From assembly GCA_017411385.1 (NCBI GenBank), contig JAFQQF010000024.1:1-64000 (forward strand): a stretch of 64,000 bases of DNA, written 5' to 3'. A program made the position numbers and the translations under genes. Below the pieces are notes generated by a model. It had not been told where the DNA came from. It saw only the letters and a program-made list of their open reading frames with translations, and made no database searches. Shown here piece after piece: positions 1 through 64,000 of this stretch. The DNA comes from Ruminococcus sp. (lineage in GTDB: Bacteria > Bacillota > Clostridia > Oscillospirales > Acutalibacteraceae). Within the stretch, counting starts at the first letter, position 1, and every line of letters starts with the position of its first letter.

Positions 1-441
1 AGGGATTGAAAGTTAAGCAGAAACTTAGCGTGTGAATCCCCCCTGAATGGCATTCGCCATTCTTCCCCCCTTTAGGCAAGGGGGGCTTTTGTAGGATTGA
101 GGATTTGAATTTCCCCCTGAATGGCATTCGCCATTCTTCCCCCCTTTAGGCAAGGGGGCATATAAGGCTCCCTTGTGTAAAGGAAATTCCCCTGTTAGGG
201 GAAATGTCGGCTTTGCCGACAAAAGGGTTGCCGCTTTCGCAGAAAGGCTGTCAGCGAAGGTGGCGAGGGATTGACCTTGATGCTGTCACTTCAGCCGAAG
301 TGTTCTGCTTTCCCCGAAACCTTATCAATCCTCCCGAGTTTTGCCGTGGGCAAAACCCACCCTCCTTTACACAAGGAGGGCATATAAGGCTTCCTTGTGC
401 TTAGAGGCACGGGGCGTCGAAGGCGCCAACCCCTACGAATA
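1..441. repeat. Composite palindromic repeat cluster (copy 1)
   Basis: Non-coding. It contains two copies of a hairpin unit built around TGAATGGCATTCGCCATTC followed by CCCCCTTTAGGCAAGGGGG, then a block running from GGCTCCCTTGTGTAAAGG through paired CGGCTTTGCCG and GTTTTGCCGTGGGCAAAAC stem-loops to CCTCCTTTACACAAGGAGG. The same modules recur, in a different order, at 17284-17955. Sense and antisense forms of the ends (CCCTTGTGTAAAGG versus CCTTTACACAAGG) make the block an imperfect long inverted repeat, like a MITE or REP-type element. It carries no gene I can support. Confidence 0.85.
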
Positions 442-484
442 AAAAACAAAAAATCCGCAGACCGGTTTAAAGTTCTGCGGATTT
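441..484 (-). terminator. Rho-independent terminator of the 178-aa membrane protein gene
   Basis: A 10-bp stem (451-460 with 475-484, AAATCCGCAG/CTGCGGATTT) is followed on the minus strand by a T-rich tract at 441-450. It lies about 25 bases beyond the stop codon of the minus-strand gene at 510-1046. Confidence 0.85.
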
Positions 485-509
485 CTTTTGTGTTAATGAT
501 ATTTGCAAA

Positions 510-1046
510 TTACTCTGCTGTAGCTTCTTCACAAGCCTCAGCTGTTACTTCAACAACCTCAGCAGCTTTTTCTTCAACAGCAGGCTTGTCTGCCTTTTTG
601 TCGAAAACCAAACCGCCAAGCACACCAGCAACGATAACTGCCAGCTCGCCGAAGAAGAGGAGCCAGTAGCCGATTCTTGCCTCAGCAACAGGCATAATCA
701 GATATACAATGCCCTGAATAAAGGTGATGTGGATGCACAGTACGCCGATAACGCCTGCCCACAGCTTCTGGCGCATAAGGCCAAGCCAAAGGATTGCAAG
801 AGTCATCAGGAAGATAAACCAGCCGAAGGTTGTGCCCAGACCCTCACAAAGCACGTGGTAACCCTTAATGATGTTATATTTTACAGCATAGGGAACAAGT
901 GCACTCAAAAGCATCAGAAAACCGCCTGCAAGGCAAACAATGCTCATTGCATCCTTGCCGATAGCCTTGAACATAGTGCCGAAGGTCATATCCTTGAAGC
1001 CTTTGATTGCAGAGATAAGCTCTCTGAACTTTTCTTTGATGTTCAT
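510..1046 (-). CDS. Four-helix membrane protein with acidic C-terminal tail, unknown function
   Basis: A 178-residue protein of unknown function. After about 40 polar residues there are four hydrophobic segments (starting near MSIVCLAGGFLMLL, TTFGWFIFLMTLAI, WAGVIGVLCIHITF and GYWLLFFGELAVIV) and an Ala/Glu/Val-rich acidic cytoplasmic tail of about 30 residues. I chose the ATG at 1046 rather than the GTG nine bases upstream because the GGAG ribosome site in the leader is then 8-9 bases away. It is a single-gene unit: its own terminator lies downstream, and the gene upstream of it (1178-1552) ends in a separate terminator. I do not recognise the family. Confidence 0.75.
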   Translation of the reverse strand: MNIKEKFRELISAIKGFKDMTFGTMFKAIGKDAMSIVCLAGGFLMLLSALVPYAVKYNIIKGYHVLCEGLGTTFGWFIFLMTLAILWLGLMRQKLWAGVIGVLCIHITFIQGIVYLIMPVAEARIGYWLLFFGELAVIVAGVLGGLVFDKKADKPAVEEKAAEVVEVTAEACEEATAE

Positions 1047-1136
1047 TTTATTCACTCCGTTTATTTATTTGTTGCATTAATGATACGATATTCTTGCAGT
1101 AAATGTCAATATTGCGTGCAGCTTTTTGTAATATCA

Positions 1137-1168
1137 TACAAAAACTCTCTGCCGCAAAAGCAGAGAGT
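1137..1168 (-). terminator. Terminator of the ychF transcription unit
   Basis: A perfect 9-bp stem ACTCTCTGC/GCAGAGAGT (1144-1152 with 1160-1168) is followed by a T5 tract on the minus strand. It sits just past the stop of the 124-aa protein gene, ending the ychF operon. Confidence 0.85.
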
Positions 1169-1177
1169 CGGATTTTG

Positions 1178-1552
1178 TTATATGAAAATACCTGTGTTCT
1201 GAGCAATAACACCCAACACAAGGGTGAAGAAAATCAGCGTACCTGCCGTACTTGAGGCTATGCTCAGCGCAAGGGAAACCTTGTTAAGTGCGGTTACCAT
1301 TCCGAGCTTTTGGGAAAGCACGGCAAACAGCACGGCAAGCATAGCGTTAAGGTATGCAATAACAAGGCAGATTGCCATGGGGAGCAGTCCTTTTTCTGTG
1401 AACACAACGGTGAAGCCGAAAAGGCTCATTATGGTGACAAAGGAGGCACAAGCCATTGAGAATACAAGAGCAGGGATACCGAAAATAAGGCTGAGAGCTA
1501 GCTTTTTGCCTCTGTGCACCGTTTTGACGGGGTTTAATAAGCTGTTATCCAT
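1178..1552 (-). CDS. Small integral membrane protein coupled to ychF
   Basis: A 124-residue protein of unknown function with about three hydrophobic segments (from LALSLIFGIPALVFSMACAS, MAICLVIAYLNAMLAVLFAVL and LSIASSTAGTLIFFTLVLGV). Its ATG overlaps the ychF stop codon as TAATG, so it is probably translated by re-initiation from ychF. The layout resembles the DUF4190-type small membrane proteins of Firmicutes, but I see no signature that settles this. It is the last gene of the minus-strand ychF unit and is followed at once by a terminator. Confidence 0.75.
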   Translation of the reverse strand: MDNSLLNPVKTVHRGKKLALSLIFGIPALVFSMACASFVTIMSLFGFTVVFTEKGLLPMAICLVIAYLNAMLAVLFAVLSQKLGMVTALNKVSLALSIASSTAGTLIFFTLVLGVIAQNTGIFI

Positions 1553-2646
1553 TATACATTGAAGCGGAAGAGAACAACGTCTCCGTCCTTCATTACATAT
1601 TCCTTGCCTTCACTTCTGACAAGTCCCTTTTCCTTAGCTGCTGTCATGGAGCCGCAAGAAATAAGGTCATCATACGCGATTACCTCGGCACGGATGAAGC
1701 CTCGCTCAAAGTCGGTGTGTATCTTGCCGGCAGCCTGGGGAGCCTTTGTGCCCTTTGTGATAGTCCAAGCGCGAACCTCCTGCTTGCCTGCGGTAAGGTA
1801 GGAGATAAGTCCGAGTAGTGCATAACACTCGTTGATGAGTCTGTCAAGTCCCGACTGCTCAAGACCTAAGTCGGCAAGGAACATTGCCTTGTCCTCCTTG
1901 TCCATTTCTGCAATGTCAGCCTCGGTTGCGGCACAGATGGGGAGCACGGCGGCATTTTCAGCCTTTGCAATTTCACGAACCTTTTTGAGTCCTTCGTTGT
2001 TTTCGATGCCCTTTGCAAAGTCATCTTCGCTCATGTTTGCGGCATAGATGATGGGCTTTGAGGTGAGCAGTGCAGCAGTTGAGAGAAGCTCTGCTTCCTC
2101 TTCGGTGCACTCAACGGAACGGGCACTCTTGCCCTCGTTGAGAGTGTCAAGCACTCTCTTCCAGAAGTCAAGCTCAACCTGATATTTCTTGTCTGCCTTG
2201 AGCATTTTCTGAGTCTTGTCGATACGGCGTGTAACCATCTCGGCATCTGCAAGGATAAGCTCCAAATCAATGGTTTCAATATCACGTACAGGGTCAACAC
2301 TGCCCTCAACGTGAATGATGTCGTCATCGTCAAAGCAACGTACCACGTGAACAATGGCATCACACTCGCGGATGTTTGAAAGGAACTTGTTGCCAAGACC
2401 TTCGCCCTTTGAAGCACCCTTTACAAGACCTGCAATGTCAACGAACTCAACGGTTGCAGGAGTGTATTTGTCTGGGTCGTACATCTCGGCAAGCTTGTCA
2501 AGACGCTTGTCGGGTACTGCAACCACGCCAACATTAGGCTCAATGGTGCAGAAAGGGTAGTTTGCAGACTGTGCGCCTGCATTTGTGATTGCATTGAACA
2601 GGGTGCTTTTGCCAACGTTGGGCAGTCCCACAATACCTAATTTCAT
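1552..2646 (-). CDS. ychF: Redox/ribosome-associated ATPase YchF (Obg-family)
   Basis: A 364-residue Obg-family P-loop protein, the usual length for YchF/OLA1. The N-terminal P-loop GLPNVGKST (about residues 6-14), DIAGLVKGAS (G3 region) and NMSE at the G4 position are visible. NMxE instead of NKxD marks YchF and fits ATP rather than GTP preference. A coiled-coil insert (about 130-200) and a C-terminal TGS domain follow. YchF binds ribosomes and acts in translation-linked stress responses. The first 21 bases of the gene are the attachment site of the element at 2626-15276, so the present AAAGGAG ribosome site, about 10 bases upstream of the ATG, belongs to the element and not to the original chromosome. 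Confidence 0.96.
   Translation of the reverse strand: MKLGIVGLPNVGKSTLFNAITNAGAQSANYPFCTIEPNVGVVAVPDKRLDKLAEMYDPDKYTPATVEFVDIAGLVKGASKGEGLGNKFLSNIRECDAIVHVVRCFDDDDIIHVEGSVDPVRDIETIDLELILADAEMVTRRIDKTQKMLKADKKYQVELDFWKRVLDTLNEGKSARSVECTEEEAELLSTAALLTSKPIIYAANMSEDDFAKGIENNEGLKKVREIAKAENAAVLPICAATEADIAEMDKEDKAMFLADLGLEQSGLDRLINECYALLGLISYLTAGKQEVRAWTITKGTKAPQAAGKIHTDFERGFIRAEVIAYDDLISCGSMTAAKEKGLVRSEGKEYVMKDGDVVLFRFNV
2626..2646. other. attL: left core of the integrated element
   Basis: A 21-bp sequence (ending CACAATACCTAATTTCAT) identical to 15256-15276. It covers codons 1-7 of ychF. Sequence identity stops abruptly on both sides, as expected for a core site flanked by chromosome on one side and element on the other. 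It lies about 100 bases from the 3' end of the integrase gene. Confidence 0.9.
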
Positions 2647-2709
2647 TTTATCTCATTCTCCTTTAAAAAACCGTTTATTTATCAGGGCTTTCAGCATTCG
2701 GCGTTTTAG

Positions 2710-2731
2710 CTTTTACGCCATTTTTACGCCA
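2710..2731. repeat. Left arm-type repeat (tandem TTTTACGCCA)
   Basis: Two TTTTACGCCA units at an 11-bp period, within a 22-bp sequence repeated identically at 15109-15130 in the same orientation. The position just inside both element ends fits arm-type binding sites for the N-terminal domain of a Tn916/lambda-type integrase. The binding role is inferred. Confidence 0.7.
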
Positions 2732-2749
2732 AAATCGCATTGACTTATA

Positions 2750-3940
2750 TTAAGATGCGTCCAAAACCCGATTGTTTTCAAATTGCTTTACAGCTTGATC
2801 CATCGAATCGCTTGTTACGTGAACATAACGATCCATTGTTGTCTGAATACTGGCGTGACCAAGTAACTTTTGCAGAACCTTGGGTTGCATACCTGCCTCA
2901 ATTGCTCTTGTGGCGTAAGTATGGCGTAAAGCATGCATACAAAAATGCTTAATTCCTGCTTCATCACACAGCTTGTAGAGATGGGTGTCATAGGAACTGT
3001 TTTTCGACGGTGCTCCTGTACGCCAATTTATGAAAACGAGATCTCGCATAACAAGCTGTGAGGTTGTACCTGTTCGCCTGTCAATGTATTCCAAGGTTTG
3101 CGACAGAAGAGGGGATTCTTTCCTATTGCCTCGGTTATCCCATATTCCTTTGAGAATTTCGTATGCACGGTCTGTCAAGGGAATGGTGCGATAACTCTGC
3201 TGTGTTTTCGGTGGTCCTGCCCGCCAATATACTTGCTTGTGTCTGTATTCCAATGTTTTGTTTACCGTCAGCGTTCGCTTTTCAAAATCAATCGCATCCC
3301 ACGTAAGTCCGATCAGTTCGCCCGTGCGCAACCCAGTTTCAAGGATAAGGGCGTATTGATTGTAATTATGGGAGCGTTTTGCTGTTTGAAGAAAAATGCG
3401 CTGTTCTTCACGGGTAAGAAAGTGAATGTCATCCTTTGCTCTGACCGGCTTGGTGTACCGTACACCGTTCATTGGATGTTTAGGTATCAGATCATTCATC
3501 AGAGCCGCTTTCAGCATTGTGCCCATTGTGATGTAGGTCTGACGGATGGTGGAGCCTGCATAGTCCTCATCCATCTGCAATAAAACTTTCTTGCAGTGCA
3601 TAGGCTTTACATTCGCAATCGCCATTTTACCGATAACGGGCTGAATATTGAATTTGTATCGCTCACGGTAGTTGCGGAGCGTGTTGGGAGCTAAGTCGCC
3701 AACAATGTTCTCGATCCAAAATTCAAACCATTCATCAACCGTAGTTTCGGTCGGAACAAAAACACCATCGTGTTTATCGGCATATTTGCTTTCTTCAATC
3801 CAGTTGCGTGCTTCGGGAACGGTATTGAAATACTTTTCGTGTCGTTTGCCCGCTTTATCCACAAATCGGGCGTGGTATAAACCGTCCTTTCTTTGGTAAA
3901 TTCCTTTACCACATTCTTTGCCTTTGAGATTCTTTCCCAA
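2750..3940 (-). CDS. int: Tyrosine recombinase (Tn916-family integrase)
   Basis: A 396-residue site-specific tyrosine integrase that would cut and rejoin the att sites of this element. Visible parts are an N-terminal arm-binding domain (about 10-55, [14 protein letters not shown]), a core-binding SAM-like domain (about 65-165) and a catalytic domain with R205 (TGLRTGEL), H336/R339 (HALRH), H362 (LLGH) and the nucleophile Y372 (MDRYVH). All catalytic positions are present, so the enzyme should be active. The start is TTG at 3940 with AAAGGAG seven bases upstream. The gene reads outward toward attL and ychF, about 100 bases away, so its transcript may continue into ychF. The leader hairpin (3942-3973) encloses the ribosome site. 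Confidence 0.95.
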
Positions 3941-3941
3941 T

Positions 3942-3973
3942 GGTATGCTCCTTTCTCACATAAGAAAGAGCAT
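3942..3973 (-). promoter_or_regulatory. Leader hairpin enclosing the int ribosome site
   Basis: Read on the minus strand, GTATGCTC pairs with GAGCATAC and TTTCT with AGAAA, leaving one bulged base: a 13-bp stem with a small loop. The 3' arm contains the AAAGGAG ribosome site of int. Translation of the integrase would be low unless this stem is opened. Confidence 0.6.
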
Positions 3974-3987
3974 ACTACTACACTATA

Positions 3988-4016
3988 ATTATATCACATA
4001 GCATACTCTTTCTCAA
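3988..4016 (-). promoter_or_regulatory. Sigma-A promoter of int
   Basis: Minus-strand TTGAGA (4016-4011), 17-bp spacer, TATAAT (3993-3988). It lies between xis and int, giving int its own promoter. Confidence 0.75.
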
Positions 4017-4056
4017 GTGATAATTGTTAATTTTATAAATTTCTTGAAGATTTCGG

Positions 4057-4263
4057 TCAGATAATCAGAGCTTGGCTAATGAACTGTTCAAACTCTTTAC
4101 GCTTAACCAATTTCTTTGTGCCGACAAAAAGCACAAACGGACAGTTTGGGGAGCGTAGCATAGAATCAATTTTGTTGATGCCGATATTGCTATACTCTGC
4201 TGCCTCTCTGATTGTCAAAGTTACCTTTTCATGTATTGGTACAGTTTGAAGGTTTTCAGACAT
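4057..4263 (-). CDS. xis: Excisionase, Tn916 Xis-like
   Basis: A 68-residue small basic protein with a MerR-like winged helix: LTIREAAEYSNIGINKI (about 16-32) followed by a wing segment and KLVKRKEFEQFI. This matches the excisionases paired with Tn916-type integrases, which bend DNA near the element ends and direct the integrase toward excision. The ATG at 4263 has GGAGG eight bases upstream. It is directly upstream of int on the same strand, separated by the int promoter and leader hairpin. The family call is from sequence pattern and location. Confidence 0.85.
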   Translation of the reverse strand: MSENLQTVPIHEKVTLTIREAAEYSNIGINKIDSMLRSPNCPFVLFVGTKKLVKRKEFEQFISQALII

Positions 4264-4375
4264 TTTGTGTCCTCCTTTAATTGGAATGACACCTCAACGT
4301 GTGCCTCAAACTCCTCCTTAGTTTATTAAAAATCAAATTGGGTAGTTTTAAGGTATCGGCATTCGGCAAAGGAAC

Positions 4376-4729
4376 TCAGTATTTTTCTTCATAATAGCCA
4401 TACGTGGCTTCCTCTACATCGTTGTCTTCTTCCTTAACGATTTCTTCCGTGAGCGTATCCTTTTCTTTCGCAACCTTTTCCTCTCCGTTTGCTCGGCTGC
4501 AGAGCACCTTGGCTGATACGCTTGAAATGCCGAAGGTGCCATCATCCAAAACCAGGAACGAACGGGTGGACTTGTTGGATGTTGTATCGAATACACGCAG
4601 ATCATCTCTTTTGACACCGTATTCGCTTAACAATCTTGCGACCTTGTTGTAATCGGCAGAGATAATGTATTTTATCTTGCCGGCATCCGCAAAGGTCTGG
4701 TTACCGATATTTATAAAATTACTCCCCAT
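4376..4729 (-). CDS. RemA/DUF370-like small regulatory protein
   Basis: A 117-residue protein. Residues 4-80 (NFINIGNQTFADAGKI, then LVLDDGTFGISSVSAKVL) resemble the RemA/RemB (DUF370) fold: an INIG start, a central helix and a beta hairpin ending in a ...SSVS.. segment. RemA-family proteins in Bacillus bind DNA as oligomers. The last 35 residues are a Glu/Lys-rich acidic tail, absent from short RemA proteins. It starts one base after the stop of the 4731-5588 gene (TGA-G-ATG), so the two are translationally coupled. A role in controlling the element is inferred from context; the match is moderate. Confidence 0.5.
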   Translation of the reverse strand: MGSNFINIGNQTFADAGKIKYIISADYNKVARLLSEYGVKRDDLRVFDTTSNKSTRSFLVLDDGTFGISSVSAKVLCSRANGEEKVAKEKDTLTEEIVKEEDNDVEEATYGYYEEKY

Positions 4730-4730
4730 C

Positions 4731-5588
4731 TCAATAATCCTCCTTTTCAGGCTTAAAGTGGCAGATCAGTTTTCCCTTGCTCAGATCAAGGCTGTAGGTT
4801 TTCCTTCTCCGTGCAAAATCGGTCATACCGTATACCGTTACCGTGCCACCGATTTGCTGCAAAAGACCGATGACATCCGACTTGATCCATCTCTCGATCT
4901 GCGGCACAAGTATGCGTGTAATGGTATCCCGGTTTTTGCCGATTATATTTATATCAGAGGTAACGCCGAGAAGCTTATTGCATTTGGCATTGAATTCAGC
5001 CTGATTATGAGTGCCGCATTCAACCTCGTAATACTCGTTTTCTATGCCGTAGGTTTTTGCAATTACATCGGGGATTACACTTCTACCCTCGTTAAGCAGA
5101 ATTCGGTTTAACTTGCGGCTTGTAGACACCTCACGGTATACGCCTCTTTTAAAAAGTATTTTCTTCACATCCTTAATCATATAGCCGTGTTCAAGACTGG
5201 CGTGCTCCCGCAACAGAATAATATGCTCCTGCTCGGCAGGCTCTTTTCTGAATGTTATTCTGTAAAGATGCTTGCCCAAGTCGGTTGCAATTAAAAGCTT
5301 GAAGTTTCTATAGCCGGTGGATATCTTTTCTGCTCTGAGTACGCCTAATTTAATCAAAGCCTGAATTGACAGCCATGCAGTATCCTCGCTGATGCACTTA
5401 TCGTGCCGCTTGATGGTTAAATCTACAATCAGCCGTTTTGCTTCACATTCCTCCGAAACACCGGATGATAGAATGATCTGAAAAGTCTCCCAGTCTCGGG
5501 GTGTAAACCTCTGCAGCAACTCATTAAAGTGAGCTACATAAGCGTTGTTGCCGGTATCAATCGGCCTGTCAAAGTTAAATTCATTCAT
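4731..5588 (-). CDS. Winged-helix plus PD-(D/E)xK-like protein of a mobile element
   Basis: A 285-residue protein. Residues about 28-110 look like a winged helix (FTPRDWETFQIIL... to ...LLIATDLGKHLYR). The C-terminal half has PD at 173-174 and EVE at 188-190, then a Lys/Asn helix (NAKCNKLLG), the order of motifs in PD-(D/E)xK nuclease folds. This two-part layout resembles the Replication-Relaxation (Replic_Relax) proteins and the C-terminal modules of conjugation ATPases in Firmicutes integrative elements. Its exact role is unknown: replication initiation, processing or a degenerate transfer protein are possible. AAGGAGG lies a suitable distance before the ATG. It is the first gene of a minus-strand unit that continues into the RemA-like gene, xis and int. 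Confidence 0.5.
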   Translation of the reverse strand: MNEFNFDRPIDTGNNAYVAHFNELLQRFTPRDWETFQIILSSGVSEECEAKRLIVDLTIKRHDKCISEDTAWLSIQALIKLGVLRAEKISTGYRNFKLLIATDLGKHLYRITFRKEPAEQEHIILLREHASLEHGYMIKDVKKILFKRGVYREVSTSRKLNRILLNEGRSVIPDVIAKTYGIENEYYEVECGTHNQAEFNAKCNKLLGVTSDINIIGKNRDTITRILVPQIERWIKSDVIGLLQQIGGTVTVYGMTDFARRRKTYSLDLSKGKLICHFKPEKEDY

Positions 5589-5673
5589 GGTTATTATCCT
5601 CCTTGAAGTTTAGATTAGAGCTTCGTTTTTTAATGTGATAAGGGAAGAATATTTTGGCAAGTAAAAAGCAAAA

Positions 5674-5728
5674 CCGCACCGCTATCCAGAACCCTACCGT
5701 TTCGGTTTGGGTTAGATTTGCGGTGCGG
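5674..5728. repeat. Long three-tier hairpin
   Basis: Nested arms: CCGCACCGC/GCGGTGCGG (5674-5682 with 5720-5728), AACCC/GGGTT (5690-5694 with 5709-5713) and ACCG/CGGT (5696-5699 with 5703-5706). It could be a structured RNA, a terminator without a T-tract, or a transfer or replication signal. Confidence 0.7.
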
Positions 5729-5878
5729 ATTGCACATTGAAGGACTTATTTGTAACAAGGGGATAATGCACTAAGGAGCGTTGAATAGAGTTTACAGAAA
5801 CATATGAGACGTATAACCGGCGCTTTCGTTTAATGGGAGCAATTCTTAAATGCTATACTTTACAAAGATGATATATGC

Positions 5879-6215
5879 CCGTCATTTGCAAATGAAGATG
5901 ACCGTCATTTGAAAAAGTCATTCAGATTTATTTTTGATTTATCAAAGATTTATGGCATTCATTTTTTAATGATTGGGAACCCTCGTTTTGGAATGAAAGC
6001 AGAACCATCCTTTCGGAATGATGGGGTAATTTTTGATATGACAAGCTCTGCTTTCTCATTTCGAAAGCAGGGGGGATTTACCTCTTGTCATAACGAAAGA
6101 GAATATCATTTTTTCTATCATTTGAAATAGATGGGAAAACTTCCGAAATTTTATCATTCCGAAGCGTTTATCATTTTTCAAAGACTTTTTTAATTGATAA
6201 TCATTTTGGAACGAA
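5879..6215. repeat. Iteron-like motif cluster with nested inverted repeat
   Basis: At least seven TCATTT(G/C)-AAA-like or TCATTCCGAA-like motifs occur in both orientations, near 5881, 5903, 6056, 6116, 6153, 6170 and 6200. A 12-bp palindrome CATTTGCAAATG is at 5883-5894. A 9-bp inverted repeat TATGACAAG/CTTGTCATA (6037-6045 with 6084-6092) encloses an 8-bp hairpin CTGCTTTC/GAAAGCAG (6048-6055 with 6063-6070). Its function is unknown. Confidence 0.65.
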
Positions 6216-6634
6216 AATTGCGTTTTTTATTGAATTTTCTGCGATTTAATCAATTTTGAATGCACATCCTAAGTGTTTGCGAGTATGATACCCGACGTTT
6301 TTATAAATAAATCAATTATTACCCTTTAAGGGGGAACAGATTTTTTCGAAATTGAAATTTGTGTATTTGGACATAAAATCACAGCATTGTTCGGGGACAT
6401 CAGAAGTAACATTTCTGTCTTGTCTTTTAAGGGGGATTGGCAATTAAATTGAAGCTGTTTTGGACGGGGACATCTATTTGTACATTCACCAAAAGAGAAA
6501 AACTGCAATCTTCGGTTTGGCGAGACAGCATAGTTCATTGAGGTGTACAACGAATATTTAATTAATTCAGGCAGTATTAATGCCGATAAAATGATTTTGG
6601 GAATAATGTTTTGAAAAGAATTTGAAAAAACCCG

Positions 6635-6663
6635 TTGCTATTATTCCTCAAAAGTGGTATAAT
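6635..6663 (+). promoter_or_regulatory. Sigma-A promoter of the eight-gene cargo operon
   Basis: TTGCTA (6635-6640), 17-bp spacer, TATAAT (6658-6663), followed by CGGAGG at 6686-6691 and the Fic ATG at 6701. No other equally good promoter is seen before the 3' end of the operon. Confidence 0.8.
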
Positions 6664-6700
6664 GGTATTCGATATAAGATTTTAACGGAGGAAACTCATT

Positions 6701-7606
6701 ATGGATTATATAAAAGTAGCAGAAGCGGCAGCAAAATGGGGTATTTCCCCTCGGCGTGTTCGTGTTTTGTGTGCGGAAGGTAAGATCCCCGGTATGGTAC
6801 GCCGTGGTAAACTCTATATGATTCCTGCAAGCGCAGAGAAGCCTGCTGACGGGCGTACTAATCGTGCTACGCTCCTGACTGTCATTGACGCTAAAAAGGA
6901 TCAGCTCGCCAAGATGCGTCCCCTGACAGAGGGCGAGGTGGAACGCCTTCGTGAAGAATTTATGGTGGAGTTTACCTATAACTCCAACGCCATCGAAGGT
7001 AACACGCTTACGCTCAAGGAAACATCAATGGTTTTGGAGGGTATGACCATCGACCAAAAGCCGATGAAGGATCACCTTGAAGCTGTGGGACACCGAGATG
7101 CATTTATGTATGTGCAGGATATTGCAACCAAAGAGATAGATCTGACAGAGAGCGTTATTAAAAATATCCATTCTCTCGTCCTGGTAAACAGACCGCAGGA
7201 TAAGGGCGTATATCGTGCTATTCCTGTGCGTATTATGGGCGCTTATACCGAGCCTGTGCAGCCCTATTTGATCGAGCCGAAAATGACCGAATTGCTTGCG
7301 GTCAACAAAGAGCGTGAGCAGACAATGCACATTATCGAACGCATTGCACGCTTTCATCTTGAATTTGAGGGAATCCATCCCTTTATTGACGGAAACGGCA
7401 GAACCGGCAGACTGATACTCAATCTTGATTTGATCCGTAACGGTTATCCTGCTATCAATGTGAAATTCACCGACCGCAAGCGTTATTACGATGCTTTTGA
7501 TGCTTATTACCGCGACGGCAATGCCGATGCAATGATCGAGCTGATCGGTGAATACGTGGATAAACGACTGGATGAATATTTTAGTGTCTTGAATGGCAGA
7601 GTGTGA
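6701..7606 (+). CDS. Fic-family AMP-transferase with MerR-like DNA-binding head
   Basis: A 301-residue Fic protein. Fic enzymes transfer AMP or another nucleotide moiety from NTPs to target proteins. The active-site loop HPFIDGNGRTGR (226-237) is intact. The inhibitory helix motif SNAIEG (95-100, S-x3-E-G) lies N-terminal to it, so this is a class II, self-inhibited Fic protein and needs no separate antitoxin. Residues 1-45 (VAEAAAKWGISPRRVRVL, GKLYMIPASAEKP) form a MerR/excisionase-like HTH, a common head on clostridial Fic proteins that suggests DNA binding or autoregulation. It is the first gene of the cargo operon, with a strong promoter and GGAGG site, and ends 14 bases before the MmeI-like gene. 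Confidence 0.92.
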   Translation: MDYIKVAEAAAKWGISPRRVRVLCAEGKIPGMVRRGKLYMIPASAEKPADGRTNRATLLTVIDAKKDQLAKMRPLTEGEVERLREEFMVEFTYNSNAIEGNTLTLKETSMVLEGMTIDQKPMKDHLEAVGHRDAFMYVQDIATKEIDLTESVIKNIHSLVLVNRPQDKGVYRAIPVRIMGAYTEPVQPYLIEPKMTELLAVNKEREQTMHIIERIARFHLEFEGIHPFIDGNGRTGRLILNLDLIRNGYPAINVKFTDRKRYYDAFDAYYRDGNADAMIELIGEYVDKRLDEYFSVLNGRV

Positions 7607-7620
7607 TAGGAGATACGATT

Positions 7621-10386
7621 ATGACAGAAGCAGATAGAAAAAGAGCCGCAAAGGCTTTTGCAGAATATTGGAAAGATCGTGGTGACGAAAAGAGCGACAG
7701 CCAGTCTTTTTGGCTTTCTCTTGCCCGTGACGTTTTAGGTGTTGCAGAACCCGAAAAGTTTATATTGTTTGAGGAACGCGTAAAGCTGGACCACACAAGC
7801 TTTATTGACGGTCATATTCCCTCTACACATGTTCTCATTGAGCAGAAAAAGAAGGGCCTTAATCTGCGCAGCCCCATCCGACAGTCTGATGGAACACTGC
7901 TCAATCCTTTCCAACAGGCACAGAGATATTCGGCGGCACTGCCTTATTCACAGCGTCCCCGTTGGATCATCACCTGCAATTTTGAAGAGTTCCTTATTTA
8001 CGATATGGAGAAGCCTACCGGTGAGCCGGAAAGCATAATGCTTAAGGATCTCGGCAAGGAGTATTATCGTCTGCAGTTCCTTGTGGAAGAAAAGAGCGAG
8101 CTTCTGCACCGTGAGGAACAGATCTCCATCAAAGCCGGTGAGCTTGTAGGCAAGTTGTACGATGCCATTCTGAAACAGTATATTCACCCGGACAGCGAGG
8201 AAACTCTGCGTAGTTTGAATATGCTTTGTGTCCGTCTCGTATTTTGCCTTTATGCAGAGGATGCCGGTATTTTCGGCGGCCATCTGAAATTTCACAACTA
8301 CATAAAGAGCTTTAATGTCAAGGACGTGCGCCGTGCACTCATTGACCTTTTCCGTGTGCTCGATACCAAAACCGAAGAGCGTGATCCTTATATGGATGAT
8401 GCTTTGGCGGCATTCCCTTATGTAAACGGTGGCTTGTTTGCTGATGAAAACATTGAGATTCCTAACTTTACACAGGATATCGTTGATCTTCTCCTGCACA
8501 ACGCAAGCGAAGATTTCGACTGGTCGCAGATCAGCCCTACCATCTTTGGTGCCGTATTTGAATCCACCTTAAACCCCGAAACCCGTCGCAGCGGCGGTAT
8601 GCACTATACCTCTATTGAGAATATCCATAAGGTGATTGATCCGCTGTTCCTGGATGAGCTCCGTGAGGAACTTGCAGAGATTAAGGAACTGAAAGTTCCC
8701 AAGATTCGCAACGATAAGGCAGAAGCTTTCCGTGAAAAGCTGTCAAAGCTTACATTTTTTGACCCTGCCTGTGGCTCCGGTAACTTCCTAACCGAAACCT
8801 ATATTTCTCTGCGCCGTTTGGAGAATGAAGCTTTGGTTATTGTCAATCAGGGACAAATTTTGCTTGGATATGACGGCTTGATTAAAGTGTCCATCGGTCA
8901 ATTTTACGGCATTGAGATCAATGACTTTGCTGTTACTGTCGCAAAGACTGCACTTTGGATTGCAGAAAGTCAGATGCTCAAAGAAACCGAGGATATCGTA
9001 AATATGTCCCTTGATTTCCTTCCCTTGAAGTCCTATGCTAACATCGTAGAAGGCAACGCCCTCCGGACCGATTGGGAAACTGTTGTGCCGAAGGACAAGC
9101 TGAATTACATTATGGGTAATCCTCCGTTTGTTGGTCACCAGTGGAGAAGCAAGTCGCAAGCTGAGGATATGGAAATAGCCTTTTACGACCTCCCTAAGCA
9201 TGGTAAATTAGATTATGTTTGCGGTTGGTATAATAAAGCTTGTGATTATATGAAGAATACACGCATAAAAACAGCGTTTGTATCCACTAATTCTATCATT
9301 CAAGGCGAATCCGTGGGAATATTGTGGTCATTCTTATTTAATAAAGGGGTAGAAATTCAATTTGCTCATCGATCGTTTTCATGGTCAAGTGAATCTTCTA
9401 AATCTGCGACAGTACATTGTGTAATTATTGGAATGACTTATGGTAAATTGCAGTGTCAGAAAAAACTATATGATGGCGACAGAATGACATTTGTAAATCA
9501 CATCAATGGTTACTTAGTAGACGCTCCGGATATATTTATTCAATCACGTGGAAAGCCGTTAACAAAAGGGTTTCCCGAAATGAGTAAAGGTAGTCAGCCC
9601 ACCGATGGAGGATATCTCTTGATGTCCGAACAAGACAGAGTCGAACTAATTACAAAATATCCTGAGGCAAATGAGTTTATTCGTCCGTTTGTAGGATCAG
9701 ACGATCTCATCAAAGGCAAAAAGCGTTTCTGCTTATGGCTGAAAAATATTTCTCCTGCAAAATATCGGCATATAGCACCGATAATGGCGAGACTTAAAGG
9801 TGTAGCAGAAAGTCGGTTAAAAAGTCCAACTGCTTCCGTCAGGCGAGATGCTGACACGCCAATGCTGTTTACACAGATACGGCAACCAGATACCAACTAC
9901 TTAGCAGTACCTGAAGTATCTTCTGAAAATCGCAGATACATTCCGATATCGTTTCTTTCTCCCGAGATCATTGGAAGTAATAAATTATATATAGTTTCCA
10001 ACGCGGATAAGTATATGTTTGGTGTTTTGATATCAAACGTGCACATGGCTTGGATGCGAACGGTTGCAGGAAGATTGGAACTTCGATATAGTTATTCTCC
10101 TGCAGTCTATAACAATTTCCCGTGGTGTAATCCTACCGCCGAGCAGAAAAAGAAGATAGAGGAAACAGCACAGGCAATTCTTGATGCTCGTGCACTCTAT
10201 CCCGATTGCTCTTTGGCGGACCTTTACGACGAAGTTGCTATGCCGCCCGAGCTCCGCAAGGCTCACCAAGCCAATGACCGCGCTGTAATGCAGGCATATG
10301 GCTTTGATGTAAAGACTATGACCGAGAGCACCTGTGTGGCAGAGCTAATGAAGATGTATCAAAAGTTAGTTAGCAAAGGAGATTAA
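7621..10386 (+). CDS. MmeI-type (type IIL) restriction-modification enzyme
   Basis: A 921-residue single-chain restriction and N6-adenine methylation enzyme, close to MmeI in length. The nuclease motif is D63 followed by E74-Q-K76, matching the D-x(9-10)-ExK arrangement of MmeI. A helical spacer follows. Methyltransferase motif I (FFDPACGSGNFLTET) is near residue 379 and motif IV (GNPPFVGH) near 500. The target-recognition region follows, then a C-terminal helical tail (AEQKKKIEETAQAILDAR). Such enzymes recognise one sequence with a single specificity domain and methylate only one strand. The start is ATG 7621 with AGGAG 8 bases upstream, preferred over GTG 7603, which has no site. Bases 9200-10130 are visibly more A/T-rich than the rest, suggesting a swapped recognition module. 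It is intact and probably active. Confidence 0.92.
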   Translation: MTEADRKRAAKAFAEYWKDRGDEKSDSQSFWLSLARDVLGVAEPEKFILFEERVKLDHTSFIDGHIPSTHVLIEQKKKGLNLRSPIRQSDGTLLNPFQQAQRYSAALPYSQRPRWIITCNFEEFLIYDMEKPTGEPESIMLKDLGKEYYRLQFLVEEKSELLHREEQISIKAGELVGKLYDAILKQYIHPDSEETLRSLNMLCVRLVFCLYAEDAGIFGGHLKFHNYIKSFNVKDVRRALIDLFRVLDTKTEERDPYMDDALAAFPYVNGGLFADENIEIPNFTQDIVDLLLHNASEDFDWSQISPTIFGAVFESTLNPETRRSGGMHYTSIENIHKVIDPLFLDELREELAEIKELKVPKIRNDKAEAFREKLSKLTFFDPACGSGNFLTETYISLRRLENEALVIVNQGQILLGYDGLIKVSIGQFYGIEINDFAVTVAKTALWIAESQMLKETEDIVNMSLDFLPLKSYANIVEGNALRTDWETVVPKDKLNYIMGNPPFVGHQWRSKSQAEDMEIAFYDLPKHGKLDYVCGWYNKACDYMKNTRIKTAFVSTNSIIQGESVGILWSFLFNKGVEIQFAHRSFSWSSESSKSATVHCVIIGMTYGKLQCQKKLYDGDRMTFVNHINGYLVDAPDIFIQSRGKPLTKGFPEMSKGSQPTDGGYLLMSEQDRVELITKYPEANEFIRPFVGSDDLIKGKKRFCLWLKNISPAKYRHIAPIMARLKGVAESRLKSPTASVRRDADTPMLFTQIRQPDTNYLAVPEVSSENRRYIPISFLSPEIIGSNKLYIVSNADKYMFGVLISNVHMAWMRTVAGRLELRYSYSPAVYNNFPWCNPTAEQKKKIEETAQAILDARALYPDCSLADLYDEVAMPPELRKAHQANDRAVMQAYGFDVKTMTESTCVAELMKMYQKLVSKGD

Positions 10387-10389
10387 ATT

Positions 10390-11016
10390 ATGGGCTGTCA
10401 AAATTGCGGATCAGACTGGTTTGAAGTTTGGCTCGTTGTAATTGGTGCAATTTTAGGTTTTGCATTAAGCATCATAACAACACTCGTAAATAAAGCTATT
10501 GATAAACACGGAAAAATGCAGATTTTTTACAAATTAGTTTATCAAAAGAGCACCGGACAAAAGGCAAGAATTGATCTAAATGGCGGTGAAACTTATCTTA
10601 CGATTCCGCTGTATTTTGAACTGCAAAATACTTCTAATACTGCAAGAGTGATACGTGATGTGTGTCTGTATCTTTACAACAACGGCAAAGAAGTAGCTAA
10701 AATGGTTCAAATACAATACACAAAGGATTCGAAAACAAATGAGATTAAAAACAGTTTTGGTGGAGAGAAAAATTCATATTCCTTTGTTTTGCCTCCACTG
10801 AGCATTCAAAAACAAGAGTGTGAGTTTTTATATAAAGTTCCCACATCAAAGATTGATGAGTTTGCTTTTGATGAAATCAGATTTTCTTATTTTGATGAGA
10901 AAAATCGCCCTATGGAATGTGTTTTCTGTAAGGCGGAACGAGGTTGGGACGGCATTGACTTCAATTATGAAAACAATTATTTTGAATTGAAGTGCTCAAA
11001 AAAGAGGAGAAAATAA
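10390..11016 (+). CDS. Single-pass membrane protein, unknown, in the defence-like operon
   Basis: A 208-residue protein that I do not recognise. It begins with a CQNC motif (residues 3-6), has one hydrophobic helix (about 10-33, WLVVIGAILGFALSIITTLV) and then a soluble domain of about 165 residues, mostly beta-prone (LTIPLYFELQNTSNTARVIR, FVLPPLSIQKQECEFLY). The soluble part resembles an immunoglobulin-like beta sandwich, but this is a visual impression. The gene starts three bases after the MmeI-like stop, with AAAGGAG inside the end of that gene, and ends one base before the Mrr-like gene, so the three are translationally linked. Base use is more A/T-rich than in the Fic gene. Confidence 0.75.
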   Translation: MGCQNCGSDWFEVWLVVIGAILGFALSIITTLVNKAIDKHGKMQIFYKLVYQKSTGQKARIDLNGGETYLTIPLYFELQNTSNTARVIRDVCLYLYNNGKEVAKMVQIQYTKDSKTNEIKNSFGGEKNSYSFVLPPLSIQKQECEFLYKVPTSKIDEFAFDEIRFSYFDEKNRPMECVFCKAERGWDGIDFNYENNYFELKCSKKRRK

Positions 11017-11017
11017 T

Positions 11018-11629
11018 ATGGTTACGGATATTAATCCTTATAGAAAACTGGATGCCAATATATCGCCTACAGATTTTGAAATTTTTTGCTTGAATACTCT
11101 AAAAGCATACGCAGACAGAGAGGGGCTTAAGGATTTTAGTATTAAACATAACCAAAAAATTCAAGCAGATGATGGCACATATCAAATTGATGTTATTGCA
11201 GAATATACAGCATTAGGCGCACGCCATAAAGTGATTGTTGAGTGTAAGAAAAAATCCGAAAGCATCAAACGGGAAATTGTAGCGGAACTTTATGCAAAAA
11301 TCCAAAGTTTAGGAGCTCACAAAGGCATTCTCATATCCACCTCTGGATTTCAAAGCGGAGCTACTTTGTATGCTGAAAAACACGGAATTGCGTTATGGCA
11401 AATATGTGATAGGCGCATCAAACACATCTATAATTGCGTAACCACTGCTACAAACTTTTCTGATCGAATTATCTATGAAATGTTAATTGATAAGTTGTTG
11501 CCTGCACATTTTATGATGGAGTGGAACTGTCAGAGTGATTATCCAGAGACCGAAATATACCCCACAGCAACAATGCAACGGCAAGCTGCGGAAAAAGCAA
11601 GGACGATTTTAAAGAACAGTAAAGGATAG
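11018..11629 (+). CDS. Mrr-like restriction endonuclease
   Basis: A 203-residue protein with a Mrr_cat PD-(D/E)xK fold. The motifs are an N-terminal helix (SPTDFEIFCLNTLKAYA), QIDV with D58, IVECKKK with E75-C-K77, and the following LGAHKGILISTSGFQSGA strand-helix, which is characteristic of Mrr-type (type IV-like) nucleases. All catalytic residues are present. The residues after about 130 are specific to this protein and lack the winged helix of full-length Mrr, so target choice may come from a partner. It has an AGGAG site seven bases before the ATG and sits between the membrane protein and the FRG gene, with gaps of one and six bases. Confidence 0.85.
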   Translation: MVTDINPYRKLDANISPTDFEIFCLNTLKAYADREGLKDFSIKHNQKIQADDGTYQIDVIAEYTALGARHKVIVECKKKSESIKREIVAELYAKIQSLGAHKGILISTSGFQSGATLYAEKHGIALWQICDRRIKHIYNCVTTATNFSDRIIYEMLIDKLLPAHFMMEWNCQSDYPETEIYPTATMQRQAAEKARTILKNSKG

Positions 11630-11635
11630 CTTGAT

Positions 11636-12712
11636 ATGGCAAAAACAAAGATAATAGAAATAGATAGCCTTTCAAAGTATATACGACACATAAATAAGCT
11701 TGATAATGTTTCGTATTATCGTGGCGAAGGCAATGTTTATCCATCAAGACAATCATCTGCTCTTAGACCGTATGAGTTCAGGTGGAATTCTGCAGAGCCC
11801 TATCCTTTTATGCAGATGATTGATGAGTTTTATAAAGAAACAGCTCACAAACTTAATGAGGACAAAATTGACTTTATTGCATTTGCTCAGCATCACGGCA
11901 TCCCAACAAATCTTTTAGATATTTCAACTTCCCCCCTGACAGCACTCTACTTTGCTTGTCAAGGCAAGCAAGATGTTGACGGAGTGGTTTATGTGGGATC
12001 CGATGAACACATTGACGTAACGAGCTTGATACATAAATATCCTAATGAGAACTTGATTGAGAGTGTATTTGCCAATACTGTAAACGAGCTTGGTTTGCTT
12101 GTGCCGTTGTTTAAGCAGTTCAAAAAAGAGCATCCTGATACTTTTAAGTTATTCATGGGCGAGTTAATTAGGAGTTATCTGTTTTACTTTTCTTCGCCTT
12201 TTGATGATAAAGAGCAGATTTTTTACAAAAAATTGAAGCGTAAAAATTTTGATGTATGGGAATGTATCGCATATTTAAGAGACGCTTTTGAAGAAGTCAA
12301 AGCGTTTCCTTTGGAGTCGTGCGATGAAGAATTATACTTCTATCTTTCTTTGCAGTTTGTATTTTTCAAAAAGGCTCTCTCATATACGGAGCCAATTCAC
12401 ACTATAAGCTTTTTGCCAAATATGTTATACCAACCTATTATGAAGTTTGAACGCGGCAGAAATCAACAAGGATTGTTCCTGTATCAAGGATATTTGACCT
12501 ATATTGAACCGGTGTATAATTTCAGAGTGTTAGCGAAGCAACACTTGAATTTTCAAAATGTAGAGTTTCGCGTTAAGAACAAAACGACGATATTGAATGA
12601 GTTAGACAAGATCGGCATCAATAAGAAAACGCTGTTTTGCGATTATGATAGCATTGCGCAATATATAACTGACAAGCATAGCGTTCTTAGGGAAGAAAGT
12701 AAATTGAATTAA
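11636..12712 (+). CDS. FRG-domain protein
   Basis: A 358-residue protein with an FRG domain at about 22-110: YRGE (28-31) and the signature [17 protein letters not shown] (84-100), followed by [13 protein letters not shown] domains are common in phage and defence loci of gut bacteria. Their biochemical activity is not firmly established to my knowledge. The C-terminal 240 residues are rich in aromatic and Lys residues and carry a second conserved-looking stretch ([16 protein letters not shown], about 272-287). It starts six bases after the Mrr-like stop, and its base use matches the two preceding genes. Confidence 0.85.
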
Positions 12713-12725
12713 ACGGGGTGTATCA

Positions 12726-13745
12726 ATGCCACTTGAAATAGTTAGAAACGATATAACAAAAATGAAGGTGGATGCCATTGTCAATGCCGCTAACGAGTCG
12801 CTTTTGGGCGGCAGAGGTGTTGACGGTGCGATTCACCGTGCTGCAGGTTCGGGGCTTCTTGCCGAGTGCAGAACGCTTGGCGGTTGCAAGACGGGCAAGG
12901 CGAAGATCACAGGCGGATATAATCTGCCTGCAAAGTATGTAATACATACTGTCGGTCCTATCTACAATGACGGCAAACACGGAGAAAAGGTATTGCTTGA
13001 ATCCTGCTACCGCGAGTCTTTGGCTCTTGCGAAGGAGCATAACTGCGAAACCGTGGCTTTTCCGCTTATCTCCTCGGGTGTGTATGGATACCCCAAGGAT
13101 CAGGCATTGAAGGTTGCTATCGACGTTATCAGCGACTTCCTTCTTGAAAACGAAATGACGGTCTATATCGTCATCTTCGACAAGGCGGCATACAAGATCA
13201 GTGAGAAGTTGTTCTCGGATATTGCCGAATATATTGACGATAATTACGTGGACGAGCATACCGATTACCGTCGTGAAAGCATTCGAATGAATGCACCGAT
13301 GGCTCCTTGCGCGAAACGAAAGAAAGCAGATATTGACTTTCTGGAAATTTGCGATTGTAAAGCGATGGTTGCGGAAGATGACTTGGATGCAAAGCTCCGG
13401 CAAATCGACGAAAGCTTTTCGCAGATGCTTCTGCGCAAGATTGATGAGAAAGGCATGACCGACGCCGAGTGTTATAAGAAGGCCAATATTGACCGTAAGC
13501 TTTTTTCCAAAATCCGCAGCGACATTCACTATAAACCGAGCAAGCCTACCGCACTGGCGTTTGCAATTTCCTTGGAGCTTTCTCTCGCGGAAACCGAAGA
13601 TATGCTCCGCAAGGCAGGGTTCGCACTGTCTCACAGCAACAAGTTTGACATCATCATTGAATACTTTATCAGCAAAGGAAACTACAATATTTTCGAAATC
13701 AACGAAGCCCTGTTTGCCTTTGATCAGAGCTTGTTAGGAGCGTGA
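12726..13745 (+). CDS. Macro-domain ADP-ribose hydrolase fused to an HTH-like domain
   Basis: A 339-residue protein. Residues 1-165 are a macro domain of the YmdB/O-acetyl-ADP-ribose deacetylase type: [20 protein letters not shown] (15-34), [15 protein letters not shown] and the phosphate-binding loop SSGVYGYP. Such domains bind ADP-ribose and often remove it from proteins, nucleic acids or acetyl-ADP-ribose. A polar linker follows, then a helical domain (about 225-335: [40 protein letters not shown]) that looks like an XRE-type HTH. The same C-terminal module accompanies macro domains in other clostridia. It lies 13 bases after the FRG gene. It may act as the antidote or regulator of an ADP-ribose-based effector in this operon; this is inferred. 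Confidence 0.85.
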
Positions 13746-13806
13746 AACGGTAGTTGAAGTTGTCTCAACAAAATAGAACCGCAATAGTTTAGATGGAGAA
13801 ATGGTT

Positions 13807-14265
13807 ATGCTGGATTTTAATCAACAAAAATCAAGGTATTTATGGTTGATAGAAGTATTACAAAATTATAAGCTTGAAAAAAGTTTTACTGCAAAGATAA
13901 CCGAGTGGAATGAGCAAAATGGAGTCGTTGGTTTTCCAAGCAAGTATTCTCTTTGCATAGAGTATAGGGACATTCCCAAGTCAAATATGGACTTGATTTT
14001 TTACCTTGACCAAGATGGAAATTGGAGTAAAGTCGAAATTCTGAACATTGATGTTGCAGAAATCTATCGTCATCAAGGTTTCGGAAGTAGATTAATAAAG
14101 CAAGCGATTAATATTGCTAAGGTGGTTGGGGCTAAAAGAATATGCGGTGACGCCCTTGAAAAAAACGGCTATAGTAGCGTGGGCTTTTATAAAAAATGTG
14201 GTTTTGATATATCTGAAGATTCTAAGCCAAGAAAGTTTTATATGGAAAATATCCAAAACAATTAA
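13807..14265 (+). CDS. GNAT-family N-acetyltransferase
   Basis: A 152-residue protein of the GNAT fold. The acetyl-CoA-binding motif A is VAEIYRHQGFGSRLIKQAIN (Q/R-x-x-G-x-G/A), followed by a beta-5 strand and the C-terminal GFYKKCGFDIS motif. The substrate cannot be told. I chose ATG 13807 because GGAG at 13795-13798 is then eight bases away; the ATG at 13801 would be too close. The gene lies 61 bases after the macro-domain gene and is A/T-rich like the 10390-12712 block. Confidence 0.8.
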   Translation: MLDFNQQKSRYLWLIEVLQNYKLEKSFTAKITEWNEQNGVVGFPSKYSLCIEYRDIPKSNMDLIFYLDQDGNWSKVEILNIDVAEIYRHQGFGSRLIKQAINIAKVVGAKRICGDALEKNGYSSVGFYKKCGFDISEDSKPRKFYMENIQNN

Positions 14266-14291
14266 CCAAATTGTCGCCTGACATGCGACCT

Positions 14292-14341
14292 AACCTCTCT
14301 TTTATTGATGTACAATGATGACATCAAATGAAAGAGAGGTT
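14292..14341 (+). promoter_or_regulatory. Hairpin enclosing the ribosome site of the VWA gene
   Basis: AACCTCTCTTT...ATTGATG (14292-14310) pairs with CATCAAAT...AAAGAGAGGTT (14322-14341), about 18 bp with one bulge. The AGAGAGG ribosome site of the next gene is in the 3' arm. It is either a weak terminator for the upstream operon or a translational switch. Confidence 0.65.
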
Positions 14342-14348
14342 TTCTATT

Positions 14349-15005
14349 ATGAAAAACAACATTACCGAACTCGTATTTATCTTGGACAGAAGCGGATCTA
14401 TGGCAGGTCTGGAGAGCGATACCATTGGCGGTTTCAACTCGATGATCGAAAAGCAGAAGAAGCAAGATGGCGGCTGCTATGTTTCTACAGTGCTTTTTGA
14501 CAACGAAAGTGAAGTTCTCCACGATCGTGTAAAGCTTCACGATATCCCACTAATGACCGACAAGGATTATACCGTGCACGGTTGTACCGCTCTGATTGAT
14601 GCCATCGGCGGTGCCATTCACCACATTGGAAACATTCATAAATACGCTCGTCCCGAGGACGTACCGGAGCATACGATGTTCGTAATTACAACCGACGGAC
14701 AGGAGAACGCCAGCCACCGATATACATGCGAGCAGGTCAAGAAGATGATTGAGCGCCAAAAGGAAAAATACGGTTGGGAGTTCTTGTTCATCGGAGCAAA
14801 CATTGATGCCGTTGAAACTGCAGCTCGCTACGGAATCAGCAAAGACAGAGCCGTAAACTATAACGCCGACGGTGAAGGCACACAGATTCTGTACGAATCG
14901 GTTGCAAAAGCTGTTTGTAATGTCAGAGCAAGTGCACCACTCAGCGCTGATTGGAGCGAAGATATCAATGCAGACTATCTGAAGCGCGGCAAAAAGAAGA
15001 AATAA
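14349..15005 (+). CDS. VWA-domain protein
   Basis: A 218-residue protein made almost wholly of a von Willebrand A domain. The metal-ion site motif D-x-S-x-S is DRSGS (12-16), and TTDGQEN supplies the later MIDAS aspartate. Bacterial cytoplasmic VWA proteins are often scaffold or sensor parts paired with AAA ATPases or stress proteins; none is adjacent here. No signal peptide or membrane segment is present. I chose ATG 14349, with AGAGAGGT at 14333-14340, over ATG 14328, which overlaps the hairpin. It is the last cargo gene; a 16-bp perfect hairpin follows. VWA proteins of this type are common on clostridial mobile elements. Confidence 0.85.
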   Translation: MKNNITELVFILDRSGSMAGLESDTIGGFNSMIEKQKKQDGGCYVSTVLFDNESEVLHDRVKLHDIPLMTDKDYTVHGCTALIDAIGGAIHHIGNIHKYARPEDVPEHTMFVITTDGQENASHRYTCEQVKKMIERQKEKYGWEFLFIGANIDAVETAARYGISKDRAVNYNADGEGTQILYESVAKAVCNVRASAPLSADWSEDINADYLKRGKKKK

Positions 15006-15010
15006 GCAAG

Positions 15011-15045
15011 CGCCCCCTGCTTTGCGAAACGCAAAGCAGGGGGCG
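15011..15045. terminator. Terminator-like hairpin at the end of the cargo operon
   Basis: A perfect 16-bp G/C-rich stem (15011-15026 with 15030-15045) with an AAA loop. The following T-tract is poor (TTGTGTATG), so it may act mainly as a transcription block near the element end in either direction. Confidence 0.75.
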
Positions 15046-15108
15046 TTGTGTATGTAACGTTGATTATTTGGTAGTAGTATGCCCTTGTGTCGTTTTTTGA
15101 TAGATTAT

Positions 15109-15130
15109 CTTTTACGCCATTTTTACGCCA
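15109..15130. repeat. Right arm-type repeat (tandem TTTTACGCCA)
   Basis: A 22-bp copy identical to 2710-2731, in the same orientation, about 125 bases inside the right element end. It is a probable arm-type integrase site. Confidence 0.7.
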
Positions 15131-15255
15131 TTTTCGTATGGGGTTACGTAGAAATATATGAAATTATAAAACCAACGGCTTTCCCAAAAACCGCGTGCTA
15201 TCAGGCTGTATGGGCAATTATCGGATTTTTATGGAGATATGAAAACAGGTCAAGT

Positions 15256-15276
15256 TCCCACAATACCTAATTTCAT
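15256..15276. other. attR: right core of the integrated element
   Basis: Identical over 21 bp to attL (2626-2646). Immediately to its right, the minus strand reads GGAGGTTTATAAT before the duplicated ATG. This is the original ychF ribosome site and the stop codon of the acyltransferase gene. The duplicated start codon now opens only a short frame into the element. Confidence 0.9.
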
Positions 15277-15277
15277 A

Positions 15278-16027
15278 TTATAAACCTCCGAATAGCGAAA
15301 TTATATAGTAAACCCCGAAGATGAGGGGCTGATGCACAAGATAAACAAAGAATGCATTTGTGCCGAGTAGTGAAAAGAAAGGCACACGGCTTTTGTAAAT
15401 ACCCTCGGGCAGGTTTTGTTCTTTAAGCTTTCTGCCTGCAAAGACTCCCGAAAAGAAAGCAAACATCCACGGCAGTAGGGGGAAGTAGTCGGAATATGCC
15501 GAGTAAGGCGGGCGGAAACCAAACACCATAAGGAACTCCTGCTCGTAGAGCTTTTGGGGCAGATGAATACATAAAGGCTCAAAGCCCAGATAGCCTCTGT
15601 CTGTGTTGTAGGTTAATACAAACAGCACAAGACACAGTACAAGTCCCAATGAAGCGGGGATTTTCTCAATGAGCTTTTCTGTGACAGCATAAAATACTGC
15701 ACAGCATCCCAGCAGGTGAAGCACACCGAAGATTATGGGTGCATCGCTCATAATGAAAAGTGAGAAAAGGGTAACGACAAAGGCGGCACAGAGGATTTTT
15801 ATACCTCGGTTTAAGTTGTTTCTGCTTAGAATGCAGGATACACCGCTTATAAGAACAAAGGTCAATGCAAAAAGGGGACTGATGTATGCCAGAATATCAA
15901 ACATCTTCTGCGAAAAGCCGTGGTAAAAAACATAGCCTAAAGTGAACAGCGCGTGGTCAAACACCATGCAGAATACACAGAAGCCACGTATTTCATCAAG
16001 AAGATGTATTCGCTTTTTTGCCGACAA
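15278..16027 (-). CDS. Membrane acyltransferase, HGSNAT/DUF1624 type
   Basis: A 249-residue polytopic membrane protein of the heparan-alpha-glucosaminide N-acetyltransferase-like (DUF1624/acyltransferase 3-like) family: LLDEIRGFCVFCMVFDHA at the N-terminus, about seven hydrophobic helices, PLLPWMFAFFSGVFAG and the C-terminal NAFFVYLVHQPLI. The conserved D/R and His residues of TM1 and the last helix are present. It probably acylates a cell-envelope glycan; the substrate is unknown. The start is TTG at 16027 with a weak site. Its stop lies one base before the ancestral ychF start codon (TAA-T-ATG), so before the element entered, the two genes were translationally coupled. Confidence 0.85.
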   Translation of the reverse strand: MSAKKRIHLLDEIRGFCVFCMVFDHALFTLGYVFYHGFSQKMFDILAYISPLFALTFVLISGVSCILSRNNLNRGIKILCAAFVVTLFSLFIMSDAPIIFGVLHLLGCCAVFYAVTEKLIEKIPASLGLVLCLVLFVLTYNTDRGYLGFEPLCIHLPQKLYEQEFLMVFGFRPPYSAYSDYFPLLPWMFAFFSGVFAGRKLKEQNLPEGIYKSRVPFFSLLGTNAFFVYLVHQPLIFGVYYIISLFGGL

Positions 16028-16138
16028 AGTATCACTCTTTTCAAATTAAATATTGAAAGACGCAAAAAAATATATTAACATATATAATACCATATTAAAT
16101 GAAAATATACAAGTGATTAGTGAAAGACGGTGATTTTT

Positions 16139-17296
16139 TTGAATTGTGTATATGATTTTGTGCTTTTTGATTTAGACGGAACCCTCTCTGCAAGTGCTCC
16201 GGGGATAAGACGTTGCATAGAGCTTACCATGGAGAAAATGGGAAAGGAAGCCCCCGATTTGTCCGATTACAGCAAATATATAGGACCTCCCCTTATTACA
16301 ACCTTTCAGAAGCTCTGCAAGCTCAGCCTTGAAGAAGCAAAGGAAGCACTCTCAATCTACCTTGAGTTTTATGACACCGAGGGCGAGCCGAGAAACTCTC
16401 TCTTTGAAGGTACTCTGCATCTGCTCCAAAGACTCAAAGAGAGTAATGCAAAGGTGGCTGTGTGCACCTCAAAGAACGAAATAAGTGCAAAGAATGTCTG
16501 CGATTTCCTTGGCATTACCGAGCTTCTGGATGCTTTGTGCGGTTCCGACCACTCCACAGGCAGACGGGAGAAAGAGGATATTATCCCTTATGCAATGCTC
16601 ACTTTGGGTGCCACCTGTGATGACAAAGTGGTTATGATTGGCGATACACATTTTGACGCAAAGGGTGCACGCCACAATGATGTGGATTTTATCGGTGTAA
16701 CCTACGGCTACGGCAAAAGGGAAACTATGGAAGAAGAAGGAGCCAAGGTGTTTGCCCATAATGCCCTGCACCTTGAAAAAATCCTTTTCGGCGAAGAAAA
16801 TCCCTTTGACAGGGACTGCAGGTTTGATGTTGAGGATAAACGATTTCAGTTTCGCGTAGGTGCTGTAATAATCGAGGAGGACTGTGTACTCCTTGCAAAG
16901 TGCGACGCAGCGGACTATTACTACTCTGTGGGCGGTGCCGTGAAGATGGGCGAAACCGCTGAGGATGCGGTAAAACGTGAGGTGTTTGAAGAAACAGGCA
17001 TTCACTACGAGGTGGAAAGACTCCTTTGTGTGCACGAAAATTTCTTCAAGGACGAGGCGGTGCTGAGAGGAGTTACCTTCCACGAGGTATGCATGTATTT
17101 TATGATGAAGCCAAAAGGCGGAAAGCTGAGCCTAACACAGGAAAGCTTCAGCACTACCGGCAGAGAGTATATGCATTGGATACCTGTAAAGGAGCTTAAA
17201 AACATAAAAGTATTCCCTGTATTCTTAGAGGACAAGCTTCTGAAATTCCCAAAAGGCGTGGAGCATATAGTAACAAACGAGCTTGAGTCCCCCTGA
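16139..17296 (+). CDS. HAD phosphatase fused to a Nudix hydrolase
   Basis: A 385-residue two-domain protein. Residues 1-215 are a phosphoglycolate-phosphatase-like HAD hydrolase: FDLDGT (motif I), VCTSKN (motif II), K in motif III and IGDTHFDAKGA (motif IV). Residues about 235-370 are a Nudix hydrolase with a full Nudix box, GGAVKMGETAEDAVKREVFE followed by ETG. Together they could remove phosphate from a nucleotide-like substrate in two steps, but the substrate is unknown. I favour TTG 16139 (GGTGA 5 bases upstream) over GTG 16130, with moderate certainty. The last three codons and the TGA stop fall inside a palindromic repeat, so the natural C-terminus may have been altered. Confidence 0.88.
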   Translation: MNCVYDFVLFDLDGTLSASAPGIRRCIELTMEKMGKEAPDLSDYSKYIGPPLITTFQKLCKLSLEEAKEALSIYLEFYDTEGEPRNSLFEGTLHLLQRLKESNAKVAVCTSKNEISAKNVCDFLGITELLDALCGSDHSTGRREKEDIIPYAMLTLGATCDDKVVMIGDTHFDAKGARHNDVDFIGVTYGYGKRETMEEEGAKVFAHNALHLEKILFGEENPFDRDCRFDVEDKRFQFRVGAVIIEEDCVLLAKCDAADYYYSVGGAVKMGETAEDAVKREVFEETGIHYEVERLLCVHENFFKDEAVLRGVTFHEVCMYFMMKPKGGKLSLTQESFSTTGREYMHWIPVKELKNIKVFPVFLEDKLLKFPKGVEHIVTNELESP

Positions 17297-17955
17297 ATGG
17301 CATTCGCCATTCCTCCCCCTTTTAGGCAAGGGGGCTTATAGAGGCTCCCTCTTTGAGGGAGCTGTTTTTGCCTTGGCAAAAACTGAGGGAGTGAAAGTCA
17401 ACGGCATTATTGCAGGGACCGACGTCCCCGACTCCTCGCAAGGGCTCCCTTGTGTAAAGGAAATTCCCCTGTTAGGGGAAATGTCGGCTTTGCCGACAAA
17501 AGGGTTGCCGCTTTCGCAGAAAGGCTGTCAGCGAAGCTGACTGAGGGATTGACCTTGATGATGTCACTTCAGCCGAAGTGTCCGCTTTACCCGAAACCTT
17601 ATCAATCCTCCCGAGTTTTGCCGTGGGCAAAACCCACCCTCCTTTACACAAGGAGGGCATATAAGGCTCCCTTGTGTAAAGAGCGCTGTCGCCGAAGGTG
17701 GCGAGGGATTGAAAGTTGAGCAGAAACTTAGCGGGTGAATCCCCCCTGAATGGCATTCGCCATTCATCCCCCCTTTAGGCAAGGGGGGCTTTTGTAGGAT
17801 TGAGGATTTGAAATTCCCCCCTGAATGGCTTTCGCCATTCTTCCCCCCCTTTAGGCAAGGGGGCTTTTTTGCCTTTCTTGTGTAAAGCTTCTTTAGAGGC
17901 ACGGGGCGTCGAAGGTGTCACCTCCTACGAGCTTTTGTTTTACATAAGGGGGCTT
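17284..17955. repeat. Composite palindromic repeat cluster (copy 2)
   Basis: About 670 non-coding bases, apart from the first 13, which end the HAD-Nudix gene. It contains three TGAATGG(C/T)ATTCGCCATTC plus CCCTTTAGGCAAGGG hairpins (near 17294, 17748 and 17820) and a CCCTTGTGTAAAGG to CCTTTACACAAGGAGG block (17447-17670) almost identical to 173-390 of the window. The tail TTAGAGGCACGGGGCGTCG (about 17891-17909) matches about 400-418. The two clusters share modules but in permuted order, so they arose by repeated insertion or recombination. Confidence 0.85.
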
Positions 17956-18013
17956 ATACAAATAAATTCATTACCTGTTCGCTTCCCTCATATTTATTTA
18001 TGAGGTGGAGCGA

Positions 18014-18514
18014 ATGTTTTTATTATCATACTTCAAAAAAACCGAGAAAAGTAAAGAGCATCGTGGCAAAAGCTTTTCTTTTTTGCTGGTTTTCTTAATT
18101 GCCTTGGCAGCTGCTCTGTTTGCAATATGGGCGGTATACAGAGTGAATACCGTGCCCTCAAAGGCATATTGTGAGGGCTTGGGTGAATACTCTCTTTTGG
18201 CTTCAACGGATATTGAGAGAGAAGGGTTTTTCGCACAGTTTGGGTTTACTGCCGAAAGCGTTTGCCACAGCCTTGTGCGTATCCCCTCGCAGGGTGAGGT
18301 CTTTGAAGAATACAATGCTCTGCAGAAGGCTCAGGGACTTGACCTTAAACCCTATATGGGAAAGCAGGCACATCAGTATATATTCAGCTTGAAAAAAGAC
18401 GGGCAGGAAAGCCCTTTGTATGCCGTTTTGTTTGTTTACAGAGATAGGGTAGTAGCTGTGCATATTACGGATTATACACCGAACGGTATGTATCTGAGCA
18501 TTTTGGAAGGATGA
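18014..18514 (+). CDS. DUF4830-like membrane-anchored protein
   Basis: A 166-residue protein with a short cytoplasmic head, one membrane helix (FLLVFLIALAAALFAIWAVY, about 24-43) and an extracytoplasmic domain. The domain pattern, GFTAESVCHSLVRIP, then EVFEEYNALQKAQGLDLKPY, GKQAHQYIF and VLFVYRDRVVAVHI, matches the DUF4830 family of clostridia, whose function is unknown. ATG 18014 is preferred over GTG 18005 because GAGGTGGAG lies directly before it. It is a single gene followed by a terminator at 18574-18612. Confidence 0.75.
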   Translation: MFLLSYFKKTEKSKEHRGKSFSFLLVFLIALAAALFAIWAVYRVNTVPSKAYCEGLGEYSLLASTDIEREGFFAQFGFTAESVCHSLVRIPSQGEVFEEYNALQKAQGLDLKPYMGKQAHQYIFSLKKDGQESPLYAVLFVYRDRVVAVHITDYTPNGMYLSILEG

Positions 18515-18573
18515 CTCTTTGTGCATACAGTATCTTGTAAGCAAATATAGCCAAGCCCCATATATATGACAAT

Positions 18574-18612
18574 TCACCAAAAAAACGTTCTTTAATTTGG
18601 TGATTTTTTTTC
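18574..18612 (+). terminator. Terminator after the DUF4830 gene
   Basis: TCACCAAA/TTTGGTGA stem (18574-18581 with 18596-18603) followed by a run of T. Confidence 0.8.
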
Positions 18613-18664
18613 TTTATGTTCGATTTACATAAAATATTCAATTAATATTTAGTGAAAACATTAA

Positions 18665-18693
18665 TTGAGCTTTTGAAACAAAAGTGGTATATT
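18665..18693 (+). promoter_or_regulatory. Sigma-A promoter of the UgpC-type gene
   Basis: TTGAGC (18665-18670), 17-bp spacer, TATATT (18688-18693), about 65 bases before the ATG. Confidence 0.65.
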
Positions 18694-18757
18694 ATTAAGT
18701 AGATTAAACAGGAATCTGTAAAAGTCTAACTTTTTTCGTATATGGAGGTTTTTCAGT

Positions 18758-19870
18758 ATGGCAAATGTATCACTTAGACATGTGTACAAAATCTATGATG
18801 GCGGCGTTACCGCTGTAACAGACTTCAACCTGGAGATTGAGGACAAGGAATTTATCATTCTCGTTGGTCCTTCCGGCTGCGGTAAGTCCACAACCCTGCG
18901 TATGATTGCAGGTCTTGAGGATATTTCCAAGGGTGAGCTTTACATCGGCGACCATCTTTGCAACGACGTTGCTCCCAAGGACAGAGATATCGCAATGGTA
19001 TTCCAGAACTATGCTCTGTATCCCCATATGTCAGTTTATGACAACATGGCATTCGGTCTGAAGCTCAGAAAGATGCCCAAGGAAGAAATCAAGAGAAGAG
19101 TTGAAGAGGCTGCAAGAATCCTCGGCATCGAAGAGTATCTTGACAGACGTCCCAAGGCTCTCTCCGGCGGTCAGCGTCAGCGTGTTGCTCTCGGCCGTGC
19201 TATCGTTCGTGATCCTAAGGTATTCCTTCTTGACGAGCCTCTTTCAAACCTTGATGCAAAGCTCCGTGCTAACATGAGAACTGAGATTAACAAGCTCTAT
19301 CAGCGCCTTGGCACAACATTCATTTACGTTACTCACGACCAGACAGAGGCTATGACAATGGGTACTCGTATCGTTGTTATGAAGGACGGCTTCATTCAGC
19401 AGGTTGATACTCCCCAGCACCTCTACGATATGCCCTGCAATGAGTTCGTAGCAGGCTTTATCGGCTCTCCCCAGATGAACTTTGCTGATGCAACACTCAT
19501 CAAGATGGGCGACGGCGTTGGCCTCAAGTTCGGCAAGTACGAGATGAAGCTGCCCGCTTCCAAGAACGCAGACGGCAAGCTCACTCCCTACATCGGCAAG
19601 GAGGTTCGCTTCGGTATCCGTCCTGAGCACGTTCACGACGAGCCCGAGTTCCTTGAGAAGGCAACTGAGGGTGTTCTCTCCGCTAAGGTTGACGTTACTG
19701 AGCTTATGGGTGCAGAGATTTATCTCTATGTTGATATCGACGGCACACCTATCACAGCTCGCGTTGCTCCCACATCCACAGCTAAACCCGGCGACACAAT
19801 CAAGATTGCTCTTGACCTCACAAGAGTTCACATCTTCGACAAGGAAACAGAGCGTACAATCGTTAACTGA
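18758..19870 (+). CDS. ugpC: Carbohydrate ABC transporter ATPase, UgpC/MsmX type
   Basis: A 370-residue ATPase subunit of CUT1 sugar importers. Walker A GPSGCGKST (about 37-45), Q-loop VFQNYALYPHMSV, signature LSGGQRQRVALGRA, Walker B VFLLDEPLSNLDAKLR and switch histidine THDQTEAMTMG are intact. The C-terminal 130 residues are the TOBE/MalK regulatory domain. No permease or binding-protein gene is adjacent, as in MsmX-type ATPases that energise several separate sugar transporters. It has GGAGG before the ATG, its own promoter and its own terminator. Codon use is strongly biased to few codons, as in highly expressed genes. Confidence 0.95.
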   Translation: MANVSLRHVYKIYDGGVTAVTDFNLEIEDKEFIILVGPSGCGKSTTLRMIAGLEDISKGELYIGDHLCNDVAPKDRDIAMVFQNYALYPHMSVYDNMAFGLKLRKMPKEEIKRRVEEAARILGIEEYLDRRPKALSGGQRQRVALGRAIVRDPKVFLLDEPLSNLDAKLRANMRTEINKLYQRLGTTFIYVTHDQTEAMTMGTRIVVMKDGFIQQVDTPQHLYDMPCNEFVAGFIGSPQMNFADATLIKMGDGVGLKFGKYEMKLPASKNADGKLTPYIGKEVRFGIRPEHVHDEPEFLEKATEGVLSAKVDVTELMGAEIYLYVDIDGTPITARVAPTSTAKPGDTIKIALDLTRVHIFDKETERTIVN

Positions 19871-19888
19871 TTTACATTTTGAATTCAG

Positions 19889-19921
19889 CAGCAGAAGGCG
19901 AAAGTCTTCTGCTGTTTTTTT
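19889..19921 (+). terminator. Terminator of the UgpC-type gene
   Basis: CAGCAGAAG/CTTCTGCTG (19889-19897 with 19906-19914) followed by T7. Confidence 0.9.
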
Positions 19922-20235
19922 GTTTAGGCAACGTGCAGAGTGAGAAAGAGTATTGCTACCCGAAATCCTAACACAGAGCCTTCCCCTTGAGGAAAGGTAT
20001 CAGCGAAGCTTGCTCAGAGGCACAGAACACGAATGTGCTTGCGAAACTTAGTTTGTTTTTTGCGAAATTTTATTGCTCGTTCGTCTTGCTCTGCTTTATA
20101 AGGCAATCTGTCTTTCCCTCTGGTGGAAGGCTTTTTAAGGCTTCTGCTGTGAGGGAGTGTGTGCTTTTTCCTCGACAGGTGCATTTATGCTTTCAGCATT
20201 TTTTATAAAAAAACAAGAAATTTTTTGAAAAAAGG
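19922..20235. repeat. Degenerate palindromic repeat remnant
   Basis: A gene-free stretch containing decayed pieces of the window's repeat family (CCTTCCCCTTGAGGAAAGG with CAGCGAAGC near 19980-20009, and GGAAGG...GTGAGGGAG near 20124-20157). No coding frame has a ribosome site. Confidence 0.55.
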
Positions 20236-20264
20236 TTGCATTTTTGATTTTTTTTGTGTAATAT
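20236..20264 (+). promoter_or_regulatory. Sigma-A promoter of the PucR-type regulator
   Basis: TTGCAT (20236-20241), 17-bp T-rich spacer, TAATAT (20259-20264). GGAGG lies before the ATG at 20353. Confidence 0.6.
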
Positions 20265-20352
20265 GTATATGAAATTATATTATTTTTGGTATCATTCCCA
20301 CAAACGCTTCGGGATTTTGACTACTAATCATTAATGTAGCGGAGGCAAAAAT

Positions 20353-21438
20353 ATGTCTAACAGATTGTTTCAGGGTGTTATCCATCAGATGAAGGATGCT
20401 ATTGACAGAGTTATCGGTGTAGTTGATGAAACTTCGGTTGTCATCGCTTGCTCTGAGCTTGGCCGTATCGGCGAGGTTAACGAGAATATCAATTCCGAAA
20501 CCTTGAGTGCAACAGTTCCTTTTGTAATCAACGGCTGTACATACAAATCTTTCGGTAATTCCGCAAGACATGAGTATGCGGTTTTTGTATCCGGTGCTGA
20601 CGAGCTTGCACAGAAGTATGTTCAGCTACTGAGCGTTTCACTTGCAAGCATCAAGCAGTATTATGATGAAAAATACGACAGAAGCAACTTTATCAAGAAC
20701 GTTATCCTTGATAATATTCTGCCCGGTGATATTTACATCAAGGCAAGAGAGCTTCGCTTTAACAACGATGTAACCAGAGTTTGTATGCTCATTAAGATTA
20801 CATCAAAAACAGACATTTCCGCTTATGATATAATTCAAAACCTTTTCCCCGACAAGAACAAGGACTTCGTTATCAATATCAACGAAACTGACATTGCTCT
20901 TGTAAAGGAGATTAAAGCAGGTATTGAGGGCAAGGATTTGGAGAAGCTGGCAAGCTCCATTGTGGATACCCTTTCCAGCGAGTTCTACACTCATTGCTCC
21001 ATCGGTATCGGCACCTCTGTTACAGGCATTAAGGATTTGGCTTACTCCTTCAAGGAAGCACAGGTTGCTCTTGAGGTGGGCAAGGTGTTTGATACAGAGC
21101 GCACCATTGTAAACTACGACAACCTCGGTATCGCCCGTCTGGTATATCAGCTTCCCACAACTCTGTGCGATATGTTCCTCAGAGAGGTGTTCAAGCGCGG
21201 TTCCATCGAAACTCTCGATCAGGAAACTCTCTTTACAATCCAGAAGTTCTTTGAGAATAACCTCAACGTGTCCGAAACCTCCAGAAAGCTTTTCGTTCAC
21301 CGTAACACTCTGGTTTACCGTCTTGAGAAAATCAAGAAGCTCACAGGTCTTGATTTGAGAGAGTTTGAGGACGCTATCGTGTTTAAGGTAGCCCTTATGG
21401 TTAAAAAATACCTGACAGCCAGCCCCACAAAATATTAA
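20353..21438 (+). CDS. PucR/CdaR-family transcriptional regulator
   Basis: A 361-residue regulator. The C-terminal HTH_30 domain is clear: NVSETSRKLFVHRNTLVYRL, then EKIKKLTGLDLREFEDA (about 300-345). Before it is a GGDEF-like CdaR central domain (about 120-260, with SIGIGTSVTGIKDLAYSFKE). The N-terminal 100 residues may be the sensory part. Proteins of this type respond to sugar acids or other metabolites. It follows the orphan sugar ATPase gene but has its own promoter, and a link between them is only possible. The next gene, ftsE, is 287 bases away, so it is probably not part of the cell-division operon. Confidence 0.88.
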   Translation: MSNRLFQGVIHQMKDAIDRVIGVVDETSVVIACSELGRIGEVNENINSETLSATVPFVINGCTYKSFGNSARHEYAVFVSGADELAQKYVQLLSVSLASIKQYYDEKYDRSNFIKNVILDNILPGDIYIKARELRFNNDVTRVCMLIKITSKTDISAYDIIQNLFPDKNKDFVININETDIALVKEIKAGIEGKDLEKLASSIVDTLSSEFYTHCSIGIGTSVTGIKDLAYSFKEAQVALEVGKVFDTERTIVNYDNLGIARLVYQLPTTLCDMFLREVFKRGSIETLDQETLFTIQKFFENNLNVSETSRKLFVHRNTLVYRLEKIKKLTGLDLREFEDAIVFKVALMVKKYLTASPTKY

Positions 21439-21725
21439 TAAACTATAAACAAACTTCGCTTTGTACGCGGATTCGTATATGAGAATTGCGTGCAAAGCGA
21501 TTTTAGAATAACCGCGAATTTCCAGTATGTGGAAAGTGACAAAGCCTCCTTTGCTTAAACGGAGGTGCCGAAAATCTTTGATTTTTGACGGAGGGATATA
21601 CTTTTGTGTGAAGTTGTCCAAGATGTGTGTCACGTCTGAGGCACCGCACTCTGTGAGCTTTTTCTTAGACAAAACGGTTTTAAAGATTTTCAATTACCAA
21701 CAGACAGATAAAGGCAGGGTATGAA

Positions 21726-22400
21726 ATGATTGAATTCAGAAATGTTTCCAAGGTTTACAGCACGGGAACTCACGCACTTAACAAAGCGAGCCTTACCATT
21801 GAAAAAGGCGAGTTTGTTTTTATCGTGGGCTCATCCGGTGCAGGTAAAAGTACTTTTTTAAAGCTTATTATGAGGGAAGAAATTCCCACCTCAGGCTCAA
21901 TTATCGTAAACGGTATGCAGCTTGATAAAATGAAGCGCCGTCAGGTGCCTATGCTCAGGCGTACAATGGGCATTGTGTTTCAGGACTTCCGACTCATTGA
22001 CAAAATGACCGTTTATGAGAACGTAGCCTTTGCCATGCGTGCCGTGGGTGCACGCTCACGTGCCATCAAGAAGCGTGTGCCCTACATACTGGAGCTTGTG
22101 GGACTTGAGGGAAAGGCTGACAACTATCCTTCCGAGCTTTCGGGCGGCGAACAGCAGAGGGTAGGTCTTGCCCGTGCGCTTGTTAACAATCCCCAGATGA
22201 TTATTGCAGACGAGCCCACAGGTAACATCGACCCCGAGATGAGCTATGAGATTATGGAACTTCTCTCGGAGATTAACAAGCGCGGTACCACCATTCTCAT
22301 TGTTACTCATGAGCTGGATTTGGTGCACAGCTTCAACCGCAGGGTTATCACTATCGACAAGGGTGTAGTTGTGTCTGATACTAAAGACACTCAGGCTTGA
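21726..22400 (+). CDS. ftsE: Cell-division ABC ATPase FtsE
   Basis: A 224-residue ATPase that, with FtsX, couples ATP hydrolysis to activation of a peptidoglycan hydrolase at the division site. Walker A GSSGAGKST, Q-loop GIVFQDFRLIDKMTVYENV, signature LSGGEQQRVGLARAL and Walker B IIADEPTGNIDPE are complete. The Q-loop sequence is typical of FtsE. It starts the ftsE-ftsX-M23 cluster, with ftsX beginning 19 bases after its stop. Confidence 0.96.
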   Translation: MIEFRNVSKVYSTGTHALNKASLTIEKGEFVFIVGSSGAGKSTFLKLIMREEIPTSGSIIVNGMQLDKMKRRQVPMLRRTMGIVFQDFRLIDKMTVYENVAFAMRAVGARSRAIKKRVPYILELVGLEGKADNYPSELSGGEQQRVGLARALVNNPQMIIADEPTGNIDPEMSYEIMELLSEINKRGTTILIVTHELDLVHSFNRRVITIDKGVVVSDTKDTQA

Positions 22401-22419
22401 TTTCAGAGAGGGTAAAAAT

Positions 22420-23325
22420 ATGAAAATTAGTGGATTCGGATATTTGGTGAAAGAGGGTATCAGGAGTATATGGACAAACCGAATGATGAGCCTTGCCTCT
22501 ATCGGTGTGCTTATTTCCTGTCTTTTGCTTACAGGAGCGGCAGAGCTTCTTTCTGTAAATGTTTCTTCTGCTATTGAGAGCATCGGCGGCACCAACGTGA
22601 CCAGAGTGTTCCTCGAACAGCAGATTACCGACTTGGAGGCGGTGCACATCGGTGACGAGCTTGCACGTATTCCCAATGTGGAAAAAACCGTTTTTGTTTC
22701 CAAGGACGAGGCTATCAGGGATTATCAGGATACCCTGAGAGAGGATATTTTCCAGCAGCTTATTGGTGAGGGCAACCCCTTGCCTAATGCTATTGACGTT
22801 ACTATGACTGACTTGGCATATTACGACGACACCATCGCTCAGGTTCTTTCTGTAGACGGAGTTGAGTCTGCCCGCGACACAAGGGAGATTGCCATGAAGC
22901 TCACAAATCTCAACGACTTGGTAAGCACTCTGACATTGTGGATTATGGTGGCTTTGGTGCTTGTTTCGGTTTTCATTATCTCAAATACAATCAGAATGAC
23001 CATGTATTCCAGAAGATTTGAGATAAGTATTATGAAGTCGGTTGGTGCAACAGACACCTTCGTTCGTATTCCCTTTATCATTGAGGGTATGGTAATCGGT
23101 CTGGTTTCCGGACTTGTGTCCTCGGGACTTCTGTTCCTGCTTTACGATGTAGTTATGAAGACAATGCAGAACATTGTTTCCTTCAAGTTTATTCCCTATT
23201 CTCAGGTAGGACTCTGGGCATCCCTTGCCTTTATTGTTGCAGGTATGCTTATCGGTGCCTTAGGCAGTGTGGTTTCTATCGGCAGATACCTTAAAAAAGA
23301 GGGTAATGAGCTTTTAGGTTGGTAA
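22420..23325 (+). CDS. ftsX: Cell-division membrane protein FtsX
   Basis: A 301-residue protein with the FtsX layout: a cytoplasmic N-terminus (YLVKEGIRSIWTNRMMSLAS), TM1 (ISCLLLTGAAELLSVNV), a large extracellular loop (about 50-175) that contacts the hydrolase, and three C-terminal TM helices including ISNTIRMTMYSRRFEISIMK. The start is ATG 22420 with AGAGAGGG upstream. It partners FtsE and probably the secreted M23 protein encoded next. Confidence 0.95.
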   Translation: MKISGFGYLVKEGIRSIWTNRMMSLASIGVLISCLLLTGAAELLSVNVSSAIESIGGTNVTRVFLEQQITDLEAVHIGDELARIPNVEKTVFVSKDEAIRDYQDTLREDIFQQLIGEGNPLPNAIDVTMTDLAYYDDTIAQVLSVDGVESARDTREIAMKLTNLNDLVSTLTLWIMVALVLVSVFIISNTIRMTMYSRRFEISIMKSVGATDTFVRIPFIIEGMVIGLVSGLVSSGLLFLLYDVVMKTMQNIVSFKFIPYSQVGLWASLAFIVAGMLIGALGSVVSIGRYLKKEGNELLGW

Positions 23326-23373
23326 GATTTTTGGAAGATATATGAAATGTAAAAAGACAAAAGAGGTGACTGT

Positions 23374-24582
23374 ATGACTAAAAGAATTTTATCCGCTTTG
23401 CTTGCGGTAATTATTGTTTTGTCGGCGGTGGCGACTGCTTCGGCTGATACCTTAAGCGACCTGAAAAACGAGCAGAGCCGTCTTGAGCAGGAGGCCGCAG
23501 AGTATGAGGCTATAATCGCGGAGAAGGAAGGCCAGATTGCCGAGCAGGAGGAATACGTTAACACCATTGCTCTGAAGGTGGCAAACATCAACGACCAGAT
23601 TTATGTAAACCGCGAGAAGATTGCGGCTTATGATGCAGAGATTTCCGTGCAGGAGGCAGAAAAAGACCGTCTTAACGCTAAGGCTGAGGAGAATATGAAT
23701 ATCCTCAGAAAGCGTCTGCGTGCAATCTATATGGCAGGGGATACCTCTGCACTTGAAATTATTTTGGGCGCCAGCGATTTCTCTGACTTTGTGGATAAGA
23801 TGCAGCTTGTGGAAAGTCTTTCCGACTACGATGCAAAGCTCATTGATGAAATTGAAACCCAGCTTGACGATGTAAACGAAACCGTTGAGGCACTCAATAA
23901 AAACAAGTCGGAGCTTGAGGTTGAAAAAGCCGCTCTGGAGTCAAATCAGGCAGAGCTTGACTCTCTCCTTGCTGAGAACGAAGAAGCTCTTAAATCCCTC
24001 TACGGACAGAAGCAGGAATATGAGGACCACGTGCATTCCATCGAGCTTTCCCAGTCCGAGGTTGACCAGAAGATTCAGGACTACTACGACTCCTTAAGAC
24101 AGGAGGCAGGCGGTTCTTCCTCAGGCGGAAGCTACGAGGAGGACAATCCTCCTTATTCAGGCAACTACGTGTGGCCTGCACCAGGACACTACTGGCTCAG
24201 CTCTAAGTATTACGAGGAGCGTACAGGCTACTACCACGGCGGAATCGATATTGCAGGCTCGGGCTTTATGGGCACTCCCATTGTTGCTTCTGCCTCGGGC
24301 ACCATTATTTCTGCCTGCAACAGCTGTGAGCACAACTGGGGTAAGTACGGAAGCTGCGGCTGCGGCGGCGGTTACGGAAACTACGTTTGGATTGACCATG
24401 GCGGCGGAAAGGCTACCATTTACGCTCATATGTCCTACATTGTTGCCTTTGAGGGTGAGTATGTAACCGCAGGACAGCTCTTGGGCTACGGCGGTTCCAC
24501 AGGCTCCTCCACAGGACCTCACCTGCATTTTGAGTGCAGATACTACGGCACTCGCTACGACCCCATGACAGAGCTTAATTGA
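23374..24582 (+). CDS. PcsB/EnvC-like M23 murein hydrolase of the FtsEX system
   Basis: A 402-residue secreted protein. A signal peptide (cleavage after about ATASA, residue 24) precedes a long coiled coil (about 25-230, DLKNEQSRLEQEAAEYEA onward), a Gly/Ser linker (GGSSSGGS) and a C-terminal M23 LytM domain with HGGIDI and HLHFEC supplying zinc ligands. A Cys/Gly-rich insert (CNSCEHNW, CGCGGGYGNYVWIDHG) interrupts the domain. The zinc ligands look intact, so this is likely an active endopeptidase rather than an EnvC-type activator. Coiled-coil plus hydrolase next to ftsEX is the arrangement of PcsB and CwlO, whose activity FtsEX controls. Confidence 0.92.
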   Translation: MTKRILSALLAVIIVLSAVATASADTLSDLKNEQSRLEQEAAEYEAIIAEKEGQIAEQEEYVNTIALKVANINDQIYVNREKIAAYDAEISVQEAEKDRLNAKAEENMNILRKRLRAIYMAGDTSALEIILGASDFSDFVDKMQLVESLSDYDAKLIDEIETQLDDVNETVEALNKNKSELEVEKAALESNQAELDSLLAENEEALKSLYGQKQEYEDHVHSIELSQSEVDQKIQDYYDSLRQEAGGSSSGGSYEEDNPPYSGNYVWPAPGHYWLSSKYYEERTGYYHGGIDIAGSGFMGTPIVASASGTIISACNSCEHNWGKYGSCGCGGGYGNYVWIDHGGGKATIYAHMSYIVAFEGEYVTAGQLLGYGGSTGSSTGPHLHFECRYYGTRYDPMTELN

Positions 24583-24596
24583 CAGGAGGGCTTTTT

Positions 24597-25010
24597 ATGA
24601 AAAAGAAGTTTTCTCTTCCCATTGTAATTGCCATTGCCTTGGTGTCAGCCGCCATAGCTTTTTCTCTGGCGTATATAATTTCCACAAGTGCTATGAATTC
24701 ACGTCTGACAGACCTGAGCAAAAAGCAGGCTTTGTTTTCCACAATGGCAGACGTAGACAGCTTTGTAAGAGATAAAAGCTACTATGAAATCGACAAGGAA
24801 ATACTCACCGAGGAGCTGTGCAGAGGCTATGCCGCCGCTTACTCAGGCAGAGTGCTCTACTTAACCGCTGAGGAGTATGCAGAAAGCGAATATACCGCTG
24901 ATGCAGGCTACACGGTTTTAACTCTTGCAGACAAATCTGCCTTGGTGGTGCTTACCGAGGAGCAGTACAATGCACTGAACAGCACAGAGGTTGTGACTTC
25001 TGCCGAGTAA
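24597..25010 (+). CDS. Membrane-anchored protein resembling the N-terminus of an S41 (CtpA) protease
   Basis: A 137-residue protein with one N-terminal membrane helix (LPIVIAIALVSAAIAFSLAYII). Its following segment, KKQALFSTMADVDSFVRDKS, ...EELCRGYAAAYSGRVLYLTAEEYAE, follows the pattern of the N-terminal domain of clostridial C-terminal processing proteases, which usually come right after the ftsX-M23 genes. The PDZ and Ser/Lys protease domains are absent: the frame stops after 60 further residues of unclear type. So it is either a shortened, decayed protease or a separate accessory protein. ATG 24597 has AGGAGGG seven bases upstream and lies 14 bases after the M23 stop. Confidence 0.65.
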   Translation: MKKKFSLPIVIAIALVSAAIAFSLAYIISTSAMNSRLTDLSKKQALFSTMADVDSFVRDKSYYEIDKEILTEELCRGYAAAYSGRVLYLTAEEYAESEYTADAGYTVLTLADKSALVVLTEEQYNALNSTEVVTSAE

Positions 25011-25027
25011 TTAAATAAAAATCAAAT

Positions 25028-25063
25028 CTCCTGCATATACTCAATATATGCAGGAGGTTTTTT
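25028..25063 (+). terminator. Terminator-like hairpin overlapping the next ribosome site
   Basis: A perfect 12-bp stem CTCCTGCATATA/TATATGCAGGAG (25028-25039 with 25045-25056) is followed by GTTTTTT and then ATG at 25064. The GGAGG of the 3' arm is also the ribosome site of the next gene. Confidence 0.8.
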
Positions 25064-25897
25064 ATGCTTACAATTCTTACAATAGAGGACAAACTCAGAG
25101 AGGGTGCAGGGGAGAGGCTGTATTCTGTGCTTGCTCCCAATTCTCTTAATGCTCACAGCATCGGCGAAAAACTTCAAATACGCCACATAAAGTACATAAA
25201 CCGCAACGGCAGAATTAACTGGAAGAAAATCAGCTCAAAAGCAGGTAAGGGGAAAGCTCAGCTTTTGTATAGCGGAAGCCACCCTGTGCCCGAGGAGTCG
25301 GATATACGCCTGTTTGAGCCTTTGGCACTTCGGCAGCGGCTGTGCTCCAATATGGCTTTGTCGGTGCTTGAAATGTTGAAGGAGAAAAGCAACACATTTC
25401 GGACAGGGCTTTATGACCCCGAGGGGGAGTTTTCGGATTTGCCGGAGCATCTGCTGAAATTCACCGATAATCTGATTGTTGTCACAAAGAACTACAAGGT
25501 GTACCGCCAGCAGGCACAAAGGCTTCTTGACGAACGGGGAGCTGTGCTTTGTGTAAGCCCTCAGACACAGCTTTTGTCCACCTGCGGATTGATTGTTTCT
25601 CCCTGTGTGCTTGACACGGGCTTTACTCCTATGGCAAAGGCGGTGGTGCTCACCTGCCACAAGCCGAGGGTGCCCCTTGCCTGCAGGGTATATTATAAGT
25701 ATTCCTTCCGCCTTGAACCCGAGCTTGAAAAGCTTAAACCCGAAGCCTTGTGTGCAGAGATTTTTGCAGGAGCCTTGTATTCACTGTGCGGATTTTACCC
25801 TTTGGGCTCGGTTATTCCCTTTGTGTGCACCTCCGATACCGACACCCAGACAACTTTATCTCTGAGAAGATACCTTTGTGACTGCGTCACTACTTGA
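25064..25897 (+). CDS. Protein of unknown function between the ftsEX cluster and greA
   Basis: A 277-residue soluble protein with no signal peptide or membrane helix. I do not recognise a family. It is rich in Leu, Cys and basic residues. A central block (LTDNLIVVTKNYKVYRQ-like, near 135-150) and repeated ...GLIVSPCVLD..VVLTCHKPRVPL segments suggest an alpha/beta fold. Its ribosome site is in the 3' arm of the terminator-like hairpin at 25028-25056. The greA -35 box overlaps its stop codon. Confidence 0.7.
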   Translation: MLTILTIEDKLREGAGERLYSVLAPNSLNAHSIGEKLQIRHIKYINRNGRINWKKISSKAGKGKAQLLYSGSHPVPEESDIRLFEPLALRQRLCSNMALSVLEMLKEKSNTFRTGLYDPEGEFSDLPEHLLKFTDNLIVVTKNYKVYRQQAQRLLDERGAVLCVSPQTQLLSTCGLIVSPCVLDTGFTPMAKAVVLTCHKPRVPLACRVYYKYSFRLEPELEKLKPEALCAEIFAGALYSLCGFYPLGSVIPFVCTSDTDTQTTLSLRRYLCDCVTT

Positions 25898-25922
25898 CAT
25901 CCGCCAAAAATAAACATATAAT
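25894..25922 (+). promoter_or_regulatory. Consensus sigma-A promoter of greA
   Basis: TTGACA (25894-25899), 17-bp spacer, TATAAT (25917-25922): both hexamers match consensus. It overlaps the stop codon of the upstream gene. Confidence 0.9.
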
Positions 25923-25965
25923 ATAGTTTGTGTAATTAATTACGAATTTGAAAGGATGGTCACAC

Positions 25966-26439
25966 ATGGCTAAATCCATTATGGTTACCGCAGAAGGCTA
26001 CAAACAGCTTGAAGAAGAGCTGGATTTGCTTAAAGGCGAAAAACGAAAAGAAATTGCAGAGAAAATCAAGGTTGCACGTTCTTACGGCGACCTTTCCGAA
26101 AACAGCGAATACGATGACGCAAAGAACGAGCAGGCAATCCTCGAGGCAAGAATTGCTACTATCGAGGCTACACTCAAGGTTGCAGTCATCATTGACGAAA
26201 GCGAAATGTCCAACGAAACCGTGCACGTGGGTTCTCAGGTAAAGCTTGAGAACATCTCAGCCGGTAAAGAGGTTTCCTACAGAATCACAGGCTCCAACGA
26301 GGCTAACCCCAGAGAGTTCAAGATTTCTGATGAATCTCCTGTGGGTGCAGCACTTCTCGGTCACAGTGTAGGCGACACAGTTGAGGTTGAAACTCCCGCA
26401 GGTCTTATGACCTTTAAGGTGCTGGAAATCTCCAAGTAA
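25966..26439 (+). CDS. greA: Transcription elongation factor GreA
   Basis: A 157-residue protein, the standard GreA length. GreA enters the RNA polymerase secondary channel and stimulates cleavage of backtracked transcripts. The N-terminal coiled coil carries the acidic tip (ARSYGDLSENSEYDDAK, about 40-56), with the conserved D-L-S-E-N-x-E-Y-x-x-A-K pattern. The C-terminal FKBP-like domain includes ISDESPVGAALLGHSVGD. ATG 25966 is preferred over the GTG-type start at 25948 because AAAGGA is nine bases upstream. lysS follows 81 bases downstream. Confidence 0.97.
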   Translation: MAKSIMVTAEGYKQLEEELDLLKGEKRKEIAEKIKVARSYGDLSENSEYDDAKNEQAILEARIATIEATLKVAVIIDESEMSNETVHVGSQVKLENISAGKEVSYRITGSNEANPREFKISDESPVGAALLGHSVGDTVEVETPAGLMTFKVLEISK

Positions 26440-26520
26440 TAAGCGTATTTCGGGCGGCTTGTGGGTCGCCCTTTCGCAATTTATTAATTGATAAAGCTAC
26501 TACAAGAAAGGACTTGTGTT

Positions 26521-28449
26521 ATGAGCGATAATAACCGCAGTATGGAAGCTGTAAGCATCAGCGAGCAGAATCAGATAAGAATGGACAAGCTGTTTGCATT
26601 GCAGCAGGCAGGCAACGACCCCTTTATGGTCAACACTTCCGACAGAGATACTTATGCTAAGGACATTGCAGAGCAGTTCGACACCCTTGAGGGCAAGACT
26701 GTATGCGTTGCAGGTAGGATTAAGTCCAAGCGCGGCAAGGGCAAGGTTATGTTTATGGACCTGTGGGATGTAACAGGTAAGATTCAGATTTTTGCAAAGT
26801 TTGACGACCTTGGCGAGGAAGTTTATGCAGGACTCAAAAAGTGGGATATCGGTGATGTTGCCGAAATCACAGGCTTTGTGTTCAGAACCCAGATGGGTGA
26901 GGTGAGCATTCACGCAACAGGCGTGAAGCTCCTTGCAAAATCACTCCTTCCTCTGCCTGAGAAGTTCCACGGACTTAAGGATCCCGATTTGAGATACCGT
27001 CAGAGATATGTTGATATGATTATGAATCCTGACGTTATGGAAACCTTCAAGAAGCGTACACGCATTGTTTCCGAAATCAGAAAGTATCTGGATAACCTCA
27101 ACTACTTCGAGGTTGAAACTCCCGTTCTTTCTACCATTGCAGGCGGTGCAAACGCACGTCCTTTCATTACACATCACAACACACTCGACCTTGATATGTA
27201 CCTTCGTATTGCCACAGAGCTTTACCTCAAGCGTCTTATCGTAGGTGGCATGGAGAGAGTTTACGAGATAGGCAGACTCTTCCGTAACGAGGGTATGGAC
27301 GTTAAGCACAACCCCGAGTTCACAACCATCGAGATTTACGAAGCCTTCACAGACCTGAGAGGTATGATGGAGCGTACAGAGCAGATTGTAAACCGCTCTT
27401 GTATTGCCGCAAACGGCACAGACCAGATTGAGTATCAGGGCGAGGCCGTTAACCTTTCCGTTCCCTTTGCACGTATGACAATGATTGACGCTGTAAAGCA
27501 GTATTCAGGTGTTGACTTCGGTGCATTTATGGGCGATACCGAGAAGGCAAAAGAGGTTGCAAAGGAGCTGAAGTTAGAGGTTAAGCCCACCGACACATGG
27601 GGTAACATCCTCAACACCGCATTCGAAGAGTACGTTGAAGAAAACCTTGTTCAGCCTACCTTTATTACAGATTATCCTGTTGAGGTTTCTCCTCTTACAA
27701 AGCGTCTTGAGAGCAATCCTCTCCTTGTTGACCGCTTTGAGCTTTTCGTAACTCGCCGTGAGCTTGCAAATGCTTACACAGAGCTTAACGACCCCATCGA
27801 CCAGAGAAGCCGTTTTGAGCATCAGATGATGCTCCGTGAAGCAGGCGATGACGAGGCAAACGAGATTGACGAGGATTTCCTCACAGCCCTTTCCTACGGT
27901 ATGCCTCCCACAGGCGGTATGGGTATGGGTATTGACAGACTTGTTATGCTTCTCACCGACTCCGCTTCCATCCGCGATGTTATCATCTTCCCCACAATGA
28001 AGCCCATTGAAGAGGGCAAGAGAGCCAATAAAGCCCCCAAGGCAGATGTTGAAGCTGAAGAGGAAGAGGTTATCGACTTCTCCAAGGTTGAGATTGAGCC
28101 TTTGTTTGAGGAGTTCGTAGACTTCGAAACCTTCTCAAAGTCAGATTTCAGAGCTGTTAAGGTGCTCGCTTGCGAGGCAGTTGCAAAATCCAAGAAGCTT
28201 CTCAAGTTCACTCTTGATGACGGCACAGGCAAGGAGCGCACAATCCTCTCAGGTATTCACGCATACTACGAGCCTGAGGAGCTTGTGGGCAAGACTTTAG
28301 TTGCCATTACAAACCTGCCCCCCAGAGCTATGATGGGTATTGAAAGTAACGGAATGCTCCTGTCTGCCGTGCACTCAGAAGAAGGCGAAGAAAAGCTCAA
28401 CCTTCTTATGGTGTCAAACCGCATCCCCGCAGGCGCAAAGTTATATTAA
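26521..28449 (+). CDS. lysS: Lysyl-tRNA synthetase with C-terminal EMAP-II-like tRNA-binding domain
   Basis: A 642-residue class II lysyl-tRNA synthetase that charges tRNA-Lys. The N-terminal OB-fold anticodon-binding domain (about 60-165) and catalytic core motif 1 (YFEVETPVL), motif 2 (RLFRNEGMDVKHNPEF) and motif 3 (GMGMGIDRLVMLLT) are complete by about residue 505. After an acidic linker (VEAEEEEVIDF) comes a second OB fold of the MetRS-C/EMAP-II/Arc1p type (FETFSKSDFRAVKVLACEAV, then NLPPRAMMGIESNGMLLSA). Typical bacterial LysRS ends near 500 residues, so this is a fusion that probably adds general tRNA affinity. ATG 26521 has AAAGGA upstream. Confidence 0.95.
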   Translation: MSDNNRSMEAVSISEQNQIRMDKLFALQQAGNDPFMVNTSDRDTYAKDIAEQFDTLEGKTVCVAGRIKSKRGKGKVMFMDLWDVTGKIQIFAKFDDLGEEVYAGLKKWDIGDVAEITGFVFRTQMGEVSIHATGVKLLAKSLLPLPEKFHGLKDPDLRYRQRYVDMIMNPDVMETFKKRTRIVSEIRKYLDNLNYFEVETPVLSTIAGGANARPFITHHNTLDLDMYLRIATELYLKRLIVGGMERVYEIGRLFRNEGMDVKHNPEFTTIEIYEAFTDLRGMMERTEQIVNRSCIAANGTDQIEYQGEAVNLSVPFARMTMIDAVKQYSGVDFGAFMGDTEKAKEVAKELKLEVKPTDTWGNILNTAFEEYVEENLVQPTFITDYPVEVSPLTKRLESNPLLVDRFELFVTRRELANAYTELNDPIDQRSRFEHQMMLREAGDDEANEIDEDFLTALSYGMPPTGGMGMGIDRLVMLLTDSASIRDVIIFPTMKPIEEGKRANKAPKADVEAEEEEVIDFSKVEIEPLFEEFVDFETFSKSDFRAVKVLACEAVAKSKKLLKFTLDDGTGKERTILSGIHAYYEPEELVGKTLVAITNLPPRAMMGIESNGMLLSAVHSEEGEEKLNLLMVSNRIPAGAKLY

Positions 28450-28743
28450 ACCGTAGCCACGGTGGGCAACTCCGCCTTTGAATAAGTTTGGTTTTTATGC
28501 AAAGCTCTGCAACGGCGGGAATAAACAATCGGATAAACAACAATCCCCGTTAGCCACGGTGGGCAACTCCGACTTTGAATAACTTCATTTTTGCCTTAAG
28601 TTTCCAAACGGCGGGAATAAACAATGCTATAAACTCAAAAATTCAGCTTTCCTTCTTGCAAGGAGAGCTGTTTTGATTATTGCATGATTATAAATAAAAA
28701 CGGACTGTGATTTCACAGTCCGTTTTGTTGTGTGCAGAGTTTA
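28450..28743. repeat. Tandem 80-bp repeat and terminators after lysS
   Basis: Two copies of a unit of about 80 bp (28451-28529 and 28547-28625) start with TAGCCACGGTGGGCAACTCC and end with CGGCGGGAATAAACAAT; the middle differs. A lysS terminator candidate (AGCTTTCCTT/AAGGAGAGCT, about 28647-28671) and the strong hairpin at 28697-28726 follow. No coding potential is seen. Confidence 0.8.
28697..28726. terminator. Bidirectional terminator between lysS and the zinc-ribbon gene
   Basis: A perfect 14-bp stem AAAACGGACTGTGA/TCACAGTCCGTTTT with a TT loop; A and T runs allow it to work on both strands. Confidence 0.9.
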
Positions 28744-29082
28744 TCAGGCGAAGCGGTTTCCGCATTTACTGCAGAAAACAGCATCTTTTGTTTTTGGAGT
28801 ACCGCATTGGGTACAGTAACCATAAAGGTTAATTTGTTCCTGTTCGGCTTTTTCACGTCTGAGTTTTATGCTCGATATAATAAGCAAGGGGATAGCTCCA
28901 TAAGCGAAGTAGGTGAGAATTACAAAAAGAGCAAATAAAATGAATGGCAGAAAAATAAAATCTGTATTTCCCGAAAACATACTAATTCCAAATGTCATCC
29001 AGCATAAAATCGACAAGACGTAACTTACAATGCCTATTACGAGGAAGGTAATACCCATTTTTCTCATTGCTTTTGGTGTCAT
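28744..29082 (-). CDS. Two-helix membrane protein with C-terminal zinc ribbon
   Basis: A 112-residue protein. Two hydrophobic segments (ITFLVIGIVSYVLSILCWM and FIFLPFILFALFVILTYFAY), then a basic linker and a zinc ribbon with paired CxxC motifs (YCTQCGTP and FCSKCGNRF) at the C-terminus. This combination is widespread in Firmicutes, but the function is unknown. ATG 29082 is chosen because AAGGAG lies eight bases upstream; the GTG at 29091 overlaps that site. It lies 20 bases after the cyuA-like gene on the same strand and may share its transcript. Confidence 0.8.
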   Translation of the reverse strand: MTPKAMRKMGITFLVIGIVSYVLSILCWMTFGISMFSGNTDFIFLPFILFALFVILTYFAYGAIPLLIISSIKLRREKAEQEQINLYGYCTQCGTPKTKDAVFCSKCGNRFA

Positions 29083-29102
29083 AATTATCACTCCTTAAAA
29101 AA

Positions 29103-30374
29103 CTAGCTTTCCAGCATTATTCTGATGATTTCTTTGTCGGTTTCTGCCATGCCGTTGCGGGCAAGAGAGCCTATGTTGCGGATTGTGTTTTCCACACCCT
29201 TTGCAACCAAGCCTTCACCCGAGTAAAATTGATTTCCGTTTTCGTACATAAAAAGTCCTAAGAGTCCTGCATCCACCGCGGAGGCAATCTTTGCAGCACA
29301 GCTTGCCTTTGCACCGTCGCATATTATACCTGAGTCCATTGCAAGGGCGTTGACAACTGTGTGGGCGATGGTGTCGTATCTGCCGCCTTTGAGAAAGGCT
29401 ACACCTGCGGCGGCGCCCACAGCGGCGCTTACAACTCCGCAGTATGCCGACAGCCTGCCGATGCCTGCTTTGAGGTGAACGGTCACAAGGTTTGATACAA
29501 TAAGTGCTCTGAGAAGTTCTTCTCTCTCATAGCCCTTTTCTTGTGCATAAACAATAAGGGGCACACTTGCGGTAATACCCTGATTGCCTGAGCCTGAGCA
29601 GATGATTACAGGCATTTCACAGCCGTTCATTCTGGCATCTGAGCCTGCGGCGGCATAGGCACGCATTTTCTGGTATATATCGGGCTTGCCGTGAGAAAGC
29701 AGGGTGCTTCCGATGTTGGCACCGTAATTTCCCTTGAGTCCTTCCTCGGCAATAGCCATATTGAAGCTTATCTGACGCTCCAGCGTATCTTTGAGAGTTC
29801 CAAGCTCAGCACTCTCTGCAAAGCTTATAATCTCCTCAATGCTCAGAACAGAGTGGTCGGTGAGTCCGTTTTCCTGAGGTGCAACCTCTTTTTCAAAGAG
29901 GACTTCGCTGTTCTTTTTTATGCACACAATGTTCGTGTGGTGCTCTGCAAGGCGGACAAAGGCACTCTCGTCACCCTTTGAAAGAGTAATCATAATATCA
30001 AAGATGTGGGGAGTATCTGCAAAGTGTACGGATATGGGAGTTTTCTCAATAAAAAGCTTGGTTTCTTCAATCTGCTTTTCGGTGATATGGGAGAGTACCT
30101 CAAGCTCTTTCTCTGCGTTGCCTGCCACAATTCCGATTGCCGCCGCCGCAGGAATACCTCTGAGTCCTCCTGTGTGAGGCACAACAACGCTTTTGACGTT
30201 TTTTAGGATATTACCGCTGACTTCTATGTGCACTTTGTCGGGGATTGTGCCCAGAATCTCCCTTGCTTTTGCACCTGCATAGGCAATGGCAATAGGCTCT
30301 GTGCATCCCATAGCAGGAATAAGCTCTTCCTTGAGAATGCTTATGTATTCGTTGTAATGAATGGCTGTGTTCAT
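29103..30374 (-). CDS. cyuA: L-cysteine desulfidase, CyuA/UPF0597 family
   Basis: A 423-residue member of the serine dehydratase-like alpha-chain/UPF0597 family. CyuA converts L-cysteine to pyruvate, ammonia and sulfide using a [4Fe-4S] cluster. The N-terminal MGCTEPIAIAYAGAKA contains a conserved Cys. GSGNQGITASVPLIVYA, YCGVVSAAVGAAAGV and GIICDGAKASCAAKIA supply the further Cys residues for cluster binding. Full length and intact. It is divergent from cysK (30618), so cysteine breakdown and synthesis genes share one intergenic region. The related family member serine/cystathionine lyase cannot be fully excluded. Confidence 0.88.
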   Translation of the reverse strand: MNTAIHYNEYISILKEELIPAMGCTEPIAIAYAGAKAREILGTIPDKVHIEVSGNILKNVKSVVVPHTGGLRGIPAAAAIGIVAGNAEKELEVLSHITEKQIEETKLFIEKTPISVHFADTPHIFDIMITLSKGDESAFVRLAEHHTNIVCIKKNSEVLFEKEVAPQENGLTDHSVLSIEEIISFAESAELGTLKDTLERQISFNMAIAEEGLKGNYGANIGSTLLSHGKPDIYQKMRAYAAAGSDARMNGCEMPVIICSGSGNQGITASVPLIVYAQEKGYEREELLRALIVSNLVTVHLKAGIGRLSAYCGVVSAAVGAAAGVAFLKGGRYDTIAHTVVNALAMDSGIICDGAKASCAAKIASAVDAGLLGLFMYENGNQFYSGEGLVAKGVENTIRNIGSLARNGMAETDKEIIRIMLES

Positions 30375-30380
30375 AATTTA

Positions 30381-30452
30381 TATCCCTCCGTCATTTTCTT
30401 GCGAAAATGCCACCTCCCTTTAGGCAAGGGAGGCATTTGTGGTATCCCTCCG
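30381..30452. repeat. Palindromic repeat in the cyuA-cysK intergenic region
   Basis: Contains CATTTTCTTGCGAAAATG and CCTCCCTTTAGGCAAGGGAGG hairpins between two copies of TATCCCTCCGT. It is a member of the repeat family of this window. Confidence 0.8.
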
Positions 30453-30547
30453 TATTTTGCAATATCCAAGCTCATTTGTCTAATAGGGGCATTCCCTTTG
30501 AATACAATATACTATTATTTTACATTATTTTCAAGGTGTTTGTTGTG

Positions 30548-30576
30548 TTGACAGAGCTTTTTTGTGAGTGTATAAT
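30548..30576 (+). promoter_or_regulatory. Consensus sigma-A promoter of cysK
   Basis: TTGACA (30548-30553), 17-bp spacer, TATAAT (30571-30576). AAAGGAG lies before the ATG at 30618. I saw no T-box or SAM riboswitch in the short leader. Confidence 0.88.
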
Positions 30577-30617
30577 TTTTTCAGACTACAGTTACCTTTT
30601 GCAAAGGAGATTTATAT

Positions 30618-31544
30618 ATGAAAATTTACAAAGGTATAGAGGAGCTTATCGGTTCAACTCCCTTGGCACAGCTTTCAAAGTTTTCACAGGGCAAAGAGGT
30701 AAAAGCACAGCTTCTTGCAAAGCTTGAATACTTCAACCCTGCAGGCAGTGTCAAGGACAGAGCGGCACTATATATGATAGAGGATGCAGAAAGAAAGGGC
30801 CTTCTCAAAGAAGGTGCTACCATCATTGAGCCTACTTCAGGCAACACAGGTATCGGTCTTGCGGCGGTGGCATCCTCAAAGGGCTACAAGGTTATACTCA
30901 CAATGCCCGATACAATGAGTGTTGAAAGAAGAAATCTTCTCAAAGCATACGGTGCTCAGATAGTGCTTACAGAAGGGAAGAAGGGTATGACAGGTGCCAT
31001 TGAAAAGGCACAGGAGCTTCTGAAAGAAACCGATGGAAGCTTTATGCCCTCACAGTTTACAAACGAGGCTAACGTGCAGGCTCACGTGGAAACCACAGGT
31101 GTTGAAATCTGGGAAGATACAGAAGGCACAGTGGACATTTTTGTGGCAGGCGTGGGCACCGGAGGTACCCTCACAGGCGTTGCAAAGTTCTTGAAAAGTA
31201 AGAATAAGAAAATTAAGATTGTGGCGGTGGAGCCCTTCAAATCTCCCTTGCTTTCGGGCAAAGAGGCTTCACCTCACGGCTTGCAGGGCATAGGTGCTAA
31301 CTTTATCCCCGAAATTTTAGGCACAGAGCTTATTGACGAGGTTGTATGCGTCAGAGAAGAGGATGCTTTTTACACTTGCAAGGAGCTTGCACACACCGAG
31401 GGCTACCTTGTGGGTATTTCTTCGGGTGCGGCACTCTGGGCAGGTAAGGAGCTTGCAAAGCGTGAAGAAAACAAGGGCAAGAGAATTGTTGTGCTTTTGC
31501 CCGACACAGGAGAAAGGTATCTTTCCACGGGTGTTTTTGACTGA
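30618..31544 (+). CDS. cysK: Cysteine synthase A (O-acetylserine sulfhydrylase)
   Basis: A 308-residue PLP enzyme that joins O-acetylserine and sulfide to make cysteine. The PLP lysine is in PAGSVKDRAA (about 40-49). The substrate/phosphate loop EPTSGNTGIGLA, the GVGTGGTLTGVAKFL phosphate-binding loop and the C-terminal PDTGERYLST are all present. The length is standard. It has its own consensus promoter and a terminator at 31583-31616. Confidence 0.96.
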   Translation: MKIYKGIEELIGSTPLAQLSKFSQGKEVKAQLLAKLEYFNPAGSVKDRAALYMIEDAERKGLLKEGATIIEPTSGNTGIGLAAVASSKGYKVILTMPDTMSVERRNLLKAYGAQIVLTEGKKGMTGAIEKAQELLKETDGSFMPSQFTNEANVQAHVETTGVEIWEDTEGTVDIFVAGVGTGGTLTGVAKFLKSKNKKIKIVAVEPFKSPLLSGKEASPHGLQGIGANFIPEILGTELIDEVVCVREEDAFYTCKELAHTEGYLVGISSGAALWAGKELAKREENKGKRIVVLLPDTGERYLSTGVFD

Positions 31545-31582
31545 TTAATCCACAAACCGCAACCGCATAGAATTTGTTTCAG

Positions 31583-31616
31583 ACGGGCTTTCTTTTATTT
31601 GGAAAGTCCGTTTTTT
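31583..31616 (+). terminator. Terminator of cysK
   Basis: ACGGGCTTTC/GAAAGTCCGT stem (31583-31592 with 31602-31611, one G-U pair) followed by T6. Confidence 0.85.
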
Positions 31617-31657
31617 ATATATCTATAGGTTAATATACTTCAACTTAGCGAAATAAT

Positions 31658-31678
31658 ATTGTGCAATATGCACAATAT
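31658..31678. promoter_or_regulatory. Palindromic operator candidate upstream of the EF-G-like gene
   Basis: A 9-bp inverted repeat TATTGTGCA-ATA-TGCACAATA, with a further half-site ATTGTGCAAG about 30 bases downstream (near 31709). It lies some 75 bases before the -10 element. The cognate regulator is unknown. Confidence 0.6.
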
Positions 31679-31733
31679 AGAGGGCGTGTGATTGAGCAAG
31701 AAGTCAAAATTGTGCAAGAGTAGTAATTTTTTG

Positions 31734-31762
31734 TTGTGTTAATTCATAGTCTTTGTTATAAT
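31734..31762 (+). promoter_or_regulatory. Sigma-A promoter of the EF-G-like gene
   Basis: TTGTGT (31734-31739), 17-bp spacer, TATAAT (31757-31762). A leader of about 100 bases precedes the ATG at 31867. Confidence 0.7.
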
Positions 31763-31866
31763 TGTTATTAGTTACTTTAAGTATTTAGATTTTTTTGTAT
31801 AAATTGCTATTTCGCTTACAAGTAATATATAATCGTTGCCAAAAGAGGCACGAAAGGAGAATCATT

Positions 31867-33933
31867 ATGAAACAGTACACAGCAGACAAAATTTATAACA
31901 TTGCGCTTACCGGTCATAGCGGTGCAGGTAAGACAACTCTTACTGAGGCAATGCTGTTTATGACCGGAGTTATCGACCGTATGGGCAAGACAAATGACGG
32001 TAATACTGTTACAGACTTTGACCCTGAGGAAATAAAGAGAAAGGTTTCTGTTGCTCTTGCAGTTGCTCCTGTTGAGTGGAAAGACGCAAAGCTGAATATT
32101 CTTGATGCACCCGGTCTTTATGACTACATGGCAGGTTGTGTTGAGTCTATCCGTGCGGCTGACTCGGTTGCAATCGTTGTTTCCGCAAAGGGCGGTATCA
32201 ACGTTGGTACAGAGCGTGGATTTAAGTTTGCTCGTCGCGGCAAGCGTCCCAGATTCTTCGTTATTAACGGAATGTGCGACCCCAACGTGGACTATTACGC
32301 ACTTATTGATGAGCTTAAGGAGAGATACGGCTACAACGTATGCCCTGTATTTGTTCCTGTTGTAGAAGGCGGCAAGGCTACTGCATACATTGACCTTGCA
32401 AACCAGAAGGCATATACATATCAAGGCGCTAAGGCTACAGAAATTCCTATGCCTGCTTTTGATAAACTGGAAGAATACACCAACGCTATCAAGGAAGCAG
32501 TTGCTGAAACCTCTGAGGATTTGATGGATAAATTCTTCGGCGGTGAGGAGTTTACTGCTGAAGAGATGAACACAGGCATCAAGAATGCTGTTATGTCAGG
32601 CGACATCGCTCCTGTATTCTGTGTTGAAGCTATCACTCAGGCAGGTATGGATGTGCTCCTTGATTCTATAGTTAAGTTTACACCTCCTGCATCCGTTATC
32701 GGTAAGGAAATCGGCAAGGACGAAGACGGCAATGACGTTGAGATTGCAGTTGATGCAGATGCTCCTGCAGTTGCTACAATCTTCAAGACTGTTGCTGACC
32801 CCTTCGTTGGCAAGCTCTCTTACTTCAAGGTTATCGCAGGCAAGATTTCTCCCGATACTCCCCTTGTAAATGCACGCACAGGCGAGAGTGAGAGAATCTC
32901 CAAGGTTTTCCTTGTACGCGGTAAAAAGCAGATTGACGTACCCTTTGTAGGTGCAGGCGACATCGGTGCTATTCCTAAGCTTTCAGGTGCCGCAACAGGC
33001 GACACGCTCTGCTCACCAAAGAGAGTGGTTACTCTTGCAGGACCTCAGTACAACAAGCCTTCCTTCTCAATGGCTATCTTCCCCAAGAAGAGCGGTGAAG
33101 AAGACAAGGTTGCACAGGGTATTGCAAGACTTATTGAGGAAGACCCCTCCCTCGGATTCAAGTCTGATAAAGAAACAAAAGAAATGGTGCTCTCAGGTAA
33201 GGGCGACCAGCATCTTGATATAGTTGTTTGCAAGCTTAAGTCTAAGTTCAACGTTGAGGTTATCCTGAAGAAGCCCAAGGTTGCATACCGCGAGGCAATC
33301 CGCAAGAAGGTTCAGGTTCAGGGCAGACACAAGAAGCAGTCGGGCGGCAGCGGTCAGTTCGGTGACGTTTGGATTGAGTTCGAGCCTTGCGATTGCGCAG
33401 ACCTTGAGTTTGCAGAGAGAGTTGTTGGCGGTTCTGTTCCCAAGAACTTCTTCCCTGCAGTTGAAAAGGGACTTCGCGAAGCAATCCAGAAGGGCCCCCT
33501 TGCAGGTTACCCTGTTGTAGGTCTTAAGGCTACACTTTATGACGGCTCCTACCATCCCGTTGACTCCAACGAAATGGCATTTAAGATGGCAGCAAAGGTT
33601 GCTTACAAGAACGGTATGGCTATTGCCAACCCCACACTTTTGGAGCCTGTTGGTTCACTCAAGTGCACAGTTCCCGATGCAAACATGGGCGACATTATGG
33701 GTGAGGTTAACAAGCGTCGCGGCAGAGTTCTGGGTATGAGCCCCGGTGAGGATAATCAGCAGATTATCGAGGCTGAGGTTCCCATGGCAGAAATGCACGA
33801 CTTCAGTACCTATATCCGTCAGGTAACACAGGGCAGAGGCCGTTTCAGCTTTGATTTTGTTCGTTATGAGGATGCACCTGCAAACGTTGCTCAGAAGGTT
33901 ATCGAGGCCGCTAAGCAGGAAGCTGAGGATTAA
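31867..33933 (+). CDS. EF-G-like translational GTPase paralogue with degenerate G motifs
   Basis: A 688-residue protein with all EF-G domains: G domain, domain II (near 290-380), III, IV (GRHKKQSGGSGQFGDV is the domain IV entry) and V. G1 is intact (GHSGAGKTTL). Two G-domain sites are altered. G3 reads DAPGLYDY, lacking the catalytic His of DTPGH, and the G4 NKxD motif aligns without gaps to NGMC. This places it in the EF-G-like paralogue group rather than the main fusA, which is normally next to rpsG and tufA. Nucleotide selectivity and hydrolysis may be reduced. ATG 31867 has AAAGGAGA upstream; an in-frame upstream start has none. Confidence 0.9.
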   Translation: MKQYTADKIYNIALTGHSGAGKTTLTEAMLFMTGVIDRMGKTNDGNTVTDFDPEEIKRKVSVALAVAPVEWKDAKLNILDAPGLYDYMAGCVESIRAADSVAIVVSAKGGINVGTERGFKFARRGKRPRFFVINGMCDPNVDYYALIDELKERYGYNVCPVFVPVVEGGKATAYIDLANQKAYTYQGAKATEIPMPAFDKLEEYTNAIKEAVAETSEDLMDKFFGGEEFTAEEMNTGIKNAVMSGDIAPVFCVEAITQAGMDVLLDSIVKFTPPASVIGKEIGKDEDGNDVEIAVDADAPAVATIFKTVADPFVGKLSYFKVIAGKISPDTPLVNARTGESERISKVFLVRGKKQIDVPFVGAGDIGAIPKLSGAATGDTLCSPKRVVTLAGPQYNKPSFSMAIFPKKSGEEDKVAQGIARLIEEDPSLGFKSDKETKEMVLSGKGDQHLDIVVCKLKSKFNVEVILKKPKVAYREAIRKKVQVQGRHKKQSGGSGQFGDVWIEFEPCDCADLEFAERVVGGSVPKNFFPAVEKGLREAIQKGPLAGYPVVGLKATLYDGSYHPVDSNEMAFKMAAKVAYKNGMAIANPTLLEPVGSLKCTVPDANMGDIMGEVNKRRGRVLGMSPGEDNQQIIEAEVPMAEMHDFSTYIRQVTQGRGRFSFDFVRYEDAPANVAQKVIEAAKQEAED

Positions 33934-33948
33934 TTTGAATTTCACAAT

Positions 33949-34035
33949 GCAAGCCTGTTACGGCAATATGACAGGCTTGCGATTCTCCTATAAAGAAACC
34001 ACCGCAGATTAATTTCTGCGGTGGCTTCTTTTTAT
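33949..34035. terminator. Double terminator between the EF-G-like and LRR genes
   Basis: First stem GCAAGCCTGT/ACAGGCTTGC (33949-33958 with 33971-33980). Second stem AAGAAACCACCGCAG/CTGCGGTGGCTTCTT (33993-34007 with 34016-34030), flanked by T and A runs, so it can serve both converging genes. Confidence 0.85.
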
Positions 34036-34051
34036 ATTGATTTGTATTTAC

Positions 34052-35488
34052 TTAGAAAATCATACCTGCAATGAACTTCTGAATAGCTGTTGCATCCTTA
34101 ACGGTGATTTTTGTGTCGCCGTCGTACTCGGCAAGTATCATACCCTCAACAGAGAGCTTAGTAAGATCTGCAACGTGCTTCTGGATTGCGGTTGCATCCT
34201 TGATGTTAACATTGCCGTCTGTGTTAGCGTCACCCTTTTCAAACTTAGAAGCGGTTGGGGGCTCCTCGGTAGGTGTCTGTGTGGGTGCGTTTGTGGGTAC
34301 AACTGTGGGAGCTGCTGTGGGAGCATCTGTAGGCTCTACAGTAGGTGCAACTGTGGGAGCGTTAGTAGGAGCATCTGTAGGCTCTGCAGTAGGTGCAACT
34401 GTGGGAGCGTTAGTGGGAGCTTCTGTAGGCTCTTGTGTAGGAGCTTCTGTAGGTGCCTGTGTGGGTGCCTCGGTAGGCTCCTCGGTGGGTCCCTCAGAGG
34501 GAGTAGCTGTGTAAGTTATTCCGTTTGCTGATGCATACTCATATCCTGCAGTACCCTCAACACAGATGATTTCAAAGTCTTCAACTAAAACGTAATCCCA
34601 AAGACCATCATCCCAAGCATAGCCAATGGCATAATCACCGATTTCTGTAACTGATGCTGGAATTGACACATTAGTCAAAGCACAGGACTCAAATGCACCT
34701 GCCTTGATTGTTTCAACACCTTCGCCTAAGGAAAGAGTTGAAAGGAGAGGGCAGGAACGGAAAGCACATTCGCCGATAGTTTTTACCGTGTCGGGAATAG
34801 TAACCTTCTTAAGGTTCGGGCACATAAAGAAGGAAAAATCAGCAAGCTCTTCAACGCCTTCGGGAATAATAATCTCAGAAATACCCATGTATGCAAAGGC
34901 GTACTCACCGATTGACTTGAGGGTGGAGGGGAGAGTAAGTGAAGTCAGGTGGTTTACAGTCTGGAAAGCCATATCCTCGATAACCTCAACACCCTCGGGA
35001 ACAACAATTTCTTCAAGTCGTGTGCAGTCGTGGAAACAGCTGTTGGAAATAGCTTTTATTCCCTTTGAAAGGGTGAGTGTTTCAAGGTATATACAGCCGT
35101 TAAAAGCGGAATCACCCAGAGTTTTAACCGAGTCGGACATCTCGATGCCTCTGATGTGCGAGCCTGCAAAGGCACGGTTGCCTATGTATTCAATGCCTTC
35201 GGGAAGCACAACGAAAACTCTGCTTTTGTTCTGGTAAAAGGCTTTGTCGCCGATACCTACAACAGGGGAGCCGCCGAGAGTTTCGGGGATGTTCAGGTAT
35301 ACGGGGATTAATTGTCCGTCTTCATCTTTTTCTACCTGAATAAATCCTGTGTAGGCTGTAATCTCAACGCCGCCGTCAACTTCTTTGTAGGTGTAATCAC
35401 CATCAGTTGCAAACACGGTGCCTGTGGAGAATACGCACATACTTATAAGCATAAGGCATACTGTCAGAAGAGAAATAAATCTTTTCAT
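34052..35488 (-). CDS. Secreted BspA-type leucine-rich-repeat protein with PT linker and dockerin
   Basis: A 478-residue surface or secreted protein. A signal peptide (MKRFISLLTVCLMLISMCVFS) is followed by about nine BspA-type LRR units (about 75-310; pattern IPEGVEVIEDMAF, SLTLPSTLKSIGEYAF), used in adhesion or binding. A Pro/Thr/Glu/Ala linker (about 335-410) and a type I dockerin follow: GDANTDGNVNIKDATAIQKH and EYDGDTKITVKDATAIQKF are the two calcium-binding F-hand repeats. Dockerins bind cohesins, so the protein may be displayed on a cellulosome-like scaffold; no cohesin gene is in this window. ATG 35488 is preferred because the upstream ATG overlaps the AAGGA site. Confidence 0.93.
   Translation of the reverse strand: MKRFISLLTVCLMLISMCVFSTGTVFATDGDYTYKEVDGGVEITAYTGFIQVEKDEDGQLIPVYLNIPETLGGSPVVGIGDKAFYQNKSRVFVVLPEGIEYIGNRAFAGSHIRGIEMSDSVKTLGDSAFNGCIYLETLTLSKGIKAISNSCFHDCTRLEEIVVPEGVEVIEDMAFQTVNHLTSLTLPSTLKSIGEYAFAYMGISEIIIPEGVEELADFSFFMCPNLKKVTIPDTVKTIGECAFRSCPLLSTLSLGEGVETIKAGAFESCALTNVSIPASVTEIGDYAIGYAWDDGLWDYVLVEDFEIICVEGTAGYEYASANGITYTATPSEGPTEEPTEAPTQAPTEAPTQEPTEAPTNAPTVAPTAEPTDAPTNAPTVAPTVEPTDAPTAAPTVVPTNAPTQTPTEEPPTASKFEKGDANTDGNVNIKDATAIQKHVADLTKLSVEGMILAEYDGDTKITVKDATAIQKFIAGMIF
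34320..34415. repeat. 48-bp tandem duplication in the PT-linker coding region
   Basis: Two adjacent 48-bp units (34320-34367 and 34368-34415) differ at two positions and encode 16 residues each. They sit in a longer minisatellite-like stretch (about 34250-34500) that codes for xPTxAPT repeats. Confidence 0.85.
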
Positions 35489-35724
35489 TAAAAACCACAT
35501 CCTTGTAATTTTCTATATATAATAGTATAATATATGAGTGAATTTTCGTCAATGAAATTTACATAGAATTCACATTTTTTTAGTATTTATAGTGTATAAT
35601 ATAAAATATCCTGAGGAAACAGGAAAATTCAGGCAAAAAAGGTTTGAATTTTTCTGCACTTTTATATATACTGAGATAGTAAAAGTATACTGTAAGGTTT
35701 AATATAATTTCATCGGAAGGTGGT

Positions 35725-36885
35725 ATGGCTTTGACAACGGAAAGAAAAAGAAAATTTATAATCGACATTGTATTCATTGCTCTGATTCTCGGGGTTGTTT
35801 ACTTTGTGATGGAGTACCTTTCTGTGTGGGTGCTGCCCTTTATCATTGGCTTGCTTGTGGCAATAATTCTGCAGAAGCCTGTGGCATACCTCACAGAAAA
35901 AACAAGGGGAGGCAGAGGCTTCTGGTCTTGCCTTCTGGTGCTTGTGGTGCTGTGTGCCTTGTTTGCTGTTGTGGGACTCCTTGCTTGGGGGCTTTATGAA
36001 GAGGCTCCCGGCTTTGCCAAGTGGCTCACGGGCTTGGTACCTGACATAAAGCACACCTTTGACAAGGTAACGGTTTGGTTTTCTGCAATCACCAAAATGC
36101 TCCCTGCAGGTGTGGGCTCTGCTCTTGAAAGTGCCCCCGGCAACATTATAGGTGCTGTAGTCAGCGGTGTTACAGGGCTTGTTACTATGGTTTCCAAGAA
36201 GATTATCACAGACGGCCCCGGACTTCTGATTTCCTGTGTGTTCTCTGTGGTGGCTTCCTGCTACATCACAAAGGATTACCGCAAGATTGTGAACTTTGTA
36301 ATCTGCCAGCTTTCAGAGAAAAAAGCAAAGCTTGTTGTCAGCATAAAACAGCTTTTCGTTACCAATATTCTCAAGATGCTGCGTGGCTACATCATTATTA
36401 TGTTCATCACATACATTGAGCTGTTTATTGCTCTTCTGATTCTCAGGGTGGACTATGCGGCTATTGTTGCGGCACTCATTGCTGTGCTTGATATTATGCC
36501 TGTTGTAGGCACAGGCACCGTGCTTCTGCCTTGGTGTGTAATCAGCCTGCTTATGGGCAACTTCGGATTAGGCTTGGGTGTTCTTTTAACATACATTGCC
36601 ATTACCGTTATCCGCAATATTATCGAGCCCAAGATTATCGGTCAGCAGGTGGGACTGCCTCCCATTGTGACCTTGATTGCCATGTATGTTGGCTTGAAGC
36701 TCTTTGGTGTGCTTGGTATGATGCTCCTGCCTGTTTCAATCATCATTATTGTGAAGCTTCAGGAAAACGGCATTATCCATATCTGGAACACACCAAAAAA
36801 TCCCGTGGAGGAAAGACCCGGCAGGATTGCTTCGGCAAAGCTTGCATTCAGAAACAAAATGACTCCCAAAAAGAAAAGACAATAA
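35725..36885 (+). CDS. AI-2E family (TqsA/YtvI-like) permease
   Basis: A 386-residue polytopic membrane protein of the AI-2E/UPF0118 family. About eight TM helices: paired N-terminal helices, a periplasmic segment (about 95-150), then the characteristic C-terminal block GYIIIMFITYIELFIALLIL, LIAVLDIMPVVGTGTVLLPW and NIIEPKIIGQQVGLPPIVTL. The family includes YtvI, a sporulation membrane protein, and putative autoinducer exporters; the substrate here is unknown. luxS is nearby (38394) but in another transcription unit, so no functional link is claimed. The terminator is at 36898-36928. Confidence 0.9.
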   Translation: MALTTERKRKFIIDIVFIALILGVVYFVMEYLSVWVLPFIIGLLVAIILQKPVAYLTEKTRGGRGFWSCLLVLVVLCALFAVVGLLAWGLYEEAPGFAKWLTGLVPDIKHTFDKVTVWFSAITKMLPAGVGSALESAPGNIIGAVVSGVTGLVTMVSKKIITDGPGLLISCVFSVVASCYITKDYRKIVNFVICQLSEKKAKLVVSIKQLFVTNILKMLRGYIIIMFITYIELFIALLILRVDYAAIVAALIAVLDIMPVVGTGTVLLPWCVISLLMGNFGLGLGVLLTYIAITVIRNIIEPKIIGQQVGLPPIVTLIAMYVGLKLFGVLGMMLLPVSIIIIVKLQENGIIHIWNTPKNPVEERPGRIASAKLAFRNKMTPKKKRQ

Positions 36886-36897
36886 AAGACACAATAA

Positions 36898-36928
36898 AAA
36901 GCCGTTCCGATTTACGCGGAACGGCTTT
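36898..36928. terminator. Terminator after the AI-2E family gene
   Basis: A perfect 12-bp stem AAAGCCGTTCCG/CGGAACGGCTTT between converging genes. The A-run on its left suits the minus-strand gene; the + strand T-run is only three bases. Confidence 0.75.
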
Positions 36929-36949
36929 GATATTATCCTTGAGTTAAAA

Positions 36950-37195
36950 TCAGAACTGATTTTCTGTTGCAAGGCGTACAACCTTTTTGAGCCTTATAAG
37001 CGGGTCTTCTATGCTGGCAGAAGAGTCGTACTCCAAGAGCTTCGGAGGAATGTTTGATGCACTGCAAAGGGTCTGCATACGCATATCTATATTGTTGTTT
37101 TTTACAAGGGCAAAAAGCTCTGATATGGTGGAGCAACGGTCTACTTCTTTGAGCAAATCTTCTTTGGATTTTCTGCCTGAGTTATCTGTGCACAT
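36950..37195 (-). CDS. Small protein of unknown function
   Basis: An 81-residue soluble protein, probably helical (DLLKEVDRCSTISELFALVK, PLIRLKKVVRLATENQF), with no recognised domain. The start is ATG 37195 with AAAGGAGG upstream; a TTG upstream overlaps that site. It is transcribed alone on the minus strand between two plus-strand genes. The good ribosome site and lack of competing frames support a real gene. Confidence 0.65.
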   Translation of the reverse strand: MCTDNSGRKSKEDLLKEVDRCSTISELFALVKNNNIDMRMQTLCSASNIPPKLLEYDSSASIEDPLIRLKKVVRLATENQF

Positions 37196-37363
37196 ACATA
37201 TTCCTCCTTTCAAAAAAACTTTTCCGTATTTTAATTATACAATATAGAAGGGAAGTATTTCAAGTATCAGGCTTCATATTTACACGGCACAAATTTTATG
37301 ATATTCTATATTTATTGCACAGTCGAAGCTTGACTCGTTGTGCTCAAAAAGGGTGGAATTTGT

Positions 37364-38383
37364 ATGAAAACAGAATTTTTGACAGAAGAAAAAGGGGAGC
37401 AGACGGCTCCCTATGAAAATCCCGATAAACCTCAACAGGGAAAAAGAAAGAAGAGTCCTGTGTACTATTTGAAGGCTTGGTTTAATCCTGCCGTGATGGT
37501 TTTGCTCATACTTTCTCTGGTGCTTTCCGTAGTTACCTGCGTGCAGGGAGCGAAGCTTCGAAACCACAAGGAAATCCACAGGGCAATCTATGACAAATCT
37601 CAGAAAGTGGAGCTTGCAGGCAAAACCGACAGAGTACCTCTTTGGGATTATTCTTTGGGAGAAATTGCAATCCCCGCCTTTGAGGGTGTGCCCCTGTGCA
37701 CCTATAAGAACGAAAATTTTGTTACCGACGAAAAGGGATATATGCACTATTACGATGACGGGGAGCTTTGCTCTTACGTGGGTGTTGACGTGTCCGACTT
37801 CAACGGCTACATTGACTGGCAGGCGGTGAAGGCTTCGGGAGTTGACTTTGCAATGCTTCGTATTGGTGGCAGAGGCTACGGCGAAGCAGGCAATCTGTAT
37901 GACGATACATATCTCAGAGATAATCTTCGCCGTGCAAAGCAGGCAGGACTTGATGTGGGTGCTTACTTCTTCTCACAGGCGGTAACCGCCGAGGAGGCAG
38001 AAGAGGAGGCGGAGTATGCCTTGTCACTTCTCAAAGGTACATCCCTTGATTATCCCCTTGCCTTTGACTGGGAGCTTATCGGAGGCGACGAGGGCGCCAG
38101 AACGGATAATATTTCCCCCGAGGTGCTGACACAATGTGCCCGTGCTTTCTGCGATAAAATAAAAAAAGCAGGTTACACTCCTGCGTTATATACAGGCTCT
38201 CAGCTCGCATACTATAAGTATGACCTAAGTCAGCTCTCGGATGTTGATATCTGGTATGCATTCTACAATGATACTCCTGATTTCTATTATAACTACACTA
38301 TCTGGCAGTATTCGAGCGCAGGTACGGTAGAAGGAATTGAAGGTAACGTTGATTTGAATATCTGTTTCAAAAATTATAAGTGA
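37364..38383 (+). CDS. Membrane-anchored GH25 lysozyme-like muramidase
   Basis: A 339-residue protein: a cytoplasmic Lys-rich head, one TM helix (NPAVMVLLILSLVLSVVTCV, about 43-62), a spacer with a short LysM-unrelated segment, and a C-terminal GH25 domain (about 140-335). The domain shows GVDVSDFNGYIDWQAVK (first catalytic Asp), YPLAFDWELIG (D and E of the active site), SQLAYY and WQYSSAG. GH25 enzymes cut the N-acetylmuramic acid beta-1,4 bond in peptidoglycan. As an anchored enzyme it probably remodels the cell's own wall. luxS starts ten bases after its stop, so the two may be co-transcribed. Confidence 0.9.
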   Translation: MKTEFLTEEKGEQTAPYENPDKPQQGKRKKSPVYYLKAWFNPAVMVLLILSLVLSVVTCVQGAKLRNHKEIHRAIYDKSQKVELAGKTDRVPLWDYSLGEIAIPAFEGVPLCTYKNENFVTDEKGYMHYYDDGELCSYVGVDVSDFNGYIDWQAVKASGVDFAMLRIGGRGYGEAGNLYDDTYLRDNLRRAKQAGLDVGAYFFSQAVTAEEAEEEAEYALSLLKGTSLDYPLAFDWELIGGDEGARTDNISPEVLTQCARAFCDKIKKAGYTPALYTGSQLAYYKYDLSQLSDVDIWYAFYNDTPDFYYNYTIWQYSSAGTVEGIEGNVDLNICFKNYK

Positions 38384-38393
38384 GGTAATTAAT

Positions 38394-38852
38394 ATGGAAA
38401 AAATCGCAAGCTTTACAGTAGACCACGACATTCTGGAGAAGGGCATCTATGTATCCCGTATTGACGGCGATATTACAACCTACGATTTGAGATTTATTAA
38501 GCCCAACACACCCCCTTTCCTTGAAAATGCGGCACTTCACACCATTGAGCATCTGTTTGCAACCTATATGAGAAACAGTGCGTTCGGAAGTAACATTGTT
38601 TATTTCGGACCTATGGGCTGCAGAACAGGCTTTTATCTTATTGTCCGTGATTTGTCAAACAAGGACACTCTGGCACTTATCAAAGACACTCTCAAAAAGG
38701 CGATTTCTCACACAGGAGATATCCCCGGCAACAGCAAAAAAGAGTGCGGAAACTACCTTGACCACGATATGGAGGGTGCAAAAGTACAGATGCAGGAATA
38801 CCTTGAGGTAGTCAAGGATTGGACTATTTACGATTTGCAGTATAAGAATTAA
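38394..38852 (+). CDS. luxS: S-ribosylhomocysteine lyase LuxS
   Basis: A 152-residue enzyme of the activated methyl cycle that cleaves S-ribosylhomocysteine to homocysteine and DPD, the precursor of autoinducer-2. Metal ligands HTIEH (about 50-54) and the later Cys in KKECGNYLDHD, as well as GPMGCRTGFYL with the catalytic Cys, are present. Full length. GTGAGG precedes the ATG. It follows a lysozyme gene rather than the more usual mtn or metabolic neighbours. Confidence 0.96.
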   Translation: MEKIASFTVDHDILEKGIYVSRIDGDITTYDLRFIKPNTPPFLENAALHTIEHLFATYMRNSAFGSNIVYFGPMGCRTGFYLIVRDLSNKDTLALIKDTLKKAISHTGDIPGNSKKECGNYLDHDMEGAKVQMQEYLEVVKDWTIYDLQYKN

Positions 38853-38925
38853 TCGTCAAAATACACAAAAATGCACACAAGACTTTGTGCATCGTGGCAA
38901 ATGCTCCGAAAATTTGTCTTAGAGG

Positions 38926-38954
38926 TTGTTTTTTTATCTTTTCTTCGGTATAAT
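38926..38954 (+). promoter_or_regulatory. Sigma-A promoter of the G5-M23 gene
   Basis: TTGTTT (38926-38931), 17-bp spacer, TATAAT (38949-38954), with a leader of about 115 bases. Confidence 0.7.
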
Positions 38955-39075
38955 GACAAAGGTTGTTAAAATGGTTACGAGTTTGTAACTATTGTAACAA
39001 TTCTTTTTCCAAAGGAACCGAAAAGGAAACACAGAGGTTTTCTGTGCGAAATTAAAGAACCAAGGAGACATTTGT

Positions 39076-40536
39076 TTGGGTACAAAGTTTATAAGCGTTG
39101 AGGGCTTTTCTGAAATCAAAGCAATCGACAAAAAGAACAATGGAAACCAAAAAGTTAATATGACCACTTCTCAGAAGGCTCTCAGATTTATAAAGAGAAT
39201 TCCTGCTGAGATTAAAAAAGACGCAAAAATTATCAGAAAGAAGATTGGTGACATCACCTGGTCCACTCTTACTCCTGCAAAGTTTTTCAGGGGTATCAGA
39301 AAATTCCACATCAAATCTTCTTACTTTGAGTTTATGAGAAGCCCCAAGGGCATTGCTACTGCTTTGGCTCCTGTTGCGGCAGCTCTTATGCTTGTGCTTA
39401 CCGTTTGCTTCTGGACTTGCTCTGACAAGCCCCTTAAGGTAAACGTTGACGGCAAGTGCATTGCAACTATTGAAAACGACAAGGTGCTCACTCAGGCTTC
39501 TGCTCAGATGCACAGTGCTCTTTCGGGTACCGACACCAACGAGTTTGCTACCACCCCTGTTATTCAGGTATCTTTCCCCACACTTGCAAGTGTTGACAAG
39601 TCCACTGCCGCTGATGTTTACGAAAAGCTGGTTGACTGCAACGAGGCTGTTGTGTCTAATGCAGGCGGACTTTACGTAGACGGCGTGTTCTACGGCGCCG
39701 CTGAGGATGCACAGGCACTTTCCTCCGCGCTGACAGACATTCTGACTCAGGCAAAGGCAAAGTATGACAACACAACAACCACAACCTTCAACAACGATGT
39801 TCAGGTTGTTACCGATGTGTATGCAAAGGACTCTGTAAAGTCCGTTGAAGAGATTATCGAGAGTGCAAGACAGAGCTTCTCCATAAGACTCGAAACAGAC
39901 CTTGCAATTGATTACGACAAGTACTATACAACAGTTTACGAGTATGACGACTCACAGCTCGATACATACGAGGAAGTTCTGGCAGAGGGCGAGATGGGCT
40001 CACAGAAGGTGTTCTACCGTCTTGTGTATGTTGACGGTGTTCAGACTGATGCAGTTGTAAAGAGCACGGTTGTTACCAAAGAGCCTGTTGACAGAGTTGT
40101 TCTGGTAGGTACAAAGCAAAGCTACACAGGCACAGGTGATTTCACATGGCCTGTACCCTATACAGGTAACATCACAAGCACCTTCCAGCATCGCTGGGGT
40201 AAGTTCCACTACGGCATCGACATTTCTTGGAACGGCATTTACGGACAGGATATTGTTGCTTCCGACTCAGGTACAGTTACCTATGCAGGCTGGGATAACT
40301 CCGGCTACGGCTACTGCGTGATTATCGACCACGGCAACGGCTTCGAAACAATGTACGCACACTGCTGTGACGTGTATGTTTCCACAGGCGAAAAGGTCTT
40401 AAAGGGCGATGTGATTGCAGGTGTAGGCTCCACAGGCTACTCCACAGGCGACCACCTCCACTTTGAGATTATCGACAACGGAGTTAAGGTTGACCCCGAA
40501 ATTTACGTAAAAGGCACAAGCTATATAGACGGCTAA
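39076..40536 (+). CDS. Membrane-anchored M23 peptidase with G5 domain
   Basis: A 486-residue protein. A long basic cytoplasmic head (about 1-95), a TM helix (ALAPVAAALMLVLTVCFWTC), an extracellular helical/beta region, a G5-like domain (YEEVLAEGEMGSQKVFYRLV, ending ...VDRVVLVGTK) and a C-terminal M23 domain: HYGIDIS and HLHFEI with GYGYCVIIDHGNGFETMYAH. Such proteins cut peptide cross-links in peptidoglycan, and G5 domains bind wall or sugar ligands. The start is TTG 39076 with AAGGAG eight bases upstream. A strong terminator follows (40542-40570). Confidence 0.92.
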   Translation: MGTKFISVEGFSEIKAIDKKNNGNQKVNMTTSQKALRFIKRIPAEIKKDAKIIRKKIGDITWSTLTPAKFFRGIRKFHIKSSYFEFMRSPKGIATALAPVAAALMLVLTVCFWTCSDKPLKVNVDGKCIATIENDKVLTQASAQMHSALSGTDTNEFATTPVIQVSFPTLASVDKSTAADVYEKLVDCNEAVVSNAGGLYVDGVFYGAAEDAQALSSALTDILTQAKAKYDNTTTTTFNNDVQVVTDVYAKDSVKSVEEIIESARQSFSIRLETDLAIDYDKYYTTVYEYDDSQLDTYEEVLAEGEMGSQKVFYRLVYVDGVQTDAVVKSTVVTKEPVDRVVLVGTKQSYTGTGDFTWPVPYTGNITSTFQHRWGKFHYGIDISWNGIYGQDIVASDSGTVTYAGWDNSGYGYCVIIDHGNGFETMYAHCCDVYVSTGEKVLKGDVIAGVGSTGYSTGDHLHFEIIDNGVKVDPEIYVKGTSYIDG

Positions 40537-40541
40537 AGCTA

Positions 40542-40575
40542 AGGCACTCTTCGTTTTTGGAAGAGTGCCTTTTTG
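40542..40575 (+). terminator. Terminator of the G5-M23 gene
   Basis: AGGCACTCTT/AAGAGTGCCT (40542-40551 with 40561-40570) followed by TTTTT. Confidence 0.9.
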
Positions 40576-40577
40576 GT

Positions 40578-40760
40578 TTATTTGAACATATATGAAGCGG
40601 TGTCCATCATACTGCCTACTTCTCTGAGGGCACGGTTGGCTTTTTTCTTAAGAGTTTTTTTGTTGCTTTTAATCATTTTTGAGCCGACGTACCCTGCCGC
40701 CATACCTGCGGCAACGCCCAGAGCTACGTTCTTCATAGTGTTCATTGTGCCTGTCGCCAT
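40578..40760 (-). CDS. Small Gly/Ala-rich membrane-associated protein
   Basis: A 60-residue protein with a Gly/Ala-rich helix (NVALGVAAGMAAGYVGSKMI) followed by a strongly basic stretch (KSNKKTLKKKANRALREVG). It resembles YtxH-like small stress or envelope proteins, but no family can be assigned. GGGAGG is seven bases before the ATG, which supports a real gene. It is antisense-oriented between two plus-strand genes. Confidence 0.7.
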   Translation of the reverse strand: MATGTMNTMKNVALGVAAGMAAGYVGSKMIKSNKKTLKKKANRALREVGSMMDTASYMFK

Positions 40761-40841
40761 AGTTTAACCTCCCGAAAAAATTTGCAAGAAAACTTGCTTT
40801 ATTAGTATTCTCAGTTTAGAATGTGTTAGAGGTGATTTATT

Positions 40842-41351
40842 TTGGCAGAGCTTAATATTGTACTGGTAGAGCCTGAGATTCCCCAGAACACGGGCAACAT
40901 TGCCCGCACCTGTGCCGCTACGGGTGCAAGACTGCATCTGGTGCGGCCTATGGGCTTTGAGGTTGACGACAGAAAGCTAAAGCGTGCAGGACTTGACTAC
41001 TGGTATTTGCTTGATATTACATATTACGATAACCTTGCGGATTTTTATGCAAAAAATCCCGACGGAGAGTTTTATTATTTTACAACCAAGGCGCTCAATA
41101 AGCACACGGATGTGCAGTATCCCGACAAAGTGTACCTTGTTTTTGGCAAGGAAACAAAAGGTTTGCCCGAGGAATTGCTCCTTAAAAACAAAGAAGCTTG
41201 CGTGCGAATTCCAATGCTTTCTGAGGCACGCTCACTAAATCTTTCAAACGCGGTGGCAATAGCAACCTATGAAACCTTAAGACAATGGGATTATCCCGAA
41301 CTTCAGGGCTTTGGCGAGCTCCACCGCCACTCTTGGGATGAAGCTGAGTGA
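40842..41351 (+). CDS. trmL: tRNA (cytidine(34)-2'-O)-methyltransferase TrmL
   Basis: A 169-residue SPOUT-family methyltransferase that 2'-O-methylates the wobble base of tRNA-Leu isoacceptors. The signature elements are LVEPEIPQNTGNIARTCAAT (about 8-27), LVFGKETKGLP and the trefoil-knot SAM-binding segment IPMLSEARSLNLSNAVAIAT. The length is typical. The start is TTG 40842 with AGAGGTGA upstream. Confidence 0.95.
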   Translation: MAELNIVLVEPEIPQNTGNIARTCAATGARLHLVRPMGFEVDDRKLKRAGLDYWYLLDITYYDNLADFYAKNPDGEFYYFTTKALNKHTDVQYPDKVYLVFGKETKGLPEELLLKNKEACVRIPMLSEARSLNLSNAVAIATYETLRQWDYPELQGFGELHRHSWDEAE

Positions 41352-41651
41352 GAGGCACGGAGTTTCACAATTAGGGTTTATAAAGGCTTCTCCTTGAGGA
41401 GAAGCTCCTGCGAAGCAGGTGATGAGGTGTAGGACACTTTAGTGTCCGTTAATTGAATTTGATAATTATGAAATCTTTCCACCTCATCCGCCTCGTTTTT
41501 TCTCGGCACCTTCCCCTCAAGGGGAAGGCTTACAAGGTTTCCTCTGTGATAGAATCAACATTAAAATTATCATTTTGAATATTGTTTTTAATTTAAGATA
41601 TATTAATACTGTAAATTTCTGAAAAATACAGCAAAAATCCGATAAAAATGC
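41352..41651. repeat. Palindromic repeat element between trmL and pgk
   Basis: Bounded by AAGGCTTCTCCTTGAGGAGAAG (left, from 41383) and CCTTCCCCTCAAGGGGAAGG (right, to about 41530) as terminal inverted repeats of about 20 bp, with inner hairpins CTCCTGCGAAGCAGG and GGACACTTTAGTGTCC. It is a MITE-like member of the repeat family, about 150 bp long. The rest is A/T-rich spacer. Confidence 0.8.
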
Positions 41652-41680
41652 TTGAAAGTCGGAGTCACTTGCGGTATAAT
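41652..41680 (+). promoter_or_regulatory. Sigma-A promoter of pgk
   Basis: TTGAAA (41652-41657), 17-bp spacer, TATAAT (41675-41680). AGGAAAGG precedes the ATG at 41739. Confidence 0.8.
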
Positions 41681-41738
41681 ACTAATGGTTAAATTTGTTT
41701 ATTTTTTAACACATTCTATATAGGAAAGGGTTTTTACT

Positions 41739-42947
41739 ATGAATCTCACAAAAGTAACTGTTGACGACATTAACGTAAAAGGCAAAAGAGTCCTTGTTCG
41801 TTGCGATTTCAACGTTCCTCTCAAGGAAGGAGTTATCACTAACGACAACCGTATCACAGCAGCTCTGCCCACAATCAAGAAGCTGATTGCAGACGGCGGC
41901 AAGGTTATCCTTTGCTCTCACCTTGGCAAGCCCAAGAACGGGGCAGAGGAGAAGTTCTCTCTTGCACCTGTAGCTGTTCGCCTTGCTGAGCTCCTCGGTC
42001 AGGAAGTTGTATTTGCAAACGATGACGAGGTTGTTGGCGAGAACGCTAAGAAGGCTGTTGAGGCTATGCAGAACGGCGACGTTGTTCTTCTTCAGAACAC
42101 TCGTTTCAGAAAAGAAGAAACAAAGAACCTTGAGCCCTTCTCATCCGAGCTTGCTTCTTTGGCAGAAGTATTCGTAATGGATGCTTTCGGTTCCGCTCAC
42201 CGTGCACACTGCTCCACAGCAGGCGTTACAGACCACATCAAGGACACAGCAGTTGGTTACCTTATGCAGAAGGAAATCGCATTCCTCGGCAATGCTGTTG
42301 AGAATCCCGTAAGACCCTTCGTTGCAATCCTCGGCGGTGCTAAGGTTGCAGACAAATTGAACGTTATCTCCAACCTCCTTGAGAAGTGCGATACTCTCAT
42401 CATCGGCGGCGGTATGGCTTACACATTCATCAAGGCTCAGGGCGGCAACGTTGGTACCTCACTTGTTGACGATACAAAGATTGAGTACTGCCTCGAGATG
42501 ATTGAGAAGGCTAAGAAACTTGGCAAGAACCTTGTTCTTCCTGTTGATACAACTTGTGCAAAGGCTTTCCCTGACCCCATCGACCAGCCTGTTGAAACAT
42601 CTGTTGCTCCCACATTCGAGATTCCCGAAGACCTTATGGGTCTTGATATCGGTCCCGAAACTGCTAAGATGTTTGCAGATGCAGTAAAGAGCGCAAAGAC
42701 AGTTGTTTGGAACGGACCTATGGGCGTTTCCGAGAACCCCTCTTTTGCTAACGGTACAATTACAGTTGCTAAGGCACTTGCAGAAACAGACGCTACAACA
42801 ATCATCGGCGGCGGCGACTCTGCAGCAGCAGTTATCAACCTGGGCTTTGCAGATGCAATGAGCCACATCTCCACAGGTGGCGGTGCTTCCCTTGAGTATC
42901 TTGAGGGTAAGGTTCTCCCCGGTGTTGCAGTTATTGCTGACAAATAA
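41739..42947 (+). CDS. pgk: Phosphoglycerate kinase
   Basis: A 402-residue glycolytic enzyme that makes ATP from 1,3-bisphosphoglycerate. [19 protein letters not shown], the basic patch [28 protein letters not shown] and the C-terminal GGGDSAAAV are all present. Full length. Codon use is highly biased, as expected of abundant glycolytic proteins. It heads a lower-glycolysis cluster pgk-tpiA-gpmI in which a repeat element sits in each gap. Confidence 0.97.
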
Positions 42948-43284
42948 TCAATCACATTAATAACAATGAGGGCGGAGAACATCCGCCCTTCCGCTTGTGA
43001 TAAAGGACTTGCGTTGTTTGCTGAGGGTTATCAAAGGCTCCCTTGTGTAAAGGGAGCTTAAAAAACCGTATGGTTTTGACTGAGGGATTGTCAATATAAC
43101 ACATAATCCGTTGTGTTTATATGATAGAAAACTTTACAATCCTCCCGGCTTTTCCTACGGCAAATCCACCCTCCTTTACACAAGGAGGGCTGGCTATACT
43201 GCTCTGCAAATGAGAGTCACGAGGTTTACTTTATCAGTAGACTTGAAGCGGATATACTTACGAAATTTTGAAAGGAAGATTAAA
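42948..43284. repeat. Intergenic region pgk-tpiA with a full-length palindromic element
   Basis: A GGGCGGA/TCCGCCC hairpin (42970-42976 with 42982-42988) ends pgk. A 155-bp element follows at 43036-43190, with GGCTCCCTTGTGTAAAGGGAGC at its left end and CCTCCTTTACACAAGGAGGG at its right end, plus GAGGGATTGT...ACAATCCTCCC as inner inverted repeats. It is the clearest single copy of the family in this window. Confidence 0.85.
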
Positions 43285-44052
43285 ATGAACAAGGCTACAA
43301 GAAAAGCTATTATCGCAGGTAACTGGAAAATGAACAAAACTCCCGCAGAGGCAAAGGTTCTCATTTCTGAGATGATTCCTCTGGTTAAAGACGCAGATTG
43401 CGACGTTATCGCATGCGTTCCTTTTGTTGACCTTGCTGTTGCTCAGGAGGCAGCACAGGGCTCCAACATCAAAATCGGTGCAGAAAACTGCCACTGGGCA
43501 GAGTCAGGTGCCTTCACAGGCGAGATTTCTGCCAAGATGCTGGCTTCTATGGGCATTGAGTACGTAATCATCGGCCACTCCGAGAGAAGACAGTACTTCG
43601 GTGAAACAGACGTAACTGTTAACAAGAGAGTTCGTGCAGCACTTGATGCAGGTCTTACTGTTATCCTCTGCGTTGGCGAGCTTAAGGAAGAGCGTGAGCA
43701 GGGCATCACAGCAGAGCTTTGCAGAATGCAGACAAAGGTTGCACTTCAGGGTGTAACAGAGGAGGAAATGAGCCGTATCGTAATCGCTTACGAGCCTGTA
43801 TGGGCAATCGGCACAGGTCTTACTGCAACTGCAGATCAGGCTGAGGAGGTTTGCGCACTTATCAGAGATTGCATTGCTGAGCTTTACGGCGATGTTGTTG
43901 CACAGGCTACAACAATTCAGTACGGCGGTTCTATGAACGACGGCAACGCTGACGAGCTTCTCTCAAAGACTAACGTTGACGGCGGTCTTATCGGCGGTGC
44001 TTCCCTTGTTGCTGAGAAGTTTGCAAAAATTGTAGAGGCAGCTTCCAAGTAA
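43285..44052 (+). CDS. tpiA: Triosephosphate isomerase
   Basis: A 255-residue TIM barrel that interconverts dihydroxyacetone phosphate and glyceraldehyde 3-phosphate. The substrate Lys in GNWKMNKT, the catalytic His in IGHSERRQYF, the catalytic Glu in IAYEPVWAIGTG (loop 6) and the phosphate loop YGGSM are intact. ATG 43285 with AAAGGAAG upstream is clearly the start; the longer frame reads back into the repeat element. Confidence 0.97.
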   Translation: MNKATRKAIIAGNWKMNKTPAEAKVLISEMIPLVKDADCDVIACVPFVDLAVAQEAAQGSNIKIGAENCHWAESGAFTGEISAKMLASMGIEYVIIGHSERRQYFGETDVTVNKRVRAALDAGLTVILCVGELKEEREQGITAELCRMQTKVALQGVTEEEMSRIVIAYEPVWAIGTGLTATADQAEEVCALIRDCIAELYGDVVAQATTIQYGGSMNDGNADELLSKTNVDGGLIGGASLVAEKFAKIVEAASK

Positions 44053-44104
44053 TAAACGGCTTAATAGAGAACGAATTAAGCAAAAGGTAAAATAGAGAAT
44101 TGTG

Positions 44105-44152
44105 ACGGCCCCCTTGCCTAAAGGGGGCTGTCAGCGAAGCTCAATGGGGGAT
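44105..44152. repeat. Short palindromic repeat between tpiA and gpmI
   Basis: Contains GGCCCCCTTGCCTAAAGGGGGC followed by TGTCAGCGAAGC, the half-element form also seen in the clusters at 1-441 and 17284-17955. Confidence 0.8.
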
Positions 44153-44198
44153 AGTCCTATAACCCACGAGGCTTAGTACTGTTTTGGAGATGATTAAT

Positions 44199-45710
44199 AT
44201 GAAAAAACCTCTGATTTTATGTATTCTTGACGGCTTTGGTATTGCAGAAGCTGATGGCAATGCAATCTATGCCGCCAAGACACCTAACCTTGACAGAATT
44301 TTTGCTGAAAACCCCACAACCGCTATCGGTGCATCAGGTATGGACGTAGGTCTGCCCGACGGTCAGATGGGTAACAGCGAGGTAGGTCACACCAACATCG
44401 GTGCCGGTCGTATTGTATATCAGGAGCTTACAAGAATTACCAAGGCTATCGAAGACGGAGATTTCTTTGAGAACGAAGCTTTGTGCGGTGCAATCGACAA
44501 TGCAATCAAAAACAACTCCACACTTCACCTGATGGGACTTCTCTCTGACGGCGGTGTTCACAGCCACAATACTCACCTTTACGGTATCCTTGAGCTTGCA
44601 AAGCGCAAGGGCCTTGACAGGGTTTGCATCCACGCTTTCCTTGACGGCCGTGACGTTCCTCCTTCAAGCGGTAAGGATTTTGTGCAGGATTGTGCAGACA
44701 AGTGCAAGGAAATCGGCGTTGGTACCATTGCAACCGTTATGGGCAGATACTACGCTATGGACAGAGATAACCGCTGGGAGAGAGTTGTAAAGGCTTACGA
44801 CGCAATGGTGCTTCGTGAGGGCGTTAAGTGTGCAGATGCTGTAAAGGCTGTGGCAAACTCCTATGCCGAGGGTGTTACAGACGAGTTTGTTGTTCCCGCT
44901 GTAATTGACGGCGGTGAGGCTGTTAAGGCAAACGACAGCATTATCTTCTTCAACTTCCGTCCTGACAGAGCAAGAGAGATTACCCGTACCTTTGTTGACG
45001 AGGCTTTTGAAGGATTTGAGAGAAAGAACGGCTTCTTCCCCTTGTACTATGTATGTATGACTCAGTACGATGCAACAATGCCCAATGTGCAGGTTGCGTT
45101 CAAGCCCCAGTCACTTAAGAATACACTGGGCGAGTACCTTGCAGATAAGGGACTCACTCAGCTGAGAATTGCAGAAACCGAGAAGTATGCTCACGTAACC
45201 TTCTTCTTCAACGGCGGTGTTGAGAAAACCTACGAGAACGAGGACAGAATCCTTGTGGCTTCTCCCAAGGTTGCAACCTACGATATGCAGCCCGAGATGA
45301 GCGCTTATGAGGTTTGCGATAAGTGCTGTGAGGCTATCGAGAGCGGCAAGTACGATGTTATCATTTTAAACTTCGCAAACTGCGATATGGTAGGCCATAC
45401 AGGTGTGTTTGAAGCAGCTGTAAGTGCTGTTGAGGCAGTTGACTCCTGCGTTGGCAAGGTTGCCGCTTCCATCGAGAAGATGGGCGGTGTAACCCTCATT
45501 ACTGCTGACCACGGCAACGCTGACAGAATGGTTGACACAGACGGCACACCCTTCACAGCTCACACAACCAACCCTGTTAAGTTCTGCGTTGCAGGCTACC
45601 CCTGCACACTCCGCGAGGGCGGTGTGCTTGCAGACATTGCACCTACAATGCTCAAAATCCTCGGCCTTCCTCAGCCCGAGGAAATGACAGGTAAGTCAAT
45701 TATCTGCTGA
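44199..45710 (+). CDS. gpmI: 2,3-bisphosphoglycerate-independent phosphoglycerate mutase
   Basis: A 503-residue alkaline-phosphatase-superfamily enzyme, the manganese-dependent glycolytic mutase. The phosphatase domain residues CILDGFGI and the phosphorylated serine in [17 protein letters not shown], the transferase domain block ([28 protein letters not shown]), [11 protein letters not shown] and the C-terminal metal site [14 protein letters not shown] are present. I chose ATG 44199; the upstream TTG overlaps the GGAGATG site. A terminator follows at 45729-45762. Confidence 0.97.
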
Positions 45711-45728
45711 TGATTTTATGATTTTATT

Positions 45729-45762
45729 CGGGGTATCCTTTTTGGATACTCCGAGATTTTTT
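45729..45762 (+). terminator. Terminator of gpmI
   Basis: CGGGGTATCC/GGATACTCCG (45729-45738 with 45744-45753) followed by a T-run. Confidence 0.9.
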
Positions 45763-45778
45763 ATTAAGGAGAAAAGCT

Positions 45779-46207
45779 ATGCAAAATTTCGGAATGTCCA
45801 TGCTGTGGTTCTGGGTTTGCTATTTTATAGTAACCATAGTCGGAATTCTGCACACGGTGTTTAATATTTACGTGCTGAAATACAGCCCTATGGATGAAAA
45901 TAGCATGGGGGAGGGTTACGAAAAAACAAAGCCGTGGCATCCATTGTATAACATAATTTTGTTTTCTTTATTCGGATGGCTTTATATGAACGGGCTTACA
46001 GAGCCGTCTTTTTCAGAGGCACTTATTACGGGTGCTTTGTGGGCGGGCATCTGCATTGTGTTCGATGTTTTCGGTTGGGTTGTTGTGAAGCATCCGTGGA
46101 GTCTGAGCTTCAAGGGCTTTTACATTGATTACCAGCCTTGGATAACGTTAATCTACATAGCAATTTTTGCAGGTCCTTTAATCGGATACGGGTTTACACT
46201 GCTGTGA
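45779..46207 (+). CDS. Four-helix membrane protein, unknown
   Basis: A 142-residue protein with four hydrophobic segments (MLWFWVCYFIVTIVGILHTV, IILFSLFGWLYMNG, LITGALWAGICIVFDVFGWV and WITLIYIAIFAGPLIGYGF) and conserved-looking Trp/Pro/His positions (KPWHPLYN, VVKHPWSLSFKGFYIDYQPW). The pattern is that of a widespread small membrane-protein family of Firmicutes, but I cannot name it. AAGGAG lies before the ATG. A weak hairpin terminator (AGAGCGGGCA/TGTCTGCTCT, about 46211-46241) ends it. Confidence 0.7.
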   Translation: MQNFGMSMLWFWVCYFIVTIVGILHTVFNIYVLKYSPMDENSMGEGYEKTKPWHPLYNIILFSLFGWLYMNGLTEPSFSEALITGALWAGICIVFDVFGWVVVKHPWSLSFKGFYIDYQPWITLIYIAIFAGPLIGYGFTLL

Positions 46208-46321
46208 ATTAAGAGCGGGCATCATAAAAGGTGTCTGCTCTTTTGTTATATTTATGTGGTTTACAATGGAAAAGTTATATGCTAAAATAAATATGTATAT
46301 GAAACTTTAGGAGGGACTAAG

Positions 46322-47611
46322 ATGGAACCTAACAATCCCAACATAAACGAAGAAATTGTTGCTGACAGCGAAGCTTCTGCACGAAAGAAGCTTCTCAGCA
46401 TTGTTTCAATCTGCGTGCTGTCTGCTTTTGTGTTTTTTGCTTGTGTGGCAGGCTCGTTTTTTCTGATTGACTATCTGGGTGTGGACACCTCTGTTGCTAC
46501 TCCCGATGAAACCGAAGTGCCTTACACCGAGGTTGTGACTACAGCTGCTGAGGATGATAACACAACCCCCACTCTGCCTGACGGTACACCCTACACCAAG
46601 ACTCAGGACTTTGCAGAGCTTAAAAGCATAAACCCTGATATTGTAGGCTGGATTGACATTCCCAACACAGCAATCAATTATCCTGTGCTTATGAGCGACC
46701 AAGACGGCTTCGACTATCAGTATTATCTGCACAGAAATTACGACGGCTCATACCTGTATGCCGGCAGTATCTTTATCGATTACCGAAGCACAGAGGGAGT
46801 CAAGAGCAGAAATATAATCACCCACGGACACAAGATGAACGACGGCACTATGTATCACGACCTTATCAACTACGGTGCCTACACAGGTGATTTGGATTAC
46901 TACAAGAAAGCACCTACTTTGTTCTTCAACACTCCCGAGGGCGGAGTAGAGCAATGGGTTATCTTTGCATTTTACAAGACCAACACCTTGGAACGTCACG
47001 GTGACTTCTTCAACTACTTCCACGGTGAATTTTCATCAGATGCACAGTTTATGAACTATGTGTATAACGTGAAGATGCGTTCTCTCTTTGACATTCCTGT
47101 GCCTGTAAACGAAGACGACCAGATTATCACCCTCTCCACCTGTTCTCACGAATATACAGATTTCCGTACTGTAATGGTTGCACGAAAGGTTCGTCAGGGC
47201 GAGAGCGTCAAGGAATATATTGATAAAGCAAAACTTAACGAGGCGCCCTACTGGCCCGATGTTTACTACACAGACTACAGCACACCACGTCCCGAAATCA
47301 CCTCGTTCAGAACTGAGCTTCAAAAGGGAAATATTGATTGGTACGACAAAGAGGGCGAACCCGAGGGCAACGAGTGGCTTGTTACCGCTCACGGCAACTC
47401 CTCATACACGGTAACCTTCCTTGACCACGACGGCTCTATTCTCAGCACTCAGTATGTAACCGAGGGCAATGATGCAATTCCGCCCAAAGACCCTCAAAGA
47501 CCTGATGACGATTATTACTCCTATGTGTTCAAGGGCTGGCAGCTTGATTACACAAACGTGGACTGCAATATGATTATTGCCCCCTCCTTTGAGGCTATAC
47601 CTAAGTATTAA
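46322..47611 (+). CDS. Class B sortase with C-terminal beta-grasp repeat domain
   Basis: A 429-residue membrane-anchored cysteine transpeptidase. One N-terminal TM helix (LLSIVSICVLSAFVFFACVA) and a Thr/Asp-rich stalk precede the sortase B domain (about 100-300). The catalytic His is in THGHKMND, the Cys in ITLSTCSHEY and the Arg in FRTVMVARKVR. SrtB features (INYPVLMSDQDGFDYQYYLH, GSIFIDYRS) are clear. After it comes an extra domain of about 100 residues ending YTVTFLDHDGSILS...FKGWQ, a Flg_new/InlB B-repeat-like fold that is unusual on a sortase. No substrate with a sorting signal is adjacent. The shikimate-kinase-like gene starts three bases after its stop. Confidence 0.92.
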   Translation: MEPNNPNINEEIVADSEASARKKLLSIVSICVLSAFVFFACVAGSFFLIDYLGVDTSVATPDETEVPYTEVVTTAAEDDNTTPTLPDGTPYTKTQDFAELKSINPDIVGWIDIPNTAINYPVLMSDQDGFDYQYYLHRNYDGSYLYAGSIFIDYRSTEGVKSRNIITHGHKMNDGTMYHDLINYGAYTGDLDYYKKAPTLFFNTPEGGVEQWVIFAFYKTNTLERHGDFFNYFHGEFSSDAQFMNYVYNVKMRSLFDIPVPVNEDDQIITLSTCSHEYTDFRTVMVARKVRQGESVKEYIDKAKLNEAPYWPDVYYTDYSTPRPEITSFRTELQKGNIDWYDKEGEPEGNEWLVTAHGNSSYTVTFLDHDGSILSTQYVTEGNDAIPPKDPQRPDDDYYSYVFKGWQLDYTNVDCNMIIAPSFEAIPKY

Positions 47612-47613
47612 GT

Positions 47614-48105
47614 ATGAATAATATAGTTTTAATCGGAATGCCCGGCAGCGGTAAAAGCACCGTGGGCGTTGTGCTTGCTAAGACTCTGGGCTTGGATTTT
47701 GTGGACACGGATTTGATTATCTGCAAAAATGAAGGCTCAACCTTGCAGAGAATTATCGAAAACTCAGGGCTTGAATACTTTGAAAAAGCAGAGAACAGAG
47801 TAGGCTGTGAGCTTGATTGCAAGGACACGGTTATTGCCACAGGAGGCTCAATGGTGCTTTATGATGAGGCGATGCATCACCTCAAAAACATAGGTACAGT
47901 TGTATTTATTGACGTTGAGCTTTCTGAACTTCAAAGAAGAATCAGAAACATCACCACAAGGGGCATAACCTTCAAAGAGGGAGAAACCCTTGCGGATATA
48001 TATGCCTTTCGAAGAGCCTTTTACGAAAAGTATGCAGATGTTACCGTGAAGATTACTGACTCTGCTTTGGAAGAAACGGTAGAGCGGATAGTAAAGATGT
48101 TGTGA
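47614..48105 (+). CDS. Shikimate kinase-like P-loop kinase
   Basis: A 163-residue protein of the shikimate kinase/gluconokinase fold. Walker A is GMPGSGKST (about 8-16). DFVDTD carries the Mg/substrate Asp pair, and ATGGSMV replaces the usual GGG loop. The Arg of the shikimate-binding FRxxE motif of true AroK proteins is missing: the segment reads YFEKAE. The lid region is ITTRGITFKEG. It may thus belong to a clostridial shikimate-kinase-like group with another substrate. It is tightly coupled to the sortase gene and no other aromatic-pathway gene is in the window. Confidence 0.75.
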   Translation: MNNIVLIGMPGSGKSTVGVVLAKTLGLDFVDTDLIICKNEGSTLQRIIENSGLEYFEKAENRVGCELDCKDTVIATGGSMVLYDEAMHHLKNIGTVVFIDVELSELQRRIRNITTRGITFKEGETLADIYAFRRAFYEKYADVTVKITDSALEETVERIVKML

Positions 48106-48146
48106 TTTGGTCTTTTCAGAAAAATTATTATATGTGCTAATATAAA

Positions 48147-48182
48147 AAGCAGGCTTAAAGGATTGGTCCTTTAAGCCTGCTT
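48147..48182 (+). terminator. Terminator after the shikimate kinase-like gene
   Basis: A perfect 16-bp stem AAGCAGGCTTAAAGGA/TCCTTTAAGCCTGCTT with a TTGG loop. Confidence 0.85.
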
Positions 48183-48199
48183 CTTATTTTATAGTTTAT

Positions 48200-48398
48200 G
48201 TTGAGCTTTGCTCAACGCGGTATATTTGCTTTGCAAATTCGATATATCCGAATCTAGCCCGGATGCGATATGATATAAATCCTATTTCGTGCCGACAGGC
48301 ACATATCGTACCGAAGGTATATCGTATGCGTCAGCATATATCGCAAATCCCGTAAGGGGATTTATATCGCTGATTGAAATGTTTAGTACATTCAATCA
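48200..48398. repeat. Array of short hairpins separated by ATATCG-type linkers
   Basis: Seven successive stem-loops with unrelated stem sequences: GTTGAG/CTCAAC (48200), ATTTGC/GCAAAT (48224), ATCCG/CGGAT (48246), GTGCC/GGCAC (48289), TACC/GGTA (48309), TATGC/GCATA (48325) and AAATCCC/GGGGATTT (48345). The linkers are A/T-rich and five of them carry TATCG or GATAT. An imperfect TGATTGAA/TTCAATCA hairpin (48371-48398) ends the array against the stop codon of the Na/Pi gene. Confidence 0.8.
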
Positions 48399-50159
48399 CA
48401 GAGCGTACTTAACCTTATATTCATCGTAATATCTGATGAATTCGTTGCTCTTGTGTTCTTTAAGACCGTTTAAGTATGCATGTGTATCCATAGCATCCAA
48501 GTCAACCTCGATAAGGGCGACTGCGATGTTGGAGCAGTGGTCTGCGATACGCTCGTAGTTTGTAATCAGGTCAGAGAATACAAAGCCCTGATTGAGTGTG
48601 CAGTTACCGTTCTGAACACGGTTGATGTGACGAAGCTTGAGCTCGTCGCACAGCAGGTCAATCATTTCCTCCAGAGGCTCTACGCGGTAGATATCCGCAC
48701 TCTTCTCGCCAATGAAGCAGTTAACTGAGAGTGTAACGATTTCTTCAATGGCAGAGGCTAAGATTTCAAGCTCGCGGTTAGCTTCAAAGGAGAAGGAAAG
48801 CTGCTTGTCGTGGATTTCCTTGGCAACGTGAGAGATGTTGACAGCGTGGTCGGCAATACGCTCAAAGTCACCGATTGTATGCAGGAATCGGGTGATTTCG
48901 TGGCTTTGATCTTTGTTCAGCTCCTGACCTGTGATTTTAACAAGGTAGGTGCCGAGCTTGTCCTCGTATTTGTCAATAATCTCTTCTTTTTCCTGTACTA
49001 CCTCGTACTCCTTGTCGTCGTATTTGGTAATCAGTGAAATTGCACGGAGCAGATTGCGCTGAGATTTTTCAGCCATAGATTTAAGCACTGTTCGGCTCTG
49101 CTCGATGGCAAGACCGGGATGCTCCAGAAATCTTTCTTCCAGACGGTCCAGCAGGTTTGCTTCCTTGTCGCTGTTCTTGTCCTTGATAAGGGCGCACACA
49201 AGCTTGTCAAAGAGGCTGACAAAGGGAAGGAGGAGGATTGTTGCCGCAATGTTGAATACAGAGTTAACTGTTGCAATTGAGAATGCATCCGCGGGCAAAT
49301 CCATAAATGCAAAGTGGCAGAAGTGGTCGAATACATAGTAAAGGGGTGTGAGAATCAATGCGCCTACCGTGTTGAAGATAAGATAGATAATTGATGCACG
49401 CTTACCGTTGGTGGTGGCACCGATAGCAGAGAGAAGCACGGGCATTGAAGCACCGATACACATACCGATTACAAGGTAAAGTGCGGTTGTGTTTGATACT
49501 GCTCCTGAGATTGAGAGTGCCTGCAGAATACCGATGGAGGCAGAAGCACTCTGCAGAATTGCTGTGATTACAGTACCTGCAAGAATACCGAGGAAGGGAT
49601 TTGAGAAGGAAGTCATCATATCCTGAAATACAACGCTGTCTTCAAGTCCGTCCATAGCACCGCTCATCATCTTCATACCGCTCATAAGAACAGCGAAGCC
49701 AAGCATAATGTCGCCTGTGTTTTTGTATACACTCTTTTTTGCAAGCATCATAAACAGCACGCCGATAAGAGCAAACACAGCGCTGATAAAGGTTGTGGAC
49801 AAAAATTGTGTCCATACAGCTCCTGAACTTCCGCCGTCAACAGCAGAGAGGGAGAGAATCCAACCTGTGGCGGTGGTACCGATGTTGGCACCCATAATGA
49901 TACCGATTGCCTGAGCAATTGTCATCATACCTGAGTTTACAAAGCCGACTACCATACAGGAGGTAGCAGAGGAGGATTGGATAACAGCGGTAACACCTGT
50001 GCCGAGGAGCACACCCTTTAGGGGGGTGGAGGAAAGCTTCCAGAGGATTGTTTCCAGCTTGCTTCCTGCTACGCGCTTGAGTCCGTCGCCCATGGCATTC
50101 ATACCGAAGAGGAACATTGCAAGGCCCGTAATCAGAGCAAATATGTCCTTCAGTTCCAT
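48396..50159 (-). CDS. Na+/Pi cotransporter (NptA/YjbB-like) with PhoU-like domain
   Basis: A 587-residue membrane protein of the PNaS family. The N-terminal half has the duplicated signature GTGVTAVIQSSSATSCMVVG and GTVITAILQSASASIGILQA, each with the Q-S-S/A-S-A motif that binds sodium and phosphate, within about nine TM helices. The C-terminal 240 residues are a PhoU-like helical bundle (HTIGDFERIADHAVNISHVA and NYERIADHCSNIAVALIEV). It takes up, or possibly exports, phosphate. I favour ATG 50159 with AAAGG upstream (rather far) over ATG 50180. PhoP-box-like hexamers lie upstream, and the adjacent two-component system fits phosphate control. Confidence 0.93.
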   Translation of the reverse strand: MELKDIFALITGLAMFLFGMNAMGDGLKRVAGSKLETILWKLSSTPLKGVLLGTGVTAVIQSSSATSCMVVGFVNSGMMTIAQAIGIIMGANIGTTATGWILSLSAVDGGSSGAVWTQFLSTTFISAVFALIGVLFMMLAKKSVYKNTGDIMLGFAVLMSGMKMMSGAMDGLEDSVVFQDMMTSFSNPFLGILAGTVITAILQSASASIGILQALSISGAVSNTTALYLVIGMCIGASMPVLLSAIGATTNGKRASIIYLIFNTVGALILTPLYYVFDHFCHFAFMDLPADAFSIATVNSVFNIAATILLLPFVSLFDKLVCALIKDKNSDKEANLLDRLEERFLEHPGLAIEQSRTVLKSMAEKSQRNLLRAISLITKYDDKEYEVVQEKEEIIDKYEDKLGTYLVKITGQELNKDQSHEITRFLHTIGDFERIADHAVNISHVAKEIHDKQLSFSFEANRELEILASAIEEIVTLSVNCFIGEKSADIYRVEPLEEMIDLLCDELKLRHINRVQNGNCTLNQGFVFSDLITNYERIADHCSNIAVALIEVDLDAMDTHAYLNGLKEHKSNEFIRYYDEYKVKYAL

Positions 50160-50206
50160 AGAAAAGTCACGACCTTTCATGATTTTTGTATTAAATTGTA
50201 TTAATA

Positions 50207-50277
50207 TGTAAACTTACATTAAAACAATATCAAATCTGTGTAAAATCTTAATTGGGAAAATGTAAAATCTATGTTAA
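50207..50277 (-). promoter_or_regulatory. PhoP-box-like hexamer repeats upstream of the Na/Pi gene
   Basis: On the minus strand, TTAACA (50277-50272), five bases, TTTACA (50266-50261), then TTTACA at 50244-50239, two 11-bp turns further on, and TTTACA at 50212-50207. The TTAACA-N5-TTTACA direct repeat in 11-bp register matches the Bacillus PhoP box described in the literature. Confidence 0.6.
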
Positions 50278-50309
50278 ATCTAAGTGAAAAACAGTTTTAT
50301 TGCAACAAA

Positions 50310-50334
50310 AAACGGCAGTATGAAACTGCCGTTT
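50310..50334 (-). terminator. Terminator of the PhoR/PhoB-type operon
   Basis: AAACGGCAGT/ACTGCCGTTT stem (50310-50319 with 50325-50334), with a T-run on the minus strand. Confidence 0.85.
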
Positions 50335-50352
50335 GCAAGTTTTATCCTTGTG

Positions 50353-51666
50353 TCAGAAAAGAATTCGGATGGTGGTGCCTTTGTCTGGTTCGCTGTCTAC
50401 TGTAACATAGGCATTGTGGAACATAGCACCGTGCTTTACTATGGAAAGTCCCAGTCCTGTGCCGCCTACCTCTTTGGAGTGGCTTTTGTCGGCACGGTAG
50501 AAGCGTTCAAAAATATGCTCCAAATCCTCTTTTGCAATACCGATGCCTGTGTCGGTAACGGTAAGCTCTACTCCGTCAATGCATTGTCTGACTGTGACAG
50601 AAACCTGACCGCCTTCTTTGTTGTATTTTACCGCATTGTCGCAGATGTTGTAAACAATCTCGTCAATGATAACCTCTGCACCTGTGATTTCCGCATGGTC
50701 ACCTGTAAGGCTCATAGTGACGTTCTTTTTCTTAGCCTGAGTCTGCAGATTGTTAAGCACCGCCTCGCAGCAGGCATAAAGGTCGATTCTTTCCATCTTG
50801 ACGGAAATGTCCTTTTCATCAAGCTGAGAAAGCTTGATGATGTCGCCTACAAGGTTTATCATTCGCTTGGATTCATCGTAAATCCTGCCGGCAAAGGTGG
50901 GAATGTCCTGAGTTTGAACCAAGCCGTCGCGGATGATTTCCGCATAGCCCGATATTGAGGTGAGGGGAGTTTTCAGCTCGTGAGAAACATTGGCGGTGAA
51001 TTCCCTGCGCATTTTGTCCTGCTCTTCGTGCTCAGCTTCCTTTATCTGAATCTGACGGCGGATTTCTTCATTCTGTTCGTTGATTTTATCAATAAAGGGT
51101 GAAAGCTCGGGGTATACCTTGGTTTTGTCAGGAGCTGTCAAGTTCAGCTCGTATACGGGCTTTAGAATTTTGGTGGAGAGCTTTCTGGCTAAAAGCAGAG
51201 AAAGCAACACAGCCACCGCAAGGATAATAATTATGTATCCGTACATAGCACCCAACAAGGAAATAAAGGTATGCTGAGTTGAGAACACACACAGCACCGA
51301 GCCGTCTGATAGAAGGGCGGATACACCGATTTGCTTCTTTGAAATGCTAAGATGCTCAGAGGATATTCCAAAGTCGGATGTCTTGGCTTCCAGGCAAAGC
51401 TCGTCGTTTGCAACAGCACCCTTTGTGGATAGAATCACATTGCCCTCGGAATCTGCTATGCAAATGCTTTGGGGGGTGTCAAGAAGCGCAAGGTGTTCTG
51501 TGCCGTGCTCCTCTACCATGTGCTCTATGTAATTCAGATTTGTTTTGAGAGAAGAGGCAATCTGACTGGAGTAATAGCGGTAGAAAAATCCTGAAATCAG
51601 TATTATGCAAACAAGGATAACACAAATGCAGGTGAAAAAAGTGCCTGTGAAAATTCTTTTTTTCAT
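50353..51666 (-). CDS. phoR: PhoR-like sensor histidine kinase
   Basis: A 437-residue membrane kinase. TM1 (FFTCICVILVCIILISGFFY), an extracytoplasmic sensor region (about 35-135), TM2 (MYGYIIIILAVAVLLSLLLA), a linker, the HisKA box with the phosphorylated His in NVSHELKTPLTSISGYAE, and the HATPase domain with IVYNICDNAVKYN (N box), VTDTGIGI (G1) and GGTGLGLSIV (G2). It is the partner of the response regulator encoded 84 bases upstream on the same strand. The Pho assignment is inferred from the HisKA sequence type, the adjacent Na/Pi gene and its PhoP-box-like repeats. Confidence 0.88.
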   Translation of the reverse strand: MKKRIFTGTFFTCICVILVCIILISGFFYRYYSSQIASSLKTNLNYIEHMVEEHGTEHLALLDTPQSICIADSEGNVILSTKGAVANDELCLEAKTSDFGISSEHLSISKKQIGVSALLSDGSVLCVFSTQHTFISLLGAMYGYIIIILAVAVLLSLLLARKLSTKILKPVYELNLTAPDKTKVYPELSPFIDKINEQNEEIRRQIQIKEAEHEEQDKMRREFTANVSHELKTPLTSISGYAEIIRDGLVQTQDIPTFAGRIYDESKRMINLVGDIIKLSQLDEKDISVKMERIDLYACCEAVLNNLQTQAKKKNVTMSLTGDHAEITGAEVIIDEIVYNICDNAVKYNKEGGQVSVTVRQCIDGVELTVTDTGIGIAKEDLEHIFERFYRADKSHSKEVGGTGLGLSIVKHGAMFHNAYVTVDSEPDKGTTIRILF

Positions 51667-51750
51667 ATATTATTCTCCTATGGACTGTGACTTGATATAT
51701 CCAAGTAACGGTGAAAATACTAAGCTTTAGAACGGTTCGGATATATCTGC

Positions 51751-52419
51751 TCACTCTATGGTGTAGCCTATACCGCGTACTGTGGTGACAAGCTCGCCTG
51801 CTTTGCCGAGCTTTTGTCTGAGGGTTCGGATATGCACGTCAACAGTACGGCTTTCTCCGTCAAAGGAATAGCCCCACACACGGTTTAGTATTTGGTCGCG
51901 GGAGAGAACAATGCCTCGGTTTTCAAGGAGCAGGCAAAGCATTTCGAATTCCTTGAGAGTGAGCTGAACCTTTTCACCGTCAACCTTGACTTTGTGCTTT
52001 TCAGGGTATACGGTAAGACAGCCTATGGTGTGCTCGGAGGTTTTTTCTGTATCTTCGCCTGTGCGTCGGAGCACAGCCTTGATGCGAGCTACAAGCTCCA
52101 TCATACCGAAGGGCTTGGGCACATAATCATCTGCACCCAAGTCAAAGCCCTTGACCTTGTCGTATTCGTCAGCCTTTGCTGTGAGAATTATGACAGGGAG
52201 CTTTTTCGTAGCTTTGTCGGCGCGGATTTTTTTGAGAATTGAAAGTCCGTCTTCTTGAGGGAGCATAATGTCAAGAAGCACCAGAGAAGGCAGGGTGTTT
52301 TCCATAGCCTCCCAGAATTTGTCGGGAGCTGAAAAGCCCTTTGCTTCAAGCCCTGTTGAATTCAGAGTGTATACCACAAGCTCTCTTATGTTGTTGTCGT
52401 CTTCTACAAAATAAATCAT
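51751..52419 (-). CDS. phoB: PhoB/PhoP-like OmpR-family response regulator
   Basis: A 222-residue regulator. The receiver domain shows the acidic pair in YFVEDDNNIRELV, the phosphoacceptor Asp in LVLLDIMLPQEDG, Thr in VIILTAKADEYDK and Lys in DDYVPKPFGMMEL. The C-terminal OmpR winged helix reads LTLKEFEMLCLLLENRGIVL, then WGYSFDGESRTVDVHIRTLR. It is the first gene of the two-component operon. Its likely targets include the Na/Pi gene, given the TTTACA-type repeats there. Confidence 0.9.
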   Translation of the reverse strand: MIYFVEDDNNIRELVVYTLNSTGLEAKGFSAPDKFWEAMENTLPSLVLLDIMLPQEDGLSILKKIRADKATKKLPVIILTAKADEYDKVKGFDLGADDYVPKPFGMMELVARIKAVLRRTGEDTEKTSEHTIGCLTVYPEKHKVKVDGEKVQLTLKEFEMLCLLLENRGIVLSRDQILNRVWGYSFDGESRTVDVHIRTLRQKLGKAGELVTTVRGIGYTIE

Positions 52420-52596
52420 AACTAAGCCTCCCCCTTGAAGGAATCAGCAAATAATGCATATTACCCATTATACTTATCATAACACACAATTATTGCAAAA
52501 TAAAGAGCAATTTTTAAAGAGTTTGTCTTTGGGGATGTGTCATTTTAGATGAAATAAAATGTACTTTATTAAGCTGATTTTTGTTCAATATATCCT

Positions 52597-52625
52597 TTGA
52601 AGGTTTTTGCTGAAAATGATATAAT
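52597..52625 (+). promoter_or_regulatory. Sigma-A promoter of the carD-like gene
   Basis: TTGAAG (52597-52602), 17-bp spacer, TATAAT (52620-52625), 39 bases before the GTG start. Confidence 0.8.
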
Positions 52626-52664
52626 TACTATATAATTAACCCGATTGAAACGGAGAGAGCAAAA

Positions 52665-53183
52665 GTGAATATTTTAACGCCTGCAAGAAAAGCAGGAGAA
52701 TTTGTTGTTTATAAAAAACACGGTATTTACGAAATATCGGAAATCAGAGCAGAAAAAATAGCCGGCGAAGCCAAGACCTATTATGTGCTCAAATCTGTAT
52801 ATGACGCAAATGTTACGGTGTATGTGCCTGCGGACAAGGAGGAGCTGACAAGTCAGATGGAGTCGCCGCTTACCAAAGCAGAGATTGAAGGCATTGTGGA
52901 AAAAAGCAAGGGCACGGAGATTGAATTGCCTGAGGTGAATTCAGAACGCTTTGCTTTTTGCGAGGAAATTATAGCACAGGGGGATTTGAGCAAAATACTT
53001 GCCTTGCTGCTTCTTCTTAAGAAGAGCAAGGAGGAGGCACTTTTGCAGAAAAGAAAGCTGTTTGCTCACGATGAGCGTATGCTTGCGGCTTCTCAGAATA
53101 TAATCAGAGAGGCGTTTGCCTTTCCTTTGGGGATGGATAAAAAGAACGTGATAGATTGTGTTACTGCCAATTTGGCAGAATAA
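52665..53183 (+). CDS. CarD/CdnL-family RNA polymerase-binding regulator
   Basis: A 172-residue protein. The N-terminal CarD_CdnL_TRCF domain (about 8-65: GEFVVYKKHGIYEISEIRAE, YYVLKSVYDANVTVYVPAD) binds the RNA polymerase beta subunit, and the helical C-terminal domain (about 75-170) in family members contacts promoter DNA and stabilises open complexes. The start is GTG 52665 with GGAGAGAG upstream. Monocistronic with a consensus-like promoter; a stem-loop terminator at 53199-53230 separates it from the converging operon. Confidence 0.9.
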   Translation: MNILTPARKAGEFVVYKKHGIYEISEIRAEKIAGEAKTYYVLKSVYDANVTVYVPADKEELTSQMESPLTKAEIEGIVEKSKGTEIELPEVNSERFAFCEEIIAQGDLSKILALLLLLKKSKEEALLQKRKLFAHDERMLAASQNIIREAFAFPLGMDKKNVIDCVTANLAE

Positions 53184-53198
53184 TACTCAAAATACAAA

Positions 53199-53235
53199 CC
53201 ACCGCTTGATGCTGCGTGCTCAAGCGGTGGCTTTT
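53199..53235. terminator. Terminator between the carD-like gene and the converging iscS operon
   Basis: A perfect 11-bp stem CCACCGCTTGA/TCAAGCGGTGG (53199-53209 with 53220-53230) followed by a T-rich tract on the plus strand. Confidence 0.85.
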
Positions 53236-53238
53236 GTT

Positions 53239-53658
53239 TTACAGATTATAGGTTTCTTTGATTAAATTCACAAGGGCAGGAGTGAACATTTCCGAAAGCT
53301 CCTCGGGCTTGTCGGGCAAGGCTACTATCATTTGTCTGCCGCAGCGGATAAGGTATCCGTATTGCTTGCCCAAGTCGTTTCTGAGCTTTCTGATGTCAGA
53401 GCTTGTAACCTTTGTGGCAGAGAGTGCTTTGGAGAGCACTTCTGAAAGTCCGTTCTTACCGGAAAACCCCAAGCCCCCGATGATGAAAACCAGATTGCAT
53501 CGGTTTAGGGATTCGATGAGCTTTTCGCCCAGCATTACGGGGGTGGTTGAGGCGGTAACCTGATTAAGACCGAGGGAAAGCTCCGAAAGCTGTTTTTTCA
53601 GAGCTTTTTCGCAATAGCTTGTTTTACGGGCAAGGTAAAAAATAAGGTCACATTTCAT
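53239..53658 (-). CDS. MoaB/CinA-like (MoCF-fold) small protein
   Basis: A 139-residue protein. NLVFIIGGLGFSGKNGLSEV (about 54-73) resembles the GGLG..-D loop of MoCF/CinA domains, and YGYLIRCGRQMIVALPDKPE (near the C-terminus) resembles the LLPGxPxEM segment of CinA. The usual catalytic Asp is not clear, so activity on molybdopterin or nicotinamide mononucleotide is doubtful. It is the last gene of the iscS-thiI-sortase operon, 28 bases after the sortase gene, whose own N-terminus appears to carry a similar fold. Confidence 0.5.
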   Translation of the reverse strand: MKCDLIFYLARKTSYCEKALKKQLSELSLGLNQVTASTTPVMLGEKLIESLNRCNLVFIIGGLGFSGKNGLSEVLSKALSATKVTSSDIRKLRNDLGKQYGYLIRCGRQMIVALPDKPEELSEMFTPALVNLIKETYNL

Positions 53659-53686
53659 ACTGGTTGTTCACTCTTTTCTTGTGCTT

Positions 53687-56053
53687 TTACTGCTCGGTTA
53701 CTGCCTGTGCAGGGGTGGGCGCCTCGGTGGGAGCGGCTGTGGGAGCTTTTGTGGGAGGCTCTGTGGGAGGCTCTGTTGGAGGCTTTGTGGGGGGAGTGGT
53801 AGGAGTAGGCTCCGGCTCGTATACAGGAGGATTATACTCAATCTCCGGCGGGTCGGTTTCTCTTGCGGTTGTTTCGGGAGTATCCATAAGGTGCTTGTCA
53901 AAGATAGGCTTTATAACAAGGTCCTTTGTAACGTTTTTATAGTTGGTATCCCATTTTTTGAAGGTGTAGTAGTATGTGCCGTCAGCGGTTTTTCTGGGAG
54001 CTTCCTTTGGGGGCTTGGCATCCTTGCCTTTGAGTACCTGCTGCTTTGAAAGCACATTGCCGTTGCCGTCAAGGAATTTAACCGTGAACATTTCGCTTTG
54101 AGGCATATACTCAAGACTCTCGTCACCCTCGGGGCGTTCCTTTTTATCATACCACTTGATGTTTCCTGCGTCGAATTCCTGAGAGAAGGAGGAGTATACG
54201 GTGTTTACAGGTTCACCCTGCTTAACACTTTTTACATATTTGTCAATCTTTTCGCCCTCACGGACCATACGTGCAACTATAACGGTGCGTGTGTTTTGTG
54301 ATTCGTAGGAGCAGGTAGAAAGAGTGAGAAGTCTGTCATCTTCGTTGATGGGAACATCTATGTCAAGATATGAACGCTCCTTGATGTTGTAGATAAAGTT
54401 CATATACTGAGCGTCGTTTGCAAACTCAGTCTGCAGATAGTTGAAGATGGTTTTGTTGCTGTTGGACACATTCACCTTTATGGCGGCAAAGATAATCCAC
54501 TCGGCATCCTGTTCAGGTGTGTCAAATTTTACAACCGGATGCTCCTTGTAGTAGCTGACGTTGCCCTGTGTCCAGCCCTTGTAACGGGCATAGTTAAGCA
54601 GTCTGTCAAACATTGCTTTGTCGCTGCTCATATTGTGACCGTGCAAAATCAGATGACGGCTTTGTGCACCCTCTGTGCATCGGTAGTCAACAAAGATACT
54701 TCCGTAGTCTGAATACTGCTTTTTGTAGTTGCGGTAGATATAGAACTGAGAGTCGGCGTTGTCTTCCTTGTGGAAGAGCACGGGATAGTCTATGTTAGTG
54801 CCGTCAAGCTTAATCCAGCCCACGATTTCCTCGTTGATTTCCTTAAGGCCCTTCCAGTTTTTGGAGGGCTTTTCGTCAGGTGTTGCAGCGTAGTTACCCT
54901 CGGCATCGGTTGCTATAGGTGTTGTTTCGTAGAAGATGTTCTGGATTTCTGAGATTACGGTGTTGTTCTTCCAAGGCTTGATAACGTAGAAATCCAGCAG
55001 GAGATAAGCTCCTGTGATAAATCCGATAACTGCAAGAATAATGATAATCTTTCTGATTATGGTTCCTTTACTGTCACCCTTTACAGGGAAGATGCCTGAA
55101 AGAAAAGCCTTGAAGCCTCTTTTTCCTTTTGTGTCCTCGGTGTCAAAGCTTTCGTCTGAGCTGTTTTCTGAGCTTTGCTCGGACTCATCGGGCCTTTCAG
55201 ACTGCTCCTCTGCCTTTTTCTTGGAGGGAACATTTTTGGGAAGAAAATCATCCTCTAAGATTAAAGTTGCGGAAGCATCGGAAACAGGAGGCTCAACAAC
55301 AGAAGCGTTGTCATCGGAAGATTCTGAATAAGACTCGGGTTTGATATTCTCATCTGCAGACTCGGGTAATATGGCCTTGTGAGCAGGGGCTTCTTCCTGC
55401 ACGGGCATTGCCTCTTGCGCGGGTGCTTCCTGTACGGGTGTTACTTCTTGTACGGGTGCCATTTCCTTTTTTGCAAAAAGACTTGAGAAAATATTGTTCC
55501 TTCGGGGCTTCTGAGTAGTAAACACAAAGCCTTCGGGACATTCGGTAAACGCTTTGTCGAATATATCTTTGGCACAGCTTACCGCATCGCAAAGGTAGCT
55601 TATAAGCTCACCGCCTACAAGACTGATGCGGGGCAATGCAAGAATCTTTTTGTTTCTGAAAACAAAGCAGTATGCAGGGTAGCTTCCTGCAAGCTGTATA
55701 AGGGGATAAACCTTTATGTGAGGATAAAGCTTTGTTTTGCCGTCTTCGGCTACCTCATCCTGAGGAAGCTCCTTTTCAAGTCTTTCGATTAAGGGGTGAA
55801 AAAGCTGTCTGAATGAGGAGTCATCCTGAGTATCCAGAGCGTTTACATATATGTAAAGCTCGGGAGGATTGTCAGCCGACAGATTTTCGATGAGGTCGGC
55901 TTTGATTTTTCTGGGGTTATAATCAATCTCGGTTTTGTAAAGCACACGCAGAGAGGTTTTGTCTGAAAGTGCTTTTACAACTTTGCGAAGATTTTTATTG
56001 AGAAAAGACATTTCTTCGGCGCTTGAACGCACAGAATAAAGCTCGGTTCTCAT
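53687..56053 (-). CDS. Large class B sortase with cytoplasmic N-terminal domain
   Basis: A 788-residue multi-domain protein. Residues 1-180 are a cytoplasmic alpha/beta domain with a CinA/MoCF-like ending (AYCFVFRNKKILALPRISLV, LISYLCDAVSCAKDIF). A disordered Pro/Glu/Ser region (200-330) leads to one TM helix (IIRKIIIILAVIGFITGAYL). The extracellular part is a sortase B domain with His in HGHNMSSD, Cys in LTLSTCSYES and Arg in TRTVIVARMVR, followed by a Flg_new-like domain (FTVKFLDGNGNVLSKQQVL) and a PT-rich tail (PPTKPPTEPPTEPPTKAPT). Start ATG 56053 (GGAGG seven bases upstream). It starts 25 bases after thiI, in the iscS-thiI operon. Confidence 0.9.
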   Translation of the reverse strand: MRTELYSVRSSAEEMSFLNKNLRKVVKALSDKTSLRVLYKTEIDYNPRKIKADLIENLSADNPPELYIYVNALDTQDDSSFRQLFHPLIERLEKELPQDEVAEDGKTKLYPHIKVYPLIQLAGSYPAYCFVFRNKKILALPRISLVGGELISYLCDAVSCAKDIFDKAFTECPEGFVFTTQKPRRNNIFSSLFAKKEMAPVQEVTPVQEAPAQEAMPVQEEAPAHKAILPESADENIKPESYSESSDDNASVVEPPVSDASATLILEDDFLPKNVPSKKKAEEQSERPDESEQSSENSSDESFDTEDTKGKRGFKAFLSGIFPVKGDSKGTIIRKIIIILAVIGFITGAYLLLDFYVIKPWKNNTVISEIQNIFYETTPIATDAEGNYAATPDEKPSKNWKGLKEINEEIVGWIKLDGTNIDYPVLFHKEDNADSQFYIYRNYKKQYSDYGSIFVDYRCTEGAQSRHLILHGHNMSSDKAMFDRLLNYARYKGWTQGNVSYYKEHPVVKFDTPEQDAEWIIFAAIKVNVSNSNKTIFNYLQTEFANDAQYMNFIYNIKERSYLDIDVPINEDDRLLTLSTCSYESQNTRTVIVARMVREGEKIDKYVKSVKQGEPVNTVYSSFSQEFDAGNIKWYDKKERPEGDESLEYMPQSEMFTVKFLDGNGNVLSKQQVLKGKDAKPPKEAPRKTADGTYYYTFKKWDTNYKNVTKDLVIKPIFDKHLMDTPETTARETDPPEIEYNPPVYEPEPTPTTPPTKPPTEPPTEPPTKAPTAAPTEAPTPAQAVTEQ

Positions 56054-56078
56054 ATACATTCCTCCAAATTATTATATC

Positions 56079-57257
56079 TTAATGGGATTGTCTGAGTTCG
56101 GTGATTTTTACATTTTCAACTGCTTCGTCAATAAGCTCATAAAGCTTTGCATCTTCCTCAGCATAGCGCACAAACTTCAGTACGGGCTTTGTTCGGGGAT
56201 GCTTTGGTGTGAACACGGTGCAGCAGTCCTCAAAGGGCTCGATAGAAATATCGAAGGTATCAATTTTTCTGGAAATCTGTACTATTTCCTCCTTGTCCAT
56301 ACCGATTAAAGGTCTGAACACAGGCATATCGGATGCATCGTCTGTGCAGGCAATGGCGGAGATTGTCTGGCTTGCCACCTGACCGAGGCTTTCGCCTGTA
56401 ATCAGGGCGGAGCACTCGTACTTCTTAGCAATGATGGAGGAAATCTTCATCATCATTCTGCGCATAATGATGGTGAAAAGCTCCTCCTCGCACTCGTCTT
56501 TGATACGCTCCTGAATTTTTGTGAAGGGTACGGTAATCATTGTGATAGGACCTGCATAGCGGCAGACCTTACGCAACAGTCTTTGCACCTTGTCCTCGGC
56601 ACGTTCTGAGGTGTAGGGAGGGCTTGCAAAGTGAATTGCAGTGAGGCTTACACCTCGCTTTGCCATCATATACGCGGCAACAGGGGAGTCGATGCCTCCG
56701 CTTATGAGGATTGCGGCTTTGCCGCCTGTGCCTACAGGGATACCGCCTGCACCCTTGATGGAGCCTGCGTGAATGTATGCACCGAAGTCGCGAACCTCAA
56801 CAATAACCTTAACGTCGGGGTTGTGAACGTCAACTGCAAGGTGGGGGAACTTTTCAAGGAGTAAAGCACCTACCTCACGGCAGATTTCAGGGGACTTCAA
56901 GGGGAATTTTTTGTCGGAGCGTTTTGCTTCAACCTTAAAGGTGGAGGCTGTTGCAAGGGCATCCTCCAAATAGTCGGGAGCTTTCTCAAAAATTGACTCC
57001 ATAGACTTTTCGCACACACAGGCACGGCAGAAGCTTACAATGCCGAACACTCTGGAGATGCGGTCGCAAACCTCGTCCATATCAACGTCGGCACTCTGAG
57101 GTGTTACGTAAATTGTGGACTGAGCAATGGAAACCTTGAAGTAGCCAAGACCGTAGAGTGTGCTTTTTATGTTCTTTTTGAGAGCATCCTCAAAGGAGAA
57201 TCTGTTTAGACCTTTGAGGGCGATTTCTCCAAGCTTAATTAGTACAATTTCTTTCAT
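56079..57257 (-). CDS. thiI: tRNA 4-thiouridine synthetase ThiI
   Basis: A 392-residue enzyme that adenylates and thiolates U8 of tRNA, and in some species also supplies sulfur for thiamine. An N-terminal ferredoxin-like and THUMP region (about 1-165) is followed by the PP-loop ISGGIDSPVAAYMMAKRGV (about 184-202). The C-terminal rhodanese domain of E. coli ThiI is absent, as is usual in Firmicutes, where a dedicated cysteine desulfurase donates sulfur directly. That partner is encoded nine bases upstream (57267-58397). Confidence 0.96.
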   Translation of the reverse strand: MKEIVLIKLGEIALKGLNRFSFEDALKKNIKSTLYGLGYFKVSIAQSTIYVTPQSADVDMDEVCDRISRVFGIVSFCRACVCEKSMESIFEKAPDYLEDALATASTFKVEAKRSDKKFPLKSPEICREVGALLLEKFPHLAVDVHNPDVKVIVEVRDFGAYIHAGSIKGAGGIPVGTGGKAAILISGGIDSPVAAYMMAKRGVSLTAIHFASPPYTSERAEDKVQRLLRKVCRYAGPITMITVPFTKIQERIKDECEEELFTIIMRRMMMKISSIIAKKYECSALITGESLGQVASQTISAIACTDDASDMPVFRPLIGMDKEEIVQISRKIDTFDISIEPFEDCCTVFTPKHPRTKPVLKFVRYAEEDAKLYELIDEAVENVKITELRQSH

Positions 57258-57266
57258 AATATATCC

Positions 57267-58397
57267 TTACCTTCTGGCCAGATTTTCAATTCCGTCTTCA
57301 AGAGCACAAACCAAAGCATCGCAATCCTCTATGGTGTTGTGCTTTGAAAAGCTTACTCTCAGAGCACTGTCGGCACGGTTATCCTCAAAGCCTAAAGCTG
57401 AGAGCACGTGGCTTTTTCCGCCCTTCGAGCAGGCACTTCCGCTTGATACGTACACACCCTTTGATGCAAGATGGTGAAGCATTGTTTCGCTTCGGATACC
57501 TTTAACAGAAAAATTCAGTATATAGGGTGTAGAAGCTTCGGGGGAGTTTATGGTTATATCCGCAAGAGCAGACAGCTTATCAATGAGATATGTCTTAAGT
57601 GATTTTACGGTTTCGGTGTTCTTTTGGATGTCAAGCTCACTTACGGCCACACCGAAGGCACCGATAAGGGGCAGAGCTTCTGTACCTGTCCTAAGCTTCT
57701 TTTCTTGCTTTCCGCCAAAGGAACGGGGCAGGATTCGCACACCCTTTTTTACATACAAAGCACCAACACCCTTGGGTGCGTGGATTTTGTGACCTGAGAT
57801 GCTCAGCAAATCTGCAAAGAGCTTTGAAGGCTTAACCTCGGTTTTGCCGAATGCCTGAACTGCATCTGTGTGCACAAGGACGGAGGGGTTCTTACGCTTT
57901 GCACCAACGGCGATTTCGCGGATGGGGTTTATGGCACCTGTTTCGTTGTTGGTGTGCATTATGGAAATAAGAATGGTCTTGCTGTCAACAGCGTCAATTA
58001 CCTCTTTTGCATTAATGCAGCCTGAGCTGTCGGGCTTTATGAATACCACATCATAGCCTTCCTTTGCAAGATTAAGCATAGTTTCGTAAACAGAGCTGTG
58101 CTCAAAGGCTGTGGTGATTATTCTGTTACCTGCTCGCTTTTTGGCATTTACAGCACCGAGGACTGCAAGGTTGTTTGCCTCTGTGCCGCCCGATGTAAAA
58201 TAAATCTCACTCACATCAGCACCCAGAGCCTTTGCAACCTGAGAGCGTGCACCTTCAAGCTCCTTTGAAGCGGCAAATCCCATGGAGTGCAGGGAAGAGG
58301 GGTTTGCATAATTTGTGCGCATAAGCTCAAACGCTTTTTTTGCAGAAGCCTCGGACACCTGAGTTGTGGCACTGTTGTCAAGATAATGTTCTGTCAT
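57267..58397 (-). CDS. Cysteine desulfurase (NifS/IscS-like) partnering ThiI
   Basis: A 376-residue PLP enzyme that takes sulfur from cysteine. YLDNSATTQVSE starts the fold. The PLP lysine is in SISGHKIHAPKGVGALY and the catalytic Cys in VSSGSACSKGGKSH. It belongs to the class with a longer Cys loop used for Fe-S or tRNA thiolation. It lies nine bases upstream of thiI, and iscS-thiI pairs of this kind in Firmicutes make s4U tRNA. It is the first gene of a four-gene minus-strand operon. Confidence 0.94.
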   Translation of the reverse strand: MTEHYLDNSATTQVSEASAKKAFELMRTNYANPSSLHSMGFAASKELEGARSQVAKALGADVSEIYFTSGGTEANNLAVLGAVNAKKRAGNRIITTAFEHSSVYETMLNLAKEGYDVVFIKPDSSGCINAKEVIDAVDSKTILISIMHTNNETGAINPIREIAVGAKRKNPSVLVHTDAVQAFGKTEVKPSKLFADLLSISGHKIHAPKGVGALYVKKGVRILPRSFGGKQEKKLRTGTEALPLIGAFGVAVSELDIQKNTETVKSLKTYLIDKLSALADITINSPEASTPYILNFSVKGIRSETMLHHLASKGVYVSSGSACSKGGKSHVLSALGFEDNRADSALRVSFSKHNTIEDCDALVCALEDGIENLARR

Positions 58398-58514
58398 AAT
58401 ACCATTCCTACGAAATTTCTCACCCTACATTATACAACAAAACTTCAAGAAAGAAAATACTTATTTTATATTATATTAAAAGAAATTTTGGCAAAAATAT
58501 TTGTGGTGATATTT

Positions 58515-58961
58515 ATGATGAAAAAAGAAGAGTATTCAAAGCTGGTAAAAGAAAAATCCCCCGCAAGTCCTGTTGTTTTTGATTGTATCAAGGCTTTTTT
58601 TATTGGAGGTTTGATTTGTTTATTGGGGCAGGCACTTACTAACCTGTTTATTTACCTAAAGGTTTCGGAAAAGGATGCAAAGACTCTTTGCTCTGTGTCC
58701 CTTATTTTCATAGGTGTTTTGCTGACAGTGTTGGGACTTTACGACAAAATTGCAAAGCATGCAGGTGCAGGCACACTTTTGCCCATTACAGGCTTTGCAA
58801 ATTCCATCGCCGCCCCTGCCATAGAATTCAGAAGCGAGGGCTTTATCTTGGGTGTAGGTGCCAAGATTTTTTCCATCGCGGGACCTGTTATTGCTTATGG
58901 TGTTGCATCATCCGTGGTGTACGGATTTATCTATTGGCTGAGCACCTTGTTTCAGAAGTAG
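58515..58961 (+). CDS. spoVAC: Stage V sporulation protein AC (SpoVAC)
   Basis: A 148-residue membrane protein with about four helices. CIKAFFIGGLICLLGQALTN, GAGTLLPITGFANSIAAPAI and EGFILGVGAKIFSIAGPVIA are characteristic of SpoVAC, a component of the spore inner-membrane channel for dipicolinic acid. ATG 58515 (or 58518) is chosen; the longer upstream frame overlaps iscS in antisense. spoVAD and spoVAE, which normally follow, are not present: a repeat element comes next. It supports a spore-forming ancestry. Confidence 0.9.
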   Translation: MMKKEEYSKLVKEKSPASPVVFDCIKAFFIGGLICLLGQALTNLFIYLKVSEKDAKTLCSVSLIFIGVLLTVLGLYDKIAKHAGAGTLLPITGFANSIAAPAIEFRSEGFILGVGAKIFSIAGPVIAYGVASSVVYGFIYWLSTLFQK

Positions 58962-59326
58962 GGCAGGACCTTGGTCCTGACGTGATTTGCATAGGTAACA
59001 GCGTTTTCGACGTAATGCAAAAAGCCCTCCTTGTGTAAAGGAGGGTGGCATTGGCGACGGCCAATGTCGGGAGGATTGTAATTCGTTAATAAAGATGTAG
59101 GCTGTGGCTAAGCGGAGGTGCTTTTTATTCCTCAGTCTTTCGGCTTTGCCGAAATCCAGCTCCCTTTAGGCAAGGGAGCCTTTACTCCTCTTTTACACAA
59201 GGAAGGCTAAGAAAAAAGGCTTGACCAAATCGGTCAAGCCTTTTGTTTGTGTTTTTATTCGTCGTAAAGCTCGTCAAGTTATTTACCGCAATTGCGAGGG
59301 TGTTTTATAAATGTTTGTAATGTTTC
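58962..59326. repeat. Gene-free stretch with a palindromic repeat element and terminator
   Basis: 59022-59211 is a repeat-family element: GCCCTCCTTGTGTAAAGGAGGG at the left, CGGCTTTGCCG and GCTCCCTTTAGGCAAGGGAGC inside, and CTTTTACACAAGG at the right. A strong stem AAAAGGCTTGACC/GGTCAAGCCTTTT (59214-59226 with 59232-59244) follows, serving as terminator for the minus-strand gene at 59327. Confidence 0.85.
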
Positions 59327-59737
59327 TCAGTCCAGAAGTTTTTGGATGAAGGCGGTTTCCTCGCGGGAGATGGTTTCGTCACAAGCGGCAACCGTGCAGA
59401 CTAAAAGGACTGTGTCTGCCTTTAATTCGGGGGTGAGGTTGTCTGCAAACTTGTCTGTAAGCTCTGCCATTTCGCTGTCATAGGTTGCAATGTATCGGCT
59501 TAGCTGCTCGTCGGTAAGGCTCAGAAGCTCTTTTATGAATTTCTTCTCAAGCTCTGTCAGCTTGCCGTCAGCAGCAATGGCAGAAAGGATGATGGAGGTC
59601 ATCATCAGTACGCCGTTGTTTTCCTCGTCTACAGCCTGACAAGCAGGATAAATCTTGCCGATTGCCATTTTTGCAAAGCTCAAAAGCTCGTCGTAATCCT
59701 TGTTTACCAGATTCTGGAGAGTGTTTCCAAGTTCCAT
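59327..59737 (-). CDS. TerB-like protein
   Basis: A 136-residue helical protein. MTSIILSAIAADGKLTELEK (about 45-64) matches the TerB motif with its acidic metal-binding loop (AADGKLTELE), and a second, weaker ACDETISREETAFIQ motif lies near the C-terminus. TerB-like domains are found in stress and membrane-linked systems; the function here is unknown. AAGGGG lies before the ATG. It is 43 bases after the MscS gene on the same strand and may be co-transcribed with it. Confidence 0.75.
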   Translation of the reverse strand: MELGNTLQNLVNKDYDELLSFAKMAIGKIYPACQAVDEENNGVLMMTSIILSAIAADGKLTELEKKFIKELLSLTDEQLSRYIATYDSEMAELTDKFADNLTPELKADTVLLVCTVAACDETISREETAFIQKLLD

Positions 59738-59780
59738 AATATATTTACCCCTTGTTTGAAAATCTTGTTGTTTTGGTTAA

Positions 59781-60614
59781 TTAATCCTTTGATACGTGAA
59801 CATCCACCTGAGGATAGGGGATAGTGATATCGTTTTTGTCAAAGGCTTCTTTTACACCCTCGATAATATCGAAGTTTACATCCCAGTAGTTTTCAGATTT
59901 ACACCATACACGTACAACGTATGTAAGTGCGCTGTCAGCGTGCTCGGATACTCTGATGAAAGGCTCAGGGTCTTTGAGTGCCTTGGGGTGATTGTTAATC
60001 ACCTCTGCAATAATTTTCTTTGTTTTCTCAATATCGCACTCGTAGCCTGTGGAGAAGGTCATATCCACACGGCGAAGCTCCTCTGAGGAGTAATTCTTGA
60101 TAACAGAGTTTGTCAGTGAGCCGTTGGGAACTGTGATACGCTTGTTGTCAGGTGTGAGCAGTACTGTGTAAACCACAGAAATCTCCACAACTGTGCCGGA
60201 TTCACCGGAAGCTTCGATATAATCACCAACCTTGAAGGGCTTGAACAGAAGAATCATAATTCCGCCTGCAAAGTTTGAGAGTGAGCCCTGAAGTGCCAGA
60301 CCGATTGCTACACCGCAGGAAGCGAGGATTGTAATAAAGGATGTGGCAGGCACGCCCAGTATCATTGCAACGGTGATAATAAGCACAAAGTAAAGCAGAA
60401 TGCTTGAAAAGCTTGAAAGGAAGGAGCGCAGGCTCTCGTCAAGCTTATCCAGTTTCTTTGAGGTTTTGATGAATTTTACAAATACCTTTACAAGCTTAAT
60501 GCCTATAACAAGCACAAGGATTGCCACCAGAAGCTTTATGCCCCAAGAGGTAAGAAATTCTGTTGCGAATTTCAGAAGGTTTGTCCAGATTTCATTCCAG
60601 TTCATATTTTTCAT
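59781..60614 (-). CDS. Small-conductance mechanosensitive channel (MscS family)
   Basis: A 277-residue protein with three TM helices (KLLVAILVLVIGIKLVKVFV; SILLYFVLIITVAMILGV; TSFITILASCGVAIGLALQG), the pore-lining TM3 Gly/Ala pattern GVAIGLALQGSLSNFAGGIM, and the MscS beta domain (PFKVGDYIEASGESGTVVEI, TPDNKRITVPNGSLTNSVI). The length matches E. coli MscS. It releases solutes on hypo-osmotic shock. The AAAGGGG site is close to the first ATG; an in-frame ATG three codons on is an alternative start. Confidence 0.94.
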   Translation of the reverse strand: MKNMNWNEIWTNLLKFATEFLTSWGIKLLVAILVLVIGIKLVKVFVKFIKTSKKLDKLDESLRSFLSSFSSILLYFVLIITVAMILGVPATSFITILASCGVAIGLALQGSLSNFAGGIMILLFKPFKVGDYIEASGESGTVVEISVVYTVLLTPDNKRITVPNGSLTNSVIKNYSSEELRRVDMTFSTGYECDIEKTKKIIAEVINNHPKALKDPEPFIRVSEHADSALTYVVRVWCKSENYWDVNFDIIEGVKEAFDKNDITIPYPQVDVHVSKD

Positions 60615-60674
60615 ATCCCCTTTTTAAAAAAGTTTGCTTTATTATAATGTATAGTGAAACAATTGGCAATATAT

Positions 60675-61607
60675 TTATGCTAATTTGTCGAAAAGAGAAT
60701 AAAGATTTTCGTCAGAATATTCAATTTCTGATGAGTACATACGGCACAGCTCAATCTGGTCTTCAAGGGTGAATTCTCCTTTTTCACTATAAATCAAAGC
60801 TCCTAAGGTATGAATGAGCTTAAGGCTTAGAGCGGTGAACTTTGCACGTATACTTGCTTCTTCAAGGTCAGGAGCGTTTGCAAAGTGGCGGTAGGTAAAG
60901 TACACCGCCAGCTGCTCGTATTCCTCCTGCCTGTTTTTCATATATATATCAAAAGCTTTTGCGTCTGCTGTGTCGCCTTTGCTTTTCAGAAGAAGCAGTG
61001 CATCTGTCCATTTTTCGTCTAAACGTTCAAGATAAAGGAACTCTTCTGCCCATTGGGAAGCACTCAGACAGGGAAGAAAGGCTTCACACAGCAGAAGCAT
61101 TTTATCAAGCCTTTGGTTGATTTTAAAGCTTCTGTCCTGCAGAATTTCAAGCACTTTGTCACGGAGGATTATAATCTCATCATCTGCAGAGGCTTCCTTT
61201 TCATATATAAGAGTGGTCGTGTCTTTCTTTGAAAGAATTATCCTTGCGGCTTCCTCACAGCACATTCCGAGTCCCGACTCAACTCGTCGGGGTAATTCGT
61301 TGTGAAACCGAGGGTGCTCACTGCAGATTGTGCAGAGCCTTTCTTCACCAAGGTTTGTGATGATATCGCAGAGATTATTCGAATCCAGAAAGGGACACCG
61401 CTCGTTTTCTTTTAATATGAAGTAAGGCTGTTGTGCGTCAAAATTAACGTTTTCCTGCAGACGCTTGCCAAGGTCGCCCTTGAGGGATTTATAGAAATTA
61501 GCGGTGGTGCTGTCGATGTCAATCTCCCAGCCGATACAGCAGTTGTGCAGGCATCTGTCTGCAATGCATTTGAATTTATGGTAATAGTCGGGATATATGT
61601 GCTGCAT
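60675..61607 (-). CDS. FliB-family cysteine-rich protein (lysine-N-methylase-like)
   Basis: A 310-residue protein of the FliB family. The family signature is a set of Cys motifs in the first 130 residues: CIADRCLHNCCIGW, CPFLDSNNLCDI, CTICSEHPRF and GMCCEEAARI. These suggest an Fe-S or metal cluster. FliB methylates flagellin lysines in Salmonella, but no flagellar gene is seen here, and this broad clostridial group probably has other substrates. The C-terminal half is helical. AAGGAGC lies before the ATG. Confidence 0.85.
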   Translation of the reverse strand: MQHIYPDYYHKFKCIADRCLHNCCIGWEIDIDSTTANFYKSLKGDLGKRLQENVNFDAQQPYFILKENERCPFLDSNNLCDIITNLGEERLCTICSEHPRFHNELPRRVESGLGMCCEEAARIILSKKDTTTLIYEKEASADDEIIILRDKVLEILQDRSFKINQRLDKMLLLCEAFLPCLSASQWAEEFLYLERLDEKWTDALLLLKSKGDTADAKAFDIYMKNRQEEYEQLAVYFTYRHFANAPDLEEASIRAKFTALSLKLIHTLGALIYSEKGEFTLEDQIELCRMYSSEIEYSDENLYSLFDKLA

Positions 61608-61775
61608 ATATGTGCTCCTTGCTTGAAGACTTTTGCGATTTCTGATATAATTATATCACAACCTGAACTTTTAGCAAGAATACAGAGGTTGTTTGGGAAT
61701 CCTGCACATAGAAGAAATGGGAAAAAGCCGTGGATTTATCTGCCTCGTAAAATTTCAAAAACTTGTAAAAAACTA

Positions 61776-61804
61776 TTGACTCCTTGAAAATCTTATGATA
61801 CAAT
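61776..61804 (+). promoter_or_regulatory. Sigma-A promoter of rpmG-secE-nusG-rplK-rplA
   Basis: TTGACT (61776-61781), 17-bp spacer, TACAAT (61799-61804), 89 bases before rpmG. Confidence 0.85.
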
Positions 61805-61892
61805 GATTCTACCTCGGAAAAGGGGTTCTTTTTTTGTGCCCTTTTTGAGGGAGGCTGGAATATTCCGAAAAAACACGGGAGGTGCCGTTATA

Positions 61893-62042
61893 ATGAGAGT
61901 GAAAATTGTTCTAGCATGCACAGAGTGCAAACAGCGTAACTACAACACAATGAAGAACAAGAAGAACGATCCCGACAGACTTGAGATGAACAAGTACTGC
62001 AGATTCTGCCGTAAGCATACTCTGCACAGGGAAACTAAGTAA
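61893..62042 (+). CDS. rpmG: 50S ribosomal protein L33
   Basis: A 49-residue L33 with both zinc CxxC pairs (CTEC and CRFC), so the zinc-binding C+ form. The sequence [19 protein letters not shown] is typical. GGGAGG lies before the ATG. It is first in the conserved order rpmG-secE-nusG-rplK-rplA. Confidence 0.96.
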
Positions 62043-62057
62043 TCACGGAGGAAAAGT

Positions 62058-62279
62058 ATGGCTGACAAGAAAAAAACAAATGTTTTTGTGAAGCTGTTCA
62101 AGTATCTTCGTGAGTGCATTGGCGAGCTCAAGAAAATCACTTGGCCCACAGTTTCTCAGACTACAAAGAACTTCGGTGTAGTGCTCCTTGTTATTCTGGT
62201 TGCAGGCGTTCTTATCTTCGCACTTGATCAGGGCCTTTACGCTCTGCTCGGTCTTGTAATGAACGTCAGCGGCAGCTGA
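62058..62279 (+). CDS. secE: Preprotein translocase subunit SecE
   Basis: A 73-residue protein of the short, single-TM type found in Firmicutes. The amphipathic helix ends in the conserved GELKKITWPTVSQTTKN, followed by one TM helix (FGVVLLVILVAGVLIFALDQ). It clamps SecY in the membrane channel. GGAGG precedes the ATG, 15 bases after rpmG. Confidence 0.95.
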   Translation: MADKKKTNVFVKLFKYLRECIGELKKITWPTVSQTTKNFGVVLLVILVAGVLIFALDQGLYALLGLVMNVSGS

Positions 62280-62332
62280 TTGTCCGAAACTCTTACTTAA
62301 ACTTTTAGAATTCTGAAAGGGTGAAGTTAGCT

Positions 62333-62899
62333 GTGTCGGGCGAGGCAAGATGGTACGTAGTACACACGTATTCAGGCTACGAGAACAAAGTCGCATCCAA
62401 CCTTATGACCACAGTTGAGAACCGCAATCTTCAGGATATGATTCTTGAGGTAAAGGTTCCCACAGAGATTGTTACAGAAATCAAGCCTCCTACAGAGGCG
62501 GAGGTCAGAAAGCTTGGCGATCAGGCAAAAAGTAAAACCGTTGAGGTTGAGCGTAAGCTTTTCCCCGGTTATGTTTTCGTAAAAATGATTCATACTGATG
62601 AAACCTGGTATGTAGTCCGCAACATCCGCGGTTGTACAGGCTTTGTCGGTCCCTCATCCGAGCCTGTTCCTCTTAGTGAGGCTGAGGTTTACAGGATGGG
62701 TGTGGAAACCCGCGTTGTCGAGGTTTCCTACAAAGTCGGCGACAGTGTCCGCGTTATCGACGGTCCTCTGGAGGACTTTGTCGGCGTGGTGGACGAGCTG
62801 AACGTCGAGAAAAACTATGTTCGCGTTCTGGTATCTATGTTCGGACGCGAAACACCGGTTGAGCTTGAACTTAATCAGGCTGAACTGCTTACAGATTAA
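62333..62899 (+). CDS. nusG: Transcription termination/antitermination protein NusG
   Basis: A 188-residue protein: NGN domain (ARWYVVHTYSGYENKVASNL, LFPGYVFVKM, TWYVVRNIRGCTGFVG) and C-terminal KOW domain (GDSVRVIDGPLEDFVGVVDE). NusG binds RNA polymerase and couples it to Rho or ribosomes. I chose GTG 62333 because AAAGGGTG is then nine bases away and the N-terminus matches homologues; GTG 62321 overlaps that site. Confidence 0.95.
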   Translation: MSGEARWYVVHTYSGYENKVASNLMTTVENRNLQDMILEVKVPTEIVTEIKPPTEAEVRKLGDQAKSKTVEVERKLFPGYVFVKMIHTDETWYVVRNIRGCTGFVGPSSEPVPLSEAEVYRMGVETRVVEVSYKVGDSVRVIDGPLEDFVGVVDELNVEKNYVRVLVSMFGRETPVELELNQAELLTD

Positions 62900-63020
62900 T
62901 TTTGGAATGAACGGGTATATCCTGTTTATCTGAGGGACTAAGGCTATGTCCCTTGTGGGAGGAGCATAATATTTTCAGGTGCTCCGCCATCAACCACGAA
63001 TTTTGGAGGTGCAACAAGCT
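62900..63020 (+). promoter_or_regulatory. Structured leader before rplK
   Basis: Three successive hairpins: ACGGG/CCTGT (62911-62925), AGGGAC/GTCCCT (62933-62938 with 62948-62953) and GGAGCA/TGCTCC (62961-62966 with 62980-62985). The spacing and position suggest a ribosomal-protein leader, perhaps with a role in feedback control or processing. Confidence 0.5.
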
Positions 63021-63446
63021 ATGGCTCAGAAGGTAATCGGCTTTATTAAGCTTCAGATTCCTGCCGGAAAGGCTACTCCGGCTCCCCCCGTAGGACCGGC
63101 TCTCGGTCAGCACGGCGTTAACATCGTTGCGTTCACAAAGGAATTTAACGAGCGCACAAAGAACGACATCGGTATGCTTATCCCTGTCGTAATCACCGTT
63201 TATGCAGACAGATCTTTCTCCTTTATCACAAAGACTCCCCCTGCAGCGGTACTTATCAAGAAGGCTTGCGGTATTGACAAGGCTTCCGGTGTTCCCAACA
63301 AGAACAAGGTTGCAAAGATTTCCAGCGAGCAGATCAGAAAGATTGCTGAAACAAAAATGCCCGACTTAAACGCTGCATCCATCGAGGCTGCTATGAGCAT
63401 GATCGCAGGTACAGCACGCAGCATGGGCGTTGTAGTTGAAGACTGA
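63021..63446 (+). CDS. rplK: 50S ribosomal protein L11
   Basis: A 141-residue L11, standard length. The N-terminal domain ([37 protein letters not shown]) and the C-terminal rRNA-binding domain ([34 protein letters not shown]) are complete. ATG 63021 has GGAGG upstream. Confidence 0.97.
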
Positions 63447-63466
63447 TTCGTTTGCTAATTTATCCG

Positions 63467-63494
63467 GGTGGGAGGAAATATCCGCTTAACCACC
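63467..63494 (+). promoter_or_regulatory. Hairpin upstream of rplA, candidate L1 autoregulatory site
   Basis: GGTGG/CCACC (63467-63471 with 63490-63494) encloses GAGGA/TCC pairing and an unpaired TTAA stretch. It sits just before the rplA ribosome site, where ribosomal protein L1 commonly binds its own message. Confidence 0.5.
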
Positions 63495-63516
63495 TAACAA
63501 TGGAGGAAATATTCTT

Positions 63517-64000
63517 ATGAAACACGGTAAGAAGTATGTCGACAGCGCAAAGCTCATCGACAGAAGCAAATTATATGATACAGACGAAGCACTTGACCTT
63601 TGCGTAAAGGCTTCTACTGCAAAGTTTGACGAAACAGTAGAGCTTCACGTAAAGCTGGGCGTTGACTCCCGTCACGCTGACCAGCAGGTTCGTGGTGCTA
63701 TCGTTCTCCCCAACGGTACAGGTAAGAATGTTCGCGTTCTTGCTATCTGCAAGGGTGACAATGAGAAGGCTGCTCAGGAGGCTGGCGCAGACTATGTAGG
63801 TGCAGAGGATATGACACAGAAGATTCAGTCCGAGGGCTGGATGGACTTCGATGTTCTTATCACAACTCCCGACTGCATGGGTCTTGTTGGTCGTCTTGGT
63901 AAAATCCTCGGTCCCCGTGGTCTTATGCCTAACCCCAAGGCTGGTACAGTTACAACTGATATCGCTAAGGCTATTCAGGAGGCTAAGGCTGGTAAGATTG
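63517..64000 (+). CDS. rplA: 50S ribosomal protein L1 (3' truncated by window end)
   Basis: The first 161 codons of L1, running off the window. [58 protein letters not shown] and [16 protein letters not shown] are diagnostic. ATG 63517 is preceded by TGGAGG. The frame is open to the last base. Confidence 0.97.

Follow-up and report, generated by a model that had tools for sequence, protein, structure and literature searches.

Eight open reading frames stand close together on the forward strand of a Ruminococcus sp. contig, within the 64,000-nucleotide stretch analyzed here (hereafter the window), and the question they raise is whether they make up one defence system, as an earlier note on this DNA had proposed. 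All eight were present as that note described, and the spacing it gave for the first six genes (14, 3, 1, 6 and 13 bp) was correct, with the next two gaps measuring 55 and 62 bp. Pfam backed the assignments of Fic (with an HTH_17 domain), the MmeI-type enzyme (five domains), Mrr_cat, FRG, Macro and GNAT. Two labels held in part: the VWA protein carried MIDAS-like DRSGS and TDG motifs with a weak Pfam match (VWA_CoxE, E=0.005), and in the macro-HTH protein the Macro domain was found by Pfam and the HTH part was read by eye, in a C-terminal region that had no Pfam match. Rfam gave no match within the window. The earlier note overlooked that the eight-gene set is carried as cargo on an integrative element of 12.6 kb (about 2626-15281), and this cargo comprises at least two modules, module 1 from Fic to FRG (6701-12712) and module 2 with the macro and VWA genes. 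The features on which the argument draws are as follows.

1552-2646, minus strand: ychF; the left attachment repeat covers its start
2626-2651, no strand: left attachment repeat, 26 bp, identical at 25/26 positions (96%) to 15256-15281
2706-2747, no strand: arm-type repeat, partner at 15105-15146; 42-nt direct repeat, 81%
2750-3940, minus strand: tyrosine integrase (PHROG integrase, E=2.8e-77)
4057-4263, minus strand: excisionase of the Tn916-Xis family (PF09035, E=1.1e-34)
6635-6663, plus strand: candidate sigma-70 promoter for module 1, TTGCTA-17-TATAAT with extended -10
6701-7606, plus strand: Fic protein with N-terminal HTH_17 (Pfam, PADLOC, motifs)
7621-10386, plus strand: MmeI-type (type IIL/IIG) fused restriction-methyltransferase (five MmeI Pfam domains)
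10390-11016, plus strand: ORF3, one N-terminal membrane helix and a predicted beta-sandwich (hydropathy; AF2 pLDDT 74)
11018-11629, plus strand: Mrr-type PD-(D/E)xK nuclease, 203 aa (PF04471, E=3.6e-15; D58...VECK)
11636-12712, plus strand: FRG-domain protein (PF08867, E=1.3e-16; PADLOC PDC-S15)
12726-13745, plus strand: Macro domain (PF01661, E=8.3e-48) with a C-terminal region read as HTH-like
13801-14265, plus strand: GNAT acetyltransferase (Pfam), GC 0.338
14273-14290, plus strand: palindrome GTCGC-N7-GCGACC upstream of VWA
14311-14316, plus strand: -10-like box TACAAT of VWA, 20 nt after the palindrome
14328-15005, plus strand: VWA protein (DRSGS, TDG)
15011-15045, no strand: perfect inverted repeat of 16 bp resembling a terminator, predicted only on the minus strand
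15256-15281, no strand: right attachment repeat, start-to-start distance from the left copy 12630

Integrative element at ychF

The element possessed an integrase, an excisionase and direct-repeat ends, and its site was found empty in relatives. A sequence resembling the left attachment repeat was situated at the ychF start of relatives, and the integrase, present in 11 of the 148 genomes searched (own included), adjoined ychF in all eight stretches obtained from 8 of the 10 other genomes. None of the eight genes was found in those stretches (tblastn, 1e-6). In two relatives (G028 and G010) the acyltransferase gene of our right flank lay a few bases from the ychF start, and we therefore interpret them as carrying the empty site; in a third (G026) the same site was occupied by a different element, one encoding a resolvase and a collagen-like protein. 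Two further genomes encoded PADLOC candidates near the integrase, an AAA-DUF4143 protein (PDC-S01, G078) and a KAP NTPase (PDC-S49, G055), both placed by proximity and not by element ends. As an insertion site with exchangeable cargo, ychF indicates where further systems may be sought.

Two other stretches of the element lie outside the eight genes. The minus strand at 4376-5588 encoded a RemA-like protein and a 285-aa protein (4731-5588); the latter, considered as a possible conjugation or mobilisation protein of the element, had no match in Pfam, PADLOC, NCBIfam or PHROG, and may resemble replication-relaxation proteins. The following ~1 kb (5590-6630) contained no ORF of at least 80 aa and, by eye, many short TCATTT/ATTTGAA-like stretches, and could be a replication or transfer origin.

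Macro and VWA genes as a separate module

The earlier note had placed a single promoter ahead of all eight genes. Promoter-like sites in the region occurred at chance frequency (25 observed vs 26.5 +/- 3.6 in shuffles), and VWA was preceded at 14273-14316 by its own conserved promoter-like element, at odds with one promoter for the whole set. Matches to the macro-HTH protein occurred in 76 of the 148 genomes, the window's own among them, and many covered one part only; we fetched 16 loci in which the match ran along nearly the whole protein. VWA lay downstream of macro, on the same strand and within 1.3 kb, in 15 of the 16, and none contained Fic, MmeI, ORF3, Mrr or FRG (tblastn, 1e-10). The matched ends of macro and VWA were usually 67-170 bp apart, rising to 562, 838 and 1214 bp in three loci; the window, in which the GNAT gene sits between the two, resembles these three. 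The 15 relatives having both genes showed no GNAT match in the interval between them, and in the window the gene was apparently inserted. GC content likewise fell into blocks (Fic-MmeI 0.44-0.47; ORF3-Mrr-FRG 0.34-0.37; macro and VWA 0.47; GNAT 0.34), which points to a cargo assembled from pieces, though such blocks fit a cooperative as well as a mosaic reading. A single eight-gene operon is unsupported and was rejected, since macro and VWA constitute a widespread pair in their own right, equipped with a promoter-like element. The proposal of one integrated eight-gene defence system does account for the common strand and the near contiguity of the first six genes, but given this independent pair, the inserted look of GNAT and the octet's absence from all fetched loci checked, we consider it extremely unlikely.

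The palindrome upstream of VWA is the best supported new regularity of the region. It was present in 27 of 28 VWA loci, comprising the window, 14 of 15 macro loci (L120 being the one without) and 12 of 12 loci with an HTH-only protein, and was absent from all nine macro or HTH loci that lacked VWA and from 720,600 bp of 48 other loci. All of these loci were found via the macro or HTH protein and those without VWA lacked the palindrome, which ties it to VWA. A -10-like hexamer (at least 4/6 matches to TATAAT) followed at exactly 20 nt in 26 of the 27 and at 19 nt in L103, the intervening bases being variable. The hexamer at 20 nt was the best-matching one in 22 of the 26, a better one lying 25-33 nt away in L105, L108, L215 and L219. 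We regard the palindrome as a candidate operator to which the HTH part of the macro protein might bind; since it precedes VWA genes beside macro-HTH or HTH-only proteins, a possible regulator linked to ADP-ribose becomes open to direct test. The position of the -10 box, together with the relatives, suggests that VWA in fact starts at the ATG at 14349. An inverted repeat (AACCTCTCTTTTATT / AATGAAAGAGAGGTT) was also seen at 14292-14341, around the start region of VWA, and in several relatives repeats of differing sequence followed the -10 box by eye.

As an outside check, an exact scan of viral contigs with an extended form of the pattern returned 70 matches. Three (L222, L229 and L247) immediately preceded a VWA gene that shares 62-63% identity with that of the window, and the remaining 67 had no VWA match and are presumably chance. 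L222 and L229 also carried macro-HTH, and since these viral contigs hold both genes the macro-VWA pair may travel on prophages.

The 13 bp between FRG and macro raise a further possibility, an ADP-ribosylating toxin with a macro-domain antitoxin in the manner of DarT/DarG. In the available text of PMC9503650, FRG belongs to the ART superfamily and is a potential antiviral effector and possible NADase, and the macro gene follows immediately downstream. However, the macro-HTH protein occurred without FRG in 16 of 16 loci checked, all ten FRG loci checked lacked such a macro protein at 1e-6, and the NCBIfam model that exceeded its cutoff was O-acetyl-ADP-ribose deacetylase (NF001664, 210.7 bits, cutoff 200). 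As a macro antitoxin and an ART toxin failed to co-occur, the pair was rejected as unsupported, and we consider this reading very unlikely.

Proposed restriction-modification operon and its membrane protein

Class II Fic proteins combine the core HxFx(D/E)GNGRxxR with an upstream (S/T)xxxE(G/N) motif, and the window Fic possessed both, with the core HPFIDGNGRTGR at 226 and the inhibitory-type SNAIEG at 95. This arrangement is the class II layout given in the accessible portion of PMC12249575. The PADLOC SoFic model matched (E=1.7e-26) and the cutoff of the SoFic equivalog NF046030 was missed (37.4 vs 550 bits). The MmeI-type enzyme contained the complete chain of N, helical, MTase, TRD and C domains that identifies type IIL, with a PADLOC REase_MTase_IIG score of 1147.9 bits, the motifs DPACGSGNF and NPPF, and the PD-ExK residues D63...E74-Q-K76 in its N domain. 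For FRG, no useful PDB relative was found by sequence (best E 0.29, EDS1), and the AF2 model, built from three sequences, was unusable at pLDDT 41. Catalytic motifs were present in Fic, MmeI, Mrr and macro.

The informative gene of module 1 is ORF3, which, from sequence and gene neighbourhood, appears to represent a membrane family associated with restriction-modification (R-M) that corresponds to no named family. It had no match in Pfam, PADLOC or NCBIfam at 0.01 and one weak match to a PHROG of unknown function (E=1.1e-5); a profile search against the PDB was empty, and the fold search returned nothing below E 1e-3, only scattered beta-sandwiches. Relatives were found in 5 of 390 other genomes of the class (one weak), in 1 of 163 other genomes of the phylum, in nine Enterococcus faecium plasmids and, by a genome-contig scan reaching close relatives only, in one Treponema metagenome-assembled genome. 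Phages gave no match, and a single-sequence scan of viral contigs returned no relative. In Treponema, ORF3 (64% identical) came directly after a MmeI enzyme (55% identical, all five domains) with overlapping ORFs, at a locus without Fic, Mrr or FRG. The two type I operons that contained ORF3 had closely similar orders, Fic-HsdM-HsdS-ORF3-DUF6119-HsdR-Mrr in G418 (same class) and Fic-HsdM-HsdS-ORF3-HsdR-Mrr in G687 (same phylum, another class), with all genes except ORF3 assigned by Pfam. Between these two, the SoFic-like Fic proteins were 65% identical and the R proteins likewise, whereas the Mrr proteins were only 26% alike. Their Fic proteins were 32-41% identical to that of the window over 69-106 aa and their Mrr proteins 22-24% identical to its Mrr, so that it is the class of gene that recurs and not orthologues.

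Elsewhere, ORF3 followed an AbiTii gene in G287 and G352 (L019 and L020), where type I genes were located no more than about 6 kb away, and again in the E. faecium plasmids (L015), where a type ISP fragment, an EcoRI-type methylase and a GmrSD-like gene were near; no R-M gene was detected among the genes scanned near ORF3 in G455 (L021). R-M genes thus lay near ORF3 in 6 of the 7 non-window loci kept, counting the nine plasmids as one locus and dropping L022 (6 of 8 with it included), a weak match (29% over 97 aa, E 1.9e-4; no match at 1e-6) whose neighbours read as sigma/anti-sigma. FRG was found in none of the other ORF3 loci.

The remaining genes of module 1 were mostly found apart. MmeI had matches at 1e-60 in 20 of 391 genomes, counting its own, and in the 20 other MmeI regions fetched, which leave out the G180 hit, none of the remaining eight-gene set was detected (tblastn, 1e-6; several regions end at contig ends). 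Among 255 plasmid records with MmeI, the five examined had no Fic, FRG or Mrr annotated beside it, in records whose annotation was incomplete. A Fic candidate beside one other MmeI was rejected, as the weak blastp match carries no Fic domain. The window's own genome encoded a second MmeI-type enzyme (G000:C13:3272-6010, L049), 64% identical and without the accessory genes. Fic was matched in 21 of 148 genomes at 1e-30 (own included); nine of its neighbourhoods among relatives contained no MmeI, ORF3, Mrr or FRG, and one of the nine had a macro gene about 8 kb away. FRG was found in 5 of 148 relatives at 1e-3 and 5 of 391 genomes at 1e-15 (own included in both), in 60 plasmid and 7 phage records and, when an FRG alignment was used to search viral contigs, in three contigs (none with a single sequence). 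It came after HsdR-M-S in Cetobacterium; a short FRG gene followed HsdS and a SIR2 protein in G236, and Fic, RelA/SpoT and FRG were near one another in G495.

The idea that these genes belong together was hence borne out in part: MmeI with ORF3 recurred in another phylum, the classes Fic, R-M, ORF3 and Mrr around type I R-M, and FRG after an HsdR-M-S operon. Neither the octet nor the full five-gene set of module 1 was found elsewhere in the loci searched, and the trio of ORF3, Mrr and FRG (10390-12712) that the earlier note had singled out did not occur as a trio in any of the loci fetched and checked for MmeI, Fic, ORF3, FRG and the integrase. A defence-island mosaic, in which independent defence or toxin genes are merely co-transcribed and share no mechanism beyond MmeI with ORF3, would be consistent with MmeI standing without these genes in the 20 regions and five plasmid loci, Fic in its nine neighbourhoods and FRG in phage TP901-1, a P2-like phage and a plasmid, as well as with the GC blocks and with related-integrase stretches that hold none of the eight genes and in two cases hold other PADLOC candidates. 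Set against it are the gaps of 1-14 bp, the MmeI-ORF3 pair in two phyla and the repeated Fic/R-M/ORF3/Mrr order in type I operons, and we regard the mosaic as a serious possibility but a somewhat doubtful one. Because that pair and that order recur, as does FRG after HsdR-M-S, an R-M-centred unit is reasonable. Our main reading, to which we assign a probability of roughly 0.5, is that the finding is the cargo of the 12.6-kb element at ychF with module 1 as an R-M operon with accessory effectors; the sequence evidence for it consists of the element ends, the empty site, the catalytic motifs, the Treponema pair and the type I-operon order.

More tentatively still, and with doubt outweighing confidence, ORF3 might found an undescribed family of membrane-anchored partners of R-M enzymes (MmeI, type I and possibly type ISP), which would tether restriction to the membrane or connect a breakdown of restriction with abortive effectors (Fic, FRG, AbiTii, TIR), in an order Fic-R-M-ORF3-Mrr that recurs independent of R-M type. 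The usual restriction schemes are not known to include a membrane component. Should ORF3 prove to be a true R-M partner, restriction would gain one, and the neighbours Fic, FRG, AbiTii and TIR would hint at a common coupling of restriction to cell shutdown.

Proposed mechanism and comparison with known systems

The region is real, mobile and defence-like, a variant of an R-M operon and not a new eight-gene system, with ORF3 as its most novel part. Layered accessory effectors around such an operon are a plausible but tentative arrangement. As a first layer, the MmeI-like enzyme would methylate self DNA and cut unmodified DNA. Held in the membrane, ORF3 may bind or position the R-M enzyme near the site of DNA entry or relay its state, a role suggested by its predicted membrane helix and its neighbours. 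Mrr would cut foreign-methylated DNA and so complement MmeI. When restriction fails, Fic, as an autoinhibited AMPylator, and FRG, as a NAD-using ART-like enzyme, would shut the cell down. SoFic defence combines AMPylation with an N-terminal inhibitory helix (available text of PMC12249575), an N-terminal layout that the window Fic shares by motif, and multi-pronged defence joined to R-M has a precedent in HEPN effectors (PMC3710099, in the part available). It is from these FRG, SoFic and R-M-effector precedents, as far as the accessible parts of PMC9503650, PMC12249575 and PMC3710099 describe them, that we infer restriction first and cell shutdown second. Macro-HTH and VWA would act separately, the HTH protein possibly controlling VWA via the palindrome and the macro domain sensing ADP-ribose derivatives, with GNAT as a probable passenger. 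Among the matches listed, the open-licence literature offered no account of this gene set, of the element at ychF or of the palindrome of the macro-VWA pair.

All parts of module 1 but ORF3 have known counterparts. Like type IV Mrr nucleases, the window Mrr contained Mrr_cat with D...ExK, but Mrr_N was not detected in it by Pfam. The window FRG protein shares its domain with FRG effectors (PADLOC PDC-S15; PMC9503650, in the available text), whose relatives occur in phages and plasmids, whereas the putative effector of the window sits in a MmeI operon. The Fic core and N-terminal inhibitory-type motif are common to the window and SoFic (PADLOC SoFic, PDC-S04; accessible text of PMC12249575), though the window Fic has an N-terminal HTH_17 and, by Pfam, no SoFic C-terminal domain. 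Compared with MmeI itself, of type IIL, the window enzyme shares the five Pfam domains, the MTase motifs and the D...E-x-K triad, with a D-to-E spacing one residue longer than in the nuclease residues D70...E80-M-K82 of MmeI (PMC4833311, in the part available), and downstream of it come ORF3, Mrr and FRG, none of which occurs in the 20 other MmeI regions fetched. A further parallel is offered by PrrC, RloC and the other HEPN associations (PMC3710099, as far as its available text goes), which like the window place a restriction enzyme and a cell-damaging second line in one neighbourhood; there the effectors cut RNA, whereas the window, with no HEPN domain among its Pfam matches, instead encodes Fic, FRG and a membrane protein.
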